A stretch of 64,000 nt of DNA. Source: Pseudomonas tritici (GTDB lineage: Bacteria; Pseudomonadota; Gammaproteobacteria; Pseudomonadales; Pseudomonadaceae). Shown in pieces: positions 1-64,000 of the stretch. The notes under the pieces are model-generated. The model saw only the letters and a program-made list of their open reading frames with translations, searched no databases and was not told where the DNA came from. Location: positions 4,650,001 through 4,714,000 of the forward strand of contig NZ_CP077084.1 of assembly GCF_014268275.3 (NCBI RefSeq), given 5' to 3'. Position numbers and translations under genes: made by a program. Positions within the stretch are counted from its first letter, which is position 1; each line of letters starts with the position of its first letter.

Positions 1-426
1 CACACTTCCCTTACCTGATTCAATCCGTTACTATCCGCGGCGTTAGTACCAAGCTGAAAGTCAATTCTGGTCGAACAACTCCCCTGAACAACACGGGATC
101 GACCACCTCGATGGTTTCCAGGTATCACTTGCGACGACACGGCCTTTGAACAAGCAAAGGGTGTCGCGAAGTTTCAATACTCTGACCGAACCAGCCTGCA
201 AATTGATCAGGATCTTCACCCCGGGCCCAGAACCTTTGCCCCTGTTGTGTTGCCTGCCCTCCTAAGTACCTACCTGCCAGCCCAAGCGCGCCTAAATTAT
301 TAGCGCTTCAAACTGGCTGCTTTGTTCCAGTCGGGTTCTTCGTTTGATCAATAGTGATCAACGTCACTGGAACGTTTTAATAAGGCACGGCTCTTAATCC
401 GTGTCATTTGTAGGAACACCCATAAG
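1..426. other. Non-coding stretch before the first gene
   Basis: No reading frame with a ribosome-binding site or recognisable product was seen on either strand. The stretch ends in an A/T-rich promoter-like region in front of the gene at 427, which contains the dyad listed separately. The first 300 bases may be the upstream region of a gene outside the window. Confidence 0.5.
344..361. promoter_or_regulatory. Perfect 7-4-7 dyad TTGATCA-ATAG-TGATCAA
   Basis: The sequence shows two TTGATCA arms in perfect inverted orientation, 66 bases upstream of the ATG at 427. A TTTAAT hexamer at 376-381 could be the -10 element, which would place the dyad over the -35 region. The outer arms resemble Anr/FNR half-sites (TTGAT/ATCAA), but the gap is 8 rather than 4, so I do not call it an Anr box. 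The binding protein is unknown. Confidence 0.45.
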
Positions 427-651
427 ATGAACGCTCAAATCCATACTCAGGATGCCATTCGCACCCTCACCAACGCTTTTGCCCCAATGAACTGCCTGAT
501 CATGGCCGCTCGCAAAGGCTGCTTCAGCTTCACCCTGGTTAACGAACACGGCATCGCACGTCACAGCGAACGCCTGTACCCCGATCAATACTCCAGCGCA
601 GAACCGCTGCAGGCCGTGATCGAGCGTACCCGTCAGGCACTGGTTGCCTGA
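427..651 (+). CDS. Small conserved hypothetical protein (74 aa)
   Basis: This is a 74-residue cytosolic protein without a signal peptide or membrane segment. The layout (short helix, beta-rich centre around FSFTLVNEHG, then a C-terminal helix EPLQAVIERTRQAL) resembles the short Pseudomonas families DUF3509/DUF1652, but I cannot assign it firmly. Support for a real gene: ATG start, Pseudomonas codon use, and a strong rho-independent terminator 29 bases after the stop. It appears monocistronic. Function unknown. Confidence 0.65.
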   Translation: MNAQIHTQDAIRTLTNAFAPMNCLIMAARKGCFSFTLVNEHGIARHSERLYPDQYSSAEPLQAVIERTRQALVA

Positions 652-679
652 TCGACCCGAGTCGCTGAAACACAAAAGG

Positions 680-704
680 CCCTGCTCAAAAAGCAGGGTT
701 TTTT
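680..704 (+). terminator. Rho-independent terminator
   Basis: A perfect 7-bp stem CCCTGCT/AGCAGGG with a 5-base loop is followed by six T. It lies 29 bases after the stop of the gene at 427. Confidence 0.85.
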
Positions 705-751
705 ATTGCCTGCGATTTGAGTATCAACCTTTTGCCCTAAGTTCAAATAGA

Positions 752-764
752 TATAACCGTTATA
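752..764. promoter_or_regulatory. Palindrome TATAAC-C-GTTATA in an A/T-rich region
   Basis: A 13-bp dyad (6-bp arms, one central base) lies in an A/T-rich stretch (about 735-830) between the terminator at 680-704 and the gene at 930. It may be an operator or promoter element. The rest of the 705-929 gap shows nothing else. Confidence 0.3.
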
Positions 765-929
765 ACTAAATGCAGAAGATGTTTTAAAAACAGTCCTTTA
801 CATCACGAATATGACACTACACTTCAACTCAAGCGGCTTGATCCGCTTCCGGCGGGCCTGAGACCCGATCCAACGCTGCCAAGCCCCCTTCTCAGGACTC
901 GCCGACCACTTTCACGGATTGAGGCGTGT

Positions 930-1412
930 ATGGGTATCGCTGCCAGCGAATTGTGTCGTTATGTGATCCGGCCGACCTTGCTTTACCTCGGCCGCCATAA
1001 CCAAACGGCTGAGTCCTTGCTGCTGGGCATTGCCGCCAGCCAATCGGAATTGGGTTCCGCCTTGCATGACCGGCGTGGACACGGCCTGTACAGCATCACC
1101 GAACCTCGCCATCGCGCCTTGTGGGACGATTACCTCGCGCTGGACCCCGATCGCGCGAGCCTAGTGCGCGGCCTGGCCAGCCAGCATGCGTTCCTCAGCG
1201 CGCCGCAACTCGAACTGACGGTTAACCTGCGCTACGCCACGGCCATTGCCTGGCTTTTAGTCGAACAACACACTCTCGCACTGCCCCCGCCGGGTGATGT
1301 GCTGGGTATGGCGCGTATCTGGAAAGAAATTTTTCACCCTCAGGGACGTCTGCGCGATTTCACTCAAGCCTGGCAAACCTGTGTTTCACCCATGAATCAC
1401 GTGGTTTGCTGA
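930..1412 (+). CDS. Hypothetical protein, weakly lysozyme/phage-muramidase-like (160 aa)
   Basis: This is a 160-residue protein without a signal peptide. Two stretches, ESLLLGIAASQSELG (about residues 28-42) and HGLYSITEPRHRALWDDYL (about 50-68), recall the N-terminal part of phage internal virion or transglycosylase-like proteins, where a Glu in such a motif is catalytic. This is a pattern impression, not a firm assignment. The gene lies 145 bases before the fadL-type gene with no terminator seen between them. Function unknown. Confidence 0.55.
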   Translation: MGIAASELCRYVIRPTLLYLGRHNQTAESLLLGIAASQSELGSALHDRRGHGLYSITEPRHRALWDDYLALDPDRASLVRGLASQHAFLSAPQLELTVNLRYATAIAWLLVEQHTLALPPPGDVLGMARIWKEIFHPQGRLRDFTQAWQTCVSPMNHVVC

Positions 1413-1557
1413 CCGGGCAATTTGCAAGATTCGTCAATAAACCTGAATTCTGGTCGGATTGTCCTACAAAACCGCTCTATCTCCTACGTTTCAGCCTATA
1501 GCGCGATGTTAAATTTATTGATACTTTCCGCAGCGGTGATCACTCGGAGTTCTAATA

Positions 1558-2841
1558 ATGAAAAAAGTAATGCTCAAGACCACACTTAGCCTCGCCGTTG
1601 CCATGGCCTCCTCCCAACTGTTTGCAAGCGGTTTCGCGCTGAACGAACAAAGCGTGAGCGGGATGGGTACCGGTTTCGCGGGTCGCTCTTCTTCTGCCGA
1701 TGATGCAAGCACTGTTTACGGTAACCCTGCCGGTATGGCTCGCCTGAATGGCCAGCAAATCACGGGTGGCGTTGCAGCAATTGATGCCTCGACTGACATC
1801 AGCGACACCGGCGGCAACTCGCGCGGCTCGAATAAAGGCGACATGGTCCCGTTCACCGCGGTGCCATTCGGTTTCTACACCAACAAACTCAATGATCAGT
1901 GGGCCATCGGCTTCGGTGTATATGCACCGTTTGGCCTGGTGACCGACTATGAAAACGGCTTCCAGGGCCGTGGCTTCGGCAGCAAGAGCGAAGTGAAGGT
2001 CATGACCTTCCAGCCAACTGTCAGCTATGCCTTCAACGACCGCGTATCCATCGGCTTTGGCCCGACCATCAACCGGATTTCCGGTGTACTGGAATCGGAC
2101 AGGACGCTGAACCCTGCCGTCAGCGATACCAACGTCAAGATCAAGGGTGACGATACCGCGCTGGGCTTCAACGTCGGCGTACTGGTCCAGGCCACCGATA
2201 CCACCCGTGTCGGCCTGACCTACCACTCGAAGGTCAAGTACAAGCTTGAAGGCCACACCACCGTCAGCGGCCCTACGGCGACTCAACCGTTTTTGCGAAA
2301 CAACCGTTACGATGCTTCGCTGAAAATCGACACGCCTGAGTCCTACGACCTGTCGGTCACTCAAGACCTGACCGATGCCTGGAAATTGTATGGCGGTGCT
2401 ACCTGGACGCGCTGGAGCCGCCTGAAGGAAATCACCGTCAACAACGAAGGCGTTACAGCCGCTGGCGGCGCTTTGGCAACAAGCCAACTCACTTCCATCA
2501 CCGAAGAACAAAACTGGCACGACACTTGGGCCTACGCGGTGGGTACCTCCTACCAGTTGACCAAGCAAGTGGTGCTGCGTACCGGCCTGACGTTCGACCA
2601 GTCGCCCACCAACAATACTGACCGCTCGCCGCGCATCCCGACTGGCGACCGTACGATTTTCAGCGTTGGCCTGGGCTACAAAGTCATGGATAACATGACC
2701 GTCGACCTGGCTTACTCCTACCTGAAAGAAGAAGACATCAAGGTCAACCAGACCGCTGATGCACCGTCGACGGCGAGCTACCGCGCCAAGTACGAAAACA
2801 GTGCCAATGGTTTCGGCCTGGGCATGACCTACACCTTCTGA
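1558..2841 (+). CDS. fadL: FadL/OmpP1-family outer-membrane transporter
   Basis: This is a 427-residue outer-membrane beta-barrel protein for uptake of long-chain fatty acids or other hydrophobic compounds. A cleavable signal peptide (residues 1-24, ending LFASG) is followed by the FadL hatch signature: FALNEQSVSGMGTG, then ADDASTVYGNPAGMA, where NPA is the family hallmark. The C-terminus ends in an aromatic residue (TYTF), as barrel proteins do for BAM recognition. The length fits the family. It is followed at once by a bidirectional terminator. Substrate range is inferred from the family only, and Pseudomonas often has several paralogues. Confidence 0.88.
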   Translation: MKKVMLKTTLSLAVAMASSQLFASGFALNEQSVSGMGTGFAGRSSSADDASTVYGNPAGMARLNGQQITGGVAAIDASTDISDTGGNSRGSNKGDMVPFTAVPFGFYTNKLNDQWAIGFGVYAPFGLVTDYENGFQGRGFGSKSEVKVMTFQPTVSYAFNDRVSIGFGPTINRISGVLESDRTLNPAVSDTNVKIKGDDTALGFNVGVLVQATDTTRVGLTYHSKVKYKLEGHTTVSGPTATQPFLRNNRYDASLKIDTPESYDLSVTQDLTDAWKLYGGATWTRWSRLKEITVNNEGVTAAGGALATSQLTSITEEQNWHDTWAYAVGTSYQLTKQVVLRTGLTFDQSPTNNTDRSPRIPTGDRTIFSVGLGYKVMDNMTVDLAYSYLKEEDIKVNQTADAPSTASYRAKYENSANGFGLGMTYTF

Positions 2842-2858
2842 TCCAGACAGGTGTAAAA

Positions 2859-2894
2859 AAGCCCCGCTCTCCTGCAAAGGAGGCGGGGCTTTTT
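2859..2894. terminator. Bidirectional rho-independent terminator
   Basis: The stem GCCCCGC/GCGGGGC (2861-2867/2883-2889) is flanked by an A run on the left and a T run on the right. It therefore ends both the fadL-type gene on the plus strand and the peroxidase gene on the minus strand. Confidence 0.85.
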
Positions 2895-2906
2895 AACGGC
2901 TGACAA

Positions 2907-3458
2907 TCAAGGCTTGGAAGCAATCGCCTCTTCCACCGCCTTGATCAGGTCCGGGTTGTCCGGCTTGGTCAGGCTGGAGAAATTGGCAATCACCTTGCCC
3001 TGCCGATCCACCACGTACTTGTAGAAGTTCCACTTCGGCGGCGCGTCGGTCTGCTGCGCTAACACCTTGAACAGATGTACCGCATCCGGCCCCTTGACCT
3101 TCTGTGGTTCGGTCATGGTGAAGGTCACGCCGTAATTCACATAGCAGACTTTAGCCGTCTCTTCGCCGGTCTTGGCTTCCTGCTTGAAGTCATCGGAGGG
3201 CACGCCGATCACTTCCAGCCCTTCGCCCTTGTAGCGTTGGTACAAGGCTTCGAGACCTTTGAACTGTGGGGCGAACCCACAGAAGCTCGCCGTGTTGACG
3301 ATGACCAAGGGTTTGCCGGCAAACCGCTCGCACAGGTCGATGGATTCCTTGGCGCGCAGCTTGGGCAACTGGCCTTCCAGCAGCGGCGGGCAACTGGCAG
3401 CCAGGGCGGCACTGCCGACAGCCATCAAGACGGGTACAGCGAGCCAACGCATCTGCAT
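2907..3458 (-). CDS. Periplasmic glutathione-peroxidase-like protein
   Basis: This is a 183-residue thioredoxin-fold protein of the glutathione peroxidase family with an N-terminal signal peptide (residues 1-20, ALAAS), so it is probably periplasmic. The peroxidatic Cys is in [22 protein letters not shown] (about residues 55-76), and the Trp-Asn pair of the active site is in [11 protein letters not shown] (about 142-152). The usual PCNQFG loop reads PSDDFK, so the catalytic Gln is replaced. In non-selenium relatives the reductant is often thioredoxin. A related role in reducing lipid or organic peroxides is likely. The gene is single, with its own terminator. Confidence 0.85.
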
Positions 3459-3492
3459 GTCGTGTGTCCTTGAAAATAATCAGACCATGAAG

Positions 3493-3612
3493 TTAACAGA
3501 TCGACATACCCAACTGCATCAACGCGAGACCGCCGTTCTGCCAGCCCCACCAGGCCAGCAGCACCAGGATCAACCCCGCGATAACGACTAAACCACGTAT
3601 CGCTATGCTCAT
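3493..3612 (-). CDS. 39-residue single-span membrane peptide, coupled to the MFS gene
   Basis: The frame starts with ATG at 3612-3610, inside the stop of the upstream MFS gene (ATGA, 4-nt overlap), and ends with TAA at 3493. The peptide begins MSIAIRGLVVIAGLILVLLA, followed by WWGWQNGGLA. It has a positively charged N-terminus, one hydrophobic span of about 17 residues and an aromatic belt. The overlap suggests translational coupling, so the peptide may be a small partner or stabiliser of the transporter. Function is not known. Without the overlap I would not have called it. Confidence 0.6.
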   Translation of the reverse strand: MSIAIRGLVVIAGLILVLLAWWGWQNGGLALMQLGMSIC

Positions 3613-4817
3613 GCCGCCTCCATCTGCGCCTGCAATCGCGCCACTGGCCGCTCACGCACCGGCCAATTCAAGGCCGCGGCGAGCAGGCTCAACAGAATTG
3701 CCACCTGCCAGATCAAATCGTAGCTACCGGTTCGATCATAGACCACCCCACCCAACCAGCCCCCCAGGAACGAACCGAGTTGGTGGAACAGGAACACTAT
3801 CCCACCAAGCATGGAGAGGTTTCGCACACCAAACAGCGTCGCGACTGTGCCGTTGGTCAGCGGCACAGTGGACAGCCACAAGAAGCCCATGGCCATGCCG
3901 AACACGTAGGCCGTAACTTCGGTAACCGGCGCCCAAAGAAACACCACGATCACCACCGCACGCAGCAGGTACAACCCTGTCAACAAACGCGGCTTGGACA
4001 TGCGCCCGCCGAGCCAGCCAGCAGTGTAGGTACCGAAGATATTGAACAGCCCGATCAGTGCCAGCACCGTGGTGCCTGTGGTGGCTGGCAAGTGCTGATC
4101 CACCAGATACGCCGGCAGGTGCACGCCGATAAACACCACCTGGAAACCGCAAACAAAAAAGCCAAAGGCCAACAGCCAGAACCCGGAGTGAGAGCACGCT
4201 TCCTTCAAGGCTTCGCGCAAGGTTTGCTGACCGGTCATCACCGGCAGTGGCCGGTCCTTGAGCATGGCGACCAGTGGCAGAATCAGTGCCACCATCAAGC
4301 CCAGCGCAAGCAATGCGGCGGACCAGCCCAACCAGCTGATCAAACCCAGTGTGCCCGGCACCATGGCGAACTGACCGAACGAACCGGCAGCACTCGCGAT
4401 TCCCATCGCCATGCTGCGTTTTTCCGGGGCCACGGCGCGGCCGACCACGCCGAGAATCACCGAGAACGAGGTGCCGGACAGGCCGATACCAATCAGCAGG
4501 CCGGCACTGAGGGACAGCGACCACGCCGAATCGGACATGCCCATCAGCACCAGGCCCACCGCGTAAAGAACGCCGCCGACAAACACCGCTCTGGTGGCGC
4601 CAAACCGATCGGCCAGGGCGCCGGTAAACGGCTGTGCCAGGCCCCAGATAAGGTTCTGCAAGGCGATGGCGAAGGCAAAGGTCTCGCGGCCCCAGCCGAA
4701 CTCGCTGCTCATCGGCGCCAGGAACAGGCCGAAACCGTGCCGCACACCCAACGACAGTGCCAGGATCAGCGCACTCCCCACAAGAATCCAGCCACTGGTG
4801 CGCCACATGGAAGTCAT
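3609..4817 (-). CDS. MFS transporter, 12 spans, MarR-controlled
   Basis: This is a 402-residue inner-membrane transporter of the major facilitator superfamily with about 12 hydrophobic segments. The MFS loop motif appears as ALADRFGATR (about residues 64-73) and again, degenerate, as GWLGGRMSKPR in the second half. The layout resembles anion/multidrug-type MFS proteins of the OxlT/CynX kind. The start ATG has GGAG about 8 bases upstream. It lies 54 bases downstream of the marR-type gene, with a palindrome identical in core to the one in front of marR, so it is probably repressed by that protein. Substrate unknown; the MarR context points to export of a small organic compound. Confidence 0.85.
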   Translation of the reverse strand: MTSMWRTSGWILVGSALILALSLGVRHGFGLFLAPMSSEFGWGRETFAFAIALQNLIWGLAQPFTGALADRFGATRAVFVGGVLYAVGLVLMGMSDSAWSLSLSAGLLIGIGLSGTSFSVILGVVGRAVAPEKRSMAMGIASAAGSFGQFAMVPGTLGLISWLGWSAALLALGLMVALILPLVAMLKDRPLPVMTGQQTLREALKEACSHSGFWLLAFGFFVCGFQVVFIGVHLPAYLVDQHLPATTGTTVLALIGLFNIFGTYTAGWLGGRMSKPRLLTGLYLLRAVVIVVFLWAPVTEVTAYVFGMAMGFLWLSTVPLTNGTVATLFGVRNLSMLGGIVFLFHQLGSFLGGWLGGVVYDRTGSYDLIWQVAILLSLLAAALNWPVRERPVARLQAQMEAA

Positions 4818-4833
4818 TTCTTATTCTCCGCTC

Positions 4834-4849
4834 GCGGGTATATACCCGC
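4834..4849. promoter_or_regulatory. 16-bp perfect palindrome, probable MarR operator
   Basis: GCGGGTATATACCCGC lies 17 bases upstream of the MFS start. Fourteen of its 16 bases recur in front of the marR-type gene at 5280-5295. Two copies at the two promoters of one local regulon are the expected pattern for a MarR-family autorepressor. Confidence 0.75.
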
Positions 4850-4871
4850 TTATAGTCGAACAAACCCGCGT

Positions 4872-5276
4872 TCAGGCGAGTTCGTCCAGCAAGGCCAACA
4901 AGGTTTCGCGTTTTTCCGCGCCGAGTTGATCGATCAATTTTTGCTGCGCCGCCTCCCAGGCGGGTAAAGCTGCAGCGAGTCGTGCTTCACCGTCCGCCGT
5001 CAGCATCACCAGGCGATTGCGCAGGTCATCGCCTTCCACCAGTTGCACCAGGCCTTCGCCTTCCAACACCCGAAGGTTGCGCCCCAAGGTGCTGCGGTCA
5101 AGTCCCATGGCTTCCGCCAGGCTGGAGATGCTCGGTTGATCGAGCCGCTGCAAGTTGCACAGCAACGAATACTGGGCGACGTTGATCCCGAAGCCATCAA
5201 GGGCGCCGTCGTAATGCCTGCTGACGCCACGGGCGGCACGTCGCAGGTTGGTACATAAACACTGGGAGGCAAGCAT
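4872..5276 (-). CDS. MarR-family transcriptional regulator
   Basis: This is a 134-residue winged-helix dimer. The recognition region is SSLAEAMGLDRSTLGRNLRV (about residues 52-71), followed by the wing with DDLRNRLVMLTADG. Two cysteines close to the N-terminus (C6 and C8) precede NLRRAARGVSRHYD and could make it redox-responsive, though this is not shown. It is transcribed ahead of the MFS exporter. A probable promoter ends about 7 bases before the ATG, so the mRNA may be leaderless. Ligand unknown. Confidence 0.85.
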   Translation of the reverse strand: MLASQCLCTNLRRAARGVSRHYDGALDGFGINVAQYSLLCNLQRLDQPSISSLAEAMGLDRSTLGRNLRVLEGEGLVQLVEGDDLRNRLVMLTADGEARLAAALPAWEAAQQKLIDQLGAEKRETLLALLDELA

Positions 5277-5279
5277 GGA

Positions 5280-5311
5280 ACGTGTATATACCCGCGATTA
5301 AGGAAATGCAA
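5280..5311 (-). promoter_or_regulatory. marR promoter with overlapping operator; possible leaderless start
   Basis: Read on the minus strand, TTGCAT (5311-5306), a 17-base spacer and TATACA (5288-5283) form a good sigma-70 promoter. Transcription would then start at about 5276-5277, which is the A of the ATG. The operator copy ACGTGTATATACCCGC (plus strand, 5280-5295) covers the -10 element. No Shine-Dalgarno sequence is visible. Confidence 0.65.
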
Positions 5312-5318
5312 GAAAGTG

Positions 5319-6047
5319 TTACAGCGCCAGAGCGACCAGAACCGCGACTTCCAGCAGCTCCAGCAAGGCGCCAGCGGTGTCACCCGTGGTGCCGCCCAGG
5401 CGATTGACCATCAGTTGGCGCAGGCCCATGAAGCAGAGTGCAGCGAGCAATACCGCAAGCCCACCCCTGAAGCCGCCGATCAGGATGCAGGCCAGGCCGC
5501 TGAGGATCAGTACCTGTTGGCCGACGATCCTCGGTAAATGATCCGACAACGCCTGGCCCAATCCTCCGGCACGCACATAGCGTGTGGTCAGAAACAGCGC
5601 CAGCATCGATGCGCGTCCGATCAGCGGCGCCAGGATCAGCGCTGCACCGTCATGTTGCTCGATCAACGCCACCAAGGCGGTGAACTTGAGCAGCAGCACC
5701 AACCCCAGGGTGACCACGGCAATCGGCCCGCTGCGCGGGTCCTTCATGATCGTGAGCGTACGCTCGCGGTCGCCGAAACCGCCCAACCAGGCATCGGCGC
5801 TGTCCGCAAGACCGTCCAGGTGCAGGCCGCCGCTGAGCAACACCCAGGCCGTCAGCAACAGCGCGGCATGCAGCAACAGCGGCGCGCCCATCAATACCGT
5901 GTTCAAGGCCCACAACAGCACGCCGAACAAAAGCCCCACCACCGGATAAAACAGCAGTGAACGTCCCAGCTCCTGAGGCTGCGGCATGCCCGGCAGACGA
6001 ATCGGCAGGCTGCTGAGAAATTGCAGGGCGATCCAGAATGGCAGCAT
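5319..6047 (-). CDS. cobS: Adenosylcobinamide-GDP ribazoletransferase
   Basis: This 242-residue integral membrane enzyme joins adenosylcobinamide-GDP to alpha-ribazole(-phosphate), the last assembly step of the cobalamin nucleotide loop. The conserved acidic segment GGLHLDGLADSADAWLGG (about residues 70-87) and the following KDPRSGPIAV are family hallmarks, embedded in several hydrophobic spans. I chose the ATG at 6047, which has GGAG 5 bases upstream. A GTG at 6053 would overlap the cobC stop. It is the last gene of the operon. The name is cobV in Pseudomonas denitrificans nomenclature. Confidence 0.93.
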   Translation of the reverse strand: MLPFWIALQFLSSLPIRLPGMPQPQELGRSLLFYPVVGLLFGVLLWALNTVLMGAPLLLHAALLLTAWVLLSGGLHLDGLADSADAWLGGFGDRERTLTIMKDPRSGPIAVVTLGLVLLLKFTALVALIEQHDGAALILAPLIGRASMLALFLTTRYVRAGGLGQALSDHLPRIVGQQVLILSGLACILIGGFRGGLAVLLAALCFMGLRQLMVNRLGGTTGDTAGALLELLEVAVLVALAL

Positions 6048-6049
6048 GA

Positions 6050-6625
6050 TCACTCCAGCGCCTTCAGCACGCCGTCAGCGCAAACTTGCAGGCTGAATAA
6101 CCCACCGTGGCCGACTTCGACATTCAAGAGTTGCTCCCGGGGCAAACCGCGTGCCTGTGCCAATAACAGACGCATCACGCCGCCATGACTGATCAACAGC
6201 ACGCGCTCACCCGCATAAGCCTGGTGCAGGCGTGCGACAGCACCCAAAACGCGCTCGGAAAATTCACTGACAGGCTCCCCTTCCGGCGGCGTGAAACTGT
6301 AGGGATCGGCCCAGAACAGGCCCAGCCCTTCGGCGTCGGTCTCCATCAAGGCTGCCGCACTCTGCCCTTCCCAGGCGCCAAAGTGCAGCTCTTGCAACGC
6401 CTTTTCCAGCGTTACCGGCAAATTGAGCTGAGCCCCCAATTCATCGGCAAACCGCGCGCACCGTTGCAGCGGCGAACTGACCACGCGGTCCCACGGCCCC
6501 TGCTCCACTATCGCCGCGCGCATCTGCGCCCAGCCCTTGACGGTGAGTGCGTCGTCCAGGCTGCCACGCAAGCCGCCGCCTAGCTCGGTTTCGCCGTGTC
6601 GCAGCAGGTCCAGGCGCAAGGTCAT
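6050..6625 (-). CDS. cobC: Alpha-ribazole phosphatase, histidine phosphatase family
   Basis: This 191-residue cytosolic phosphatase removes phosphate from alpha-ribazole-5'-phosphate or the corresponding cobalamin phosphate. The phosphohistidine motif [11 protein letters not shown] is at residues 6-16, the second catalytic His is in ISHGGV near residue 147, and the catalytic acid is in [12 protein letters not shown]. The ATG at 6625 overlaps the cobT stop (ATGA). The frame is open further upstream, but that part is a shadow of cobT. Confidence 0.9.
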
Positions 6626-7677
6626 GCCGGGCGGTCTGCCACGGCGGCTTCGGCGAAGGTCGCCATCTGCCCGTGCAACGCACAGGCCAGGCGCAACAAC
6701 GGCACGGCCAGCGCTGCGCCACTGCCTTCGCCCAGGCGCAGGCCCAGGTCCAGCAGCGGTTGCGCGTCGAGGCTTTGCAGCACATGACGATGACCTGGCT
6801 CGGCACCACGATGGCCGAACATCAGCCACTCCCGGCAAGTTGGGTTCAAGCGCGTCGCGACCAGTGCGGCGACAGTGCAGATAAACCCATCCACCAGCAC
6901 CACGATGCCCTCTTGAGCACACGCCAGATACGCGCCCACCAGGGCTGCAATCTCAAAGCCGCCGAGATTGAACAGGGTGTGCAATGCATCACCGCGCTGT
7001 CCGGCGTGTAACGCCAGTGCACGTTCGATCACGGCCACCTTGTGGCTGACGCCCTGGGCATTCAATCCGGTGCCCGGCCCCGTGAGATCACTGACCTGGC
7101 AGTCGAGCAAGGCACACGCCAGCGCACTGGCAGCGGTGGTGTTGCCGATACCCATCTCGCCGCCGATAAACAACTGCGCACCGTTTACCGATGCACGATG
7201 CACGCTGTCGCGGCCGGCTTGCAGGGCCAATTGCCCCTGGACCTCGGTCATCGCCGGGCCGTTGACAAAGTTTGCGGTGCCCGCGCCAATATTCAGGTGG
7301 CGTACACCGGGCAGGTCCAGGGACGGATTCACCGTGCCAAGGTCGACCACTTCCAACTGCGCCCCCAGCTGCCGCGCCAACACGCTGATGGCCGCGCCAC
7401 CCGTGACAAAGTTATGCAGCATCTGCCCGGTGACTTCCTGTGGGAACGCCGACACGCCTTCCGCGACCACGCCATGGTCACCGGCGAAGATGGCGACCCA
7501 TAGCTGATCCACCGACGGTTTGACTTGGCCCTGCAAGCCGGCCAATTGCACCGCGAGCGCTTCCAACTGGCCGAGGGAACCGGCCGGCTTGGTCAATTGC
7601 TGCTGGCGCGCCAGGGCGTGTTCATACGCTTGAGCGTCGCTCGCCTTACACGGGTTGAGCCACCAGGTGTCAGTCAT
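6622..7677 (-). CDS. cobT: Nicotinate-nucleotide:DMB phosphoribosyltransferase
   Basis: This 351-residue enzyme makes alpha-ribazole-5'-phosphate from nicotinate mononucleotide and 5,6-dimethylbenzimidazole, the base supplied by BluB in the same operon. Conserved segments are [30 protein letters not shown] and the C-terminal catalytic Glu in [11 protein letters not shown]. The ATG at 7677 overlaps the cobU stop by 4 nt. The length matches the family (about 350). Called cobU in P. denitrificans nomenclature. Confidence 0.95.
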
Positions 7678-8195
7678 AACGCAGTACCTTTCAAAGTCAG
7701 GGGCAGGCCGGCAACGGTCAGGACCACACGCTGACATTGCTCGGCCAAGGCTTGATGCAGCCAACCGGCTTCATCCACATAGCGGCGAGTCAATTCGCCC
7801 AGCGGCACGACACCCAGACCGGTCTCGTTGCTGACAAAAATGATTTCACCCGGCAGCGAGGCCAGGGTTTGCAGCAGTTGATCGCGCTCCAAAGCCAAGC
7901 GCTCCGGGTCTTCCAGCATCAGCAGATTGGTCAGCCACAGGGTCAGGCAATCCACCAGCAGGCAGCGCTCGGCAGCCGCGTATTCGCGCAGCACCCGCGC
8001 CAGTTCGATAGGCTCTTCGACCAAGCCCCAATGGTCGGGGCGACGTTGACGATGCAAGGCGACACGCTCATTCATCTCGCCATCCAAAGGTTGGCTGGTG
8101 GCGATGTAAGTGACCGGCAAAGCGCTGTCGCTGGCGAGCTTTTCGGCAAGACGGCTTTTGCCGGAGCGGGCGCCGCCGAGGATCAGTTGGAGCAT
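7674..8195 (-). CDS. cobU: Adenosylcobinamide kinase / guanylyltransferase
   Basis: This 173-residue bifunctional enzyme phosphorylates adenosylcobinamide and then transfers GMP to it. The P-loop [12 protein letters not shown] is at residues 7-18. The segment [15 protein letters not shown] (about residues 47-61) carries the likely guanylated His region, and [12 protein letters not shown] follows. The ATG at 8195 follows a REPIN, which separates this gene from cobQ by 139 bases. cobU, cobT, cobC and cobS form the distal half of the operon. Called cobP in P. denitrificans. Confidence 0.94.
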
Positions 8196-8227
8196 AGCGT
8201 CACACCTTTTTTTACAACGCGGTCAAA

Positions 8228-8314
8228 TGTGGGAGCTGGCTTGCCTGCGATGCAGTCACCTCGGTGTATCAGGGAGACCCGGTTGATGCCATCGCAGGCA
8301 AGCCAGCTCCCACA
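8228..8314. repeat. REPIN between cobU and cobQ
   Basis: Two REP units face each other: TGTGGGAGCTGGCTTGCC at the left and its inverse GGCAAGCCAGCTCCCACA at the right, with a 40-base centre. The arms extend over about 24 bp. In the transcript this would fold into a long hairpin inside the cobalamin operon. Confidence 0.9.
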
Positions 8315-8334
8315 GGGGGATCGTGTGCACACCA

Positions 8335-9786
8335 TCAAATCCCGCACAGTTTGCGTAACAGCTCGGTGTCCAGGTGGTTTTCCACCAAATCGGCCAGGCG
8401 CTCGATATCGCGCTCGCGCAAGGCGTGGTAGTCGACCTCCTGCACATCCTGCAACCCCGCCCAACGTAGCAGCGCACTGCACGCGGCCGGGGTTTCGAAC
8501 AAGCCATGCAGGTAAGTGCCGAGGATCTGCCCGTCTGCACTTTGCGCGCCATCACTGCGACCGTCATCGAGGCGCACAGCGGCGTTCGACAAGGCATCGC
8601 CAGACGTCACGCCCGCATGGATCTCATAACCGCTGACGTCGGCATCTTCCAGTAACAGGCGACCGCGTACGTTGCGCAGCTGTTTCTCTTCTTCCAAGGT
8701 GGTGCTGAACGCCAATAACCCAAGGCCATCGCTGGAGCCCGCAAGCCCTTCCAGGCCCAACGGGTCATGCACCTGCTCGCCGAGCATCTGCAAGCCGCCG
8801 CAAATGCCGAGCACCTTGCCGCCGTAGCGCAAGTGCCGCGCCACGGCGGTGTCCCAACCGTTGGCACGCAGATAAGCCAGGTCGCTGCGCACGCTTTTCG
8901 AGCCTGGAAGGATAATCAGGTCGGCAGCAGGGATCGGCTGGCCTGGCCCGATGAATTGCAAGTCCACCTGGGGATGCAAACGCAACGGGTCGAAATCCGT
9001 ATGGTTGCTGATGCGCGGCAGCACCGGCACCACCACCTTGAGTACCTGCGCAGCCTTATCGATTTGGCGCTGATCGATGCCGTCCTCAGCTTCCAGATGC
9101 AGGTCCATCACGTAAGGCAATACGCCCACCACCGGTTTGCCGGTGCGCGCTTCCAGCCAGTCCAGCCCCGGTTGCAACAACGCAATGTCGCCGCGAAATC
9201 GGTTGATGATGAAGCCTTTGACCCGTGCCTGCTCGCTGGGCGAAAGCAGTTCCAGGGTGCCGACCAGATGGGCAAACACCCCGCCGCGATTGATATCGGC
9301 GATCAGCAGCACCGGGCAATCCACTGCTTCGGCGAAGCCCATGTTGGCGATGTCATTGGCGCGCAGGTTGATCTCCGCCGGGGAGCCAGCGCCTTCCACC
9401 ATCACGACGGGGTAGGCTTGGCTCAACCGTGCGTGGGAGGCCAGCACCGCCTGCATCGCGATGGCTTTGTAGTCGTGATAGGCCACCGCGTTCATGCTGG
9501 TAACAGCGCGGCCGTGGATGATCACTTGGGAACCGGTGTCGCTGTTGGGCTTGAGCAGCACCGGGTTCATATCGGTGTGCGGCGCCAGGTTGGCCGCCTG
9601 GGCCTGCACCGCTTGCGCACGACCGATCTCGCCGCCCTCGGCCGTCACGGCGCTGTTGAGCGCCATGTTCTGTGGCTTGAACGGCACCACTGGCACGCCC
9701 TGGCGCACCAACCAGCGACACAGCGCCGTCACCAAGGTGCTTTTGCCGGCGTCGGACGTCGTGCCTTGCACCATCAACGTACTCAT
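8335..9786 (-). CDS. cobQ: Cobyric acid synthase
   Basis: This 483-residue glutamine-dependent amidotransferase amidates adenosylcobyrinic acid a,c-diamide at four positions (b, d, e, g) to give adenosylcobyric acid. An N-terminal ATP-binding domain of the BioD type ([19 protein letters not shown], residues 6-24; KPQNMALNS) is followed by a class-I glutaminase domain with nucleophile Cys in [11 protein letters not shown] (about residue 333) and His in GTYLHGLF. The ATG overlaps the cobD stop by 4 nt. The length fits the family. Confidence 0.95.
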
Positions 9787-10772
9787 GTCGCGTCCTTATA
9801 AGCGGCCAGGGCTTCGTCCAGGCGTTGCCAGTCGGCGTCGGTATCCGGCAGGCCAAAACGCAGGCTGCTGTTATGGACAAACAGGCGCAGCAGGATGCCG
9901 CGCTGGGCCATGAATTCATGCATGCGTTCGGCGTGCGGCGTGATCAGCCACTGGAACAAGGCGCAGCCGCCCTGAGGTTGAAAGCCGTGGCGCTCGAGCG
10001 CGGTAAACAAGCGCTGGCTCGCCTCGATGCAGCGCGCGCGTTGCTGCGCCTGCCCGGCAGTGTCGCGTAGGCAGACTCGGCCCAGTACCCGCGTCGGCCC
10101 GCTGACCGCCCAAGGGCCAACCTGCTCGGCCAGCAACTTGAGCAGCTTGCGTTCGGCCAGTACGAAGCCCAGTCGCACACCGGCCAGGCCGAAGAATTTA
10201 CCGAACGAGCGCAGCACAATCAGGCCGACCTGATGCGCCTGGCCCGCCAGGCTCAATTCCGGAGTCACGTCCATGAACGCTTCGTCCACCACCAGCCAGC
10301 CGCCGCGCTGGGCCAGCCGCGAGTGCCAGTCCAACAAGCGTTGCGGGTTCAGGCTCAGGCCGGTGGGATTGTTGGGGTTGACCACCACCAGCACGTCAAG
10401 GCCATCAAGAAAGAAGTCGACTTCCTGCTCCAGCACTTCGCGCACCACGTAACCGGCACGGCGCCAGGCTTCGGCGTGTTCGGCATAGCACGGCGACAAT
10501 ACCCCGACCTTGCCGGCGCGACGCAGACGTGGCAGCAACTGAATCGCCGCCTGGGAGCCAGCTACTGGCAACAGATGCGCTGCGCCGTAATACTCGCTGG
10601 CGGCCTGCTCCAGGCCGTCATCGGTTTCCGGCAGACGCGCCCAGGCGCGCAGCGGGATCTCGGGGATCGCCCAGGGCCAGGGCGCCAGGCCGCTGGACAG
10701 GTCGAGCCAGTCAGCTTCGGCAATTCCGTACTGAATCGCTGCCTTGCGCAGCCGGCCACCGTGCTCAAGCAT
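9783..10772 (-). CDS. cobD: Threonine-phosphate decarboxylase
   Basis: This 329-residue PLP enzyme of the aminotransferase class I/II fold decarboxylates L-threonine-O-3-phosphate to (R)-1-amino-2-propanol phosphate, the linker of the nucleotide loop. The PLP-binding Lys is in [17 protein letters not shown] (about residues 188-204), and [12 protein letters not shown] is the cofactor-contact motif. The start overlaps the end of cbiB by 8 nt. Symbol follows Salmonella usage; Pseudomonas annotations often write cobC for this gene. Confidence 0.92.
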
Positions 10773-11673
10773 AAAATTGCCCCCCGACGCATAAGATCAG
10801 CAGCCACAACCATACGCCGCGCTGCACCAGTTGCCAGCCCCGGTCGATGGCGTCCGCATCCGCCGCCGGGCCCTCGCCCAGCGGCGGGCGCTGGTGCACT
10901 TCACCGTGATAGATCGCCGCGCCGCCCAGTTCAACGCCCAGCGCGCCTGCACCGGCAGCCATCACCGGGCCGGCGTTGGGGCTGTCCCAGGTCGGGCCTT
11001 GGGTGCGCCAGCATTTGAGCGCCAGACGGGTCTTGCCGAGCACGGCATAGGTCAAGGCGACCAAGCGTGCCGGAATGTAGTTCAGCACATCGTCGATTTT
11101 TGCCGCGGCCCAACCAAAGCGCTCAAAACGTTCGTTGCGATAACCCCACATGGCGTCGAGGGTATTGCTCAGGCGATAAAGCACCACGCCCGGCACGCCC
11201 GCCACCACAAACCAGAACAACGCGGCGAAGACTGCGTCGCTGCCGTTTTCCAGCACCGATTCGGTCGCGGCGCGGGCGACTTCGGTGCGGTACAGTTCGC
11301 TGGTCTGGCGGCTGACCAAGTAGCTGACGCGCTTGCGTGCTGCCTCCAGGTCATCGCTGCGCAGGGCCTGGGCCACCGGGATCACATGCTCGCCAAGGCT
11401 ACGCATGCCGAGGGCGCAATACAGCGCCAGAATCTCTACTACCCAGCCGATATACGGCGCCCACGACAACGCCGTGGCCAGCAGGGTCAGCGGCACTACG
11501 GCGATAAACCAAGCGGTCACGCCATGGCTGCGCCAGCCACGGCCACCGGAGTTAAAACGTTGCTCGATGCGCCCGGCGAAATTGCCGAATGCCACCAGCG
11601 GATGCCAGCGCCTGGGTTCGCCCAGCAGCGCATCCAGCGCCACTGCAGCGACGCACAGCAAGGCCACACTCAT
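10765..11673 (-). CDS. cbiB: Adenosylcobinamide-phosphate synthase
   Basis: This 302-residue membrane protein attaches aminopropanol phosphate to adenosylcobyric acid. Family features are [15 protein letters not shown] (about residues 16-30), [39 protein letters not shown] in the centre, and several hydrophobic spans. I chose the ATG at 11673 because it forms the ATGA overlap with bluB that is repeated throughout the operon; the frame stays open a few codons upstream. Called cobD in P. denitrificans. Confidence 0.92.
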
Positions 11674-12320
11674 TGACTCACTCCCCACACATTCTCATAC
11701 AACATGTCACTCAGCGGCCGAGGCTCGGTCCAGCCTTCGAGTTGCAACATCGGTGCCGGGTAGAACTCGGTTACCGGCCCCAGGCACAACACGGCCAGGG
11801 GTTTCGCGCCGGGCGGCAAACCGAGCAGATCGGCCAGGGCCTGGGGTTCGAACAGCGAAACCCAGCCCATGCCGAGGCCTTCGACGCGAGCCGCCAGCCA
11901 CAGATTCTGGATGGCACAGGCCAGCGAGGCCATGTCCATTTCCGGCAAGGTACGACGGCCGAAGATGTGCCGCTCACGGTCATCCATCAGCGCCGCCACC
12001 AGCACTTCGGCGCAGTCGTGGATGCCTTCGACCTTGAGCTTCATGAACGCGTCGGAGCGCTCGCCCAGGGCTTCGGCGGTGCGTACGCGCTCCTCTTCTA
12101 CTAACTGCTGAATCTGCCCACGCAGTTGGCGATCGCTGATGCGGATGAAGCGCCAGGGCTGCATCAGGCCGACGCTGGGGGCCTGGTGCGCGGCCTGGAG
12201 CAGACGGTGCAGCAATTCGGGGGCGACAGCGCCGCCGCTGAAGTGGCGCATGTCACGGCGTTCGGCGATGGCGCGGTAGACGGCGTCGCGGTCGGCCTGG
12301 GGGAAGGCGTTGTCCGTCAT
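11670..12320 (-). CDS. bluB: 5,6-dimethylbenzimidazole synthase
   Basis: This 216-residue flavin-destroying enzyme of the nitroreductase fold makes the lower base of B12 from FMNH2 with oxygen. Typical segments are [14 protein letters not shown] (about residues 17-30, flavin phosphate binding), [17 protein letters not shown] and [15 protein letters not shown]. Its presence indicates aerobic DMB synthesis. The ATG overlaps the cobB stop by 4 nt, directly after the REP-derived coding tail of cobB. Confidence 0.92.
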
Positions 12321-13720
12321 GGCCTCTTCGCGGGCAAGTCGAATCGTCGCACCGCCCCTCCCACATTTTGATCTGTGAACACTGTCGATGTGGGAGCTGG
12401 CTTGCCTGCGATAGCGACATCACGGTCTGGCGCAAACAGTGCGGCTACAGCGGCTGGATTCGACGGGAAATAAAAATGCACGTAAGAAGCCGTCATCCGC
12501 CCCTGACGGTAAACCGCCTCAGCCCCGCGCCCACCATTGGGGCTCACCCCCCTGGCAATCGGCTGCCAGTCGGTGCTGGTCAGCGAATGGTGATAGGTGT
12601 GACCACGCAGTGTGCCTTCCGGCAACTCGACGCTTTGCAGCGCCAGGGCCGCCAGTTTCTTTTGCATCACCGCATCGCCCTGCAACAGGCCCACCAGTTC
12701 GGCGCGGGTGCCGTCGACATCGGTGAGCGAGTCCAGCAGGTAGAGCATGCCGCCGCATTCGGCGAGCAAGGGTTTGCCGGCCGCATGGTGAGCGCGGATC
12801 GCGTCGAGCATTGGGGCGTTTTCCGACAGCGCCTGGTGGTGCAGTTCCGGGTAACCGCCGGGCAGGTAGAGGCTGTCGGCATGAGGCAATGCGCGATCGT
12901 GAATGGGCGAGAAAAACTTCAGCTCGGCGCCCATGGCCCGCAGCAGATCAAGACTGGCGCCGTAGGTAAAAGCGAAGGCTTCGTCGCGGGCCACCGCAAT
13001 ACGCACACCCTTGAGCAGTGGCTCGGCCTCGATCACTTCCGGTGCAGCAAAGGTCACCGGCGGCGGCAAGGCCACTTCGCAACTGCTGCCCAAGGCTTGG
13101 GCGGCGGCGTCAAGGCGCACATCAAGGTCATTCAGTTCGCTGGCTTGCACCAGGCCCAGGTGACGGCTAGGCAGCTCTATACCGGTCTCGCGGGACAACG
13201 CGCCGTACCAGCGCAGGCCTTCGGTGAGGCTGCCTTCCAGCAATTGCGCATGACGCAGCGTGCCAACGCGGTTGGCCAGCACCCCGGCGAACGGCAAGTC
13301 CGGCTGATAACGCGCCAGGCCCAGGGCCAAGGCGCCAAAGGTCTGGGCCATGGCCGTGCCGTCAATAACGCCCAGTACCGGCACGCCGAAGTGTCGCGCC
13401 AGGTCGGCGCTGGAAGGGGTGCCGTCAAATAAGCCCATCACGCCTTCGATCAGGATCAAGTCGGCCTCGCCCGCTGCTTCCCACAGCAGGCGGCGACTTT
13501 CCTGCTCGCCCACCATCCACATGTCCAATTGATACACCGGCGCACCGCTGGCGCGCTCGTGGATCATCGGGTCGAGGAAATCCGGGCCGCATTTGAACAC
13601 GCGCACCTTGCGACCCAGGTTGCGGTGCAATCGGGCCAGCGCGGCGGTGACGGTGGTTTTGCCCTGGCCGGACGCCGGTGCGGCGATCAATACGGCCGGG
13701 CAATGACGGGGCTGATTCAA
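12317..13720 (-). CDS. cobB: Cobyrinate / hydrogenobyrinate a,c-diamide synthase with REP-derived tail
   Basis: This 467-residue glutamine-dependent enzyme amidates the a and c side chains of (hydrogeno)cobyrinic acid. The ATP-binding domain begins VLIAAPASGQGKTTVTAALAR, and the glutaminase Cys is in PLLAECGGMLYLLDS (about residue 324). The start is TTG at 13720, overlapping the cobO stop (TTGA). The family-like sequence ends near FPSNPAAVAALFAP (about residue 433). The last 30 or so residues, including IAGKPAPTSTVF, are encoded by a REP element. The tail ends exactly in the ATGA overlap with bluB. Confidence 0.92.
   Translation of the reverse strand: MNQPRHCPAVLIAAPASGQGKTTVTAALARLHRNLGRKVRVFKCGPDFLDPMIHERASGAPVYQLDMWMVGEQESRRLLWEAAGEADLILIEGVMGLFDGTPSSADLARHFGVPVLGVIDGTAMAQTFGALALGLARYQPDLPFAGVLANRVGTLRHAQLLEGSLTEGLRWYGALSRETGIELPSRHLGLVQASELNDLDVRLDAAAQALGSSCEVALPPPVTFAAPEVIEAEPLLKGVRIAVARDEAFAFTYGASLDLLRAMGAELKFFSPIHDRALPHADSLYLPGGYPELHHQALSENAPMLDAIRAHHAAGKPLLAECGGMLYLLDSLTDVDGTRAELVGLLQGDAVMQKKLAALALQSVELPEGTLRGHTYHHSLTSTDWQPIARGVSPNGGRGAEAVYRQGRMTASYVHFYFPSNPAAVAALFAPDRDVAIAGKPAPTSTVFTDQNVGGAVRRFDLPAKRP
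12358..12412. repeat. REP element inside the cobB coding tail
   Basis: The unit TGTGGGAGCTGGCTTGCC (from 12389, continuing CTGCGAT) and a short inverted partner CTCCCACA (12358-12365) lie in the cobB frame near its 3' end. They encode the extra C-terminal residues. The same 24-bp unit occurs in the intergenic REPINs at 8228 and 58243. Confidence 0.85.
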
Positions 13721-14328
13721 AGTTCGACGCCCTTCTGTGCCTTGATACCGGCCTGGAACGCGTGCTTGAGCATGCCCATTTCGGTGACGGTGTCACCCAT
13801 TTCGATCAACTCAGGCTTGGCGCCACGGCCGGTGACCACCACGTGCTGCATCGGCGGGCGGGCCTGCAAGTCACTGAGCACCTGGTCCAGTTCGAGGTAG
13901 CCGTGCTTGAGGGCGATGTTCAGCTCATCCAGCACGACCATGCCGATGCTCGGGTCTTGCAGCAGTTCGCGGGACACCGCCCAGGCGGCTTCGGCCGCGG
14001 CGATGTCACGTTGGCGATCCTGGGTTTCCCAGGTGAAGCCTTCGCCCATGACGTGGAAACGTACTTGCTCGGGGAATCGGCGGAAGAACAACTCTTCACC
14101 GGTGCTGTGACGCCCCTTGATGAACTGCACCACGCCGCACTGCATGCCGTGGCCCATGGCCCGGGCCAGCATGCCGAACGCGGAGCTGCTCTTGCCTTTG
14201 CCGTTGCCGGTGAGCACCAGCAGCAAGCCGCACTCGTTGGGGGAATTGGCAATGCGTTCGTCGATCACGGCTTTTTTGCGCAGCATGCGCGCCAGGTGGC
14301 GTTCGTCGCGGTCGGGGGAATCGGTCAT
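13717..14328 (-). CDS. cobO: Cob(I)yrinic acid a,c-diamide adenosyltransferase
   Basis: This 203-residue ATP:corrinoid adenosyltransferase of the CobA/CobO family attaches the 5'-deoxyadenosyl group to cobalt. The P-loop GNGKGKSSSAFG (about residues 40-51) and VLDELNIALKHGYL are family motifs. The ATG at 14328 gives the usual length of about 203 and has GGAGAGC upstream. It is the first gene of the operon, 41 bases after the riboswitch terminator. Confidence 0.94.
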   Translation of the reverse strand: MTDSPDRDERHLARMLRKKAVIDERIANSPNECGLLLVLTGNGKGKSSSAFGMLARAMGHGMQCGVVQFIKGRHSTGEELFFRRFPEQVRFHVMGEGFTWETQDRQRDIAAAEAAWAVSRELLQDPSIGMVVLDELNIALKHGYLELDQVLSDLQARPPMQHVVVTGRGAKPELIEMGDTVTEMGMLKHAFQAGIKAQKGVEL

Positions 14329-14368
14329 GACAGCTCTCCGTTGGGGCTGGACAAAAACGGCGGGCAGG

Positions 14369-14411
14369 AAAAAAGAAAAACAGACAGCCAAGCATCGCCC
14401 ACCGTGATGCT
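14369..14411 (-). terminator. Terminator-like expression platform of the cobalamin riboswitch
   Basis: On the minus strand the stem AGCATC/GATGCT with a 9-base loop is followed after nine bases by two T runs (five and six T). It lies between the B12 aptamer and cobO. This fits transcription termination when cobalamin is bound, although sequestration of the cobO ribosome-binding site is not excluded. Confidence 0.6.
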
Positions 14412-14419
14412 GTTGGATG

Positions 14420-14620
14420 TAACAGGCCGGTCTCCGGGCTCATGAGTGGCGCCGTTGCCCTCGTATAGAGAGCGCGCAGGCCAACGCTACGCCTTCCCAT
14501 ATCGCTGGCGATACAGTGGCAAAAGGCAGCGTCTTGACTCATTTACCGTTGCGGGGGCAGCGCCGGAATCGCGGCAGCACTGTGTACAAGTGCGCTCACT
14601 CACCGGCTTCCCTGTTTCAC
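14420..14620 (-). promoter_or_regulatory. Cobalamin (AdoCbl) riboswitch
   Basis: Read on the minus strand, the segment has the characteristic blocks in order: GCCGGTGAGTGAGCGCAC near 14595-14610, CGCTGCCCCCGCAACGGT in the centre, GCCACTGTAT, and the B12 box GCCCGGAGACCGGCC near 14424-14440. It immediately precedes the cobalamin operon. Edges are approximate. Binding of adenosylcobalamin is expected to lower expression of all ten genes. Confidence 0.93.
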
Positions 14621-14663
14621 TCGGTCGACCCATTGGTCACAGAGCACCTGGAACAAGCCGCGA

Positions 14664-14692
14664 AGGTTAGTGGGTTGGGGGTGGAGCGTCAA
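14664..14692 (-). promoter_or_regulatory. Sigma-70 promoter of the cobalamin operon
   Basis: On the minus strand, TTGACG (14692-14687), a 17-base spacer and TAACCT (14669-14664) lie just upstream of the riboswitch, placing the transcription start near 14657. Confidence 0.65.
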
Positions 14693-14765
14693 TGAAAGCT
14701 GACCTTGCACTTGAACCATCGCACCGCCGACCTCCTCTACCCTTACAGGTATTAAGGAGAACACC

Positions 14766-16079
14766 ATGCATAAAACAAGACTTGCCCTACTCATCCTGGT
14801 CGCCGGCACCCTCGCCGCCTGCGGTGAAAGCTCCACCCTCCAGGTCTCCGACGGTACCGGGCCTTCGCCCAAGTTGCCGGAACCGAACAAAACCCTGATC
14901 CCCACCGTCAATATCGCCCCCGCCATCGGTTGGCCCGAGGGCGTGAAGCCAACGGCCGCCGCCGGTACCCAGGTTGCGGCGTTTGCCGAAGGCCTGGACC
15001 ATCCGCGCTGGCTGTATGTGCTACCAAATGGCGATGTGCTGGTAGCGGAAACCAACGCGCCGCCCAAGCCGGATGACTCCAAGGGCGTTCGTGGCTGGGT
15101 CATGGAGAAAGTCATGGGCCGCGCTGGCGCCGGGGTGCCGAGCCCGAATCGCATCACGCTACTGCGTGACGCCGACCACGACGGCGTCGCAGAGACGCGC
15201 ACGGTATTCCTGGAGAATCTCAATTCGCCGTTTGGCATGACACTGGTCGGCAACGACCTGTACGTCGCTGACTCGGACAAGCTGCTGCGTTTCCCCTATC
15301 AACCGGGTGACACTGCGATCAAGCAAGCCGGCACCAACGTCGTCGACCTGCCGGGCGGGCCTCTGAACCACCACTGGACGAAAAACGTGGTGGCCAGCAA
15401 GGACGGCACCAAGCTGTACGTGAGCGTGGGTTCCAATAGCAACGTCGGTGAAAACGGCCTGCAAGCGGAAGAAGGCCGGGCGGCGATCTGGGAAGTCGAT
15501 CGCGCCAGCGGCGAGCACCGCATCTTCGCCTCCGGCCTGCGCAACCCGAACGGTATGGCGTGGGAGCCGCAGAGCGGTAAGTTGTGGACGGCAGTCAACG
15601 AGCGTGACGAAATCGGCAGCGACCTGGTGCCGGACTACATCACCTCGGTCAAGGATGGCGGCTTCTATGGCTGGCCGTTCAGCTACTACGGGCAGCATGT
15701 GGATGTGCGGGTCAATCCGCAGAATTTGGACTTGGTGGCCAAGGCGATCGCGCCGGATTACGCGGTAGGCCCGCACACCGCATCCCTGGGGCTGACGTTT
15801 GCCGAGGGCAGCAAACTCCCTGCGCAGTTCAGTAACGGCGCGTTTATCGGCCAGCATGGTTCGTGGAATCGCAAGCCGCACAGTGGCTACAAGGTGATCT
15901 TCGTGCCGTTCGAGGGTGGGCAGCCTAAAGGGCCGCCGGTGGACGTGCTGACGGGGTTCCTCGATAAGGACGAGAAAGCCATGGGCCGCCCGGTGGGCGT
16001 GGTGATTGACCAGCAGGGGGATTTGCTGGTGGCCGATGATGTGGGGAATAAGGTATGGCGGGTGTCGGCCGCTAGATAG
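14766..16079 (+). CDS. PQQ-dependent sugar dehydrogenase / sorbosone dehydrogenase family lipoprotein
   Basis: This is a 437-residue beta-propeller protein anchored as a lipoprotein. The lipobox TLAAC gives a lipidated Cys at about residue 19. Typical segments for the soluble glucose/sorbosone dehydrogenase fold are [51 protein letters not shown] and [12 protein letters not shown] near the C-terminus. It would oxidise an aldose or sorbosone-like sugar in the periplasm with PQQ. The SD is AAGGAG before ATG. It diverges from the cobalamin operon and appears monocistronic. The actual substrate cannot be read from sequence. Confidence 0.85.
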
Positions 16080-16154
16080 CGGAGCAGCAAGCCTCACGCT
16101 TGAAGCTGCAAGCAGGCATTGCGCCTTTTTGCAGCTGACAGCTCGTAGCTGCCG
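16080..16154. repeat. Inverted repeat AGCTGCAA/TTGCAGCT between convergent genes
   Basis: Arms at 16104-16111 and 16129-16136 enclose a 17-base loop containing a T run. The GCTTGAAGCTGC sequence also occurs in the hairpin at 62211-62239, so this may be a dispersed family used as a terminator between convergent genes. Confidence 0.45.
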
Positions 16155-16694
16155 CTAGGGATTACGCGCCAGATTCGCCGGCAACACACGCTTGGCACTC
16201 AGGTACGCATTCTGCCAATACGCCTTGGACAAGGTATCCAGCTTCACCGTACCGCCCGTTTGCGGCGCGTGCACAAAGCGCCCTTCCCCCACGTAGATCC
16301 CGGCGTGGCTGACCTGTGAACCACCACCGGTGGCGAAGAACAGCAGGTCGCCGGTCTGCAGGTTCTGCTCGCTGACGTCCTGGGCGCGCATTACGATCAG
16401 TTCACGCGTAGTACGCGGCAATGAGATGCCGGCAGCGTCGCGAAACACAAAACCAATCAAACCGCTGCAATCAAACCCGGAGTCCGGCGTGTTGCCGCCC
16501 CAACGATAAGGCGTGCCGACCAGACCCAGCGCGCGGAAGAGCACATCTTCAGCCGCAGGCGAGAAATTCTGGGTGGAATAGTTGAACACCGGCTTAGGCT
16601 TCACCGCGACAGGCGCGGGCGGCGGTGGGCGGCTTGCACAGGCGCTGAGCAGCGCGGCGCAAACAATAAGAATCAGGCGGGCCGAGGTCGACAT
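16155..16694 (-). CDS. NlpC/P60-family lipoprotein endopeptidase (paralogue 1)
   Basis: This 179-residue MepS/Spr-like murein endopeptidase has a lipobox (LLSAC, lipidated Cys near residue 18) and a C-terminal NlpC/P60 domain. The catalytic Cys is in DSGFDCSGLIGF, the first His in VSHAGIYVG, and the third residue is the His of VHAPQTGG. It would cut D,D- or L,D-type peptide cross-links in the periplasm. I chose the ATG at 16694, in front of the hydrophobic signal; the upstream extension is unlike a signal peptide. A second paralogue lies directly upstream. Confidence 0.88.
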   Translation of the reverse strand: MSTSARLILIVCAALLSACASRPPPPAPVAVKPKPVFNYSTQNFSPAAEDVLFRALGLVGTPYRWGGNTPDSGFDCSGLIGFVFRDAAGISLPRTTRELIVMRAQDVSEQNLQTGDLLFFATGGGSQVSHAGIYVGEGRFVHAPQTGGTVKLDTLSKAYWQNAYLSAKRVLPANLARNP

Positions 16695-16839
16695 GTGCAG
16701 AACAATCCTGGTCTGGATGCGGCTTTTCGCTGCCGAACGCTGAAAACCAGAACGCGCAAGCAAAGCTCGCGCGAACGGATTACAACAATGTCCAGGGATT
16801 CTAGCGCTTACACGTCAAACTTCAAGTATCACTTTAAGT

Positions 16840-17469
16840 TTACTTGCTAGCGGTAACCGTCGTCGGGGCCATGGCGAGTGCGCGCTTGGCTTCGATGAAG
16901 GTTTTGCTCCAGTAGCTATCACCCAGGTTGTCGACTCGAACACCGCCACTGCGACGGCTGCTGGAGTGGATAAACTGGTTATCGCCCAAGTAGATACCGG
17001 CATGGCTGACGCGACCACGACCTGCCGTACTAAAGAAAAGCAGATCACCGGGCTTGAGGTTGTTTCGCGCGACCAACGGTGCATTCACGTTGATCATTTC
17101 GCGAGTGGAGCGTGGCAGGTTCATGCCCGCTTCTTCACGAAACAGGTAGCCGATGAAACCGCTGCAGTCGAAACCGGCTTCGGAAGTACCGCCGAAACGG
17201 TAACGGGTACCGATCAGGGACATGCCGCGTTCGAGGATGCTGTCGGCGAGAACTGGAAGCTGGTAAGGCTTGCTGCCGGAGAAATTGGCCAATTCTTTTT
17301 CAGTTGCCAGCTCTTCTTCGTAAACAGAAGCAGACTGTGCAGCAACAAATTTGGCCTGGTTTTGAACCTGTGGTTTTTGCTGTTCTGCCACCTGTTGAGG
17401 GTGGGAGGCGCAACCAAACAACAGGGTAACGAGTGCGAGAGGCACGAGGGGTGCGAAGCGATTTAGCAT
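16840..17469 (-). CDS. NlpC/P60-family lipoprotein endopeptidase (paralogue 2)
   Basis: This is a 209-residue lipoprotein (lipobox LLFGC near residue 20) with a Gln-rich linker and a C-terminal NlpC/P60 domain. The catalytic Cys is in EAGFDCSGFIGYLF, the His in VSHAGIYLG, and the third His in FIHSSSRRSGG. It is closely similar in layout to the gene downstream, with different N-terminal linkers. The ATG at 17469 is preferred over a GTG two codons upstream. The promoter is probably in the A/T-rich 17480-17670 stretch. Confidence 0.88.
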   Translation of the reverse strand: MLNRFAPLVPLALVTLLFGCASHPQQVAEQQKPQVQNQAKFVAAQSASVYEEELATEKELANFSGSKPYQLPVLADSILERGMSLIGTRYRFGGTSEAGFDCSGFIGYLFREEAGMNLPRSTREMINVNAPLVARNNLKPGDLLFFSTAGRGRVSHAGIYLGDNQFIHSSSRRSGGVRVDNLGDSYWSKTFIEAKRALAMAPTTVTASK

Positions 17470-17678
17470 GGGCACGACCGTGGCTGGTATGTAAAGAAGC
17501 CGAGACTATGCCTTCTATCACATCGATTTGCAAATTCAATCGTGGTCTATGTGACTTCCCGATTGGACTATGCCATCTAAGCCGTAATTCCATTTATCGA
17601 TTGAAATGCGTGACCAATACGGTTCAAACGCAGGTTTTCTGGCGCCTGAAAATTGCCGAACCCCGTCAATTCAATGGG

Positions 17679-18383
17679 TTACCAGCCCAACGTTTCTTTC
17701 AGGAAAGGGATCGTCAATTTTCGTTGAGCCTGCAAGGAAGCCTGATCGAGTTGCTCGAGCAAATCGAATAAGGCGCTCATGCTGCGTGTGCCACGGGTAA
17801 GGATGAAATGCCCCACCTCGTCGGTGAGATGCAGGCCGCGACGCGACGCGCGCAATTGCAAGGCGCGCAGTTTGTCCTCGTCGGACAGCGGGCGCATCTG
17901 GAAGATCAGCGCCAGGGTCAGACGCGACTTGAGGTCAGCCAGCTTGATCGGAAGTTCACGTGGGGAAGTCGAGGCGGCAATCAATAAACGCCGACCGCTG
18001 TCACGCAGGCGGTTGAACAGGTGAAACAGCGCCTCTTCCCAGTCTGCCTTGCCGGCGATCGCTTGCAGATCGTCCAGGCACACCAGCTCGTATTGCTCGA
18101 GGTGGTCGAAGATGCCGATGCCACGGTCCATCAACTCAGCCAGGGGCAGGTAAACCGCTGGCTCGCCCATCTGCTCGAAACGCAGGCACGCGGCCTGCAA
18201 CAGGTGAGTACGCCCTACGCCGTGCTTGCCCCACAGATAGATCAGGCTTTCGGTCCACCCGGCGTCGGCTTCGCAGAGCCGCTCGACATAGCCGAGTGCA
18301 GCGGCATTGGCGCCTGGGTAGTAGTTGATAAAGGTGGCGTCATCACGCAGACGCACACCCAAGGGCAGCTGAATCGGTTTCAT
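17679..18383 (-). CDS. hda: DnaA regulatory inactivator Hda
   Basis: This 234-residue DnaA-like AAA+ protein works with the sliding clamp to convert DnaA-ATP to DnaA-ADP. The N-terminal clamp-binding motif is QLPLGVRL (residues 5-12). The Walker A region is GKHGVGRTHLLQA, with Arg in place of Lys as usual in Hda, and the Walker B region is LVCLDDLQAI. The C-terminus ends in a short lid domain (RSMSALFDLLEQLD). There is no DnaA domain IV. It lies downstream of the PerM-like gene, an order found across Pseudomonas. Confidence 0.92.
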   Translation of the reverse strand: MKPIQLPLGVRLRDDATFINYYPGANAAALGYVERLCEADAGWTESLIYLWGKHGVGRTHLLQAACLRFEQMGEPAVYLPLAELMDRGIGIFDHLEQYELVCLDDLQAIAGKADWEEALFHLFNRLRDSGRRLLIAASTSPRELPIKLADLKSRLTLALIFQMRPLSDEDKLRALQLRASRRGLHLTDEVGHFILTRGTRSMSALFDLLEQLDQASLQAQRKLTIPFLKETLGW

Positions 18384-18548
18384 GCTGACTGAACGGCTCC
18401 AAACGAACCGTTAGTGGCCTCTGTGTAAAGTTTGCAAAGTTTATACCCGTGACGCCGGGCGCACAATGCAGCAGACCGCAAGCAAAATCAAAGGTTTGCG
18501 TTAACTTGTTGGATTTGTGCAGATTGTTTGGCGCCGTTGCTCCAGAAA

Positions 18549-18578
18549 CAACAAACCCGGCCTTGGCCGGGTTTGTTA
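18549..18578. terminator. Bidirectional terminator-like palindrome
   Basis: AACAAACCCGG and CCGGGTTTGTT form an extended stem around CCTTGG, 9 bases beyond the stop of the PerM-like gene on the minus strand. The T-rich arm substitutes for a separate U tract. Confidence 0.7.
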
Positions 18579-18586
18579 CGAAGCGG

Positions 18587-19660
18587 TTACAGCTCGGGGT
18601 CTTCAACGCCGGTATACACATCCGAATCCTTGTACAGATCGTGCATATGGCGCACCAGCACCATGATCACCGCCGCCACCGGCAGTGCCAGCAGGATGCC
18701 GGTAAACCCGAACAGCTCACCGCCCGCCAGGATTGCAAAGATCACCGCCACCGGGTGCAGGCCAATCCGGTCGCCCACCAGCAAGGGCGTGAGCACCATG
18801 CCTTCCAGCGCCTGGCCGACCATGAACACCGCAACAATCCCCAGCATCGGGTACAAGTCACCGCCAAACTGGAACAGCCCGGCCACCAGCGCCGCGCCGA
18901 TACCGATCACAAAGCCCATGTACGGCACGATAGCGGCCAGGCCGGCGATCAGGCCGATCAACAAGCCCAGCTCCAGACCGATCGCCATCAAGCCGCCAGC
19001 ATAGATGATGCCCAGCGCCAGCATCACCAGCAGTTGGCCACGCACAAACGCGCCCAACACCTCATGACACTCGCCTGCCAAGGAAACAATGCGCTCCTCA
19101 CGATCGCGCGGTAGCAGGCTGCGGATCTTGGCCATCATGATGTCCCAGTCGCGCAGCAGGTAGAACGCCACGACCGGGATCAGCACCAGGTTGGTCAACC
19201 AACCGATCAGCGCCAGGCTGGACGCAGTTGCCTGGCTGAGGATGACACCGACGATATCGGTGGTCTGGCCCATGTGTTCGCTGATCGCCGCCTTGACCTT
19301 GTCGAACTTCCAGAAGCCGTCCGACAGCCCGAGCTTGGCCTGGGCCCACGGCATTGCCGTGTGTTGCAGCCAATCGAGCATCTGCGGCGCCAGTTCATAC
19401 AAGCGATACAGCTGCTTGGCCAGCATGGGTACCAGCACCAATACCAATGCCGTGATGATCAAGGTAAACAGCGCAAACACTGCCACTACCCCCAGGGTAC
19501 GCGACAAGCCAGCCTTTTCCAGGCGATCCACCACGGGATCGAACAGATACGCCAGCAGCAACGCAACCAGGAACGGCGTCAGGATCGAATGCAGCAGGAA
19601 CACAAAGACGCACAGCAGGACAATCCCGCCAAGCCACACCCAACGACGCGTATCCGCCAT
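18587..19660 (-). CDS. AI-2E/PerM-family membrane permease
   Basis: This is a 357-residue integral membrane protein with about eight hydrophobic segments, and the family C-terminal pattern VGQALEGMVLTPLLVGDRIGLHPVAVIFAILAGGELFG is present. Members have been tied to AI-2 or ion export, but the substrate here is not known. I chose the ATG at 19660, which has GGAG 6 bases upstream, over one at 19672. It follows the DUF2066 gene by 32 bases and precedes hda, so these three genes probably form one transcript. Confidence 0.85.
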   Translation of the reverse strand: MADTRRWVWLGGIVLLCVFVFLLHSILTPFLVALLLAYLFDPVVDRLEKAGLSRTLGVVAVFALFTLIITALVLVLVPMLAKQLYRLYELAPQMLDWLQHTAMPWAQAKLGLSDGFWKFDKVKAAISEHMGQTTDIVGVILSQATASSLALIGWLTNLVLIPVVAFYLLRDWDIMMAKIRSLLPRDREERIVSLAGECHEVLGAFVRGQLLVMLALGIIYAGGLMAIGLELGLLIGLIAGLAAIVPYMGFVIGIGAALVAGLFQFGGDLYPMLGIVAVFMVGQALEGMVLTPLLVGDRIGLHPVAVIFAILAGGELFGFTGILLALPVAAVIMVLVRHMHDLYKDSDVYTGVEDPEL

Positions 19661-19692
19661 AAACCACTCCATCTATATAAAGAAGAAAACTG

Positions 19693-20733
19693 CTACCAAC
19701 GAAAACGCAGCTGTGCTTGAGGTTCAGGTGCGATTGCAGGCTGAGCGCCATCTGTTACAGGCTGCTGGACCGGTGCTTCACCGGCAGGAATCTCCTGCAA
19801 CTTGGCCAGGCTTAGCTGGGTACGTAACTGATCGGCACTGCCGTTGACGCGGTACACGATGCGATTGCCATCCACCCGTTGGGGCTGGCCACCAAAGGGC
19901 TCAAGCAGATGACCCAGCGCGGCGTAGCGCTCAAGGGTCATGCCTTGCACTTCCAGCAATTGCTCGGTGCTCACGCCAGGCTTAACCGCAAAACGCGGCG
20001 CCAATTTCTGGCTGACCGCCAGCATCACCGCATCGGCCACGGCAGCAGTGTCGGCGCCTTGCGCAGTACCCTGCTCGTTCTTGTCGCCCAGCCACAGGCG
20101 CCATTTGGCCTGCCATTGGCTGCCTTCCTGGCGCGCATGCACGGCCAGCAGGGCGTCGGCGCCGTAACGCTCGGAGGCGGCGCGCAACGGTGTGGCATCG
20201 GCACTTTCCAAGTTCGGCGCGGTGGCGACCACCTGCTCATCCAGGTCCCCCAGCGGCAGACGCAACGGCAGGCCACGGTGTTGCGCAGCGCGGCGCAGCG
20301 CCTGGGCTACGGTTTGGCCGTCGCCTACCAGGCTGCTGCCTTCAGTAGAGTCGTTCAACCACCAACCGAGGATCGAGGGGCGATTGCTGCCCCAGATCGA
20401 CAGGCCCGCATCGCGCAAGGCGCGGTCAGTACTGACCGGATCAAAATCCACTTGCAGGCTTTCCGGCGGACCAGCGTCGTACCCATATTGCGTGATGATT
20501 TGTTGCGGATCCTTGCGAATCGCCGCCAGGCCCGGGCCTTCGGCGGCCTTGGCATCACCGGTCAGGCGGATCACCAGGGTTTGCACGGCACGCTGGGTAG
20601 CCTGGTCGCGCTCTTGCGGGGACTGGCTGCTGACAGGCTCAAGTACTTGATAAAGGCCATTGAGTGTTTCGGCATGACTCGCCAGGCTGACCAACGACAA
20701 GCAGCCTACAAAGAAGAAGTTACACAGACGCAT
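19693..20733 (-). CDS. DUF2066-domain exported protein
   Basis: This 346-residue protein has a signal peptide (residues 1-21, ending SLASHA) and a DUF2066 body: NGLYQVLEPVSSQSPQERDQATQRAV, then RDAGLSIWGSNRPSILGWW. It ends with a Gln/Pro-rich tail. Such genes sit beside purM in Pseudomonas. Function is unknown; a periplasmic or outer-membrane-associated role is inferred from the signal only. The ATG at 20733 is in front of the signal peptide; further upstream codons are not needed. Confidence 0.8.
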   Translation of the reverse strand: MRLCNFFFVGCLSLVSLASHAETLNGLYQVLEPVSSQSPQERDQATQRAVQTLVIRLTGDAKAAEGPGLAAIRKDPQQIITQYGYDAGPPESLQVDFDPVSTDRALRDAGLSIWGSNRPSILGWWLNDSTEGSSLVGDGQTVAQALRRAAQHRGLPLRLPLGDLDEQVVATAPNLESADATPLRAASERYGADALLAVHARQEGSQWQAKWRLWLGDKNEQGTAQGADTAAVADAVMLAVSQKLAPRFAVKPGVSTEQLLEVQGMTLERYAALGHLLEPFGGQPQRVDGNRIVYRVNGSADQLRTQLSLAKLQEIPAGEAPVQQPVTDGAQPAIAPEPQAQLRFRW

Positions 20734-21088
20734 GGAAGATTCCCGAACGACAAATTTAGCGGCTGCAACAGACCGCGTGAACTCGGTTTGGCAAGGCTGT
20801 GACCACAGCCACCGGTAAAACATTCACCGGGTCATGGCAGTTTTTGTACTGTCATAACGATAGCGGGTTAAAGGCTATACCTTAATACGTGCCAAAGCAG
20901 AGTCGATTAGCATTTTTTTAACCCGCTTTTTTGACCTATATGGCCCTGCCCGTCGGCCCGAGGATGGCCGCTGCCCCTCAAGCCTGATAAAATCGCGCGC
21001 CTTCGCAGACCGTCAACGGCTGGGCCTTTTACCAAAAGCGCCTGCCCGCTCGGTCGTTACCCCTGAATCCCCCCTAAAGGCCTGGATC
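20734..21088. other. Divergent promoter region between the DUF2066 gene and purM
   Basis: This 355-base gap contains A/T-rich stretches (about 20835-20940) that would hold the two divergent promoters, including TTGACC at 20931-20936. I see no gene. No purine riboswitch-like or clear PurR-like palindrome was recognised. Confidence 0.5.
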
Positions 21089-22147
21089 ATGAGCAAGCAA
21101 CCCTCCCTGAGCTACAAGGACGCCGGTGTAGACATCGACGCCGGTGAAGCATTGGTCGAACGCATCAAGAGCGTCGCCAAGCGCACTGCGCGCCCCGAAG
21201 TCATGGGCGGCCTGGGCGGTTTTGGCGCCCTCTGCGAAATCCCGGCCGGCTACAAGCAGCCTGTACTGGTTTCCGGCACCGACGGCGTGGGCACCAAGCT
21301 GCGCCTGGCGCTGAACCTGAACAAGCACGACAGCATCGGCATCGACCTGGTTGCCATGTGCGTCAACGACCTGGTGGTGTGCGGCGCTGAGCCGTTGTTC
21401 TTCCTGGACTACTACGCGACCGGCAAGCTCAATGTCGAAACCGCGACCCAGGTGGTGACCGGCATCGGCGCTGGCTGCGAACTGTCGGGTTGCTCCCTGG
21501 TTGGCGGCGAAACCGCTGAAATGCCAGGCATGTACGAAGGCGAAGACTACGACCTGGCCGGCTTCTGCGTCGGCGTTGTAGAAAAAGCCGAAATCATCGA
21601 CGGCTCCAAAGTGGCTGCCGGTGATGCCCTGCTGGCCCTGCCATCCTCCGGCCCGCACTCCAACGGCTACTCGCTGATCCGCAAGATCATCGAAGTGTCC
21701 GGCGCCGACATCGAGAACATCCAGCTCGACGGCAAGCCGCTGACCGACCTGCTGATGGCCCCGACGCGCATCTACGTCAAGCCTCTGCTCAAGCTGATCA
21801 AGGACACTGGCGCAGTCAAAGCCATGGCCCACATCACTGGCGGCGGTTTGCTGGATAACATCCCGCGCGTCCTGCCAAAAGGCGCCCAGGCGATCGTCGA
21901 CGTGGCCAGCTGGCAGCGTCCTGCGGTCTTCGACTGGCTGCAAGAGAAAGGCAACGTCGATGAAACCGAAATGCACCGCGTGCTGAACTGCGGCGTGGGC
22001 ATGGTCATCTGCGTGGCCCAAGAGCACGTTGAAACCGCGCTGAACGTGCTGCGTGAAGCCGGCGAGCAGCCTTGGGTCATCGGCCAGATCGCCACCGCCC
22101 CAGAAGGCGCGGCACAGGTTGAACTGAAGAACCTCAAGGCTCACTGA
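21089..22147 (+). CDS. purM: Phosphoribosylformylglycinamidine cyclo-ligase (AIR synthetase)
   Basis: This 352-residue cytosolic enzyme makes AIR from FGAM and ATP in de novo purine synthesis. The N-terminal [20 protein letters not shown] is the family signature. [14 protein letters not shown] and [12 protein letters not shown] (about residues 65-78 and 138-149) are nucleotide-binding segments. The length is typical. Its stop shares one base with the purN start (TGATG), so the two are translationally coupled. Confidence 0.97.
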
Positions 22148-22797
22148 TGCCTCAGACCTGTGATGTCGTGGTGCTGCTTTCCGGCACCGGCAGTAACTTG
22201 CAGGCCCTGATCGACAGCACGCGCACCGGCGACAGCCCGGTGCGCATCGCTGCGGTGATCTCCAACCGCAGCGACGCCTACGGCCTGCAACGCGCCAGGG
22301 ACGCGGGTATCGACACCCGCTCCTTGGATCACAAGGCTTTTGAAGGTCGCGAGGCCTTTGATAACGCCTTGATCGAACTGATTGACGCCTTCAACCCCAA
22401 ACTCGTGGTACTGGCCGGCTTCATGCGCATCCTCAGCGCTGATTTCGTACGGCATTACGAAGGGCGCCTGCTGAATATCCACCCTTCCCTGCTGCCCAAG
22501 TACAAAGGCATGCACACGCACCAGCGTGCGCTAGACGCCGGCGACAGCGAGCATGGCTGCAGCGTGCACTTCGTCACCGAGGAACTCGATGGCGGGCCTC
22601 TGGTCGTACAGGCAGTGGTTCCGGTAGAGTCTGACGACTCGGCGCAGAGCCTTGCGCAACGGGTTCACACCCAGGAACACAGGATTTACCCGCTGGCCGT
22701 TCGCTGGTTTGCCGAAGGTCGGTTGATTCTTGGCGACCAGGGTGCATTATTGGACGGTCAGTTACTCGCGGCCAGCGGCCACTTGATTCGAACCTAG
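22147..22797 (+). CDS. purN: Phosphoribosylglycinamide formyltransferase
   Basis: This 216-residue enzyme transfers a formyl group from 10-formyl-THF to GAR. VLLSGTGSNLQALID is at residues 8-22, LAGFMRILSADFV near 86-98, and NIHPSLLPKYKGMHTHQRAL contains the catalytic Asn and His; the Asp is in VTEELDGGPLVVQ. It overlaps purM by one base and is followed 8 bases later by the DUF3108 gene, which probably shares its transcript. Confidence 0.96.
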   Translation: MPQTCDVVVLLSGTGSNLQALIDSTRTGDSPVRIAAVISNRSDAYGLQRARDAGIDTRSLDHKAFEGREAFDNALIELIDAFNPKLVVLAGFMRILSADFVRHYEGRLLNIHPSLLPKYKGMHTHQRALDAGDSEHGCSVHFVTEELDGGPLVVQAVVPVESDDSAQSLAQRVHTQEHRIYPLAVRWFAEGRLILGDQGALLDGQLLAASGHLIRT

Positions 22798-22805
22798 GAG
22801 ATTTT

Positions 22806-23519
22806 ATGCGTCGCGCCTTGCTCTTCGCTTTTGCGCTGTTCGCCTTGCCTGCCGTGCAAGCAGCAGACCTTCACCCCTTCTCCGCCAGCTACACCGCTGA
22901 CTGGAAACAGTTGCCCATGAGTGGTTCGGCAGAACGCAGCCTGACCAAGAACAGCGACGGCACTTGGACGTTGAACTTCAAGGCGTCCATGATGATCGCC
23001 AGCCTGACCGAAACCAGTGCGATCGTGTTCGACAAGGACACACTGCAACCGAAGAGCTACACCTTCGAACGCGGCGGCTTGGGGAAGGCGAAGAAGATCA
23101 ATCTGGATTTCGACCAATCCGCCAAGAAAGTTACCGGTTTTGAAAACAAAGACCCGGTCAACGTCACCCTTGAAAGTGGCATGCTCGACAAGTCGACTTA
23201 CCAACTCGCCCTCCAGCGTGACGTGGCTGCCGGCAAGAAAAGCATGAGCTACCGTGTGGTCGAAGGCACGGACGTCGATACCTATGACTTCCGCGTCATC
23301 GGCCCTGAAAAGGTCCAGACCAAGGTAGGCTCCATCGACGCGATCAAGGTCGAGCGTGTGCGCGACCCGTCGCAGAGCAAGCGCATCACCCAGATGTGGT
23401 TTGCCAAGGACCAGGGCGGCATCCTGGTTGCCCTGCGCCAGGTTGAGACCGACGGCAAGGAATACAACATCATGCTGCTGGACGGCACCGTTGACGGTAA
23501 GGCTGTCAAAGGTAGCTGA
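22806..23519 (+). CDS. DUF3108-domain exported protein
   Basis: This 237-residue protein has a signal peptide (residues 1-19, ending AVQAAD) and a beta-rich body typical of DUF3108: HPFSASYTADWKQLPMSGSAERSL, and the C-terminal IDAIKVERVRDPSQSKRITQMWFAKD. It is likely periplasmic or lipid-associated. Function unknown. The SD is AGGAG before ATG. It is placed with purMN as in other pseudomonads, and a strong terminator follows. Confidence 0.82.
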   Translation: MRRALLFAFALFALPAVQAADLHPFSASYTADWKQLPMSGSAERSLTKNSDGTWTLNFKASMMIASLTETSAIVFDKDTLQPKSYTFERGGLGKAKKINLDFDQSAKKVTGFENKDPVNVTLESGMLDKSTYQLALQRDVAAGKKSMSYRVVEGTDVDTYDFRVIGPEKVQTKVGSIDAIKVERVRDPSQSKRITQMWFAKDQGGILVALRQVETDGKEYNIMLLDGTVDGKAVKGS

Positions 23520-23537
23520 TCAGTAGATGGAACAAAG

Positions 23538-23563
23538 AGCCTCGCGAATGCGGGGCTTTTTTT
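23538..23563 (+). terminator. Rho-independent terminator of the purM-purN unit
   Basis: The stem GCCTCGC/GCGGGGC (one G-T pair) with a 4-base loop is followed by seven T. Confidence 0.85.
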
Positions 23564-23785
23564 CGTCTGGAAGTTTTGTGTTGAAGCCTTACGCCAACAT
23601 GAAACTTTTGTCATAAAACTCAACACCCTGCGACGCAATACCGCGATTTACGCGGCCTGCAGGACTGTTGCAGCGGCTGCAATGAATTGTTGCGCGAAAA
23701 GTCGGTTTACTTAGCAAGCTAACAAAACATATAACAAAAGCCTGCGACGACTTGCCGCAGACCCACCAGAGATTGGAGCAAGCAG

Positions 23786-23974
23786 ATGACTGTAAAAGTA
23801 ACTGAACGCGACGACGAACATATGTCCCACGAAGCCTTGGGCCATGGGATTCACATCTGGGACGTACACCAACAAGACCTGCTGGTCGGCATGTTTCACA
23901 ACGAGAGCGACGCTCAAAATTATAAGAACGAGCTCGAAACCCTTGAGATGAGACGCCAGGCGCAAGATTCCTGA
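23786..23974 (+). CDS. Small hypothetical protein (62 aa)
   Basis: This 62-residue acidic cytosolic protein contains GHGIHIWDVHQQDLLVGMFHNESDA, rich in His, and a C-terminal helix KNELETLEMRR. A good SD (TTGGAGC) precedes the ATG. It has its own A/T-rich upstream region (about 23570-23770, with no other gene). A long palindrome follows 10 bases after the stop. The function is not known. Its conservation in Pseudomonas is my impression only. Confidence 0.65.
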   Translation: MTVKVTERDDEHMSHEALGHGIHIWDVHQQDLLVGMFHNESDAQNYKNELETLEMRRQAQDS

Positions 23975-23983
23975 AGACATATC

Positions 23984-24132
23984 TGTAGTGAGCGGGCTTG
24001 CCCCGCGCTGGGTGGCGAAGCCGCCCTAATAAAGACACCGTGCATTTCCAGGTAGAGTCACGTCGCCTGGTTTGGGGCGGCTTCGCCACCCAGCGCGGGC
24101 GGTGCGACGATTCGACAAGCCCGCTCACTACA
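23984..24132. repeat. Long palindromic repeat, copy 1 (about 149 bp)
   Basis: The outer arms TGTAGTGAGCGGGCTTG and CAAGCCCGCTCACTACA are perfect inverses. An inner pair, CCCGCGCTGGGTGGCGAAGC and its inverse, continues the stem. A second copy of the same design is at 59222-59359. The right arm here carries an extra 18 or so bases (CGGTGCGACGATTCGA region) that copy 2 lacks. Confidence 0.9.
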
Positions 24133-24135
24133 AAC

Positions 24136-24165
24136 GACAAACCCCGCCTTTTGAGCGGGGTTTGT
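24136..24165. terminator. Bidirectional terminator-like hairpin
   Basis: The stem ACAAACCCCGC/GCGGGGTTTGT lies 14 bases beyond the stop of the DUF2058 gene (minus strand), with A/T-rich flanks on both sides. Confidence 0.7.
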
Positions 24166-24178
24166 CATTTTTAAAGCC

Positions 24179-24724
24179 TTACCACATCAGGTCATCCGGG
24201 ATCTGGTAGGCGGCGTACGGATCATCCTCATCCGGCACCTGGCTCTCCGTCAGGATGTTGAGCTGCACGATACGCTCCGGTGCGCGCTCCTGGATCTTCA
24301 GCGCTGCTTCGCGCGGGATCACCTCATAGCTGCCGCCGTGATGCACGATCGCTAGGGATCCGTTGCTCAGCTTGTTGCGCATCAAGGTGTTGACCGACAG
24401 GCGCTTGACCTTCTTGTCATCCACGAAGTTGTAGTAGTCCTCGGTGGTCAGCTTGGGCAGGCGCGAGGTCTCGATCAGTTGCTTGACCTGGGCCGTGCGG
24501 GCCTTGGCCTCGGCTTTTTCCTGCTGCTGGCGGTTCAGCTCCTGGTCGCGCTTGATCTTCTCAGCCTTTGCCTCGGCTGCCAGGCGGGCCTGGGTGTCGT
24601 CAGCCTCGATCTGGCCTTTGTGGACCAGGCGCTGCTGCTTCTGTTTGTCTTTGCCGACCTGCTTGGCCTGCTTTTGGTTGACCAGACCTGCTTTGAGTAA
24701 CTGATCGCGAAGGGAAATGCTCAT
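24179..24724 (-). CDS. DUF2058 (YaiL-like) protein
   Basis: This 181-residue cytosolic protein starts with SLRDQLLKAGLVNQKQAKQ, followed by a long highly charged Gln/Lys/Glu helix (about residues 25-85, coiled coil). The C-terminal domain has YYNFVDDKKVKRLSVN and GGSYEVIPREAALKI. It matches the DUF2058 family (E. coli YaiL), which has been described as a nucleoprotein or polynucleotide-related factor; the molecular role is unclear. It is downstream of mazG by 25 bases on the same strand. Confidence 0.85.
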   Translation of the reverse strand: MSISLRDQLLKAGLVNQKQAKQVGKDKQKQQRLVHKGQIEADDTQARLAAEAKAEKIKRDQELNRQQQEKAEAKARTAQVKQLIETSRLPKLTTEDYYNFVDDKKVKRLSVNTLMRNKLSNGSLAIVHHGGSYEVIPREAALKIQERAPERIVQLNILTESQVPDEDDPYAAYQIPDDLMW

Positions 24725-24749
24725 GGTGCTTACTCACTTAGGCAGCCGC

Positions 24750-25583
24750 TCAACCGCAGCTGGACATGTTCTTTTCCTGACGTTTGGCTTCGCCCCACAG
24801 GGCGTCCAATTCTTCGAGGGTGCAATCTTCTATGGGACGATGGGTATCGCGCAATGCCTGTTCGATAAATCGGAAACGTCGTTCGAACTTGGCATTGGCG
24901 CCACGCAGTGCGGTTTCCGGGTCGACCTTGAGGTGGCGGGCCAGGTTGACCGCCGCAAACAGCAGGTCGCCGACCTCGTCAGCAATGGCCGCCGAGTCGT
25001 TATCGGCCATGGCTTCGAGCACTTCATCGAGCTCTTCGCGCACGTTATCCACCACCGGCAAGGCCGATGGCCAATCGAAGCCAACCTGGCTGGCGCGCTT
25101 TTGCAACTTGGCGGCACGGGACAGGGATGGCAAGGCGGTGGGTACATCGTCCAGCAGGGAGAGTTGCTCTGGTGCGTCGGATTTTTCCGCGCGCTCCTCG
25201 GCCTTGATCTGCTCCCAGCGTTGCTTGACCTGCTCTTCGCTCAGCTGCGGGATATCCAGCGGTGCATACAGATCGCCGGTGGGGAATACGTGGGGATGGC
25301 GACGGATCAGCTTGCGCGTGATGCTGTCGATCACCCCGGCAAATTCGAAGCGCCCTTCCTCCCGCGCCAACTGGCTGTAATACACCACCTGGAATAACAG
25401 GTCGCCCAACTCGCCTTGCAGGTGATCAAAATCGCCGCGCTCGATGGCGTCGGCGACTTCGTAGGCTTCTTCCAAGGTGTGCGGGACGATGGTCGCGTAG
25501 GTTTGCTTGATGTCCCACGGGCAGCCGTATTGCGGGTCGCGCAGACGGTTCATCAGGTGCAGCAGGTCTTCGAGTGAATACAT
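24750..25583 (-). CDS. mazG: Nucleoside triphosphate pyrophosphohydrolase MazG
   Basis: This 277-residue all-alpha NTP pyrophosphatase with two MazG domains hydrolyses (d)NTPs and influences ppGpp levels in E. coli. The metal-binding EExxE-type motifs are in HTLEEAYEVADAIE (about residues 34-47) and, in the second half, VREELDEVLEAMAD with EVGDLLFAAVN. I chose the ATG at 25583 (MYSLEDLLHLMNRLRDP), the family's standard N-terminus. It is downstream of relA, as in E. coli, with a REPIN between them. Confidence 0.94.
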   Translation of the reverse strand: MYSLEDLLHLMNRLRDPQYGCPWDIKQTYATIVPHTLEEAYEVADAIERGDFDHLQGELGDLLFQVVYYSQLAREEGRFEFAGVIDSITRKLIRRHPHVFPTGDLYAPLDIPQLSEEQVKQRWEQIKAEERAEKSDAPEQLSLLDDVPTALPSLSRAAKLQKRASQVGFDWPSALPVVDNVREELDEVLEAMADNDSAAIADEVGDLLFAAVNLARHLKVDPETALRGANAKFERRFRFIEQALRDTHRPIEDCTLEELDALWGEAKRQEKNMSSCG

Positions 25584-25619
25584 CAATTTGTGCCTGATCA
25601 AGTTGGAACGCCGCCGCTC

Positions 25620-25714
25620 AAATGTGGGAGCGGGCTTGCTCGCGAATACGGTGTGTCAGTTCCAGATGCATTGGCTGATCCACCGCATTCGCGAGCAAGC
25701 CCGCTCCCACATTT
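25620..25714. repeat. REPIN between mazG and relA
   Basis: Facing units AAATGTGGGAGCGGGCTTGC and the inverse GCAAGCCCGCTCCCACATTT have perfect arms extending over about 28 bp. This is the GCGGG variant of the REP seen also at 47965. Confidence 0.9.
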
Positions 25715-25737
25715 TCAGACCGCGTTCATCCAGATGT

Positions 25738-27981
25738 TCATGGCGTGCGATTACGCCGCGTCTCGATGATATTCGGCAACTGGGAAATCCGCCCCAGCAA
25801 CCGCCCCAGTGCGTCCAACCCCGGAATCTCGATGGTCAGGGACATCAACGCGGTGTTGTCCTCTTTGTTCGAGCGGGTGTTGACCGCCAGCACGTTGATC
25901 CGCTCATTGAGCAGCACTTGCGACACGTCACGCAGCAAACCGGAACGGTCGTAGGCGCGAATGATGATATCCACCGGGTAGGTCAGCACCGGCACCGGGC
26001 CCCAACTGACCTGGATGATCCGCTCCGGCTCACGCCCGCCCAATTGCAGCACCGAGGCGCAATCCTGACGGTGAATGCTAACGCCACGGCCCTGGGTGAT
26101 ATAGCCGACGATGGCATCCCCCGGCAATGGCTGGCAGCAACCGGCGATTTGCGTCATCAGGTTGCCCACGCCCTGGATCTGGATATCGCCACGCTTGCCA
26201 GGCTTGTAGCCGGTGGCTTTGCGTGGGATCAGCTCCAGCTGTTCGCTGCCGCGTTCCGGTTCGACCAGTTGCTGCGCCAGGTTGACGAGTTGCGCCAGGC
26301 GCAAATCGCCAGCACCGAGGGCGGCGAACATGTCTTCGGCAATCTTCATGTTGGCTTTTTCGGCCAGCTTGTCGAAGTCCACCTGCGGCAGGCCCAGGCG
26401 TGCCAGTTCGCGTTCAAGCAAGGTTTTACCGGCGGCGACGTTCTGGTCACGCGCCTGCAACTTGAACCAATGGACGATCTTCGCCCGCGCCCGCGACGTG
26501 GTGATGTAGCCCAGGTTCGGGTTCAGCCAGTCGCGGCTCGGCGTACCGTGCTTGCTGGTGATGATCTCGACCTGCTCACCGGTCTGCAGGCTGTAGTTGA
26601 GCGGCACGATGCGCCCGTTGATCTTCGCGCCCCGGCAGTTGTGGCCGATCTCAGTGTGTACGCGGTAGGCGAAATCCAGCGGCGTGGCGCCCTTCGGCAG
26701 ATCGATGGCGTGGCCGTCGGGGGTAAAGATATAGACCCGGTCCGGTTCGATATCCACCCGCAACTGCTCGGCCAGGCCGCCGATGTCACCGAGTTCTTCG
26801 TGCCATTCCAGCACTTGGCGCAGCCAGGAGATTTTCTCTTCGTACTGGTTGGACCCGGCCTTGACGTCCGTGCCCTTGTAGCGCCAGTGCGCACAAACCC
26901 CCAGCTCGGCCTCTTCGTGCATGGCATGGGTGCGGATCTGCACTTCCAGTACCTTGCCCTCGGGGCCTATCACGGCGGTGTGCAGCGAGCGGTAGCCGTT
27001 TTCCTTGGGGTTGGCGATGTAGTCGTCAAACTCCTTGGGGATGTGCCGCCACAGCGTGTGGACGATACCCAGCGCGGTGTAGCAGTCGCGCATTTCCGGC
27101 ACCAGCACACGCACGGCTCGCACGTCGTAGATCTGGCTGAAAGCCAGGCCTTTGCGCTGCATTTTGCGCCAGATGGAATAGATGTGTTTGGCGCGGCCGC
27201 TGATGTCGGCTTCGACACCGGTGGCCTGCAACTCGGAGCGCAACTGGTTCATCACGTCGGCGATAAAACGCTCACGGTCGAGCCGCCGCTCGTGCAGCAA
27301 CGTGGCAATCTGTTTGTATTGATCGGGTTCGAGGTAGCGGAAGGACAAGTCCTCCAGCTCCCACTTGATATGGCCGATACCCAGGCGGTGCGCCAGCGGC
27401 GCGTAGATATCGAAGACTTCGCGGGCGACGCGGTTACGCTTCTCGTCGTCGGCGGTTTTTACCGCACGGATCGCGCAGGTACGCTCGGCCAGCTTGATCA
27501 GCGCGACGCGTACGTCGTCGACCATTGCCACCAACATCTTGCGCAGGTTTTCGACCTGGCCCTGAGTGCCCAGCACCAGGGACTGACGCGGGCTGAGGCT
27601 GGCGCTGATCGCGGCCATGCGCAGCACGCCGTCGATCAGCTTGGCCACTACCGAGCCGAAACGCTGGCCAACGGTCGCCAACTGAATGTGCCCTTCCCGC
27701 ACGCCGCGATACAGCACGGCGGCGATCAGCGAATCCTGGTCCAGCTTGAGATCGGCGAGGATCTCGGCGATTTCCAACCCGGTGCGAAAGCTTGACGTGC
27801 CTTCGGCCCACAGGTTCTTGGCCGCATTGTCTTGCTGCTCAGACTCACGAGCGAACTCGCAGGCTGCTTTCAAGGCTTCACGGTCCAGTGCCGGGTCGAC
27901 ACTGATGGCATGATCCAGCCATGCCTCGAGATTGATACTGCCGTCGGTGTTGATCGGCTGGTGTGCTCTCACCTGTACCAT
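25738..27981 (-). CDS. relA: GTP pyrophosphokinase (ppGpp synthetase I)
   Basis: This 747-residue ribosome-associated stringent-response enzyme comprises an inactive hydrolase domain, synthetase domain, TGS domain and C-terminal ACT domain. The HD motif needed for hydrolysis is lost (AAVLYRGVREG where SpoT-type proteins have LLHD), as expected for RelA. The synthetase segment has YDVRAVRVLV and GYRSLHTAVIG (about residues 305-345). TGS begins RVYIFTPDGHAIDLP. The ATG at 27981 gives a length close to E. coli RelA (744). Gene order rlmD-relA-mazG is conserved. Confidence 0.96.
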   Translation of the reverse strand: MVQVRAHQPINTDGSINLEAWLDHAISVDPALDREALKAACEFARESEQQDNAAKNLWAEGTSSFRTGLEIAEILADLKLDQDSLIAAVLYRGVREGHIQLATVGQRFGSVVAKLIDGVLRMAAISASLSPRQSLVLGTQGQVENLRKMLVAMVDDVRVALIKLAERTCAIRAVKTADDEKRNRVAREVFDIYAPLAHRLGIGHIKWELEDLSFRYLEPDQYKQIATLLHERRLDRERFIADVMNQLRSELQATGVEADISGRAKHIYSIWRKMQRKGLAFSQIYDVRAVRVLVPEMRDCYTALGIVHTLWRHIPKEFDDYIANPKENGYRSLHTAVIGPEGKVLEVQIRTHAMHEEAELGVCAHWRYKGTDVKAGSNQYEEKISWLRQVLEWHEELGDIGGLAEQLRVDIEPDRVYIFTPDGHAIDLPKGATPLDFAYRVHTEIGHNCRGAKINGRIVPLNYSLQTGEQVEIITSKHGTPSRDWLNPNLGYITTSRARAKIVHWFKLQARDQNVAAGKTLLERELARLGLPQVDFDKLAEKANMKIAEDMFAALGAGDLRLAQLVNLAQQLVEPERGSEQLELIPRKATGYKPGKRGDIQIQGVGNLMTQIAGCCQPLPGDAIVGYITQGRGVSIHRQDCASVLQLGGREPERIIQVSWGPVPVLTYPVDIIIRAYDRSGLLRDVSQVLLNERINVLAVNTRSNKEDNTALMSLTIEIPGLDALGRLLGRISQLPNIIETRRNRTP

Positions 27982-28101
27982 CTTGCTTACCTTCCCTACG
28001 ACGCACCTTGGGTGCGCCAAAAATCATCCCGACCTTTGCTGCAAGCTCCCTGGCAGTTCACGGCCCTGAAGAATGCAGGCCAGTCGGATTAAACGGGCAT
28101 C

Positions 28102-29454
28102 CTAGCCCGCTTCAAATAACGCCATGGCCTCGACATGCGCGGTTTGCGGAAACATATCGAGGATCCCGGCACGTTTTAGCCGGTAGCCTTGCTTGACCAA
28201 CTCAACCGTGTCCCGCGCCAGCGTGGCTGGGTTGCAGGACACATACACCAGACGCTTGGCCTTGAGGGTCGCAAGCTTGCGCACAACCTCCAGGGCACCA
28301 TCGCGCGGTGGGTCCAAGAGTACCGCAGAAAAGCCCTGTTTGGCCCATTCCGCGTCAGTCAAAGGCTGGGACAAATCGGCCTGAAAAAACTGCGCATTAT
28401 GCAAATCGTTGCTGACGGCATTGGCGGCAGCCCGCTCTACCATGGCCTGCACACCTTCCACCGCCACTACTTCACGCACCTGGCGCGCCAGTGGCAGGGC
28501 AAAGTTGCCCAGGCCACAAAACAGATCCAGCACCCGCTCGTCGGGGTGTGGCGCCAGCCATTTCAGGGCCTGGGCGACCATCGCCGCGTTGACCCCGGCG
28601 TTGACCTGCACGAAGTCACCTGGCCGGTAGGCCAACTCCAGGTCCCATTGTTCCAATCGAAACCCCAACACCGAATCAGCTTCGACCGGTTCCGGCTGGC
28701 CCTCGCCATGCAGCCACAATTGGGCTTCATGGAAACTGCAGAATTCTTTGAGGATCAGCAGGTCCGCGTCCGACAACGGCGCCATGTGCCGCAGCAATAC
28801 CGCGATGGACGTACCGCTGAACAACTCCACATGCCCCAGGGCCTGAGGTTTGCTCAGGCGGCGCAGCATGCCAGGCAGACGCTGCATGATCGGTTGCAAG
28901 GCCTGTACCAGCACCGGGCAATCATCAATGGCGACAATGTCTTGGCTGGCCACGGCGCGGAAACCGACTTCCAGACGCTTCGCCTTGGCATCCCAACGCA
29001 CCGCCACGCGGGCGCGGCGTCGGTAGCCGAATTCCGGGCCACTCAAAGGTGCAGCCCACTCTTGCGGTTCGACACCCGCCACACGGGACAGTTGCTCGGC
29101 GAGCATGCGCTGTTTCAGGGCAAGTTGTTCGGCATGGGGCAAGTGCTGCACGCTGCAACCGCCACAGCGGCCAACGTGCGCGCACGGTGCCGGGCGACGC
29201 AGTTCGCTGGCGGTGAACACACGTTCGGTGCGCGCTTCGACGATCTTGCCGTGGGCGCCCAGTACCCGTGCTTCGACTTCTTCGCCGGCCAGCGCACCAT
29301 TCACAAACCAGGTGCGGCCCTCAAAGAACACGATGCCGCGCCCGTCATTGGCCAGGCGCTCGATGGTCAGGCGTTGTTTCTTGCCCACGGGGATCTGCGG
29401 GGCTCGGCTGCCGCCCGTCGGTTGGAAGCGCAGCCCCCTCTCGTGCTTGGCCAT
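28102..29454 (-). CDS. rlmD: 23S rRNA (uracil-1939-C5)-methyltransferase
   Basis: This 450-residue SAM enzyme has a TRAM domain at the N-terminus ([19 protein letters not shown]), an Fe-S cluster site ([15 protein letters not shown], about residues 91-105) and a Rossmann methyltransferase domain ([17 protein letters not shown]). The catalytic Cys is in [14 protein letters not shown] near the C-terminus. It methylates U1939 of 23S rRNA. Its start shares one base with the cysM stop (TGATGG), and relA follows. Confidence 0.95.
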
Positions 29455-30356
29455 CAGTTGGGTTCGTCGAAGATGCCGGTCGACAGGTAACGGTCGCCTC
29501 GGTCACAGATGATCGCGACGATCACCGCGTTTTCCACTTCTTTGGACAAGCGCAACATACCGGCCACAGCGCCACCGGAGGACACACCGCAGAAGATGCC
29601 TTCTTCACGGGCCAGGCGGCGGGTGGTGTCTTCGGCTTCACGCTGGGCCATGTCGATGATGCGGTCCACGCGGGTCGCGTTGTAGATCTTCGGCAGATAC
29701 TCTTCGGGCCAACGGCGGATGCCCGGGATGGCAGAGCCTTCCATCGGTTGCAGGCCGATAATCTGGATCTCGGGGTTCTGCTCCTTGAGGTAGCGCGAAT
29801 TGCCCATGATGGTGCCGGTGGTCCCCATCGAACTGACGAAATGGGTGATGGTGCCCCCGGTCTGGCGCCAGATTTCCGGGCCGGTGGTGGTGTAGTGCGC
29901 CTCGGGGTTGTCGCCGTTGGCGAACTGGTCCAGCACCTGGCCACGGCCTTCGGCGGCCATGCGTTCAGCGAGATCGCGCGCGCCTTCCATGCCTTCTTCC
30001 TGGGTCACCAGCACCAGCTCGGCGCCATAGGCGGTCATCGCCGCCTTGCGCTCGGCGCTGCCGTTGTCGGGCATGATCAGCACCATCTTGTAACCCTTGA
30101 TCGCGGCGGCCATGGCCAGGGCGATCCCGGTGTTACCCGAGGTGGCTTCGATCAGGGTGTCGCCCGGCTTGATCTGCCCGCGCAACTCGGCGCGGGTGAT
30201 CATCGACAACGCCGGACGGTCCTTGACGGAGCCGGCCGGGTTGTTGCCTTCGAGCTTGAGCAACAAGGTATTGCTGGTTTCGCCCGCCATGCGTTGCAAG
30301 CGGACCAGGGGCGTGTTGCCGACGCAATCGGCGATTGTAGGGTACTGCAAGGTCAT
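29454..30356 (-). CDS. cysM: Cysteine synthase B
   Basis: This 300-residue PLP enzyme makes cysteine from O-acetylserine with sulfide or thiosulfate. The PLP-Lys is in [13 protein letters not shown] (about residue 44), the substrate loop is [13 protein letters not shown] (about 71-83), and [11 protein letters not shown] and GVSSGGAV bind the cofactor phosphate. I chose the ATG at 30356 ([17 protein letters not shown]), the family N-terminus; residues upstream are unlike the family. Confidence 0.95.
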
Positions 30357-30473
30357 GGCGTATTCGCAATCCAGACTGCGGGGGCGGACATCATACCGGG
30401 AAAGGCCGGCGGGCCATATCACGCAAAGTGCGGTGCTTATGGCTTAAAGGCATAAGCACAGAATGTGTTGCCT

Positions 30474-30551
30474 GGGAGGATGCTATCGCGGGCATGCCCG
30501 CTCCCACACTTGAAATGCGCGCTTCTGTGGGAGCTCGCTTGGCTGCGATGG
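30474..30551. repeat. Two imperfect REP units
   Basis: One unit, TATCGCGGGCATGCCCGCTC, is followed 18 bases later by TGTGGGAGCTCGCTTGGCTG. They are diverged from each other, so this is a decayed or composite pair rather than a clean REPIN. Confidence 0.75.
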
Positions 30552-30570
30552 CCGCGCATCGGTCAGCCTG

Positions 30571-31176
30571 CTAGCCATGCCGACCGTCGCCATGGTTTCG
30601 CTGAAAAACCGCGTCCCCCATCGCCGCAATCTGGCCTTCGATCAAGGCGTCGAAGGGCTTGAGCAACGGCTCGAATGAGGTGGGTGCCTCCAGCACTTGC
30701 AATGCCTGCACGATGGCTTCCACGGTGGACAAGGCACCCGGCCCTGGCGCCTTGCGCAGCCGATAGCGGGAAACGGCACCCTCGGCCAACGTTACCCGGG
30801 GCAACGCCGCCAACAATGGATTGAGGTGCAGCAGTTTGCGCGCCTTGCGCCAGGTGCCGTCGGGGACCACTAGCAACAGCGGTTGATCGCTGGGTGCATA
30901 GCCTTGCAGCAACTGAGCATCGTCAGCAGGAAACAATAGTCGCGCTTGGTAGCCGGGCGGATTCAGCAAGGTAGGCAAGTCATCAAACACCTCCCCCACC
31001 ACCAATTGCGCATTGTTCAACCCCAACGCCGCTAAACGCGCAGTATTCAGCGCATGGTTGACCTCACTCGGGTGCTGCAATAGCAATACGCGGGTGCGGC
31101 TGTCGAGGCTGGGGATCAGCGCGCACAGGCAGTGGGGGGTAGGCCGCAAGCAGCGGGAGCATTGGGGTCTGGACAT
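30571..31176 (-). CDS. DTW-domain protein, probable tRNA-uridine aminocarboxypropyltransferase
   Basis: This 201-residue protein has a Cys-rich N-terminus (CSRCLRPTPHCLC, four Cys, probably zinc-binding) and the family motif as PDGTWRKARKLLHLNP (about residues 105-120). DTW proteins of the TapT/TuaA type place acp3 groups on U47 or U20 of tRNA using SAM; whether this one is TapT is not settled by sequence alone. It lies 7 bases downstream of the LysR gene gbuR on the same strand. Confidence 0.82.
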   Translation of the reverse strand: MSRPQCSRCLRPTPHCLCALIPSLDSRTRVLLLQHPSEVNHALNTARLAALGLNNAQLVVGEVFDDLPTLLNPPGYQARLLFPADDAQLLQGYAPSDQPLLLVVPDGTWRKARKLLHLNPLLAALPRVTLAEGAVSRYRLRKAPGPGALSTVEAIVQALQVLEAPTSFEPLLKPFDALIEGQIAAMGDAVFQRNHGDGRHG

Positions 31177-31183
31177 ATGGGTT

Positions 31184-32077
31184 TCAGGCCTGGTTGAGCT
31201 GGGCTTTGAGCAAGTCGCGGAAGGTCTGGATCAGTGGTTCACGGCTGCGGCCGCGGCGCATGATCATCGAGAACGGCGCCTGGTAGCCGAAGGTCGCCGG
31301 CAGCAGCACGCGCAGGTCGCCCTTGTCGGCCCAGGCCTGGGCGTAGTGCTCGGGCAAATAGCCGATATAGGCACCGGACAGCACCAGGATCAACTGCGCT
31401 TCCATACTTTCCACGGTCGCGGCGCTGTGCTTGAAACCGTGGCGCGCCAGTTCGGCCTGGCTCCAATAGCCACGACCGACCATGCGTTGTTGGGTGATGA
31501 CTTGCTCGGGGATACGCCGTTCATTGAATAAAGGATGCCGGGTGCTGCAATACAACCAATGCTGCTCGCGATACAGCGGCATGTAGATCAGCCCGCTCAT
31601 GCGGTTGGAGAAAGCACCGATGGCCAGGTCCAGGCGATTGTCCTGCACGCCCAATTGCAATTCGTAAGGGCTCATCACCGACAAATGCAGGTGCACCGCC
31701 GGGTGTTCCTGGCTGTAGGCGCCGATGACTTCGGCGAACGGCAGGGCTTTGTCGCTGACGGTGGAGTCGAGCACGCCGAGCTTGAGGGTACCGCGCAGTT
31801 CGCCCTTCAACGCCGCCGCGTATTGTTCGAACCCTTCCAACTCACCGAGCAGGCGCAGGGTTTCCTGATGGAACAACTCGCCCTTGCTGGTCAGGCTGAA
31901 GCCGCCCCGGCCGCGATGGCACAACACCAGCCCCAGCGCCGATTCCAACTGGCTCATGTAGGTGCTGATGGCCGACGTCGACAGGTTGAGTTCGTGCTGG
32001 GCATTGGCGAACCCCTGGTGCCGCACGACGCTGACGAAGATGCGCAAGAGTTTCAGGTCGGGCAGAGCATTGGCCAT
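31184..32077 (-). CDS. gbuR: LysR-type regulator of 4-guanidinobutyrate use
   Basis: This 297-residue LysR protein has an N-terminal helix-turn-helix (ANAQHELNLSTSAISTYMSQLE, about residues 22-43). It is divergent from the ureohydrolase gene, and the whole gene order (LysR, ureohydrolase, small NTF2-like protein, NCS1 permease, sodium:solute symporter) equals P. aeruginosa PA1422-PA1418, where the regulator is GbuR. The ATG at 32077 gives the usual LysR N-terminus. A 24-bp dyad in the shared promoter is the likely binding site. Confidence 0.78.
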   Translation of the reverse strand: MANALPDLKLLRIFVSVVRHQGFANAQHELNLSTSAISTYMSQLESALGLVLCHRGRGGFSLTSKGELFHQETLRLLGELEGFEQYAAALKGELRGTLKLGVLDSTVSDKALPFAEVIGAYSQEHPAVHLHLSVMSPYELQLGVQDNRLDLAIGAFSNRMSGLIYMPLYREQHWLYCSTRHPLFNERRIPEQVITQQRMVGRGYWSQAELARHGFKHSAATVESMEAQLILVLSGAYIGYLPEHYAQAWADKGDLRVLLPATFGYQAPFSMIMRRGRSREPLIQTFRDLLKAQLNQA

Positions 32078-32133
32078 GGGGTCTCCGAAGGCACACACAA
32101 AATCCTACATTTGAACCGAGTCTACCTCAGCCA

Positions 32134-32157
32134 TTAGTTTAGAAAAATCTGAACTAA
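32134..32157. promoter_or_regulatory. 24-bp dyad in the gbuR-gbuA promoter region
   Basis: TTAGTTTAGA and TCTGAACTAA form ten-base arms (one mismatch) around AAAA. The position between divergent LysR and target genes, and the A/T-rich T-N11-A-like layout, fit a LysR recognition site. Confidence 0.6.
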
Positions 32158-32240
32158 GTATTTGCCCCTGGCGATTCTTTCGTTTCCAGGGATTTCGCAG
32201 AATCGGCCCCTAATAAACAAAACAACGATGAGGCACTCCC

Positions 32241-33191
32241 GTGGACAAGATTTTTCACCAACCACTGGGCGGCAACGAAATGCCGCGCTTTGCCGGCATC
32301 GCCACCATGATGCGTCTTCCCCACCTGCAATCGGCCAAGGGCCTGGACGCCGCTTTTGTCGGCGTGCCGCTGGACATCGGCACCTCGCTGCGTGCCGGCA
32401 CCCGTTTCGGGCCGCGTGAAATCCGCGCCGAATCGGTGATGATCCGCCCGTACAACATGGCCACCGGCGCCGCCCCGTTTGATTCGCTGTCGGTTGCCGA
32501 CATCGGCGACGTGGCGATCAACACCTTCAACCTGCTCGACGCCGTGCGCATCATCGAAGAAGCCTATGACGAGATCCTCGAGCACGGCGTGATCCCGATG
32601 ACGCTGGGTGGCGACCACACCATCACCCTGCCGATCCTGCGGGCGATCCATAAAAAACACGGCAAGGTCGGGCTGGTGCACATCGATGCCCACGCCGACG
32701 TCAACGACCATATGTTCGGCGAGAAAATCGCCCACGGCACCACCTTCCGCCGCGCCGTGGAAGAAGGCCTGCTCGATTGCGACCGTGTGGTACAGATCGG
32801 CCTGCGTGCGCAGGGCTACACCGCCGAAGATTTCAACTGGAGCCGCAAGCAAGGTTTCCGCGTGGTCCAGGCCGAAGAATGCTGGCACCACTCCCTCGCG
32901 CCGTTGATGGCCGAAGTGCGTGAAAAAGTCGGCGGTGGCCCGGTGTACCTGAGCTTCGATATCGACGGCATCGACCCGGCCTGGGCGCCAGGCACTGGCA
33001 CCCCGGAAATCGGCGGGCTGACCACCATCCAGGCCATCGAGATCATCCGTGGCTGCCAGGGCCTCGACCTGATTGGTTGCGACCTGGTAGAAGTTTCGCC
33101 GCCCTACGACACCACCGGTAACACCTCACTGCTGGGCGCCAACCTGTTGTACGAAATGCTCTGCGTACTGCCAGGCGTGGCGCACCGCTGA
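32241..33191 (+). CDS. gbuA: Guanidinobutyrase (ureohydrolase family)
   Basis: This 316-residue Mn-dependent hydrolase of the arginase/agmatinase fold most likely splits 4-guanidinobutyrate into 4-aminobutyrate and urea. Metal ligands are in LGGDHTIT (about residue 129), VHIDAHADVND (about 152-162) and SFDIDGIDPAWAPG (about 241-254). The start is GTG at 32241 with GAGG 7 bases upstream. Context rather than the sequence decides between guanidinobutyrase, guanidinopropionase and agmatinase. It is the first gene of a transport/catabolism operon. Confidence 0.82.
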   Translation: MDKIFHQPLGGNEMPRFAGIATMMRLPHLQSAKGLDAAFVGVPLDIGTSLRAGTRFGPREIRAESVMIRPYNMATGAAPFDSLSVADIGDVAINTFNLLDAVRIIEEAYDEILEHGVIPMTLGGDHTITLPILRAIHKKHGKVGLVHIDAHADVNDHMFGEKIAHGTTFRRAVEEGLLDCDRVVQIGLRAQGYTAEDFNWSRKQGFRVVQAEECWHHSLAPLMAEVREKVGGGPVYLSFDIDGIDPAWAPGTGTPEIGGLTTIQAIEIIRGCQGLDLIGCDLVEVSPPYDTTGNTSLLGANLLYEMLCVLPGVAHR

Positions 33192-33613
33192 TGAGCACGC
33201 ACGACGTGCTGCAAGCCGCCGCCGAGCTGGTGGCGGCGTTCGCGCGCAACGACCGCGACGCCTACTTCGGGGCATTCACGGCCGATGCCAGCTTTGTGTT
33301 CTACACCCTCCCCCAGCCGCTGCTCAGTCGCGATGCCTATCAGGTGTTGTGGGACAGCTGGCGCCGGGACGAGGGCTTCGAGGTGCTGTCGTGCACCTCG
33401 AGCAATGCCTTTGTCAGCCTGCAAGGCGACGTGGCGATATTCATGCATGACGTGGCCACCGAGCTGCGCATGCAAGGGGAGCAATTCTTTAGCCAGGAGC
33501 GCGAGACCATTGTCTTTAAACGGCAAGGGTCTGGCACACAACAAAAACAAGGCCTGTGGCTGGCCTGTCACGAACATTTGTCCGCTATGCCGGAAGGGCT
33601 GCCGCCCCCTTAG
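33191..33613 (+). CDS. NTF2/SnoaL-like protein (140 aa)
   Basis: This 140-residue protein has a predicted cone-shaped alpha+beta barrel: the N-terminal helix AAAELVAAFARNDRDAYFGAF is followed by DASFVFYTLP and a series of strands. It starts on the last base of the gbuA stop (TGATG), so it is coupled to it. It corresponds in position to PA1420. Its function in guanidino-compound use is unknown; an isomerase-like or binding role is only a possibility. Confidence 0.75.
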   Translation: MSTHDVLQAAAELVAAFARNDRDAYFGAFTADASFVFYTLPQPLLSRDAYQVLWDSWRRDEGFEVLSCTSSNAFVSLQGDVAIFMHDVATELRMQGEQFFSQERETIVFKRQGSGTQQKQGLWLACHEHLSAMPEGLPPP

Positions 33614-33634
33614 CCAATGTGATCGGAGCTGATC

Positions 33635-35191
33635 ATGAATAATAAAAACAACGATAAAAGTATTCGCAAGATAGAAACCAACGGGGTCGAGCAGATCCCG
33701 GACCACGAACGCACCGCCACACCCAAGGATCTGTTCCGGCTGATCTTCGGCGGAGCCAATACCTTTGCCACCGCTGTGCTGGGCTCTTTCCCCGTGCTGT
33801 TCGGTTTGTCATTCCAGGCCGGCGTCTGGGCGATTGTGCTGGGCGTGCTGGTGGGTGCGCTGATCCTGGCGCCCATGGGCCTGTTCGGGCCGATCAATGG
33901 CACCAACAATGCGGTGTCTTCCGGTGCGCACTTCGGCGTGCACGGGCGGATTGTCGGCTCGTTTCTCTCGCTCCTTACCGCGATTGCCTTCTTCTCACTG
34001 TCGGTGTGGAGTTCGGGCGATGCGCTGGTGGGGGGTGCGAAACGTCTGATCGGCCTGCCGGAAACCGACCTGAGCCTGGGCCTGGCCTACGGCGTGTTCG
34101 CCATTCTCGTCCTGACGGTGTGCATTTACGGCTTTCGTTTCATGTTGTGGGTCAACCGCATTGCGGTGTGGGCGGCGAGCCTGCTGTTCCTGCTGGGGAT
34201 CTTCGCCTTTGCCCCGGCTTTCGACCGCCATTTTGCAGGCACCGTAGCGATGGGACAGACCGGTTTCTGGGCGGCCTTTATCGGCGCCGCGCTGGTAGCC
34301 ATGAGCAACCCGATTTCCTTCGGCGCGTTCCTCGGTGACTGGTCCCGCTACATCCCGCGTGAGACGTCGAAAATGCGCATCATGCTGGCGGTGGTCCTCG
34401 CGCAGATTGCCACCTTGATCCCGTTCCTGTTCGGCCTGGCCACCGCGACCATCGTGGCGATCAAGGCGCCGGACTACATCGCGGCGAATAACTATGTCGG
34501 CGGTTTGCTGGCGGTGGCGCCCACCTGGTTCTTCCTACCGGTGTGTTTGATCGCGGTGATCGGCGGCATGTCCACCGGCACCACCTCGCTGTATGGCACC
34601 GGGCTGGACATGTCCAGCGTGTTTCCGCGCTTGTTGTCGCGGGTCAAGGCCACGCTGCTGATCGGGGTGATGTCGATTGCCTTCATCTTTATCGGACGTT
34701 TCGCCGCCAACCTGGTGCAGAGCGTGTCGACCTTCGCCGTGCTGATCATCACCTGCACCACCCCATGGATGGTGATGATGATCATCGGGCTGATTGTGCG
34801 TCGCGGCTTCTACTGCCCGGATGACCTGCAGGTATTTACGCGCGGCGAAACCGGCGGCCGCTACTGGTTCAGCCATGGGTGGAACTGGCGCGGGCTGGGG
34901 GCGTGGATTCCGAGTGCGCTGGTGGGCCTGTGCTTTGTCAACCTGCCGGGGCAGTTTGTCGGTCCGCTGGGCAACCTGGCCGATGGCATTGATATCAGCC
35001 TGCCGGTCACGCTGGGGTTGGCGTCGGTGGTGTACCTGACCTTGCTGCGTGCGTTTCCGGAACCGACGGCTGTCTACGGCCCGACCGTTGTGGCGAGAGA
35101 GCTTGCTCCCGTTCGACAGCGAAGGTGGGGCCGCTTCGCAGCCCAGCGGGAGCAAGCTCCCTCGCCACAGCAAGCACCTTCACCACAATAA
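33635..35191 (+). CDS. NCS1-family permease (CodB-like) with REP-derived tail
   Basis: This 518-residue inner-membrane transporter has about 12 spans. The NCS1 features are FGANTFATAVLGSFPVLF near the N-terminus and PISFGAFLGDWSRYIP in the centre. In this cluster it probably imports a guanidino compound or related nitrogen source. Residues from about 485 on (VARELAPVRQRRWGRFAAQR, then QAPSPQ twice) are encoded by a REP palindrome and do not look like family sequence. It is followed 24 bases later by the sodium symporter. Confidence 0.83.
   Translation: MNNKNNDKSIRKIETNGVEQIPDHERTATPKDLFRLIFGGANTFATAVLGSFPVLFGLSFQAGVWAIVLGVLVGALILAPMGLFGPINGTNNAVSSGAHFGVHGRIVGSFLSLLTAIAFFSLSVWSSGDALVGGAKRLIGLPETDLSLGLAYGVFAILVLTVCIYGFRFMLWVNRIAVWAASLLFLLGIFAFAPAFDRHFAGTVAMGQTGFWAAFIGAALVAMSNPISFGAFLGDWSRYIPRETSKMRIMLAVVLAQIATLIPFLFGLATATIVAIKAPDYIAANNYVGGLLAVAPTWFFLPVCLIAVIGGMSTGTTSLYGTGLDMSSVFPRLLSRVKATLLIGVMSIAFIFIGRFAANLVQSVSTFAVLIITCTTPWMVMMIIGLIVRRGFYCPDDLQVFTRGETGGRYWFSHGWNWRGLGAWIPSALVGLCFVNLPGQFVGPLGNLADGIDISLPVTLGLASVVYLTLLRAFPEPTAVYGPTVVARELAPVRQRRWGRFAAQREQAPSPQQAPSPQ
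35089..35169. repeat. REP palindrome inside the NCS1 permease coding tail
   Basis: TGTGGCGAGAGAGCTTGCTC at the left and GAGCAAGCTCCCTCGCCACA at the right are near-perfect inverses with a 41-base centre. This is a different REP subtype from the GTGGGAGC type. It lies wholly in frame. Confidence 0.87.
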
Positions 35192-35215
35192 AAAGATAAT
35201 TGGAGACTCGCCGTC

Positions 35216-36595
35216 ATGGCTTTGGATTTATTCGTCGTACTCATCTACGCCGCCGGCATGCTCGTGCTCGGCTATTACGGCATGCGTCGCGCCAAGACCC
35301 ATGAAGACTACCTGGTGGCCGGGCGCAACCTGGGCCCGTCGCTGTACATGGGCACCATGGCGGCCACAGTACTGGGCGGCGCATCGACCGTCGGCACCGT
35401 GCGCCTGGGTTATGTGCATGGCATCTCCGGCTTCTGGCTGTGTGCCGCGCTGGGCATGGGCATCATCGCGCTGAACCTGTTCCTCGCCAAGCCGCTGCTC
35501 AAGCTGAAGATCTTCACCGTCACCCAGGTCTTGGAAAAGCGCTACAACCCCATGGCGCGTCAGGCCAGTGCGGTGATCATGCTGGCGTATGCGCTGATGA
35601 TCGGCGTGACCTCGATCCTGGCCATCGGCACGGTGTTGCAAGTGCTGTTCGGCCTGCCGTTCTGGATCTCGGTGCTGCTCGGCGGTGGCGTGGTGGTGGT
35701 GTATTCGACCATCGGTGGCATGTGGTCGCTGACGCTGACCGATATCGTGCAATTCGTGATCAAGACCGTTGGCCTGATGTTTATCCTGCTGCCGATCTGC
35801 CTGTACCGCGTGGGCGGCTGGGACGAGCTGGTGGCCAAGCTGCCGGCGTCGAGCTTCAGCTTTATCGCCATCGGCTGGGACACGATCATCACCTACTTCA
35901 TGATCTACTTCTTCGGCATCCTGATCGGCCAAGACATTTGGCAACGGGTATTCACCGCCCGTGACGAAAAAGTCGCCAAGTACGCAGGCACTTTCGCCGG
36001 TTTCTACTGCATCCTCTACGGCCTGGCCTGTGCACTGATCGGCATGGCGGCGCATGTGCTGATTCCGGACCTGGATAACGTCAACAACGCCTTCGCGGCG
36101 ATCGTGAAAGCATCGCTGCCCGACGGGATTCGCGGCCTGGTGATTGCCGCGGCTCTCGCGGCGATGATGTCAACGGCCAGCGCCGGTTTGTTGGCCGCCT
36201 CCACCGTCCTGACCGAAGACCTGCTGCCGCGCCTGCGTGGTGGTAAACAGTCGAGCCTGGCGATCAACCGTTTGTTCACGATGCTGACCGGTATTGCCGT
36301 GCTGGGGATCGCACTGGTGGTGAACGACGTGATCAGCGCACTGACCCTGGCTTACAACCTGCTGGTGGGCGGTATGCTGGTTCCGCTGATTGGCGCGATC
36401 TTCTGGAAACGCGCGACCACGTCGGGGGCGATTACCTCCATGACCTTGGGTTTTGTGACGGCACTGGTGTTTATGTTCAAGGATGGGCTGGATGCGAACA
36501 CGCCGATTTACTACAGCCTGGCGGTTGGGCTGGTGAGTTTTGTCGTGGTGAGTTTGTTGTCGCGTAAGCCGGAGGCGGTGGCAACGGCGGTTTGA
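35216..36595 (+). CDS. Sodium:solute symporter (SSS family)
   Basis: This is a 459-residue membrane protein with about 13 spans. Typical SSS segments are DYLVAGRNLGPSLYMGTMAA (about residues 31-50), STIGGMWSLTLTDIVQFVIK (about 164-183) and AALAAMMSTASAGLLAASTVLTED (about 306-329, Na2 site region). It is the homologue by position of PA1418 and probably imports a guanidino acid or a related carboxylate with sodium. It is the last gene of the gbuA unit, with a terminator after it. Confidence 0.87.
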   Translation: MALDLFVVLIYAAGMLVLGYYGMRRAKTHEDYLVAGRNLGPSLYMGTMAATVLGGASTVGTVRLGYVHGISGFWLCAALGMGIIALNLFLAKPLLKLKIFTVTQVLEKRYNPMARQASAVIMLAYALMIGVTSILAIGTVLQVLFGLPFWISVLLGGGVVVVYSTIGGMWSLTLTDIVQFVIKTVGLMFILLPICLYRVGGWDELVAKLPASSFSFIAIGWDTIITYFMIYFFGILIGQDIWQRVFTARDEKVAKYAGTFAGFYCILYGLACALIGMAAHVLIPDLDNVNNAFAAIVKASLPDGIRGLVIAAALAAMMSTASAGLLAASTVLTEDLLPRLRGGKQSSLAINRLFTMLTGIAVLGIALVVNDVISALTLAYNLLVGGMLVPLIGAIFWKRATTSGAITSMTLGFVTALVFMFKDGLDANTPIYYSLAVGLVSFVVVSLLSRKPEAVATAV

Positions 36596-36626
36596 TGCAG
36601 AACGAGCTTTAAAGCGGTTTCTTCAG

Positions 36627-36660
36627 CGGGTGCGACGTCGGATGTCGCACCCGTTTTTTT
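36627..36660 (+). terminator. Rho-independent terminator of the gbuA operon
   Basis: A perfect 10-bp stem CGGGTGCGAC/GTCGCACCCG with a 7-base loop is followed by seven T. Confidence 0.9.
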
Positions 36661-36672
36661 ATCACTCAACGC

Positions 36673-38751
36673 TCAAGTGTTAGTTTGCTGGATGATTTCC
36701 TGAACTAAAGAAGCCCATACCAATCCCTGCGTTGTGCCCGCCGCGTAAGTTCCCCCAGCCGCGATTCGATGATAGGCCGACCAATAAACGATCGACAGTC
36801 CATCTGCGGTGCAAGGCCTGGCACATTCGATAATATGCAAGTCGCCACTTTCGATCGCCCTGCGGTAGGACATCGGAAAGTGCCGAGAAACAGCGGCCAG
36901 GCACGCCGCCAATATCTGCTCCTTGCATTCCGACGTCGAATCAGGCGGAACCTGCCCGCCGGAGACAAGTATGCAATCCCCATCCAACCGGCAATTCATG
37001 ACGCCGACGGGCAGATCGTACTGCAGCTTGAGTCCGCGCACTTCGACGCCTTCATCACCGACAGCACGCAGTTTGAAAAACCAGCCAATGATCGCGATTA
37101 CCTCTGACTCCTCCACCCCCATGGCTGTGATGACGAAGTGCTCTCTGCTCAGCTCAGTAATTTGGGCCGGACTCAGATGCTGGGGCTGAAACTGAACGCC
37201 AGAGCACTGCAGAAGCGCCTCTAGCTCATTCTTTAAATGGATGAACTCAACATCGTAGCCCGATACCTCAATAGCCCGACCAATCCCTGGGATTGCATAG
37301 TTTGCCTGGAATTGCAGTTGACTGATCTCTGCGAGTTCATATCCCGGCTTCCCACTTGGCCAACGCCTGCTTTCAATATCACGCTGCTCAAGAATCGCGG
37401 CCTCTACACCACTCGCACCCACCCTATAGGCTCGTACAATCCCCGCCTGTGCGAATTGTGCAAGCGATGGGTTGTCGGCCAGAAGCTTTTCAAAGAGCTC
37501 AATGCCTGCGCGGTTGCACGCAACAGCAAAGCACTGATTCCCGGGAGTCAGATGGTCATTATGCAGCGGCTTTGCAGTTGTCTCCGTTGCGGAAAGATGG
37601 CGCATGTTCACCTGCTTATGACTGGCTCCATTGCTCTCGCGATTTCCTCCGTATACGACGACCTGATAATTCGCCAGGCGTAACATCATGGCTTGGAGCA
37701 GACCGTTGATTCCTCTACCGATGATCGACACGCGCGGCGCACCGACATGTGTGTGTTGAGAGGGGATCATTAACGATTGTGCAAGCTTGCGCCTGACAAC
37801 ACCCCGCAACGCCATTAAGCTCAGTTGGACTGCGACCGCATAGTCAAGGTCGCAATGGCAGGCTTCGGTGGTTGCCGCCCGTGCAGTGAGCGTCGCCGGT
37901 TTACGCCACGTGGAGACACTACAGCCGAGCATTTGGGTACGCATCCGAAACACATCCAATGTCGTAGGTCCGTAATCGACGACAAGCTGGATGCCTCCAG
38001 CCGCCGCCAACATTCGCAATGCATCATCGCTAAAGACATCCGGTTTGGCGACACAGACCAGGCGAGCTTGTTTGTGCATACATTCAATGAGGGCCTGATC
38101 AATGCGATACGTAGACTCATCATTCAGTGATAAACATATGGCAACAGCAGAGGCACCCTCTAACGCCTCGAACCAGTCTGCGACAAAAGTCACCCGGTTA
38201 TCGGAAAAGGCTGTCCCATTATTATCTGGCGCTCGACAGTGTCGAACCAACACCTTTATCCGAACATCCGGATCTCGATCAAGCAACAACTTGACCAGCT
38301 CTTTGCCTACATTGCCGTATCCCAATATACGGACATCATGGGGTAAGGAGCCGTCGGCCAGTTTCAACCAATGCGTGATATAGGCAGCCACATGCGGCGC
38401 ATTGACCCCAGGCGTATTGATCACCCGAATACTGTTAGATTTACACAGGTCCAGCCGCACTTTATCCAAACTCGTACCTCTTCGGATCAGATAGAGGTCT
38501 TCAAAAGGATGAGATATACGCCATTGGTCAATGACGTCTGCATCGATAGATTGGTCGCCGACAATTATCGTTGATGGGCGCAGGAGCCCAATCTGTATGA
38601 GCAGAGCTTGCTTAGTTAACGTTGGGGGAAGAAAAACTACGTTGCTGGGGGCCTCAGCCTTCCAGGCTCTCGACACAGGCGCGATATGTAAAATGTTTTC
38701 AGTTATGGCAATGAGTGGCGCAGCGACGGGCGGAACCGAAGAGAGCAACAT
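36673..38751 (-). CDS. Fused NAD(P)-binding 2-hydroxyacid-dehydrogenase-like and FAD oxidoreductase protein
   Basis: This is a 692-residue protein with two catalytic-type halves. Residues about 80-300 resemble D-2-hydroxyacid dehydrogenases: INTPGVNAPHVAAYI, then the Rossmann loop LGYGNVGKELVKLL. The usual catalytic Arg segment is altered (VAKPDVFS where VARGxxVD is expected), and the acidic NAD-selecting residue is replaced by Arg/His. Residues about 345-690 are a DadA/DAO-like FAD domain: VSIIGRGINGLLQAMML, later VSGGQVPPDS, CARPCTADGLSIV and AAGTTQGLVWASLVQEI. The ATG at 38751 has TTGGAG upstream. A/T and rare-codon use (ATA, TTA, AGA) suggest recent transfer. The exact reaction is unknown. 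Confidence 0.75.
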   Translation of the reverse strand: MLLSSVPPVAAPLIAITENILHIAPVSRAWKAEAPSNVVFLPPTLTKQALLIQIGLLRPSTIIVGDQSIDADVIDQWRISHPFEDLYLIRRGTSLDKVRLDLCKSNSIRVINTPGVNAPHVAAYITHWLKLADGSLPHDVRILGYGNVGKELVKLLLDRDPDVRIKVLVRHCRAPDNNGTAFSDNRVTFVADWFEALEGASAVAICLSLNDESTYRIDQALIECMHKQARLVCVAKPDVFSDDALRMLAAAGGIQLVVDYGPTTLDVFRMRTQMLGCSVSTWRKPATLTARAATTEACHCDLDYAVAVQLSLMALRGVVRRKLAQSLMIPSQHTHVGAPRVSIIGRGINGLLQAMMLRLANYQVVVYGGNRESNGASHKQVNMRHLSATETTAKPLHNDHLTPGNQCFAVACNRAGIELFEKLLADNPSLAQFAQAGIVRAYRVGASGVEAAILEQRDIESRRWPSGKPGYELAEISQLQFQANYAIPGIGRAIEVSGYDVEFIHLKNELEALLQCSGVQFQPQHLSPAQITELSREHFVITAMGVEESEVIAIIGWFFKLRAVGDEGVEVRGLKLQYDLPVGVMNCRLDGDCILVSGGQVPPDSTSECKEQILAACLAAVSRHFPMSYRRAIESGDLHIIECARPCTADGLSIVYWSAYHRIAAGGTYAAGTTQGLVWASLVQEIIQQTNT

Positions 38752-39056
38752 AGCTTTGTCTCCAACCAATTCTGACTTACTGGTACCTCAAAGCGAGGCA
38801 CTCAATAAAGTTAGGGCGCGATGAAAATGCGCTTAGTTTTTATCCGAGACTAGTTGCCTTGGTCCCTAATGGAACCCAACCTACGCGTGTCTTTATAATT
38901 AAATAAGCCAGCCGATTCTGACAATCATGCAGTCCAATTCCGACAAATGAGTGCCAAAACCTGATTGACATGCGTGAAATCGGGCTAGTCACCCGAAATC
39001 CCGTGAACAAGAGCGGATACGACTTCAGATATCACTTCTATCTTTTCAACCCGTCG
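38752..39056. other. A/T-rich gap in the accessory block
   Basis: This 305-base stretch has no convincing gene. It is clearly A/T-rich at 38895-38915 (TTTATAATTAAATAAG), which probably holds the promoter of the fused oxidoreductase gene on the minus strand. Confidence 0.45.
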
Positions 39057-39431
39057 CTATTTTTTGGCGCCTTCAAACACATCACCGCAGTCCTTGCAGC
39101 CAAAGTACTGCGCAGTTGCCGGGCACTCAATCTCCCCCGTAGCGCCTGCCCTCACCCGCCAAATGCATGCCTTGCCTTGATATTTCAGCGTGCCCTCCAG
39201 GTAACAAGGCGCCCAGTCATACTCATCGTGCAGCGTACGACCATCAATAAGTTCAGCCTGCTTGAAAAAGGCCGCTACCTGCCGCTCATCCAGCGCAACG
39301 TCACTGGGACGGCAACGCTCAGGTTCTTCGGAATGGAAGCCCGCGATGGAGATAGCCTCAACATCACGCGGGGTGGACGCGCATCCGGCGAGTAACATCC
39401 ACACGCCCAGTGTCCATCGCGCTGAAGTCAT
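39057..39431 (-). CDS. Cysteine-containing lipoprotein, candidate amidase immunity protein
   Basis: This is a 124-residue lipoprotein. The lipobox MLLAGC gives a lipidated Cys near residue 17, and the mature part has seven further Cys (for example FGCKDCGDVF at the C-terminus). The ATG at 39431 overlaps the stop of the amidase gene (ATGA), so the two are translationally coupled. A small envelope protein immediately downstream of a peptidoglycan amidase that lacks a signal peptide is the usual arrangement of effector and immunity genes. Direct evidence for inhibition is lacking. Confidence 0.65.
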   Translation of the reverse strand: MTSARWTLGVWMLLAGCASTPRDVEAISIAGFHSEEPERCRPSDVALDERQVAAFFKQAELIDGRTLHDEYDWAPCYLEGTLKYQGKACIWRVRAGATGEIECPATAQYFGCKDCGDVFEGAKK

Positions 39432-40030
39432 TGCCACACCGCACTGCTGGCTTCACCTGGATGTTTGTATGAGATTTGCGGGTGCGTGTAGATGTCTTCC
39501 GGTGTCAGACGGAAATGACCACGCAATTCAGACACCAACCACTGCAGAGACTGATTCTGCAGTGCGGTAACCCGCTCATAACGCGTGGCATCCAGGTGTT
39601 TGCCGACCAATTCGATACCCAGGGAGTCCGCATTCATCGGGTATCGTTCAGGATAGCCCTTGGTGCGTTCGTGCCGGTCCAGCGCGCGAATCTGTAACGT
39701 CCAGGTGAGCGCTTGAATCGACTGGATTTGAGCGGTATCACAGGTCGTTTTATCAACTGCCAGGCACTTGGAGCGCAGGTAGCGCCCAACGTGATAACAG
39801 CGTTTTTTCAGGCTGGCCGTCTGGTAGATGAGGCCATCTTTTTCAATCAAAAAGTGCGCACCGTTGCCTTTGGACAGATAACCGTTAAAGGTGTGCTGTG
39901 CCGTTGGGGCATCCGTCTGGTGAATCACCAAGGCACGCACGCTACGCATATCTCCCTGCTCAATCGATGGAAACCGACGACGCTCAACCCTGTCGGAAAT
40001 CACCATACCTTCGCCATCAATGCTCGACAT
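39428..40030 (-). CDS. Peptidoglycan amidase (amidase_2/PGRP type), candidate secreted effector
   Basis: This 200-residue protein without a signal peptide has an N-acetylmuramoyl-L-alanine amidase fold: VRALVIHQTDAPTAQHTFNGYL (first zinc His near residue 37), AHFLIEKDGLIYQTASL, DSLGIELVGKHLD, and IYTHPQISYKHPGEAS with the later His residues. The family's final DPG or CPG ligand reads HPG here. The ATG at 40030 has AAGGGTAGTGGG directly upstream. Related sequences, as I recall them, occur near type VI secretion genes, but none are in this window. A phage-derived lysin is the alternative. Confidence 0.75.
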   Translation of the reverse strand: MSSIDGEGMVISDRVERRRFPSIEQGDMRSVRALVIHQTDAPTAQHTFNGYLSKGNGAHFLIEKDGLIYQTASLKKRCYHVGRYLRSKCLAVDKTTCDTAQIQSIQALTWTLQIRALDRHERTKGYPERYPMNADSLGIELVGKHLDATRYERVTALQNQSLQWLVSELRGHFRLTPEDIYTHPQISYKHPGEASSAVWQ

Positions 40031-40272
40031 CCCACTACCCTTCCGTCCTTGTGAAGACAAAAATATAGAAGGACGAACCGGAAAAAGGTACGGATGACAG
40101 GATAAAAAGAAGGGTCCGACGACAACGCTGGCCTCGTCAGATAATCCAGTAAAGCGGCGGGGAACAAACTGCGGCTGCGCCCGAATGACAGGGAACCGAG
40201 CACGCCCTGAATAACAACCCATTGCAAAGCGCCCGCACGATCAACGAGTCGATCGCATGAGCGCTTCAGGAC

Positions 40273-40395
40273 TTACCGGCGGCGTGGGCGGCGCTGCTCA
40301 TCATCTGTGCGGATAGGCACCGGTTGTAGCGGAGGCTCGATCAAGCCCAGTGCAACACCCAGATCATGGAGCCAGTTTTGAATTTTCTCTTTCAT
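40273..40395 (-). CDS. 40-residue PA1414-like peptide
   Basis: The frame starts with ATG at 40395 after a strong AAGGGGGG Shine-Dalgarno and ends with TAA at 40273. The peptide begins MKEKIQNWLHDLGVALGLIE, continues PPLQPVPIRT and ends in a basic tail, RRPRRR. I recognise it as the small protein encoded by P. aeruginosa PA1414. Synteny supports this: the LysR gene upstream equals PA1413 by position. In P. aeruginosa this locus is strongly induced at low oxygen through Anr, and it yields the sRNA SicX, as I recall. Confidence 0.75.
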   Translation of the reverse strand: MKEKIQNWLHDLGVALGLIEPPLQPVPIRTDDEQRRPRRR

Positions 40396-40537
40396 GGTTG
40401 CCCCCCTTGAGGGTAATGCTGGTAGGCGCAAGTTCTGTCGCCTTTTCCTACACTGATAGTAGCCCTAAGTCCTACGTAATGCATGAACGAAACCACAACG
40501 AACTATTACTGAATTGATTCAAATCCTGACGGATCGT
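40396..40537 (-). promoter_or_regulatory. PA1414-like leader with candidate Anr site
   Basis: The 142-base region upstream of the 40-residue peptide contains TTGA-N6-TCAG (40522-40509, minus strand), seven of eight core bases of the Anr/FNR dyad TTGA-N6-TCAA. A long untranslated leader of roughly 50-80 bases would follow, and it could include a SicX-like sRNA. The -10 element is not clear (TACTAT at 40461-40456 is one option). Confidence 0.45.
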
Positions 40538-41431
40538 TCAAGCAATTGCGCGTGCGTCTCGCAGGACCTCTGCCTTGCCCTCTTGCTGAAGGTCGATCCA
40601 TGCATTGAGGTTAGCGCCGAGCATACCCTTTCGCCACATCAGCCAGGTGGTCGCAGTGGCAAAAGGCCCCGTCAGCGGATGAACGGACACATTTTCCTTG
40701 CCTGGCAGGCTGTCGAGCATGGACTCGGACATCAACGCCACCCCGGAGCCAGCAATCACGCAGGCGAGCATGCCTTGATAGGATTCAATCTCGATTGCCC
40801 GCCCCATGGCCACACGCTCGTGGGAAAACCAGGTTTCCAGACGAGTGCGATAAGCGCAACTGCGGCGGAAGGTGAACACTGAACGCCCGGCCACATCCTG
40901 CGGCCCGCGCACCGACGGGTGATCGGCCTCGCATATCAGTACCAATCGTTCCTCGCACAGGGCGACTCCGTCCAGGGACGCGATTGTGATGGGGCCGTCC
41001 ACGAATGCAGCATCCAGACGACCGGTGATCAAGCCTTCAAGCAACTCACCGCTGGGCGCCGATTGCACTTGCAGGTTCACCATCGGATAAGCCTTGTGAT
41101 AGCGCGCCAGCAGCTTGGGCAAGTGAACCGCTGCCGTGCTGTACATGCTGCCCAACACAAAATCCCCAGCCGGTTGCCCGCCTTGCACGGCGCCATGGGC
41201 TTCATCGTGCAGCGCCAGCAGGCGGGTGCTGTAGTCCAGCAACACCTTGCCTACAGGAGAAAGCTGCAAGCGTTGGCGTTCACGTACGAACAGCTCGACG
41301 CCGAGCTGTTCCTCCATCTGCTTGAGCCGGGTCGACAGATTCGACGGCACCCGATGCAGACGCTCGGCGGCGCGGGTGATGGAGCCCTCTTCGGCCACGG
41401 CCTGGAAAATGCGCAATTGACTGAACTCCAT
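40538..41431 (-). CDS. LysR-family transcriptional regulator
   Basis: This 297-residue LysR protein begins MEFSQLRIFQAVAEEGSITRA, with a helix-turn-helix at about residues 18-37 (ITRAAERLHRVPSNLSTRLKQ). The substrate-binding domain carries PSGELLEGLITGRLDAAFVDG. The ATG at 41431 has TTGGAG 6 bases upstream. It is divergent from an MFS gene 103 bases away, its likely target, and corresponds by position to PA1413. Ligand unknown. Confidence 0.85.
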   Translation of the reverse strand: MEFSQLRIFQAVAEEGSITRAAERLHRVPSNLSTRLKQMEEQLGVELFVRERQRLQLSPVGKVLLDYSTRLLALHDEAHGAVQGGQPAGDFVLGSMYSTAAVHLPKLLARYHKAYPMVNLQVQSAPSGELLEGLITGRLDAAFVDGPITIASLDGVALCEERLVLICEADHPSVRGPQDVAGRSVFTFRRSCAYRTRLETWFSHERVAMGRAIEIESYQGMLACVIAGSGVALMSESMLDSLPGKENVSVHPLTGPFATATTWLMWRKGMLGANLNAWIDLQQEGKAEVLRDARAIA

Positions 41432-41534
41432 AACTTTCTCCAAAACTGAACAAGTTGCTAACTATTATTCAATTTTACAGAAAGTCAATCAGCTTTAGCC
41501 TGAGGGTATTCGCTTACCCGCAGGAAACTTGACC

Positions 41535-42743
41535 ATGTCTCCCTTGATACGCTTACTTGCCAGCTTCGTCGCCCTGATGATGGCGATGGGCATTGGCCGC
41601 TTCGCCCTCACCCCACAAATGCCGCACCTGCTCAGTGAAGGGCAGATCGACCTGACCGGCGCCGGCCTGATCGCTGCCGCCAACTACCTGGGCTACTTCG
41701 TCGGCGCGGTGGATTCGATCTTTGCGCGCAGCCACCACCACGTGCGCGGGCGCTTGTATGGCGGCTTATGGCTGTGTGTGTTGCTGACGCTGGCGTCGTA
41801 TTGGGCTCATGGGTTCTGGCCGCACCTATTACTGCGCTTTGGTACCGGTGTCGCGAGTGCCTGGGCCCTGGTGATGATCACCAGCCTCAGCCAACCATTG
41901 GCGATTGCGGCCGGGCGTCCGCGCCTGGGCGCCTTGGTATTCGCCGGGCCAGGGTTGGGGATTCTGTTGACCGGGTTATTGGCGCTGGGCTCCAACCTGC
42001 AGGGGCAAAACTCGGCGACGTTATGGCTGGTGTATGGCGTGGTGGCGTTGGTGATGTTGTTGGCAATCCTGCCTTTCCTGCCCAGGCCTTATGCCGATGG
42101 CGCAGCGGTTGCCAGCCACACCGAGGGAGGCAGCAACGGCAGCATCGCGCATTTGTGCTGGATCTACGTGCTGTTCGGCCTTGGCTACATCATTCCGGCA
42201 ACCTTCCTGTCGCAGATGGCCAGCGCGCAGTTCAAGGGCGCCTGGCAGGCCGATCTGTTCTGGCCGTGCTTTGGCCTGGCCGCAACGATTGGCGTGGGAG
42301 TGGCGAGTCTGCGCCGCAAGGACCCGCACACCACGCGCCGTTGGCTGATGACCACGCTGTGGCTGCAAGCGGCCGGCGTATTCGCCTGTTTGTTCGGCAA
42401 TGGCTGGGGTTTAGCGCTGGGCGTGCTGCTGTGTGGCGGGCCGTTCCTGGCCTGCATGCAGTTGGTAATGGCCCGCCTGCGGGACGTCGCGCCCCACGGC
42501 TACCAGCGCAGTACCGGGCTGCTGACCGCCAGCTTTGCCATCGGCCAACTGAGCGGCCCGTTGCTGGCGTCGGTCAGCAGCCACCTCAGCGGCGGGTTGC
42601 AACCCGCGCTGGTGATTGCCGGCGCGGGCCTTTTAATAGCGGGCTCGGTGCTGCTCAGCCGACAACCAGCGGCGCAGGCACATGAATCTGCTCACGCCGA
42701 GCCAGCACCAGGAAAAACAGCCCACCCAGGAAGCAGCCGGTAA
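41535..42743 (+). CDS. YbfB/YjiJ-family MFS transporter
   Basis: This is a 402-residue membrane protein with about 12 spans that begins with the family pattern ASFVALMMAMGIGRFALTPQMP (about residues 8-29) and has AANYLGYFVGAVDS. The ATG at 41535 is preferred over a TTG two codons upstream. The last 30 residues (Gln-Pro, Ala, His, Glu-rich) are hydrophilic and overlap the end of the opposite NCS1 gene by 89 bases. It is probably controlled by the divergent LysR gene. Substrate unknown. Confidence 0.85.
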   Translation: MSPLIRLLASFVALMMAMGIGRFALTPQMPHLLSEGQIDLTGAGLIAAANYLGYFVGAVDSIFARSHHHVRGRLYGGLWLCVLLTLASYWAHGFWPHLLLRFGTGVASAWALVMITSLSQPLAIAAGRPRLGALVFAGPGLGILLTGLLALGSNLQGQNSATLWLVYGVVALVMLLAILPFLPRPYADGAAVASHTEGGSNGSIAHLCWIYVLFGLGYIIPATFLSQMASAQFKGAWQADLFWPCFGLAATIGVGVASLRRKDPHTTRRWLMTTLWLQAAGVFACLFGNGWGLALGVLLCGGPFLACMQLVMARLRDVAPHGYQRSTGLLTASFAIGQLSGPLLASVSSHLSGGLQPALVIAGAGLLIAGSVLLSRQPAAQAHESAHAEPAPGKTAHPGSSR

Positions 42744-44097
42744 ACCAGGCGAAGTTGGCCATAAACTGCAACGCCGGGGTAAAGGTGATCGCGACCCCCA
42801 CCAGCGTCGCGGGCACAAGCGCTTTGACCGCCGTCCAGTTCACGCCACCGTCGAAGTAGTAGCGCCCGCTGGGGCTGTCATCAAACAGTGCATCCACGTC
42901 GATCTTTTGTTTTTTGATCAGGTAGAAATCCACCAACAGAATCCCGAACAGTGGCCCGATAAACGCGGCGAGGATATCCAGGGTGTAGTGGATCATCAGC
43001 GGGTTATTGAACAGATTCCACGGCGTGATAAAGATCGACGCCACGGCGGCGATCATCCCGCCGGCACGCCAACTGATTTTGCTCGGCGCGACGTTGGCGA
43101 AGTCAAACGCCGGGGAAACGAAGTTGGCGACGATATTGATACCAATGGTCGCGGTGACAAAGGCAAAGGCACCGAGCAACACCGCCATGCTGTTATCGAT
43201 GCGCGAAACCGTGGCAATCGGGTCATGCAGCATTTCGCCGAACACCGGCAAGGTGCCCGAGACGATGACTACGGTGACCAGGGAAAACGCCAGGAAATTC
43301 ACCGGCAGCCCCCAGAAGTTGCCGCGTCGTACGTCCTGCATGCTGCGACAGTAGCGGCTGAAGTCACCGAAATTCAGGGTGGGCCCGGAGAAGTACGACA
43401 CCACCAGCGCGGTGGCCACGATCACCTGGCCAAACGCCTGCCAACCCGACAGGGATTTCTCTGACAGGGTGAAGCTGATATTCGACCAGCCCGCCTTCCA
43501 CACGATCCAGCCGGCCAGGGCAAACATCACCGCATACACCACCGGCCCCGCCCAATCGATAAAGCGGCGGATAGACTCCATACCAGCCCAGAACACGGCC
43601 GCCTGGAGCAACCACAGGCTCAGGAATCCAAACCAGCCGAGGTACGACAGGCCTGCAAAGTGCGGTTCGGCATACACCGCCATCTGCGGGAAGAAGCGCA
43701 GCACCACGATGATCAACGCACTTGATGCCAAATACGTCTGAATCCCATACCAGGCCACGGCGATCAAGCCACGAATCACTGCGGGGATATTCGCGCCAAA
43801 CACGCCAAACGCCAGCCGACAAATCACGGGATACGGCACAGCGGCCTGCTGGCTCGGCCTGGCCACCAAGTTAGCGATCAACTGAACAATGCAAATACCG
43901 GCGAGCAAGGCGATCAACACCTGCCAACTGGCCAGCCCCAGGGCGAACAGGCTGGCGGCGAACACATAACCGCCAACGCTGTGCACGTCGCTCATCCAGA
44001 AGGCGAAGATGTTGTACCAGGTCCACTTTTGCGGCAGTGGGCCCAAGTCCTTGTTGTACAGGCGCGGGCTGTAGCCTTTGGGCAATTGTTCGGTCAT
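42655..44097 (-). CDS. NCS1-family nucleobase/hydantoin-type permease, sigma-54 promoter
   Basis: This 480-residue inner-membrane permease has about 12 spans: the N-terminal KDLGPLPQKWTWYNIFAFWM, SDVHSVGGYVFAASLF, and FVSPAFDFANVAPSKISWRAGG later on, typical of uracil/allantoin/hydantoin-type NCS1 transporters. The ATG at 44097 has AGGAG upstream. A near-perfect sigma-54 promoter at 44181-44195 and an upstream hexamer cluster suggest nitrogen-controlled, activator-dependent expression, which suits a nitrogen-source importer. No catabolic gene lies beside it. Confidence 0.85.
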   Translation of the reverse strand: MTEQLPKGYSPRLYNKDLGPLPQKWTWYNIFAFWMSDVHSVGGYVFAASLFALGLASWQVLIALLAGICIVQLIANLVARPSQQAAVPYPVICRLAFGVFGANIPAVIRGLIAVAWYGIQTYLASSALIIVVLRFFPQMAVYAEPHFAGLSYLGWFGFLSLWLLQAAVFWAGMESIRRFIDWAGPVVYAVMFALAGWIVWKAGWSNISFTLSEKSLSGWQAFGQVIVATALVVSYFSGPTLNFGDFSRYCRSMQDVRRGNFWGLPVNFLAFSLVTVVIVSGTLPVFGEMLHDPIATVSRIDNSMAVLLGAFAFVTATIGINIVANFVSPAFDFANVAPSKISWRAGGMIAAVASIFITPWNLFNNPLMIHYTLDILAAFIGPLFGILLVDFYLIKKQKIDVDALFDDSPSGRYYFDGGVNWTAVKALVPATLVGVAITFTPALQFMANFAWFTGCFLGGLFFLVLARREQIHVPAPLVVG

Positions 44098-44180
44098 CGC
44101 TGGGCTCCTCGAAATACCGGCCTGCGCTTCCGTCACGGGGTGCATACGGGAGGCGGCATGGTTTGTATACGAGACAGTCA

Positions 44181-44195
44181 GCAGAATGCGTGCCA
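44181..44195 (-). promoter_or_regulatory. Sigma-54 promoter of the NCS1 permease
   Basis: Minus strand: TGGCACGCATTCTGC. It differs from TGGCACG-N4-TTGC at a single base, and the spacing between GG and GC is exact. The expected transcription start is near 44170, about 72 bases before the ATG. Confidence 0.75.
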
Positions 44196-44272
44196 ATTGA
44201 GCGCAATCCCTTTGATACGGTGTTCCAAAGAGATTGATACAGGTCTATAAGCGGGGACCGCGCTCAGCTACG

Positions 44273-44318
44273 GTGCACATCAATCCTGTACACAATCAAC
44301 GGTGCACTCGATGTGCAC
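44273..44318. promoter_or_regulatory. Cluster of GTGCAC/GTACAC hexamers, candidate activator sites
   Basis: Self-complementary or nearly self-complementary hexamers begin at 44273, 44288 (GTACAC), 44302 and 44313. They are about 100-150 bases upstream of the sigma-54 start, the usual distance for enhancer-binding proteins. The arms resemble NtrC half-sites (TGCAC/GTGCA), but the spacings (N5, N8, N9) are not the NtrC N7. The cluster extends into the 3' end of the DUF2177 gene. Confidence 0.5.
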
Positions 44319-44694
44319 ACAAGTAGCCCACCGTACAGCACGCCGCCGTCAGAAAGGTGCCCCAGGCCATGTCCATGATCGCCAATTGCGCGGACCAACC
44401 TTGCAGCGTGGCCCAGTTGCTCAGGTCATAGGTGCCGTAGGCAACCAGACCAAGCAAGGCGCCAAGGCGTGCGGCGCGTTGCCAGCTTGTGCTGGGCAAG
44501 ACCACGAACACTACGCAACCCAGTACATAAAGGAGATAGAAGAGTGTCGCAGGCAACAGGCGGGGCTGATCCAGCATCAGTGGACCCAGCAGGGATTTGT
44601 AGGTGGGTCCCATGAGGACGCCAAGCCAGAGGCCGTCCAGGATCAGGAACGCGAGCAGAGTGCCGAGGTAGGCGAAGAGCATTTTCTTGGTCAT
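44296..44694 (-). CDS. DUF2177 membrane protein
   Basis: This 132-residue inner-membrane protein has four hydrophobic segments. It contains the DUF2177 hallmarks LDGLWLGVLMGPTYKSLLGPLM (about residues 19-40) and LVAYGTYDLSNWATLQGW (about 84-101). Function unknown. The ATG at 44694 has AGAGG upstream. A hairpin lies in its leader. It is 52 bases downstream of the CvfB-like gene on the same strand. Confidence 0.85.
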   Translation of the reverse strand: MTKKMLFAYLGTLLAFLILDGLWLGVLMGPTYKSLLGPLMLDQPRLLPATLFYLLYVLGCVVFVVLPSTSWQRAARLGALLGLVAYGTYDLSNWATLQGWSAQLAIMDMAWGTFLTAACCTVGYLCAHRVHR

Positions 44695-44704
44695 TGATGC
44701 AACC

Positions 44705-44732
44705 TCTGTAGGCACCGGACGGCGCCTACAGA
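44705..44732. other. Hairpin between the CvfB-like and DUF2177 genes
   Basis: A perfect 9-bp stem TCTGTAGGC/GCCTACAGA encloses a 10-base loop. No T run follows on the minus strand, so it is unlikely to be an intrinsic terminator. It could shape the DUF2177 leader or stabilise an RNA end. Confidence 0.5.
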
Positions 44733-44746
44733 AGAGCAAAGCGCGA

Positions 44747-45583
44747 TCAGCTTAGTTCAATGCGATCCGCGTGAATCACGATCTGGCCCTGCTTATACAG
44801 CGCACCAATGGCTTTCTTGAAGTTGCCCTTGCTCACGCCGAACAAGTTACTGATCACCGTCGGGTCGCTTTTGTCGCTGACCGGCAAGATGCCGTTGTTT
44901 TCACGCAACTTGGCGAGGATCTTCGAGTTCAGGCTGGAGGCCGCTTCCTGTCCGACCGGTTGCAGGCTCAGGCTGATATTGCCGTCAGCGCGGATTTCTT
45001 TGATAAAGCCTTTTTCTTCCTTGCCCGGGCGCAGGAACTTGAACACTTCGTTCTTGTGGATCAGGCCCCAATGCTTGTTGTTGATGATCGCCTTGAAGCC
45101 CATATCAGTGGCTTCGGCCACCAGCAGGTCGACTTCCTGGCCCACCTGGTAGTTAGCAGGCGTTTTGTCCAGGTAACGATCCAGGCGCGCAGTGGCGGTG
45201 ATGCGCTTGGTGTGTTTGTCGAGATAAACGTGCACCACGCAGTATTCACCTGCGGTCATCTGGCGTTTTTCTTCCGAGTAAGGCAGCAACAGATCCTTGG
45301 GCAAACCCCAGTCAAGGAACACGCCAATACTGTTGACTTCCACCACTTTCAAACTGGCGAATTCACCCACTTGAACTTTCGGTTTTTCAGTGGTGGCGAT
45401 GAGTTTGTCATCGCTGTCCAGATAGATGAAAACGTTAAGCCAGTCTTCATCTTCGCTGGGAATATCTTTAGGGATATACCGATTAGGCAAGAGGATTTCA
45501 CCGTCTTGCGCACCATCCAGGTACAAACCGAAGTTAGTGTGTTTTACCACTTGCAAGCTGTTGTAGCGCCCGACTAAAGCCAT
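44747..45583 (-). CDS. CvfB/YitL-like S1-domain RNA-binding protein
   Basis: This 278-residue cytosolic protein has three S1-type OB domains, followed by a winged-helix C-terminus (DPTVISNLFGVSKGNFKKAIGALYKQG, about residues 243-269). Segments HTNFGLYLD, NSIGVFLDWGLPKDLLLPYSE and TDMGFKAIINNKHWGLIHKNEV are the three repeats. In staphylococci CvfB affects virulence-gene expression; here the role is unknown, probably RNA-related. The ATG at 45583 is preferred over a TTG two codons upstream. Confidence 0.88.
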   Translation of the reverse strand: MALVGRYNSLQVVKHTNFGLYLDGAQDGEILLPNRYIPKDIPSEDEDWLNVFIYLDSDDKLIATTEKPKVQVGEFASLKVVEVNSIGVFLDWGLPKDLLLPYSEEKRQMTAGEYCVVHVYLDKHTKRITATARLDRYLDKTPANYQVGQEVDLLVAEATDMGFKAIINNKHWGLIHKNEVFKFLRPGKEEKGFIKEIRADGNISLSLQPVGQEAASSLNSKILAKLRENNGILPVSDKSDPTVISNLFGVSKGNFKKAIGALYKQGQIVIHADRIELS

Positions 45584-45918
45584 GTCCAAATACCCTCATT
45601 GCGTGAGCGGCATTCTACCCGAGTTGGACCCGCCACGCGCGGGCGCCTGAAAAAACGCGGGCTGAGGTGGCCTTGCAATAGCATCGCCCAACGCACAGCC
45701 CCGCTCGTCCGATCAATCGGCCAGTTTTTTCAAGCCGCCAACCCTCGACCGCCCCATGGTTTCGAATTAAAACAATAAGTTAGGGGGCTTATTTGAAAAA
45801 TGAAACTTTGCTGTTTCCGACCGCTGCACTTATTCCCGGGGGATATTTACCAAGCAATTGTCAAGTATTTCCTGTACGATGCCTGGCCAAGTTAATTTTC
45901 TACAGGTTAGTGGCCGCC
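45584..45918. other. Intergenic region before the 59-residue protein gene
   Basis: The first half is G/C-rich and shows nothing. The second half (about 45760-45915) is A/T-rich and promoter-like, with TTGTCA at 45858-45863 and a TACGAT further on, although the spacing is not standard. No gene seen. Confidence 0.4.
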
Positions 45919-46098
45919 ATGCGTGTAAAAGCATCCAACAGCAAAGCAAAGCCAGCTCCAGCCGTTGAAACCAGCGAATCGATCAACAGCCAGATCGCTG
46001 CGTTCCTTAAGTCCGGCGGCGAAATCCAGCAAATTGCCAAAGGCGTGAGCGGCCAGACTTTCGGCCCATCCAAGCAGATCAGCTTGGGTAAAAAGTAA
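45919..46098 (+). CDS. Small hypothetical protein (59 aa)
   Basis: This 59-residue basic cytosolic protein has a disordered Lys/Ala/Pro N-terminus (residues 1-20), followed by one helix and turn, INSQIAAFLKSGGEIQQIAK, and a basic end. The pattern FLxxGGxIxxI is shared with other small pseudomonad proteins of unknown role. The Shine-Dalgarno is weak. The frame is open upstream to 45793, but that part is A/T-rich and unlike coding sequence here. Confidence 0.6.
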   Translation: MRVKASNSKAKPAPAVETSESINSQIAAFLKSGGEIQQIAKGVSGQTFGPSKQISLGKK

Positions 46099-46123
46099 TA
46101 CCGCGCAACACACCTGGTCCCTA

Positions 46124-46145
46124 AGCGTCTTGCCCTCAAGGCGCT
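46124..46145 (+). terminator. Hairpin after the 59-residue protein gene
   Basis: The stem AGCGTCTTG/CAAGGCGCT (one G-T pair) with a 4-base loop lies 26 bases after the stop. There is no T run, so termination is uncertain. Confidence 0.4.
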
Positions 46146-46306
46146 AGGACTAGAGCTCGAAATACCCTCTCCAATCATCCACATTTTTGCATGAATCGAC
46201 GAACGGGCCTCACCTGCAGGCATTCGCCGGTATGCTTGCACGCGTCTAGCACGGGCATCTGCCCGATTTCCTTCGTCACTGCTCCTCGCTTTTCATGGAG
46301 TGAAGC

Positions 46307-47029
46307 ATGCTCAAATCCTGTATTTTCCTGGTCGGTGCCCTGGTGACCTGCCCCCTCGCCGAAGCGCAAATCTTTCAGCGCGAATTGGGTGATTTCGATT
46401 TGAAATTGGGCACCACTCCCAGCCGCAGCATGGCGCAGGGCTTGGTCAAGCCGACGTCGCCTGGCAGCGACTCGTTCCATGGCGGGTTGGACCTGAGCCA
46501 CGACAGCGGCCTGTACTTCGGCCAGTTTTCCCCGAATATGGGCTTGTCCTCGGCCAGCACCCTCGAAGTCGATTCCTACATGGGTTTCAAACACCCCTTC
46601 GATCAGACCCTGGGCTACGAAGTGGGCTTGATCCATTACAGCTACCCCAAGCTCAGCCCCCTCGACAGCCAGGAGTTCTACGGCGGCCTGAACCTGCTGG
46701 GCAATCGCTTTGGCGCCTCCTTCAGCAACGATCCGGACCGCCAGGACAGCACCCTGTTTGCCGACCTCGGCGGCACCCAACCTTTCGGCATTGGGGTCAG
46801 CATGAAATACACCACTCATCAGTTGGGCGCTCCAGTCTCGGTGGACGGCGGCTCCATCCGCGCCTTCAGTGACTGGTCGGTGCAATTCTCGCGGGAATGG
46901 ATGGGCGTTGACCTGAACCTGATCTACAGCGACTCCAGCCTGAGCGGCGGGGATTGCTCGGCGTATTCCGGACATAATTCGCAATGCGATGGTCTGTTGA
47001 CGTTGAAGGCCGCGCGGACGTTTTATTAA
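46307..47029 (+). CDS. TorF-family putative porin
   Basis: This 240-residue protein has a signal peptide (residues 1-20, ending AEAQ) and an outer-membrane beta-barrel-like body with alternating strands (GLDLSHDSGLYFGQFSPNMG, LGYEVGLIHYSYPKL, YGGLNLLGNRFGASFSND). It ends in Phe-Tyr. The layout matches the conserved family often called TorF or gcw_chp, of unknown function. GGAG precedes the ATG. It appears to be transcribed alone, with a lipoprotein gene 65 bases downstream. Confidence 0.78.
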   Translation: MLKSCIFLVGALVTCPLAEAQIFQRELGDFDLKLGTTPSRSMAQGLVKPTSPGSDSFHGGLDLSHDSGLYFGQFSPNMGLSSASTLEVDSYMGFKHPFDQTLGYEVGLIHYSYPKLSPLDSQEFYGGLNLLGNRFGASFSNDPDRQDSTLFADLGGTQPFGIGVSMKYTTHQLGAPVSVDGGSIRAFSDWSVQFSREWMGVDLNLIYSDSSLSGGDCSAYSGHNSQCDGLLTLKAARTFY

Positions 47030-47094
47030 TGGGCTGAACTGTCGCGCCCAGCGCGGGTTCACATGTGACACCCCATTCCGCGAAGGACCCGCCC

Positions 47095-47961
47095 ATGCTG
47101 CGTCGGCTCAAATTACTGGTGGTATTGCTGACCGTGAGCCTGATGCTCGCCGGCTGCAATCGCGTGGGCCTGGCCTACCGCAACCTGGACGTGATCATCC
47201 CCTGGACCCTCAACGATTACCTGGACATGAACGCCGGGCAAAAGAGCTGGTTCAACGACAAACTCAAGGAACACCTGGCCTGGCACTGCACCACGCAGCT
47301 GCCGGGTTATCTGGATTGGCTGGATCGCCTGCAACAGATGGTCGACAACAACCAGGTCACAGACGCCGCCTTGCAGACCCGTACCGCCGAAGCCAAGCAG
47401 GCTATTGACGAGGTCGCCCGTGAGATCACGCCATCGGCCATCAAACTGCTCAAGGGCCTGGACGATCAGCAGGTCAAGGAAATGAACGAGGCGCTGGCCA
47501 AGGATCTGCGCAAGCGCCAGGATGAATACCTGAAGCCGCCACTGGCCAAGCAGATCCAAGAACGTGCCGAGCGCATGAGCAAGCGCCTGGATACGTGGAT
47601 GGGCCCGCTCAGCGCCAGTCAGCAGAATCGCGTGACGGCGTGGTCGCTCGCATTGGGAGACCAGAACACGGAATGGATCGGCAACCGTGCGCAGTGGCAG
47701 GCTCAATTCATCGACGCCGTGCAACACCGTGCAAGCGCCGACTTCCCGCAGAAAATGCAGCAGTTGCTGGTGGATCGGGAGAGCTTGTGGACCCCGGAGT
47801 ATCGCGCTGCTTATGCCCAGACAGAGGCTGCAGCGCGCAGTCTGTTGGTCGACCTGATGGCAGACAGTAGCGCGCAACAACGCTTGAAGCTGACGCAGAA
47901 AATTGACGGCGTGCGCAGCGACTTCAAAGCGCTGAAATGCCTGAAGGCTGCCACGATCTAA
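47095..47961 (+). CDS. DUF6279-type lipoprotein
   Basis: This 288-residue lipoprotein has the lipobox MLAGC (lipidated Cys near residue 19) and a largely helical body: NRVGLAYRNLDVIIPWTLNDYLDMNAGQ is typical of DUF6279. Later helices are rich in Gln, Lys and Glu. It is likely anchored to the outer membrane on the periplasmic side. Function unknown. The ATG at 47095 precedes the signal; the frame is open ten codons upstream without a signal-like sequence. A REPIN follows. Confidence 0.8.
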   Translation: MLRRLKLLVVLLTVSLMLAGCNRVGLAYRNLDVIIPWTLNDYLDMNAGQKSWFNDKLKEHLAWHCTTQLPGYLDWLDRLQQMVDNNQVTDAALQTRTAEAKQAIDEVAREITPSAIKLLKGLDDQQVKEMNEALAKDLRKRQDEYLKPPLAKQIQERAERMSKRLDTWMGPLSASQQNRVTAWSLALGDQNTEWIGNRAQWQAQFIDAVQHRASADFPQKMQQLLVDRESLWTPEYRAAYAQTEAAARSLLVDLMADSSAQQRLKLTQKIDGVRSDFKALKCLKAATI

Positions 47962-47964
47962 AAA

Positions 47965-48053
47965 TGTGGGAGCGGGCTTGCCCGCGATAGCGATCGGTCA
48001 GTAACGACTATATCGACTGACACGCCGTCATCGCGGGCAAGCCCGCTCCCACA
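47965..48053. repeat. REPIN between convergent genes
   Basis: TGTGGGAGCGGGCTTGCCCG at the left and its inverse CGGGCAAGCCCGCTCCCACA at the right extend over about 24 bp of arm. It lies between the DUF6279 gene and the opposite gene at 48061. Confidence 0.9.
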
Positions 48054-48060
48054 GAAGCAC

Positions 48061-48450
48061 TCAGGCAATCTGAGCTTTTGACGCCACTTCAGCAAAGGTC
48101 GCCGGATCCAGTGCATCCGCCTGCTCATCCAACACCTGACGCGGATGATCGTTGCCCGGGATCGAACTGTCGATCAGCGCCAGCAACTGCGCGCCGAGTG
48201 CAGTCAGGATGAAGTTCTCGCCATTACCGCCCTCTTCCTCAGGGCGCGATTCAATAAAGCCACGCTTGAACAGCAGCGCCTCATAATCCGCAGCGGTCTT
48301 TTTCAGCGCATCCAGGTTGCCGGTCGATTCGCCCGCCGTCGCCTTCTCGGCTGCTTCCTGCTCGGCATACTTGCGCGGCGCGAAGCTGCCCTCGCCGTTC
48401 TGCACTTCATGCAACAGCCGTTCGATCAGATCCCAGTTGTAAGTCGTCAT
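48061..48450 (-). CDS. DUF2513-like small protein (129 aa)
   Basis: This 129-residue cytosolic protein has the N-terminus YNWDLIERLLHEVQNGEG, then ADYEALLFKRGFIESRPE and FILTALGAQLLALID. This order (short helical start, winged-helix-like centre, then a helix with a TALG motif) resembles DUF2513, usually of prophage or regulatory origin. AGGAGGA precedes the ATG. No partner gene is evident. A DNA-binding role is possible but not shown. Confidence 0.65.
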   Translation of the reverse strand: MTTYNWDLIERLLHEVQNGEGSFAPRKYAEQEAAEKATAGESTGNLDALKKTAADYEALLFKRGFIESRPEEEGGNGENFILTALGAQLLALIDSSIPGNDHPRQVLDEQADALDPATFAEVASKAQIA

Positions 48451-48606
48451 CCTGATTCCTCCTGCAGGCTTAAGGAAAATTAGCCCGTCTTGAGGTGTGA
48501 CCCGTCACGTCAGCCGCCGTTCAGCCGAATAGACGGCGTGTCATTTCTCTGAACTTTCCAGACGTTCGCGCCCTCAACAGCACATAACCGCCAAGGAGGT
48601 CTCTCC

Positions 48607-48882
48607 ATGAAAACCCTGAAAAACCTGGCGATCGCCGCCACGCTGCTGACTGCTCTGCCAACCTGGGCCTGCACACCAGACGAGGCCACGGCCAAGCGCG
48701 AACAACTGGCCCAGGAAGTGGCCAAACTGACCGAACAGAACCCGACCAAGGCCAAGGAGATGAACGACGAGCTGCAGAAGATGGATCTGGATACCGAAAG
48801 TGCCGAGTTTCCTGACAAGTGCCAGTTGATCGATGCCCGACTCAAGGAACTCAAGGAAGCAGCCGCCAAAGCCAAAAGCTGA
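48607..48882 (+). CDS. Small exported hypothetical protein (91 aa)
   Basis: This 91-residue protein has a signal peptide (residues 1-21, ending PTWA) and a short, highly charged helical mature part with two Cys (CTPDEATAKREQLAQEVAK and DKCQLIDARLKELKEAAA) that may pair in the periplasm. A perfect AAGGAGGT ribosome-binding site suggests high translation. It has its own terminator. Function unknown. Confidence 0.75.
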   Translation: MKTLKNLAIAATLLTALPTWACTPDEATAKREQLAQEVAKLTEQNPTKAKEMNDELQKMDLDTESAEFPDKCQLIDARLKELKEAAAKAKS

Positions 48883-48887
48883 AGGCA

Positions 48888-48917
48888 TAAAAAACCGGAC
48901 AAATGTCCGGTTTTTTT
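48888..48917. terminator. Bidirectional rho-independent terminator
   Basis: AAAAAACCGGACA/TGTCCGGTTTTTTT encloses a short loop. It ends the gene at 48607 and, on the other strand, the helicase gene whose stop is 14 bases away. Confidence 0.88.
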
Positions 48918-48930
48918 CATCACTCAAGCC

Positions 48931-50277
48931 TTACTCAGCAGCCGGTGCTTCAGGCTTGCGGCGCTTAAGTGGCGCCATGCCATCTTTGCTGACGAGCGAC
49001 AGGTTGTCGGTCTTCGGCCGGTTGGCGATCTTGCGCTTGGTCGGCGACTTGGCGCCGGTTTTCTTCTTGTCGCCCTTGGCGTCGGTCTTTTTCTTCTTTA
49101 CGCCAACCGCCTTGCCCGACGCCTTGACCTTCTTCGGTCCGGTGTACGTGCCTTTGACTTCCTTGATGGTGCGACGCTCGAACGACTGCTTGAGGTAGCG
49201 CTCGATGCTCGACATCAGGTTCCAGTCGCCGTGGCAGATCAGCGAAATGGCCAAGCCGTCGTTGCCGGCACGCCCGGTACGCCCGATACGGTGCACGTAT
49301 TCGTCGCCGCTGCGCGGCATGTCGAAGTTGATCACCAAGTCCAGGCCGTCCACGTCCAGGCCGCGCGCGGCAACGTCGGTGGCAACCAGAATCTTCACGC
49401 CGCCAGCCTTGAGGCGGTCGATGGCCAGTTTGCGGTCCTTCTGGTCTTTGTCACCGTGCAGCACGAACGCTTTGTATTCCTGGGCCACCAGGCGACCGTA
49501 GATGCGGTCGGCCGCAGCGCGGGTGTTGGTGAACACGATGGCTTTCTGATAAGTCTCGTTGGCCAGCAGCCAGTTGAGAATCTGCTCTTTGTGCACATTG
49601 TGGTCGGCGGTGACGATCTGCTGACGCGTGGTCGCGTTCAGGTCGCTGACGTTGTTGACCTGCAGGTGCTCAGGGTTGTTGAGGATCTTGGCGACCATTT
49701 CACGCAGGGTCGAACCGCCGGTGGTGGCGGAGAACAGCATGGTCTGCTGGCGGTTGACGCACTCGGCTACCAGGCGCTGCACGTCGTCGGCAAAGCCCAT
49801 GTCGAGCATGCGGTCGGCTTCGTCCAATACCAGCACTTCGACTTCCTTGAGGTCAAGGTTGCCGGCGTTGAGTTGCTCGATCATGCGGCCAGGGGTGCCG
49901 ATCAGGATATCCGGCACCTTGCGCAGCATGGCGGCCTGGACCTTGAAGTCTTCGCCGCCGGTGATCAGGCCGGACTTGATAAACGTGAACTGCGAGAAGC
50001 GCTCCACTTCCTTCAAGGTCTGCTGGGCAAGCTCGCGGGTCGGCAGCAGGATCAGGGTCTTGATGCTGACGCGGACTTTGGCCGGGCCAATCAAACGATG
50101 CAGAATCGGCAGGACGAAAGCGGCAGTCTTGCCACTCCCGGTTTGAGCAGTCACCCGCAGGTCACGCCCTTCGAGCGCGAGCGGGATGGCCGCTGCTTGC
50201 ACCGGCGTAGGCTCGACAAATTTAAGCTCGGCCACGGCTTTGAGCAGGCGTTCGTGCAGGGCGAATTGGGAAAACAC
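48931..50277 (-). CDS. DEAD-box RNA helicase
   Basis: This 448-residue ATP-dependent RNA helicase has, in order, the Q motif (FVEPTPVQAAAIP), motif I AQTGSGKT, GTPGRMIEQL, motif II LDEADRMLDMGF, SAT, VATDVAARGLDVDGLD and HRIGRTGRAGNDG. A Lys-rich low-complexity tail (about residues 385-448) probably binds RNA. The start is GTG at 50277 with GAGG 8 bases upstream. It resembles SrmB/RhlE-type helicases active in ribosome assembly or RNA decay; which one cannot be decided here. Confidence 0.9.
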   Translation of the reverse strand: MFSQFALHERLLKAVAELKFVEPTPVQAAAIPLALEGRDLRVTAQTGSGKTAAFVLPILHRLIGPAKVRVSIKTLILLPTRELAQQTLKEVERFSQFTFIKSGLITGGEDFKVQAAMLRKVPDILIGTPGRMIEQLNAGNLDLKEVEVLVLDEADRMLDMGFADDVQRLVAECVNRQQTMLFSATTGGSTLREMVAKILNNPEHLQVNNVSDLNATTRQQIVTADHNVHKEQILNWLLANETYQKAIVFTNTRAAADRIYGRLVAQEYKAFVLHGDKDQKDRKLAIDRLKAGGVKILVATDVAARGLDVDGLDLVINFDMPRSGDEYVHRIGRTGRAGNDGLAISLICHGDWNLMSSIERYLKQSFERRTIKEVKGTYTGPKKVKASGKAVGVKKKKTDAKGDKKKTGAKSPTKRKIANRPKTDNLSLVSKDGMAPLKRRKPEAPAAE

Positions 50278-50470
50278 GGGTGCTACCTCGAAGAAATACA
50301 AAAAAACAGCTGCATAGGTTACCGGTTTCGGGCGTCCAAACCGAGTTTCTTTACGCGAACGGTACTAATCAGCTGCTTTTTTGTCAGGGCATTTGTCCAT
50401 GACGTCAACTTTGTCGCACTTAAATGCTCTAATCGCCCCGTCTTGTCTTACAGAAGAATCGGTCTCATCC

Positions 50471-51769
50471 ATGGATATCAAACAGCTCTGGCTCAACGTC
50501 CAAGACCTTTGGGGCACCCTCGATCAACACCCGTTGCTCCATGCCAGCCTCGGTCTGCTGGTGTTGCTGGTCGTGGCGCTGCTGCTTGGACGTGTAGCGC
50601 GTTATCTCATTCTCCACGCCGTCAAATTGCTCGGCCGGCAGCCGGCCCTGCACTGGGTCAACGATCTGCGGCATAACAAAGTCTTTCATCGCCTGGCCCA
50701 GATGACGCCGTCGCTGGTGATCCAGTTCGGCCTGTACCTGGTGCCGGACCTGAGCAAGACCGCCATTCTGTTTATCGGTAACGTGGCCCTGTCGCTCACC
50801 ATTCTGTTCCTGGTACTGGCCATGAGCGCACTGCTCAGCGCCTTGCTGGACATCTACGCACGTACCGAACACGCACGCACCCGCTCGATCAAGGGCTATG
50901 TGCAGTTAGCGAAGATGGTGTTGTTCGTGTTTGGCGCGATCATTATTGTCGCCACCCTGATCGACCGTTCGCCGCTGTTGCTGCTCTCAGGCCTGGGTGC
51001 GATGTCGGCGGTGATCCTGTTGGTGTACAAGGACACCTTGCTGTCGTTCGTCGCCAGCGTACAACTGACCAGCAACGACATGTTGCGGGTCGGTGACTGG
51101 ATCGAAATGCCCCAGGTCGGCGCCGACGGCGATGTGGTGGACATCACCTTGCACACAGTCAAGGTGCAGAACTTCGACAAGACCATCGTCTCCATCCCCA
51201 CTTGGCGCCTGATGTCCGAGTCGTTCAAGAACTGGCGCGGCATGCAGGCCTCCGGCGGGCGCCGCATCAAGCGCTGCCTGTATATCGACGCCAGTGGCGT
51301 GCGTTTCCTGCGTGACGATGAAGAACTGCGCATGACCCAGGTGCACCTGCTCACCGACTACATCGGGCGCAAGCAGGCTGAACTCAAGGCCTGGAATGAA
51401 GCTCAGGGGAACAGCGCGCAATTGTCGGCAAACCGCCGCCGCATGACCAACCTCGGCACCTTCCGCGCTTATGCCCTGGCGTACCTGAAAAGCCACCCGG
51501 ACATCCAGCCGAACATGACCTGCATGGTGCGCCAGATGCAAACCACCGCCCAGGGCGTACCGCTGGAGATCTACTGCTTTACCCGCACCACAGCGTGGGC
51601 GGATTACGAGCGGATCCAGGGGGATATCTTTGATTACCTGCTGGCGGTATTGCCGGAGTTTGGCTTGAGCTTGTATCAGCAGCCGAGTGGCAATGATCTG
51701 CGCGCTGGGATGTTGCCGGCGGTGCTCGGGGCCAGTCATTTGCCGGCCCCGGAAAAAATATCGATTTAA
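50471..51769 (+). CDS. YbdG-like mechanosensitive channel (MscS family)
   Basis: This 432-residue inner-membrane protein has five hydrophobic segments, then the MscS pore and beta-domain region: LLLSGLGAMSAVILLVYKDTLLSFVASVQLTSNDMLRVGDWIEMP (about residues 175-220). The C-terminal cytosolic part includes NWRGMQASGGRRIKRCLYIDAS, which is specific to the YbdG subgroup. It likely responds to mild osmotic downshift. It is a single gene, divergent from the helicase with about 190 bases between them. Confidence 0.9.
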   Translation: MDIKQLWLNVQDLWGTLDQHPLLHASLGLLVLLVVALLLGRVARYLILHAVKLLGRQPALHWVNDLRHNKVFHRLAQMTPSLVIQFGLYLVPDLSKTAILFIGNVALSLTILFLVLAMSALLSALLDIYARTEHARTRSIKGYVQLAKMVLFVFGAIIIVATLIDRSPLLLLSGLGAMSAVILLVYKDTLLSFVASVQLTSNDMLRVGDWIEMPQVGADGDVVDITLHTVKVQNFDKTIVSIPTWRLMSESFKNWRGMQASGGRRIKRCLYIDASGVRFLRDDEELRMTQVHLLTDYIGRKQAELKAWNEAQGNSAQLSANRRRMTNLGTFRAYALAYLKSHPDIQPNMTCMVRQMQTTAQGVPLEIYCFTRTTAWADYERIQGDIFDYLLAVLPEFGLSLYQQPSGNDLRAGMLPAVLGASHLPAPEKISI

Positions 51770-51781
51770 CGACGCGGCCTA

Positions 51782-51811
51782 TTGTGGGAGCGAGCCAGCC
51801 CGCTCCCACAA
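51782..51811. repeat. Single compact REP-like palindrome
   Basis: TTGTGGGAGCG and CGCTCCCACAA are perfect 11-bp arms with an 8-base loop. It lies between the convergent channel gene and EamA gene and may end both transcripts. Confidence 0.8.
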
Positions 51812-51816
51812 GGGGT

Positions 51817-52683
51817 TCAGCGTAACAATGGCGCCTTTCGCACACCCAACCGACTGATCCACACCGCCCCCAGAATCACCAACCCACCCAAGGCCAAGCG
51901 GCCCAGCGGTTCGTGCTGGTTCCAGATCAGCAGGTTCAGCAGCAGCCCCACCGGCACATGCAGATTGTTCATCACCGCCAGGGTGCCGCCATGGACCAGG
52001 CAGGCGCCTTTGTTCCACCAATACATCCCCAGGGCGGTGCTGACCAGTCCAAGAAATACCAGCACGCCCCATTGCAGCGGTGCTTCCGGCAGAAAGTTCG
52101 ACTTGCCGAACAGCAGGAACGCCGGCAACACCACCAGCAACGCGCCCACGTAGAAGTAACCAAAGCGTCGGTAGTGCGGCAAATCACTGGGATAACGCGC
52201 GACCAAATGCTTGTACATCACCTGCCCGGCGGCGTAGGTGAAGTTGGCCAGTTGCAGCAGCAGGAAGCCCCCAAGGAAGTGCGGGGTGATCTGGTCGAAG
52301 CGGATCACCGCCGCGCCGGCCACTGCCACCAACGCGGCGATCAACGCCCACGGGTTGAAACGGCGGTTGAGGGCATCTTCGATCAGGGTCACGTGCAGCG
52401 GCGTGAGGATAGTGAACAGCAGCACCTCCGGCACCGTGAGCACGCGAAAGCTCAGGTACAGGCACACGTAGGTCACGCCAAACTGCAGCGCGCCAATCAC
52501 TAGCATGCCGCGCATGAAGGCTGGCTCCACCGAACGCCAGCGCGTCAGCGGGATAAATATCAGCCCGGCCAGCAACACGCGCACCAGCACTGCAAAGTAG
52601 CTGTCGACGTGACCGGCGAGGTATTCGCCGATCAAGCTGAAGGAAAATGCCTGAATCAGAGTGACAACCAGTAAATAGCCCAT
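51817..52683 (-). CDS. EamA/DMT-family transporter
   Basis: This 288-residue inner-membrane protein has ten hydrophobic spans in two EamA halves, joined around RFNPWALIAALVAVAGAAVIR. It resembles the carboxylate/amino acid/amine transporter subgroup; such proteins export amino acids or amines. Substrate unknown. The start ATG lies close to a promoter-like stretch at 52700-52740. It is convergent with the mechanosensitive channel gene. Confidence 0.85.
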   Translation of the reverse strand: MGYLLVVTLIQAFSFSLIGEYLAGHVDSYFAVLVRVLLAGLIFIPLTRWRSVEPAFMRGMLVIGALQFGVTYVCLYLSFRVLTVPEVLLFTILTPLHVTLIEDALNRRFNPWALIAALVAVAGAAVIRFDQITPHFLGGFLLLQLANFTYAAGQVMYKHLVARYPSDLPHYRRFGYFYVGALLVVLPAFLLFGKSNFLPEAPLQWGVLVFLGLVSTALGMYWWNKGACLVHGGTLAVMNNLHVPVGLLLNLLIWNQHEPLGRLALGGLVILGAVWISRLGVRKAPLLR

Positions 52684-52745
52684 GCGCGCCTCATTTCGAA
52701 TGGGCGGGACATTAAAGGTTTTCGACGATTGAAGAAACTCGGCGC

Positions 52746-52780
52746 AAAAAAAACCCGACCTCGCTAATGCGTCAGTCGGG
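52746..52780 (-). terminator. Rho-independent terminator downstream of azoR
   Basis: On the minus strand CCCGAC/GTCGGG is followed by eight T. It lies about 105 bases beyond the azoR stop. The sequence between (52781-52885) shows no gene. Confidence 0.7.
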
Positions 52781-52885
52781 CAGGAGCACTCAGGAGCAAA
52801 AAGTGCAAAGGGAGGTTCGATACGCGTACTTGAAGGGTTGCGTGGCGCTAGATAAACACCGAGGGATTATCTGGCGATTAAAAGA

Positions 52886-53485
52886 TCAGGCGACCTGTGC
52901 CAGCAGCGCCTTGGCGTGGTTAATGCCTTTTTCCTGGAAGTCCCCACTCAGGTTCACCCCTTCGGCGTGAATGAAGGTGACGTCGTGAATCCCGATGAAT
53001 GCCATGACCTGACGCAGGTAGGGTTCCTGGTGATCGGAAGTGGCCCCCGTGTGGATGCCGCCGCGCGCGGTGAGCACGATGGCGCGCTTGCCGGTCAGCA
53101 AACCCTGAGAGCCGGTGGCGGTGTATTTGAAGGTCACACCCGCACGCAACACGTGGTCCAGCCAGGCCTTGAGGGTGCTGGGGATGGCAAAGTTGTACAT
53201 CGGTGCGGCCATCACCAGTACGTCGGCCGCCAGCAGTTCGTTGGTCAATTCGTCGGAGCGATCCAGGGACGCCTGCTCGTTGCCGTTGCGCTGATCCGCG
53301 GGCTTCATCCAGCCGCCAAGCAAGTTGGCGTCCAGGTGCGGGACCGGGTTGAGGGCCACGTCACGCACAGTGATCTGATCCGCCGGATGGGCGGCCTGCC
53401 ATTGGCTGATGAACTGCCGGGTGAGTTGGCGGGAAATCGAATCCTGCTGGCGGGCGCTGCTTTCGATGATCAGAACATTGGACAT
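52886..53485 (-). CDS. azoR: FMN-dependent NADH:azoreductase/quinone reductase
   Basis: This 199-residue flavodoxin-fold enzyme of the AzoR family reduces quinones and azo bonds with NAD(P)H. The N-terminal LIIESSARQQDSISRQLT (residues 5-22) binds the FMN phosphate, AAPMYNFAIPSTLKAWLDHV (about 93-112) contacts flavin, and TARGG is near residue 142. The length is typical. An A/T-rich 150-base stretch upstream holds its promoter. P. aeruginosa has three paralogues, so this may be one of several. Confidence 0.92.
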   Translation of the reverse strand: MSNVLIIESSARQQDSISRQLTRQFISQWQAAHPADQITVRDVALNPVPHLDANLLGGWMKPADQRNGNEQASLDRSDELTNELLAADVLVMAAPMYNFAIPSTLKAWLDHVLRAGVTFKYTATGSQGLLTGKRAIVLTARGGIHTGATSDHQEPYLRQVMAFIGIHDVTFIHAEGVNLSGDFQEKGINHAKALLAQVA

Positions 53486-53636
53486 GGCTTTGTAGGCTCC
53501 ATCTGTAATTGCTGTAAGTCGATGGAGTGAAGATTAAACAGAGCCAATTCGATTAAAAAGCGTAAAAAACTGCTATAACCCATCTATAAATTTGTTCATA
53601 AGCGGAGTATTGCTGTCAGCATGCTCCGCTGTCGGG

Positions 53637-53951
53637 TTACTTCGGCCCGCAAGCCAGGGCGATACGCATCTTGATAATGGCGCGGTTGAACTTGGCCGTG
53701 GTGTTCGTGCTTTTTCCCGCCGGCACCGTGACCGTGCGGCGACGCGGTGATTCCGGCCCGTTGGTGAAGGTTACCGAGCATACGGCGTCATTCGTGCCGT
53801 AGTTATTGAGCTGGATCGAACTGATATCGCCGTCCACATCGGAGGCGGTGTAATCGATGCTGACGCCGTCGATCTTTTTTGTGACGTCGATGGGGTAGGC
53901 AAATGCGCTCATCGGCAGCAGCGCCAGCAACACACAACAGAATTTTCTCAT
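53637..53951 (-). CDS. Small periplasmic hypothetical protein (104 aa)
   Basis: This 104-residue protein has a signal peptide (residues 1-18, ending SAFA) and a beta-sandwich-like mature part: YPIDVTKKIDGVSIDYTASD, then IQLNNYGTNDAVCSVTF with one Cys, and a second at the C-terminus (ALACGPK), likely forming a disulfide. In some genomes such proteins are mislabelled 3-phosphoglycerate kinase; there is no such fold here. GGAG precedes the ATG. It is divergent from the LysR gene 49 bases away. A hairpin AGCGGAG/CTCCGCT at 53601-53630 follows it. Confidence 0.75.
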   Translation of the reverse strand: MRKFCCVLLALLPMSAFAYPIDVTKKIDGVSIDYTASDVDGDISSIQLNNYGTNDAVCSVTFTNGPESPRRRTVTVPAGKSTNTTAKFNRAIIKMRIALACGPK

Positions 53952-54000
53952 TCGGCAGTCTCCAATAAGGACTGTCAGCTTAGGACAAGAGGAACCCATC

Positions 54001-54924
54001 TTGAAAGCGCCCCGCGTTACCCTCGATCAATGGCGTACGTTGCAAGCCGTGGTCGACCATGGCGGCTTCGCCCAGGCGGCCGAAGCGCTGCACCGTTCGC
54101 AGTCTTCGGTGAGCTACACCGTGGCCCGCATGCAAGACCAGCTCGGTGTGCCGCTGCTGCGCATTGATGGGCGCAAGGCGGTGCTCACCGACGCCGGTGA
54201 AGTGCTGTTGCGCCGCTCCCGGCAACTGGTGAAAAACGCCAGCCAGCTGGAAGACCTCGCGCACCATATGGAGCAGGGCTGGGAAGCCGAGGTCCGCCTG
54301 GTGGTGGACGCGGCCTATCCGAACGCACGCCTTGTGCGCGCGCTCTCCGCCTTCATGCCGCAGAGCCGTGGTTGCCGCGTGCGCCTGCGTGAGGAGGTGC
54401 TGTCGGGCGTTGAAGAGCTGCTGATTGAAGGCGTGGCCGACCTGGCGATTTGCGGTTTCAGCATCCCGGGCTACCTGGGCACGGAAATGAGCGATGTGGA
54501 ATTTGTCGCCGTGGCCCACCCCGAGCACACCCTGCACCGCATGAATCGCGAGCTGAGTTTCCAGGACCTGGAAAGCCAGATGCAGGTGGTGATCCGCGAC
54601 TCCGGTCGCCAGCAACCACGGGATGTGGGCTGGCTTGGCGCCGAACAGCGCTGGACCGTCGGCAGCCTGGCCACCGCCGCCGCCTTTGTGGGCAGCGGCC
54701 TGGGCTTTGCCTGGTTGCCTCGGCACATGATCGAACGTGAACTCAGCGAAGGCGTGCTCAAGCAGCTACCCTTGGAACAGGGCGGCAGCCGCCACCCCAC
54801 GTTCTATCTGTATTCAAACAAAGACAAACCCTTGGGGCCGGCGACGCAGATCCTCGTGGAACTGCTGCGCACCTTTGACACCGCCCCCCTGGACGCGCCC
54901 TTCGCTGCCCCCTGGCAAGCCTGA
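54001..54924 (+). CDS. LysR-family transcriptional regulator
   Basis: This 307-residue LysR protein has a helix-turn-helix, GGFAQAAEALHRSQSSVSYTVARMQ (about residues 21-45), and a C-terminal substrate-binding domain. The start appears to be TTG at 54001 with AGAGG upstream; the next ATG would remove part of the HTH. It is followed 14 bases later by a hydrolase gene on the same strand and is divergent from the small periplasmic protein gene, both possible targets. Ligand unknown. Confidence 0.83.
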   Translation: MKAPRVTLDQWRTLQAVVDHGGFAQAAEALHRSQSSVSYTVARMQDQLGVPLLRIDGRKAVLTDAGEVLLRRSRQLVKNASQLEDLAHHMEQGWEAEVRLVVDAAYPNARLVRALSAFMPQSRGCRVRLREEVLSGVEELLIEGVADLAICGFSIPGYLGTEMSDVEFVAVAHPEHTLHRMNRELSFQDLESQMQVVIRDSGRQQPRDVGWLGAEQRWTVGSLATAAAFVGSGLGFAWLPRHMIERELSEGVLKQLPLEQGGSRHPTFYLYSNKDKPLGPATQILVELLRTFDTAPLDAPFAAPWQA

Positions 54925-54938
54925 AACGGAGTTCAAGC

Positions 54939-55742
54939 ATGGCCTGGTTCGACCACGAAGGATGCAGCCTGCACTACGAGGAATACGGCCACGGCACCCC
55001 GCTGATCCTGATCCACGGCCTGGGCTCCAGCAGCCAGGATTGGGAGCTGCAGATTCCCGTGCTGGCCAAACATTACCGCCTGGTCCTGGTGGATGTGCGC
55101 GGTCATGGGCGCTCGGACAAACCGCGCGAACGCTACAGCATCCAGGGCTTCACCTTTGATCTGCTCGCGCTGATCGAACACCTGGCCCTGCCGCCCGCCC
55201 ATGTGGTGGGCTTATCCATGGGCGGCATGATTGCCTTCCAACTGGCGGTGGATGAACCTGCACGGGTCAAGAGCCTGTGCATCGTCAACAGCGCGCCGGA
55301 GGTGAAGGTACGCAGCGCCGATGATTACTGGCAGTGGGCCAAGCGCTGGAGCCTGGCGCGTGTGCTCAGCCTGGCCACTATCGGCAAGGCGCTGGGCGAC
55401 CGCCTATTCCCCAAACCGCATCAGGCCGACCTGCGCCGCAAGATGGCCGAACGCTGGGCAAAAAACGACAAACGTGCTTATCTCGCCAGCTTCGATGCGA
55501 TTGTAGGCTGGGGTGTGCAGGAACGCCTTTCGAGGATTACCTGTCCAACCCTTGTCATCAGCGCCGACCACGACTACACCCCCGTGGCGCAGAAAGAAAA
55601 CTATGTAAAACTGCTGCCCGATGCGCGACTGGTGGTGATCAGAGATTCCCGCCACGCCACGCCATTGGATCAACCCGAAGTCTTTAACGCCACGCTGCTC
55701 GATTTTCTAACGACAGTCGAAACCACTACCCAGGATCATTGA
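54939..55742 (+). CDS. Alpha/beta-hydrolase
   Basis: This 267-residue hydrolase has the oxyanion loop LIHGLGSSSQDW (about residues 24-35), nucleophile Ser in VVGLSMGGMIAF (about residue 94), Asp in ISADHDYTPVAQ and His in DSRHATPLDQPEVF, so the catalytic triad is complete. It is similar to 3-oxoadipate enol-lactonase and other esterases, but no catechol genes are nearby. It is 14 bases after the LysR gene and 3 bases before ppiA, so it is likely in one transcript with both. Confidence 0.85.
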   Translation: MAWFDHEGCSLHYEEYGHGTPLILIHGLGSSSQDWELQIPVLAKHYRLVLVDVRGHGRSDKPRERYSIQGFTFDLLALIEHLALPPAHVVGLSMGGMIAFQLAVDEPARVKSLCIVNSAPEVKVRSADDYWQWAKRWSLARVLSLATIGKALGDRLFPKPHQADLRRKMAERWAKNDKRAYLASFDAIVGWGVQERLSRITCPTLVISADHDYTPVAQKENYVKLLPDARLVVIRDSRHATPLDQPEVFNATLLDFLTTVETTTQDH

Positions 55743-55745
55743 CCC

Positions 55746-56309
55746 ATGCTGAAAAAAATCGCCTTTCTTGCCGGTTCTGTTTTGTTCGCTGCCAACCTGA
55801 TGGCGGCCGAACCCGCCAAGGCGCCTCACGTACTGATCACCACCACCAACGGCGACATTGAAATCGAACTGGACCCGGTCAAGGCCCCGATCAGCACCAA
55901 GAATTTCCTGGCCTATGTCGACAAGGGCTTCTACAACAACACGATTTTCCACCGTGTGATCCCGGGCTTCATGGTCCAGGGCGGTGGGTTCACCCAGTCG
56001 ATGTCGCAAAAGCCAACCGAAGCGCCGATCAAGAACGAAGCCAGTAATGGTCTGCATAACGTACGTGGCACCTTGTCCATGGCGCGCACCAGTGATCCGG
56101 ATTCGGCCACCAGCCAGTTCTTCATCAATGTGGCCGACAACGCTTTCCTCGACCCAGGCCGTGATCGCGGTTATGCCGTATTCGCCAAAGTGGTCAAGGG
56201 CATGGACGTGGTCGACGTGATCGTCAATTCGCAGACCACCACCAAGCAAGGCATGCAGAACGTGCCTATCGATCCTGTCTACATCAAGTCGGCCAAGCGC
56301 ATCGACTGA
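55746..56309 (+). CDS. ppiA: Periplasmic peptidyl-prolyl cis-trans isomerase (cyclophilin)
   Basis: This 187-residue cyclophilin has a signal peptide (residues 1-20, ending NLMAA). The active-site Arg is in [15 protein letters not shown] (about residues 59-73). [22 protein letters not shown] carries the substrate-binding region, and [24 protein letters not shown] completes the fold. It assists folding of periplasmic and outer-membrane proteins. It begins 3 bases after the hydrolase stop. Confidence 0.93.
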
Positions 56310-56328
56310 GATCTGCAGGAAGCTCCGT

Positions 56329-56349
56329 GCGCAGCCCACAAGGCTGCGC
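56329..56349. terminator. Hairpin after ppiA
   Basis: A perfect 8-bp stem GCGCAGCC/GGCTGCGC encloses a 5-base loop. It is not followed by a T run, so it may only partly reduce read-through into the ABC gene, which begins 44 bases further on. Confidence 0.45.
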
Positions 56350-56392
56350 GCGCATTTGAACAGGAGAGCCCGCCAGGCGGGCGTCAACCCTA

Positions 56393-58225
56393 ATGCTCTA
56401 TCGTCGTTTTGAACAACTGATCGATATTTTCCGCGACGCGCCAAGCGCCGCCCCGCCCGATAAAGTCCTGCCGTTCTACCTCTACTACCTGCGCCAGGTG
56501 TGGCCATGTTTTGCCGCGCTGTTGGTGGTGGGCTTGATCGGCGCATTGATCGAAGTCGCGCTGTTCAGCTACCTGAGCCGTATCATCGACCTGGCCCAGG
56601 GCACGCCGCCCGCCAACTTCTTCCAGGTCCACAGCACCGAGCTGATCTGGATGGCCGCAGTTGCCCTGTTGCTGCGTCCGATCTTCGGCGCCCTGCATGA
56701 CCTGCTGGTGCACCAGACCATCAGCCCCGGCATGACCAGCCTGATCCGCTGGCAGAACCATAGCTACGTACTCAAGCAGAGCCTGAATTTCTTCCAGAAC
56801 GACTTCGCCGGGCGTATCGCCCAGCGCATCATGCAAACCGGCAACTCGCTGCGTGACTCTGCCGTGGCTGCGGTGGACGCGATCTGGCACGTGGCGATCT
56901 ACGCCATCAGCTCCCTGGTGCTGTTTGCCGAGGCCGACTGGCGCCTGATGATCCCGCTGGTGAGCTGGATCATCTGCTACAGCCTGGCGCTACGCTATTT
57001 CGTGCCCCGGGTAAAGGAGCGCTCGGTGATTTCGTCCGAGGCGCGCTCCAAACTGATGGGCCGCATCGTCGATGGCTACACCAACATCACCACCTTGAAG
57101 CTGTTTGCCCATACTCAATCCGAGCAGGAATACGCCAAGGAAGCGATCATCGAGCAGACTGAAAAAACCCAGCTGGCCAGCCGGGTGGTGACCAGCATGG
57201 ACGTGGTGATCACCACCATGAACGGCCTGCTGATTGTCACCACCACCGGCCTGGCGCTGTGGCTGTGGACGCAGTCGCTGATTTCCGTGGGCGCCATCGC
57301 GCTGGCCACCGGCTTGGTCATTCGCATCGTCAACATGTCCGGCTGGATCATGTGGGTGGTCAACGGCATTTTCGAAAACATCGGCATGGTGCAGGACGGC
57401 CTGAAAACCATCGCACAGCCACTGGCCGTGATCGACCGCGACAACGCCCCGCGCCTCAGCGTGCCCCGGGGCGAAGTGCGCTTCGAGCAAGTAGATTTCC
57501 ACTACGGCAAGAAGAGCGGGATCATTGGCGGCCTTAACCTTGAGATCAAGGCCGGTGAAAAGATCGGCCTGATCGGCCCGTCCGGTGCGGGCAAGTCGAC
57601 GCTGGTCAACCTGTTGCTGCGACTCTACGACCTGCAAGGCGGACGCATCCTGATCGACGGCCAGAACATCGCCGAGGTCGCCCAGGAAAGCCTGCGCGCA
57701 CAGATTGGCATGATCACCCAGGACACCTCGTTGCTGCACCGCTCGATCCGCGACAACCTGCTGTACGGCAAGCCCGACGCCACCGACGAAGAACTCTGGG
57801 CCGCCGTGCACAAGGCCCGCGCCGATGAGTTCATCCCGCTGCTGTCGGACGCTGAAGGCCGTACCGGGCTGGATGCTCACGTGGGTGAGCGCGGCGTGAA
57901 ACTCTCCGGCGGGCAGCGCCAACGTATCGCCATCGCCCGCGTGCTGCTCAAGGACGCGCCGATTCTGATCATGGACGAAGCCACGTCAGCCCTGGACTCG
58001 GAAGTGGAAGCGGCGATCCAGGAAAGCCTGGAGACCTTGATGAAAGGCAAGACGGTGATTGCGATTGCGCACCGCTTGTCGACCATTGCGCGGATGGACC
58101 GCCTGGTGGTGCTGGAGAAAGGCCTGATTGCCGAGAGTGGCAGCCATGCCGAGTTGCTGGCGCATGGTGGGTTGTATGCGCGGTTGTGGCAGCACCAGAC
58201 GGGCGGGTTTGTCGGTATCGACTGA
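56393..58225 (+). CDS. ABC exporter, fused membrane and ATPase domains
   Basis: This 610-residue half-transporter of the MsbA/MdlB type dimerises. A six-span membrane domain occupies about residues 30-330. The ATPase domain has Walker A GPSGAGKSTLVN (about residues 392-403), Q-loop ITQDTSLL, signature LSGGQRQRIAIARVLL, Walker B ILIMDEATSALDSE and switch His in IAHRLSTIA. It exports lipid-like or peptide/drug substrates; the substrate is unknown. A short GCCCG/CGGGC hairpin lies just before the start. Confidence 0.9.
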   Translation: MLYRRFEQLIDIFRDAPSAAPPDKVLPFYLYYLRQVWPCFAALLVVGLIGALIEVALFSYLSRIIDLAQGTPPANFFQVHSTELIWMAAVALLLRPIFGALHDLLVHQTISPGMTSLIRWQNHSYVLKQSLNFFQNDFAGRIAQRIMQTGNSLRDSAVAAVDAIWHVAIYAISSLVLFAEADWRLMIPLVSWIICYSLALRYFVPRVKERSVISSEARSKLMGRIVDGYTNITTLKLFAHTQSEQEYAKEAIIEQTEKTQLASRVVTSMDVVITTMNGLLIVTTTGLALWLWTQSLISVGAIALATGLVIRIVNMSGWIMWVVNGIFENIGMVQDGLKTIAQPLAVIDRDNAPRLSVPRGEVRFEQVDFHYGKKSGIIGGLNLEIKAGEKIGLIGPSGAGKSTLVNLLLRLYDLQGGRILIDGQNIAEVAQESLRAQIGMITQDTSLLHRSIRDNLLYGKPDATDEELWAAVHKARADEFIPLLSDAEGRTGLDAHVGERGVKLSGGQRQRIAIARVLLKDAPILIMDEATSALDSEVEAAIQESLETLMKGKTVIAIAHRLSTIARMDRLVVLEKGLIAESGSHAELLAHGGLYARLWQHQTGGFVGID

Positions 58226-58242
58226 CACAACACCGTGACCCC

Positions 58243-58329
58243 TGTGGGAGCTGGCTTGCCTGCGATGGCGGTCTGTCAGCCAGCCTCCCAGTACTGACCC
58301 ACCGCTATCGCAGGCAAGCCAGCTCCCAC
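58243..58329. repeat. REPIN after the ABC exporter gene
   Basis: TGTGGGAGCTGGCTTGCCTG at the left and its inverse at the right have a 40-base centre and nearly perfect arms. Same subtype as 8228 and 63198. The rest of the gap to 58504 shows no gene. Confidence 0.9.
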
Positions 58330-58504
58330 CCTTGACTTGCGCCAGGCGTCCGACCCCAAAGGACACTGGCGCTTTTTCATGCCCTGGATTTGTGCCGCAA
58401 TCGTGCTGTACTCAGTGCAGTGCCCAGACGGGCGCTGAAGTAAATCTGCAGGGAGCATCACTGATTTACTGATCTGGTAGAGCGATCTATCAAGGACGTG
58501 TTGC

Positions 58505-59206
58505 ATGTCTTTGTTCAAGCGTTCAGTCACAGAGGGGTTAGGTACGTTTTGGTTGGTGTTGGGCGGGTGTGGGAGTGCGGTGTTGGCCGCAGCGTTCCCC
58601 GCAGTCGGGATCGGCTTGCTGGGTGTGGCCCTGGCATTCGGGCTCACGGTGCTGACCATGGCGTTCGCCATCGGGCATATCAGTGGTTGTCACCTCAACC
58701 CGGCGGTATCAGTGGGGCTGGTCGTGGGCGGAAGGTTTCCGGCCAGGGAATTACCGGCGTACATCGTGGCGCAGGTTATCGGCGGTACGGTCGCCGCGGC
58801 GCTGTTGTACTTCATTGCCAGTGGCAAACCGGGGTTTGAACTGGCGTCGGGGCTGGCGTCCAACGGCTATGGTGAGCATTCACCCGGTGGTTATTCGCTG
58901 GCGGCGGGGTTTGTCACAGAGCTGGTGATGACGGCGATGTTCGTGCTGATTATCCTCGGCGCCACCGACCGCCGCGCCCCACCGGGCCTTGCGCCCATTG
59001 CCATCGGTCTGGCGCTGACCCTGATCCACCTGATCTCCATTCCCGTAACCAACACCTCAGTCAACCCGGCCCGCAGTACCGGCCCGGCATTGATCGTCGG
59101 CGGGTGGGCGATCCAGCAATTGTGGATGTTCTGGCTCGCGCCGATCCTTGGCGCGGTGATCGGCGGCTTTACCTATCGATGGCTGGGCAAGGAGGAGCCA
59201 GGCTGA
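58505..59206 (+). CDS. aqpZ: Aquaporin Z
   Basis: This 233-residue MIP-family channel has six spans and two NPA half-helices: [11 protein letters not shown] (about residues 61-71) and [12 protein letters not shown] (about 185-196). The selectivity-filter Arg follows the second NPA, as in water-specific AqpZ. The N-terminal [20 protein letters not shown] is the family start. AAGGA precedes the ATG. It is a single gene flanked by a REPIN upstream and a long palindrome downstream. Confidence 0.95.
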
Positions 59207-59221
59207 GGCAGAGCGCTATCC

Positions 59222-59359
59222 TTTGTAGTGAGCGGGCTTGTCCCGCGCTGGGCGGCGTAGCTGCCCTAACCAAGACGTTGCATTTTTTCAGGCAAATCGC
59301 AGCGCCGGGTTTTGGGGCAGCTTCGCCGCCCAGCGCGGGACAAGCCCGCTCACTACAAA
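59222..59359. repeat. Long palindromic repeat, copy 2 (138 bp)
   Basis: The outer arms TTTGTAGTGAGCGGGCTTGT and ACAAGCCCGCTCACTACAAA are perfect inverses. The stem continues through CCCGCGCTGGGCGGCG. It has the same design as 23984-24132 and lies between the aqpZ gene and the convergent DUF482 gene. Confidence 0.9.
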
Positions 59360-59403
59360 TACTTATTCATATCGGAACACGTATTCATCCAGTAGCACTC
59401 ACC

Positions 59404-60528
59404 TTAGACCTGCCGATACGGCAGCGCCGTCTTCGCCTCTTCGGCATACGCCACGATCCCCACCCGCTCGCGCTCGAGGAAATCCTCTACGGCGTTTTTC
59501 AATCCGGGATGGCGCAGGTAATGCCACGACCGTGTAATCACCGGCTCAAACCCGCGAATCAACTTGTGCTCGCCCTGGGCTCCCGCATCAAAGCGTTGCA
59601 GGCCGTGGGCGATGGCGTAGTCCATTCCCTGGTAGAAGCAGGTTTCGAAGTGCAGGCGGTCGAATTCCGCCAGACAGCCCCAGTAGCGGCCGTAGAAGCT
59701 GTCACCACCGATCAGACTGAAGGCCATGGCGACCGGGCGGGTACCTTGTTTGGCCAGGACTACCCGAATCGCTTCGGGCATGCGCTCGGCCAGCAGGCTG
59801 AAAAAAACGCGGGTCAGGTAAGGGGCTTGGCGGCGGACCGCGTAGGTGTTGGCGTAGCAGGCGTAGACAAAATCCCACTGTGCTTCGCTCAGTTCATGCC
59901 CTTGCAGCCATTCGAACTCGATGCCCTGCCCCGCCACTTGCTCACGTTCCTTGCGCATCTGTTTGCGCTTGCGCGAGCTCAAGGCATCAAGGAAATCCTG
60001 GAAGTCGCGGTAGCCACGGTTCTGCCAGTGAAACTGACAACCCAGGCGCTGCAACCAACCCGGCTGTTGCGCCAGTGCAGCATCGGCCAGCGCGTCAGTG
60101 AAGTTGATGTGGGCACTGGAGAGTCCCTCGATTTCGAGGTAACCCGGCAGGCTTTTCAGCAACTCAAAACCCGCCTCGGCATTCGCCGCCAACAGGCGTG
60201 GCCCGCTCACCGGGCTGAACGGCACAGCCGTCAGCAACTTGGGATAGTAATCGATGCCGGCCCGCTCACAGGCATCCGCCCAGCCATGGTCGAACACGTA
60301 CTCGCCATAGGAATGCCACTTGCGATAACTGGGTAACGCTGCCACCAGCCGATCACCGTCCCAATGCAGCAAATGCTCCGGCTGCCAGCCGGATTGCGGA
60401 CCCAGGCTGGCGCTGTCTTCCAGGGCACTCAGGAAGGCATGCCGCACGAAAGGCTGGGCGTCCGGCACCAGTGCATCCCAAACCTGCGGGGCGATTTCGG
60501 ACAGGCTGTCCAGGCGTTGCAACGGCAT
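59404..60528 (-). CDS. DUF482/GNAT-fold acyltransferase-like protein
   Basis: This is a 374-residue cytosolic protein of the PF04339 type (FemAB-like, GNAT superfamily). Segments are PFVRHAFLSALEDSASLGP (about residues 24-42), INFTDALADAALAQQPGW, SSRKRKQMRKEREQVAGQG and GRYWGCLAEFDRLHFETCFY. Some annotations call it a peptidoglycan-biosynthesis N-acyltransferase, but the reaction is not established. I chose the ATG at 60528, which has GAGG 6 bases upstream; another ATG lies two codons earlier. Confidence 0.8.
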   Translation of the reverse strand: MPLQRLDSLSEIAPQVWDALVPDAQPFVRHAFLSALEDSASLGPQSGWQPEHLLHWDGDRLVAALPSYRKWHSYGEYVFDHGWADACERAGIDYYPKLLTAVPFSPVSGPRLLAANAEAGFELLKSLPGYLEIEGLSSAHINFTDALADAALAQQPGWLQRLGCQFHWQNRGYRDFQDFLDALSSRKRKQMRKEREQVAGQGIEFEWLQGHELSEAQWDFVYACYANTYAVRRQAPYLTRVFFSLLAERMPEAIRVVLAKQGTRPVAMAFSLIGGDSFYGRYWGCLAEFDRLHFETCFYQGMDYAIAHGLQRFDAGAQGEHKLIRGFEPVITRSWHYLRHPGLKNAVEDFLERERVGIVAYAEEAKTALPYRQV

Positions 60529-60645
60529 GTGCATCCTCACTGATCGGGGCGTGAAAGCCTCGCGAGTATCGCTTATCGCCGGTCCCAGCACACCCCCGAA
60601 TCGCGTGACAAGGCTCTAAACCAATAGTTCCGATCCTAAATAATT

Positions 60646-60661
60646 TGTCATCTAGATGACA
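60646..60661. promoter_or_regulatory. 16-bp perfect palindrome upstream of the porin gene
   Basis: TGTCATCT-AGATGACA lies 150 bases upstream of the porin ATG and 118 bases upstream of the opposite DUF482 gene. The size and symmetry fit an operator for a dimeric repressor such as a GntR-family protein. The regulator is not encoded nearby. Confidence 0.55.
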
Positions 60662-60810
60662 TCACTTAGCCACTGCGCCGTCATAAACGATCGTGATACT
60701 GACGCCTGTTTTTAGAGCCCCTGGTTCTAGCAGGTGGTTATTTTTCCGTCCGTCATCGGTCGGTTGTGTCCTGGATGGTTTGCCATCCCTCCTCACTTTC
60801 GGAGATTGAT

Positions 60811-62157
60811 ATGCGTCTTGCTTCCACTAAAACTGCGGCGGCCCTGTGCGGCGGCCTGTTACTGGCCCTGAGCGTTCCGGCCAGCGCTGCAGTCGACGCT
60901 AAATTGCTCGACATGCTCAAGGCCAACGGTCAGATCACCGCGGCGCAGTACACTGAACTGCAAAGCGAATTGGCCAAAGACCAGAAAGAACAGCAGATCG
61001 CACGGCAAGCTCAACAAGAGACCAACGAACAGATCGCCGCCACCGCGAAGAAAACCAATGAGCTGAGCAGTTTCGACCAGAAGCTGGCCTGGGCTGCCAA
61101 GACCCAGCTCAAGGGTGACGTGCGCTTCCGCCACGAAACCATCAAGATCGACGGCACCCCGAACAACGGCGGCAAGGACAAGGACCGTGAGCGCATCCGT
61201 GCTCGTCTGGGCGCCTACACCGAGATCAACTCGCAGGTCGACACCGGCATCCGTATCGCCACGGGTAGCAGTGATGACGCGCGTTCCACCAACCAGGACC
61301 TGGACGGCTACTTCAACAAGAAGTCGATCTGGCTGGACCTCGGCTACATCGACTACCACCCGGACCAGATCAAGAACCTGCACGTGATCGGCGGCAAAAT
61401 GCTGCAGCCGTGGGTCAGCATGGGTGATGTGATCTGGGATAGCGATATCAACCCGGAAGGCCTGGCCCTGACTTACAAATACCCACTGGGCAGCAGCGCC
61501 GAACTGTTCGGCAGCCTGGGTAACTACAACCTCAAGGACAACGTCAACGGCGACGGCGTGCAATTTCGCAATGACCTGCGCATGACCGCCGGCCAGTTGG
61601 GTTCGCGCTTCACCCTGACCGACAACCTGAAACTGACGCTGGGCGGCAGTGTTTATGCGTTCCAGAACGATGAAGACAGCCGCTGCCCGACCGCTGGCTC
61701 CACCGCTTGCCTGACTCCAGCCGAGACGGTCGCCAACACCACAGCCGGTAATGCCAGCGAGTACCGCTTGTATGAAGGCTTCAGCCAGATCGATATCGGC
61801 GGCCTGGCTGTACCGTTGTCGTTCTATGGCCAGTACGTGCAAAACACCAAAGCCACAGATAAAGACCAGGACACTGCCTGGTTGCTCGGTGCCAAGTCCA
61901 AAGTGTTCGGCTTCAACCTGGACTACAACTACCGCGACGTACAACGCTACGCAGTGGTCGGCGCCCTCACCGACTCGGACTTCGCCGGCGGTTTCACCGG
62001 TGCACGCGGTCACAAGTTCAAAGTCGGCTACGACATCGACAAGAACTTCGCTGTCGGCGCCACTTACTTCCTGACCAAAGCGGACTACGCCAGCGCCGCA
62101 GGCTACCGCGATGCCAACGCCAACACCCTTCAGTTGGACGCAGAAGCCAAGTTCTAA
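60811..62157 (+). CDS. Putative outer-membrane porin (Porin_5-like)
   Basis: This 448-residue protein has a signal peptide (residues 1-27, ending PASAA), then a helical, Gln-rich coiled-coil segment (about residues 28-88: LLDMLKANGQITAAQYTELQ, then DQKEQQIARQAQQETNEQIA), then a 16-stranded-type beta barrel with many Asp and Tyr. It ends in Phe (AEAKF). The N-terminal coiled segment and barrel match the family annotated as putative porin. GGAG precedes the ATG. Substrate unknown. Confidence 0.85.
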   Translation: MRLASTKTAAALCGGLLLALSVPASAAVDAKLLDMLKANGQITAAQYTELQSELAKDQKEQQIARQAQQETNEQIAATAKKTNELSSFDQKLAWAAKTQLKGDVRFRHETIKIDGTPNNGGKDKDRERIRARLGAYTEINSQVDTGIRIATGSSDDARSTNQDLDGYFNKKSIWLDLGYIDYHPDQIKNLHVIGGKMLQPWVSMGDVIWDSDINPEGLALTYKYPLGSSAELFGSLGNYNLKDNVNGDGVQFRNDLRMTAGQLGSRFTLTDNLKLTLGGSVYAFQNDEDSRCPTAGSTACLTPAETVANTTAGNASEYRLYEGFSQIDIGGLAVPLSFYGQYVQNTKATDKDQDTAWLLGAKSKVFGFNLDYNYRDVQRYAVVGALTDSDFAGGFTGARGHKFKVGYDIDKNFAVGATYFLTKADYASAAGYRDANANTLQLDAEAKF

Positions 62158-62210
62158 GACGGACAGCGGTGAGTTTCACGCTACACGCTTCAAGGAAGAG
62201 CATGTCACTT

Positions 62211-62245
62211 GCAGCTTCAAGCCAACCGCTTGAAGCTGCTTCTTT
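62211..62245 (+). terminator. Terminator after the porin gene
   Basis: A perfect 11-bp stem GCAGCTTCAAG/CTTGAAGCTGC with a 7-base loop is followed by TTCTTTAA. It lies 54 bases after the porin stop and shares its GCTTGAAGCTGC core with the repeat at 16104-16136. Confidence 0.7.
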
Positions 62246-62254
62246 AACAGTCTT

Positions 62255-62298
62255 GCGCGGTTGGATCGATCCCCATCATCCGTTCGATCCAACCGCGC
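62255..62298. other. 15-bp perfect stem-loop downstream of the anti-sigma gene
   Basis: GCGCGGTTGGATCGA and TCGATCCAACCGCGC are perfect inverses with a 14-base loop. It begins 8 bases beyond the anti-sigma stop on the minus strand. No T run follows on either side, so it is not a classical terminator. Confidence 0.75.
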
Positions 62299-62306
62299 GA
62301 GCCTGC

Positions 62307-62552
62307 TTATTCCCCGCCTTTGTGATCCTTGAGCCGCTCGGCAGCCAGCCGCTGCGCCAAGGCATCCACGCCTTCAACCGGCTCATCCGGCATTATCTTC
62401 AGCGTTGCCTGCATCAGGCGCATCTGGCGGATAAACCGTCGGCAGTTCGGGCAGAACATCAAGTGATGACGCACCAGCAGACGTTCGCGAAAGGTCAATT
62501 GCCCATCGAGATAGTCACTGGAACGTGCCACTTGTTCTTTACAGGTCAGCAT
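62307..62552 (-). CDS. Zinc-finger (ZAS-type) anti-sigma factor
   Basis: This 81-residue cytosolic protein has the ZAS motif as HHLMFCPNC (His-x3-Cys-x2-Cys pattern, about residues 29-37), preceded by the typical LDGQLTFRERLLVRHH. It has no membrane segment, so it is a soluble anti-sigma factor, probably sensing redox or metal stress by release of zinc. Its ATG lies within the end of the sigma gene (7-nt overlap), so it is translationally coupled to its partner. Confidence 0.85.
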   Translation of the reverse strand: MLTCKEQVARSSDYLDGQLTFRERLLVRHHLMFCPNCRRFIRQMRLMQATLKIMPDEPVEGVDALAQRLAAERLKDHKGGE

Positions 62553-63160
62553 TCGCCCGTCTCCTCAAAATGCTCCACCGTGGCGAAGACTTTAAGCCGC
62601 GCTCGGTGCAACAGCACACGGACATTGGAGAGCGACAGCGTCAGGAGATTACAAATCTCTTCCAGCTCCAGGCCCTGGCGTTCACGCAGCACCAGCACGC
62701 TGCTTTGCAGCTCAGACAGGCTCAGCAATGTGTGTTCCAGGCATTCACGCAGTTCATCCTCGGTCAGCAAGGCTTCCGGAGTGTCCTGGTGCCAGGCGTA
62801 GGGGGCGACGGCCCAGTGGCCATCGTCCGGGGCGAAACGGTCATCACCAATGGTGCCGTGGGGTGAAGGCAGATCATCGAGCAATACTTCGCGACGATTC
62901 TGCTTGTAGCGCCCCTTGGCCGCGTTGGCGGTGATAGTCAGCAGCCAGGTCTTGAGGCTGGAACGCCCTTCGAATTTGCCCAGGTTGCGTACCACAGACA
63001 GCCAGGCATCCTGCACGATTTCGTCGGCGTGGCGCTGGCCGACGATGGCATAGGCCACTGCACGCATGGCGCTCTGATAGGTGGCGACCAACTCCTTATA
63101 GGCCCGTTGCTCACCCTTGAGCAGACGTTCAAGCAGGTGCGCGTCGTCCGCTGCTGCCAT
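62546..63160 (-). CDS. ECF-family RNA polymerase sigma factor
   Basis: This is a 204-residue group-4 sigma factor. Region 2 is at about residues 25-95 (YQSAMRAVAYAIVGQRHADEIVQDAWLSVVRNLGKFEG, SSLKTWLLTITANAAKGRYK). An acidic linker with Pro/His follows, then region 4 (LSLSELQSSVLVLRERQGLELEEICNLLTLSLSNVRVLLHRAR). It is followed by its anti-sigma gene. The pair corresponds in position to P. aeruginosa PA3285-PA3284, next to PA3286 (FabH-like). The regulon is unknown. Confidence 0.9.
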   Translation of the reverse strand: MAAADDAHLLERLLKGEQRAYKELVATYQSAMRAVAYAIVGQRHADEIVQDAWLSVVRNLGKFEGRSSLKTWLLTITANAAKGRYKQNRREVLLDDLPSPHGTIGDDRFAPDDGHWAVAPYAWHQDTPEALLTEDELRECLEHTLLSLSELQSSVLVLRERQGLELEEICNLLTLSLSNVRVLLHRARLKVFATVEHFEETGEC

Positions 63161-63197
63161 TGATTAACCTCGATTTCACTGTCGAAATCCGATCCCC

Positions 63198-63285
63198 TGT
63201 AGGAGCTGGCTTGCCTGCGATGGCATCACTGCGGTGTAACTGATACACCAAGGTGTCTGTATCGCAGGCAAGCCAGCCTCCCACA
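63198..63285. repeat. REPIN between the sigma gene and the FabH-like gene
   Basis: TGTAGGAGCTGGCTTGCCTG at the left and AGGCAAGCCAGCCTCCCACA at the right are facing REP units. The right arm has one inserted base and the left arm one substitution, so this copy is starting to decay. Confidence 0.85.
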
Positions 63286-63308
63286 GTTGACCGTGATCGA
63301 CCGGTAGA

Positions 63309-64000
63309 TCAGCGTTTACGCAGGATCACGCTGCCAATCGAATAGCCCGCGCCAAACGAACTGAGCACGGCCACGGAACCCTTGGGCAAATCATCTTGAT
63401 AGGTGTGAAACGCAATCACCGAACCTGCCGAACTGGTATTGGCGTAGGTGTCGAGGATCACCGGCGCTTCTTCCACCGTGGCTTCGCGGCCGAGCAGTTT
63501 CTTCACGATCAGGTGGTTCATGCTCAAGTTGGCCTGATGCAGCCAAAAGCGCTTCACATCGGCCACGTTCAGCTGGTTTTCCGCCAGGTGCACGCCGATC
63601 AGCTCGGCCACCATCGGGCAGACATCGCGGAAAACCTTGCGGCCTTCCTGCACGAACAGCTTGTCAGGCGCGCCGACGCCCTCTTCCGCGGCGCGGTTGA
63701 GAAAGCCGAAGTTGTTGCGGATGTTATTGGAGAACTTGGTCAGCAGCTTGGTGCTCACCACGTCAAACTGATGCTCGGAGGTGGCCAGGTCGGCGCGCTC
63801 GAGGATCACAGCCGTGGCCGCGTCACCAAAGATGAAGTGGCTGTCACGGTCGCGGAAGTTCAGGTGGCCGGTGCAGACTTCCGGGTTGACCATCAGGATC
63901 GCCCGCGCCTGGCCCAGCTGGATGCTGTTGGCGGCGTTCTGGATGCCGAAGGTGGCCGAGGAACACGCCACGTTCATGTCAAAACCAAAACCCTCGATGC
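63309..64000 (-). CDS. FabH-like 3-oxoacyl-ACP synthase III (5' part outside the window)
   Basis: The window contains the C-terminal 230 or so residues; the frame runs off the end at 64000 (reading IEGFGFD directly before MNVACSSATFG), so the start lies outside. The catalytic Cys is in NVACSSATFG, His in FWLHQANLSMNHL and Asn in YANTSSAGS, so the Cys-His-Asn triad is complete. NIRNNFGFLNRAAEEG is an insertion typical of the longer (about 373 aa) pseudomonad form. The P. aeruginosa homologue by position is PA3286, linked to feeding beta-oxidation intermediates into fatty acid synthesis. Confidence 0.87.
   Translation of the reverse strand, partial: IEGFGFDMNVACSSATFGIQNAANSIQLGQARAILMVNPEVCTGHLNFRDRDSHFIFGDAATAVILERADLATSEHQFDVVSTKLLTKFSNNIRNNFGFLNRAAEEGVGAPDKLFVQEGRKVFRDVCPMVAELIGVHLAENQLNVADVKRFWLHQANLSMNHLIVKKLLGREATVEEAPVILDTYANTSSAGSVIAFHTYQDDLPKGSVAVLSSFGAGYSIGSVILRKR

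Follow-up and report, generated by a model that had tools for sequence, protein, structure and literature searches.

We found that a single gene in a 64 000-nucleotide stretch of the Pseudomonas tritici chromosome (hereafter the window) encodes a member of a real, patchily distributed and uncharacterised family of two-domain flavoproteins, in which a domain of the D-2-hydroxyacid dehydrogenase (2HADH) fold precedes a FAD domain of the DAO superfamily. The original prediction, which had read one open frame as joining a 2HADH-like NAD(P) domain to a DAO-like FAD domain, was confirmed, and both predicted folds were recovered within its 692 codons. The structure model of the full protein had a pTM of 0.91 with a confident relative placement of the two halves. 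The window protein scored above the curated cut-off of PF01266 (DAO superfamily) in agreement with the modelled fold, and the fold of the N half was called from Foldseek, sequence profiles and the model of a short natural form, the VIA listing for the full model being filled by DAO folds. A sequencing join of two genes, raised at the outset as a possible refutation, was rejected since the same domain order occurs in Pseudomonas, Variovorax, Ramlibacter and Frankia proteins, remote phyla included, and most members of a listing of at least 113 proteins span nearly the whole query (see below). Both parent families are large and well studied, and the fusion itself is apparently undescribed in the literature searched, which covered few subscription journals; as had been anticipated, we found there no described enzyme with this domain order, nor any description of a 2HADH site rebuilt in this manner or of alleles without the oxidase substrate-binding subdomain. 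No Rfam family matched positions 36400–39500 of the window at E ≤ 0.1, and the upstream stretches held no clear conserved leader beyond the ribosome-binding site. Residues were counted in an alignment of 30 rows (A1) and in a broad alignment of 16 rows (A5), 13 of which have the NAD domain.

Table 1. Features of the fused gene, with positions in the window and residue counts from A1 unless A5 is named
Feature	Position	Strand	Remarks
Whole fused gene, 692 codons + stop	36673..38751	-	single open frame
N half, residues 1–335	37747..38751	-	2HADH fold, putative NADP-type nucleotide site, remodelled cleft
FAD half, residues 336–692	36676..37746	-	DAO superfamily, ThiO/CmiS2-like fold
TGGAG ribosome-binding site	38760..38764	-	invariant in 26/26 upstream stretches
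RRGTS motif, residues 90–94	38470..38484	-	β4-α4 loop; R90, R91, G92, S94 30/30, T93 24/30
GYGNVG dinucleotide motif, residues 144–149	38305..38322	-	G144, G146 30/30; G149 29/30
KPDVF motif, residues 236–240	38032..38046	-	replaces catalytic Arg segment; K 29/30, P 30/30
FAD dinucleotide motif GRGING, residues 345–350	37702..37719	-	G345, G347, G350 30/30
RHLSATE motif, residues 384–390	37582..37602	-	R384 30/30, 16/16 in A5; E390 29/30, 16/16 in A5
CARP motif, residues 643–646	36814..36825	-	C643, R645, P646 30/30, 16/16 in A5
First block missing in short forms, about residues 431–494	37270..37461	-	
Second block missing in short forms, about residues 549–650	36802..37107	-	

The distribution of the gene is patchy, not widespread. 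A protein search returned at least 113 proteins at E ≤ 1e-3, the window protein included, most of which covered at least 85% of the query (the best 8000 candidates were scored). The named homologues among the matches listed were mostly from Pseudomonas, with others from Variovorax and Ramlibacter, and their automatic names were generic or conflicting (amino acid dehydrogenase, FAD-dependent oxidoreductase, lactate dehydrogenase and erythronate-4-phosphate dehydrogenase); a homologue with an assigned reaction, the second refutation that had been proposed, was not found among them. Half-by-half profile searches added further fused proteins, including those of Frankia and Parafrankia, and one partial Dactylosporangium protein, and the domain order was confirmed by Pfam in the remote proteins P0130 and P0137. 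From 398 Pseudomonas genomes, 23 matches were obtained at E ≤ 1e-40 with the window's own included, 13 of whole length and 10 partial. The window's own gene was the sole match in a draw of 369 genomes from the class, and a draw of 398 genomes from the phylum yielded two matches, both in Pseudomonas and one of them the window's own, so that these two draws brought no new gene context. There were no matches in 299 phylum genomes queried with a plasmid relative, a search without a positive control, none in plasmids with the window protein as the query, and none in viral contigs with A1.

By ancestry and fold the N half belongs to the 2HADHs, but its active site is not theirs. Among the sequences of solved structures its profile matched 127 distinct ones (E ≤ 0.01), led by type III PGDHs (best 60 of the 127), and hhalign against ordinary PGDH-like proteins gave an E-value of 4.7e-23; the closest known enzymes were above all type III PGDHs with a catalytic Lys (4njo, Entamoeba). 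The GxGxxG dinucleotide motif of the Rossmann fold was present. KPDVF aligned onto the catalytic Arg segments of these enzymes (NTARKE of 4nfy and NTSRGP of 1wwk), and RRGTS aligned onto RAGAG of 4nfy with Ser94 at the conserved 2HADH Gly. According to PMC6303947, the Gly, Arg, Glu and His that serve the substrate in 2HADHs are all highly conserved, the Arg being the most conserved residue of the active site, and some type III enzymes are described with Lys in place of His (PMC6300728). The fused protein differs from them not only by the attached FAD domain but also at the places of the Gly, the Arg and the His. The catalytic Arg is absent, its place being taken by Lys236 or Glu (K in 29 and E in 1 of the 30 rows of A1, E in 8 and K in 5 of the 13 rows of A5) and in 27 short forms by K (24), E (2) or N (1), which bears out the altered Arg segment noted in the original prediction. 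The carboxylate-binding Gly is Ser94 in 30/30. No acid-base His or Lys was found, as the column of residue 291, where the alignment register is less sure than at the Arg, held Q 16, R 3, E 3, A 2, K 2 and H 1 of 30 with other letters in the rest, and neither His nor Lys was conserved in A1 between residues 285 and 300. For the catalytic Glu, hhalign was uncertain around residues 259–274 and ended there, and no conserved Glu was present in A1. Other near-invariant residues of the N half in A1 were N117 (30/30), H120 (28/30), P237 (30/30), and D301 and D303 (both 30/30), and the cleft loops RRGTS, VNAPH and KPDVF were among its most conserved parts; across the family the last of these takes the near-invariant form KP/EP-x-VF. 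The NAD-type Asp was also absent, with Arg170 at its place in 25/30 of A1 and in 4/13 of the loosely aligned A5, so that the nucleotide site is predicted to be of the NADP type, one of the possibilities named in the original prediction.

Two readings of the N half bear directly on these replacements. The original prediction had speculated that an amino acid is deaminated in the FAD half and that the 2-oxo acid so formed becomes a hydroxy acid by reduction in the NAD(P) half. Each of these steps is done by a parent family, and a loop without the NAD-type Asp resembles that of NADPH-preferring 2HADH reductases as they are presented in PMC6303947; however, the Arg, Gly and His for a conventional keto-acid reduction are replaced family-wide, the Arg by Lys or Glu, the Gly by Ser94 in 30/30 and the His with no conserved His/Lys in 285–300, and we regard this conversion as improbable. 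Alternatively, the N half could be a pseudo-dehydrogenase that binds NADP(H) and/or an anionic metabolite and steers or senses, leaving all redox chemistry to the FAD half. The family-wide loss of the same three residues, the tolerance of K, E and N at the Arg place and the high conservation of the three cleft loops argue for such a protein, but 2HADHs with an altered triad can be active, as exemplified by the type IIIK PGDH that uses Lys and works without the Glu in the account of PMC6303947, and imine reduction presumably needs less acid-base help. A ligand-binding N half of this kind is a doubtful proposition that we nevertheless rank as nearly as likely as the reading favoured below, the amino-to-hydroxy-acid conversion ranking lower, and both the binding-module and the new-chemistry alternatives of the original prediction gain weight.

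As a separate observation, P0147 (315 aa) and P0148 (274 aa), which are perhaps eukaryotic or partial, carried the N-half signatures RRGTSL and VNSPHVA but SRPEAF instead of KPDVF, by which P0147, a remote N-half relative, has an Arg at the old Arg place.

The FAD half shares its cofactor and Arg-Pro motifs with DAO enzymes of the glycine-oxidase type (ThiO 1ng3/4ysh and CmiS2 6j38) at 14–17% identity, and is distinguished from them by its own RHLSATE motif, the invariant C643, the near-invariant K575 and the N half. Besides the residues in Table 1, N413, R440, D650 and G651 were found in 30/30 of A1, and R440 and K575 in 16/16 of A5. The Arg-Pro of the C-terminal CxRPxTxDGL segment aligned with the LRP/IRP of CmiS2 and glycine oxidase, in the latter of which the Arg of this motif grips the substrate carboxylate. 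Neither CmiS2 nor glycine oxidase had a Lys at the aligned place of K575; by comparison with sarcosine oxidase, we presume that C643 may lie close to the position of the Cys that is flavinylated in that enzyme, and K575 close to that of the Lys that activates oxygen. No ThiO or DadA model was among the NCBIfam matches of the window protein at E ≤ 1, and the equivalog cut-off of neither was reached. CmiS2 is described in PMC11284099 as converting N-carboxymethyl-3-aminononanoic acid by oxidation into an imine, which subsequently undergoes hydrolysis.

Our tentative preference is for a polypeptide in which a flavin amine oxidase is joined to an NADP-binding but non-canonical partner of the 2HADH fold. 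The FAD half would oxidise the C–N bond of an α-amino acid or N-substituted amino acid to an iminium with Arg645 holding the substrate carboxylate, and the N half would take this iminium and reduce it with NADPH, a reaction for which C=O polarisation by an Arg and protonation by a His would no longer be needed. The net outcome would be stereoinversion or re-modelling of the amine, not an amino-to-hydroxy-acid conversion. The possible analogue is the two-gene Bsp4/Bsp5 system (6p2i, an imino-acid reductase), in which an oxidase is likewise partnered with an NADPH reductase of the 2HADH fold; its oxidase uses flavin and the two are separate proteins, unlike the one chain with a DAO-type oxidase seen here. 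Several results weigh against this oxidase-reductase pairing: the 6p2i match was non-specific with ordinary 2HADHs filling the same Z band, the old Arg place varies (K, E or N), so that no N-half residue can be named as catalytic, and the short forms retain the N half without a complete oxidase. Among the fold matches listed, MnmC also has a DAO domain fused behind another catalytic domain, which is a methyltransferase in MnmC and of the 2HADH fold here. A quite different coupling, in which the N half transfers the hydride of NADPH to the flavin so that the FAD half acts as a reductase or monooxygenase, would suit the model, where the two halves are placed relative to each other with confidence (pTM 0.91), but it would require a 2HADH cleft that opens towards the flavin; we know of no DAO-family precedent for such a transfer and consider it very improbable. 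Coupled halves would make the protein a ready-made one-chain deracemisation catalyst, and a pseudo-enzyme N half would mean that the 2HADH fold has been turned into a sensor; in both cases the short alleles offer an experiment of nature in which the contributions of the two halves are taken apart.

Using the remote proteins P0130 and P0137 as queries, we found three plasmid proteins, in Azospirillum (L044), Ochrobactrum (L045) and Methylomagnum (L046), in each of which the FAD half is preceded by a short N-terminal stretch, read by us as a putative N-half remnant without the NAD domain. Their small gene sets comprised an NRPS, an EamA transporter, a glutathione transferase and an MFS transporter (L044), a gamma-glutamylcyclotransferase, an aminotransferase, LysE and GNAT (L045), and di-haem proteins, a FAD-NAD(P)-binding protein, a glutathione transferase, a haloacid dehalogenase and a DMT transporter (L046), hinting at small amino-acid-derived products. 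The FAD-NAD(P) protein of L046 is of the NAD_binding_9 type, and at the same place L044 has a 318-aa protein without a Pfam match; the glutathione transferase gene adjoins the FAD relative in both.

The short form was present in 10 of the 23 Pseudomonas carriers in the 398-genome draw, with an open frame in seven copies and visible breaks in three (L037, L042 and L043), for which the extent of the copy is known from tblastn pieces only. A second collection of 19 loci contained three more (L016, L017 and L018), two of which have the same N half as L034 and L036 and one of which (L017) has a frame continuing beyond the usual end; one of its 16 long loci, L011, was broken by a frame shift. The missing blocks corresponded in the model to strands and helices at residues 434–493 and 552–647, lying between the parts that form the FAD-binding core. 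In the DAO-fold topology the substrate-binding subdomain is made of two separate segments, and the model suggests that the missing blocks are these two segments of the FAD half. Conservation was assessed in 27 rows of less than 600 residues (A6), namely 26 short proteins from the protein search and L016, including P0073 with a smaller loss than the rest and omitting P0079 together with irregular truncations, P0071 and P0072 among them. Ten of the 14 checked N-half residues were unchanged in 27/27 (R90, R91, S94, H120, G144, G146, G149, P237, F240 and D303), followed by D238 (26/27), D259 (25/27), N117 and K236 (both 24/27), and in the FAD motif G345 and G347 were kept in 27/27 and G350 in 25/27. 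The model of one short form had a pLDDT of 84–96 over most ten-residue N-half blocks up to residue 330, with dips at the start of the N half and at residues 171–190 and 211–220, and a pLDDT of 43–52 around residues 371–390 and 481–510, by which its FAD site is probably spoilt. The short forms thus likely retain an N-half function without the oxidase.

A stronger version, in which the N half is functional without any partner and the FAD half is an accessory lost by some lineages, would account for the frequency of the short form and for its unchanged N-half residues. In the short sister pair L039/L040, omega was lower in the N half (0.21) than in the C remnants (0.41–0.70), and in a neutral simulation of four sequences with substitutions only, the whole frame rarely stayed open (0, 1, 4 and 3 of 2000 runs). 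On the other hand, the FAD half of the long forms was at least as constrained as the N half (median omega of 0.09 at residues 340–430 and 0.138 over the whole C half versus 0.17), the C remnants across all short pairs were no looser than the N halves (0.205 versus 0.211), albeit above the 0.138 of the long forms, the frame of the C remnant taken separately survived 66 to 152 of the 2000 simulated runs, and there are the three broken copies and the overrunning L017. A single origin of the short form with plain descent was rejected, as the N-half tree needs seven changes, at least five of them forced by well-supported branches, and none of 200 bootstrap trees had one change. The long/short sister pair L008/L035 had a dS of 0.10 in the N half and 0.74–1.00 in the C pieces, and from such jumps the alleles seem to recombine, so that a dying short allele could acquire a fresh N half from long alleles in this way, a further point against an autonomous N half, which we hold to be improbable. 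Recurrent deletion may also have produced short forms, since in several of them (L016, L017, L018 and L035) the mid piece resembles that of a long form more closely than that of the remaining short forms. The fuller scenario of a single-chain amino-acid inverter without the 2HADH Arg/His site, accompanied by a second allele class that misses only the oxidase substrate-binding subdomain and whose reductase-like half survives separately and is exchanged by recombination, is in our estimate unlikely.

The gene looks acquired, though long ago. Its foreign base composition, from which the original prediction had inferred acquisition, was upheld by its GC3 (0.56, whereas 36 long ORFs of the window have a median of 0.78) and by a G+C content below that of the flanks in 16/16 long-form loci; the event is to be qualified as old, since 39 of the 41 fetched loci, with some species fetched twice, had the same sodium:solute symporter beside the gene and the median pairwise dS of the long copies was ∼0.9 (pairs with dS between 0.05 and 1.5). 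Among 22 loci around that symporter, three carried the gene (one being the window's own), seven were empty with a LysR gene 0.37–0.44 kb off and nothing of the fused gene between, three had partial LysR matches, and nine had neither the gene nor LysR. The neighbours at the common site were LysR, the symporter, an NCS1-type permease and an arginase-family enzyme, of which the first three also occur at the inspected loci without the fused gene, so that the neighbours reveal little about a pathway; none of the Pseudomonas neighbours points to a substrate. In the window, an arginase-family enzyme, a SnoaL-like protein, the permease and the symporter adjoin the gene at 32241–36595, and the symporter and permease stay together where the fused gene is absent. 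The two exceptions to the common site, L006 (P. fragi) and L009, adjoin transporters with no operon common to both. About 336 bases upstream of these two copies were alike (67% identical), and some upstream DNA could travel with the gene.

On the upstream side in the window (39057–40222) lie an Amidase_2 gene (N-acetylmuramoyl-L-alanine amidase, PF01510) and a small lipoprotein-like gene without a Pfam match, a pair of low GC3 (0.57 for the amidase). The small gene was found by itself in L019 and L022, and the pair was also found beside the fused gene in L018, L036, L038, L039 and L040, all of them short forms; as a guess, the two could be an effector and its immunity protein.
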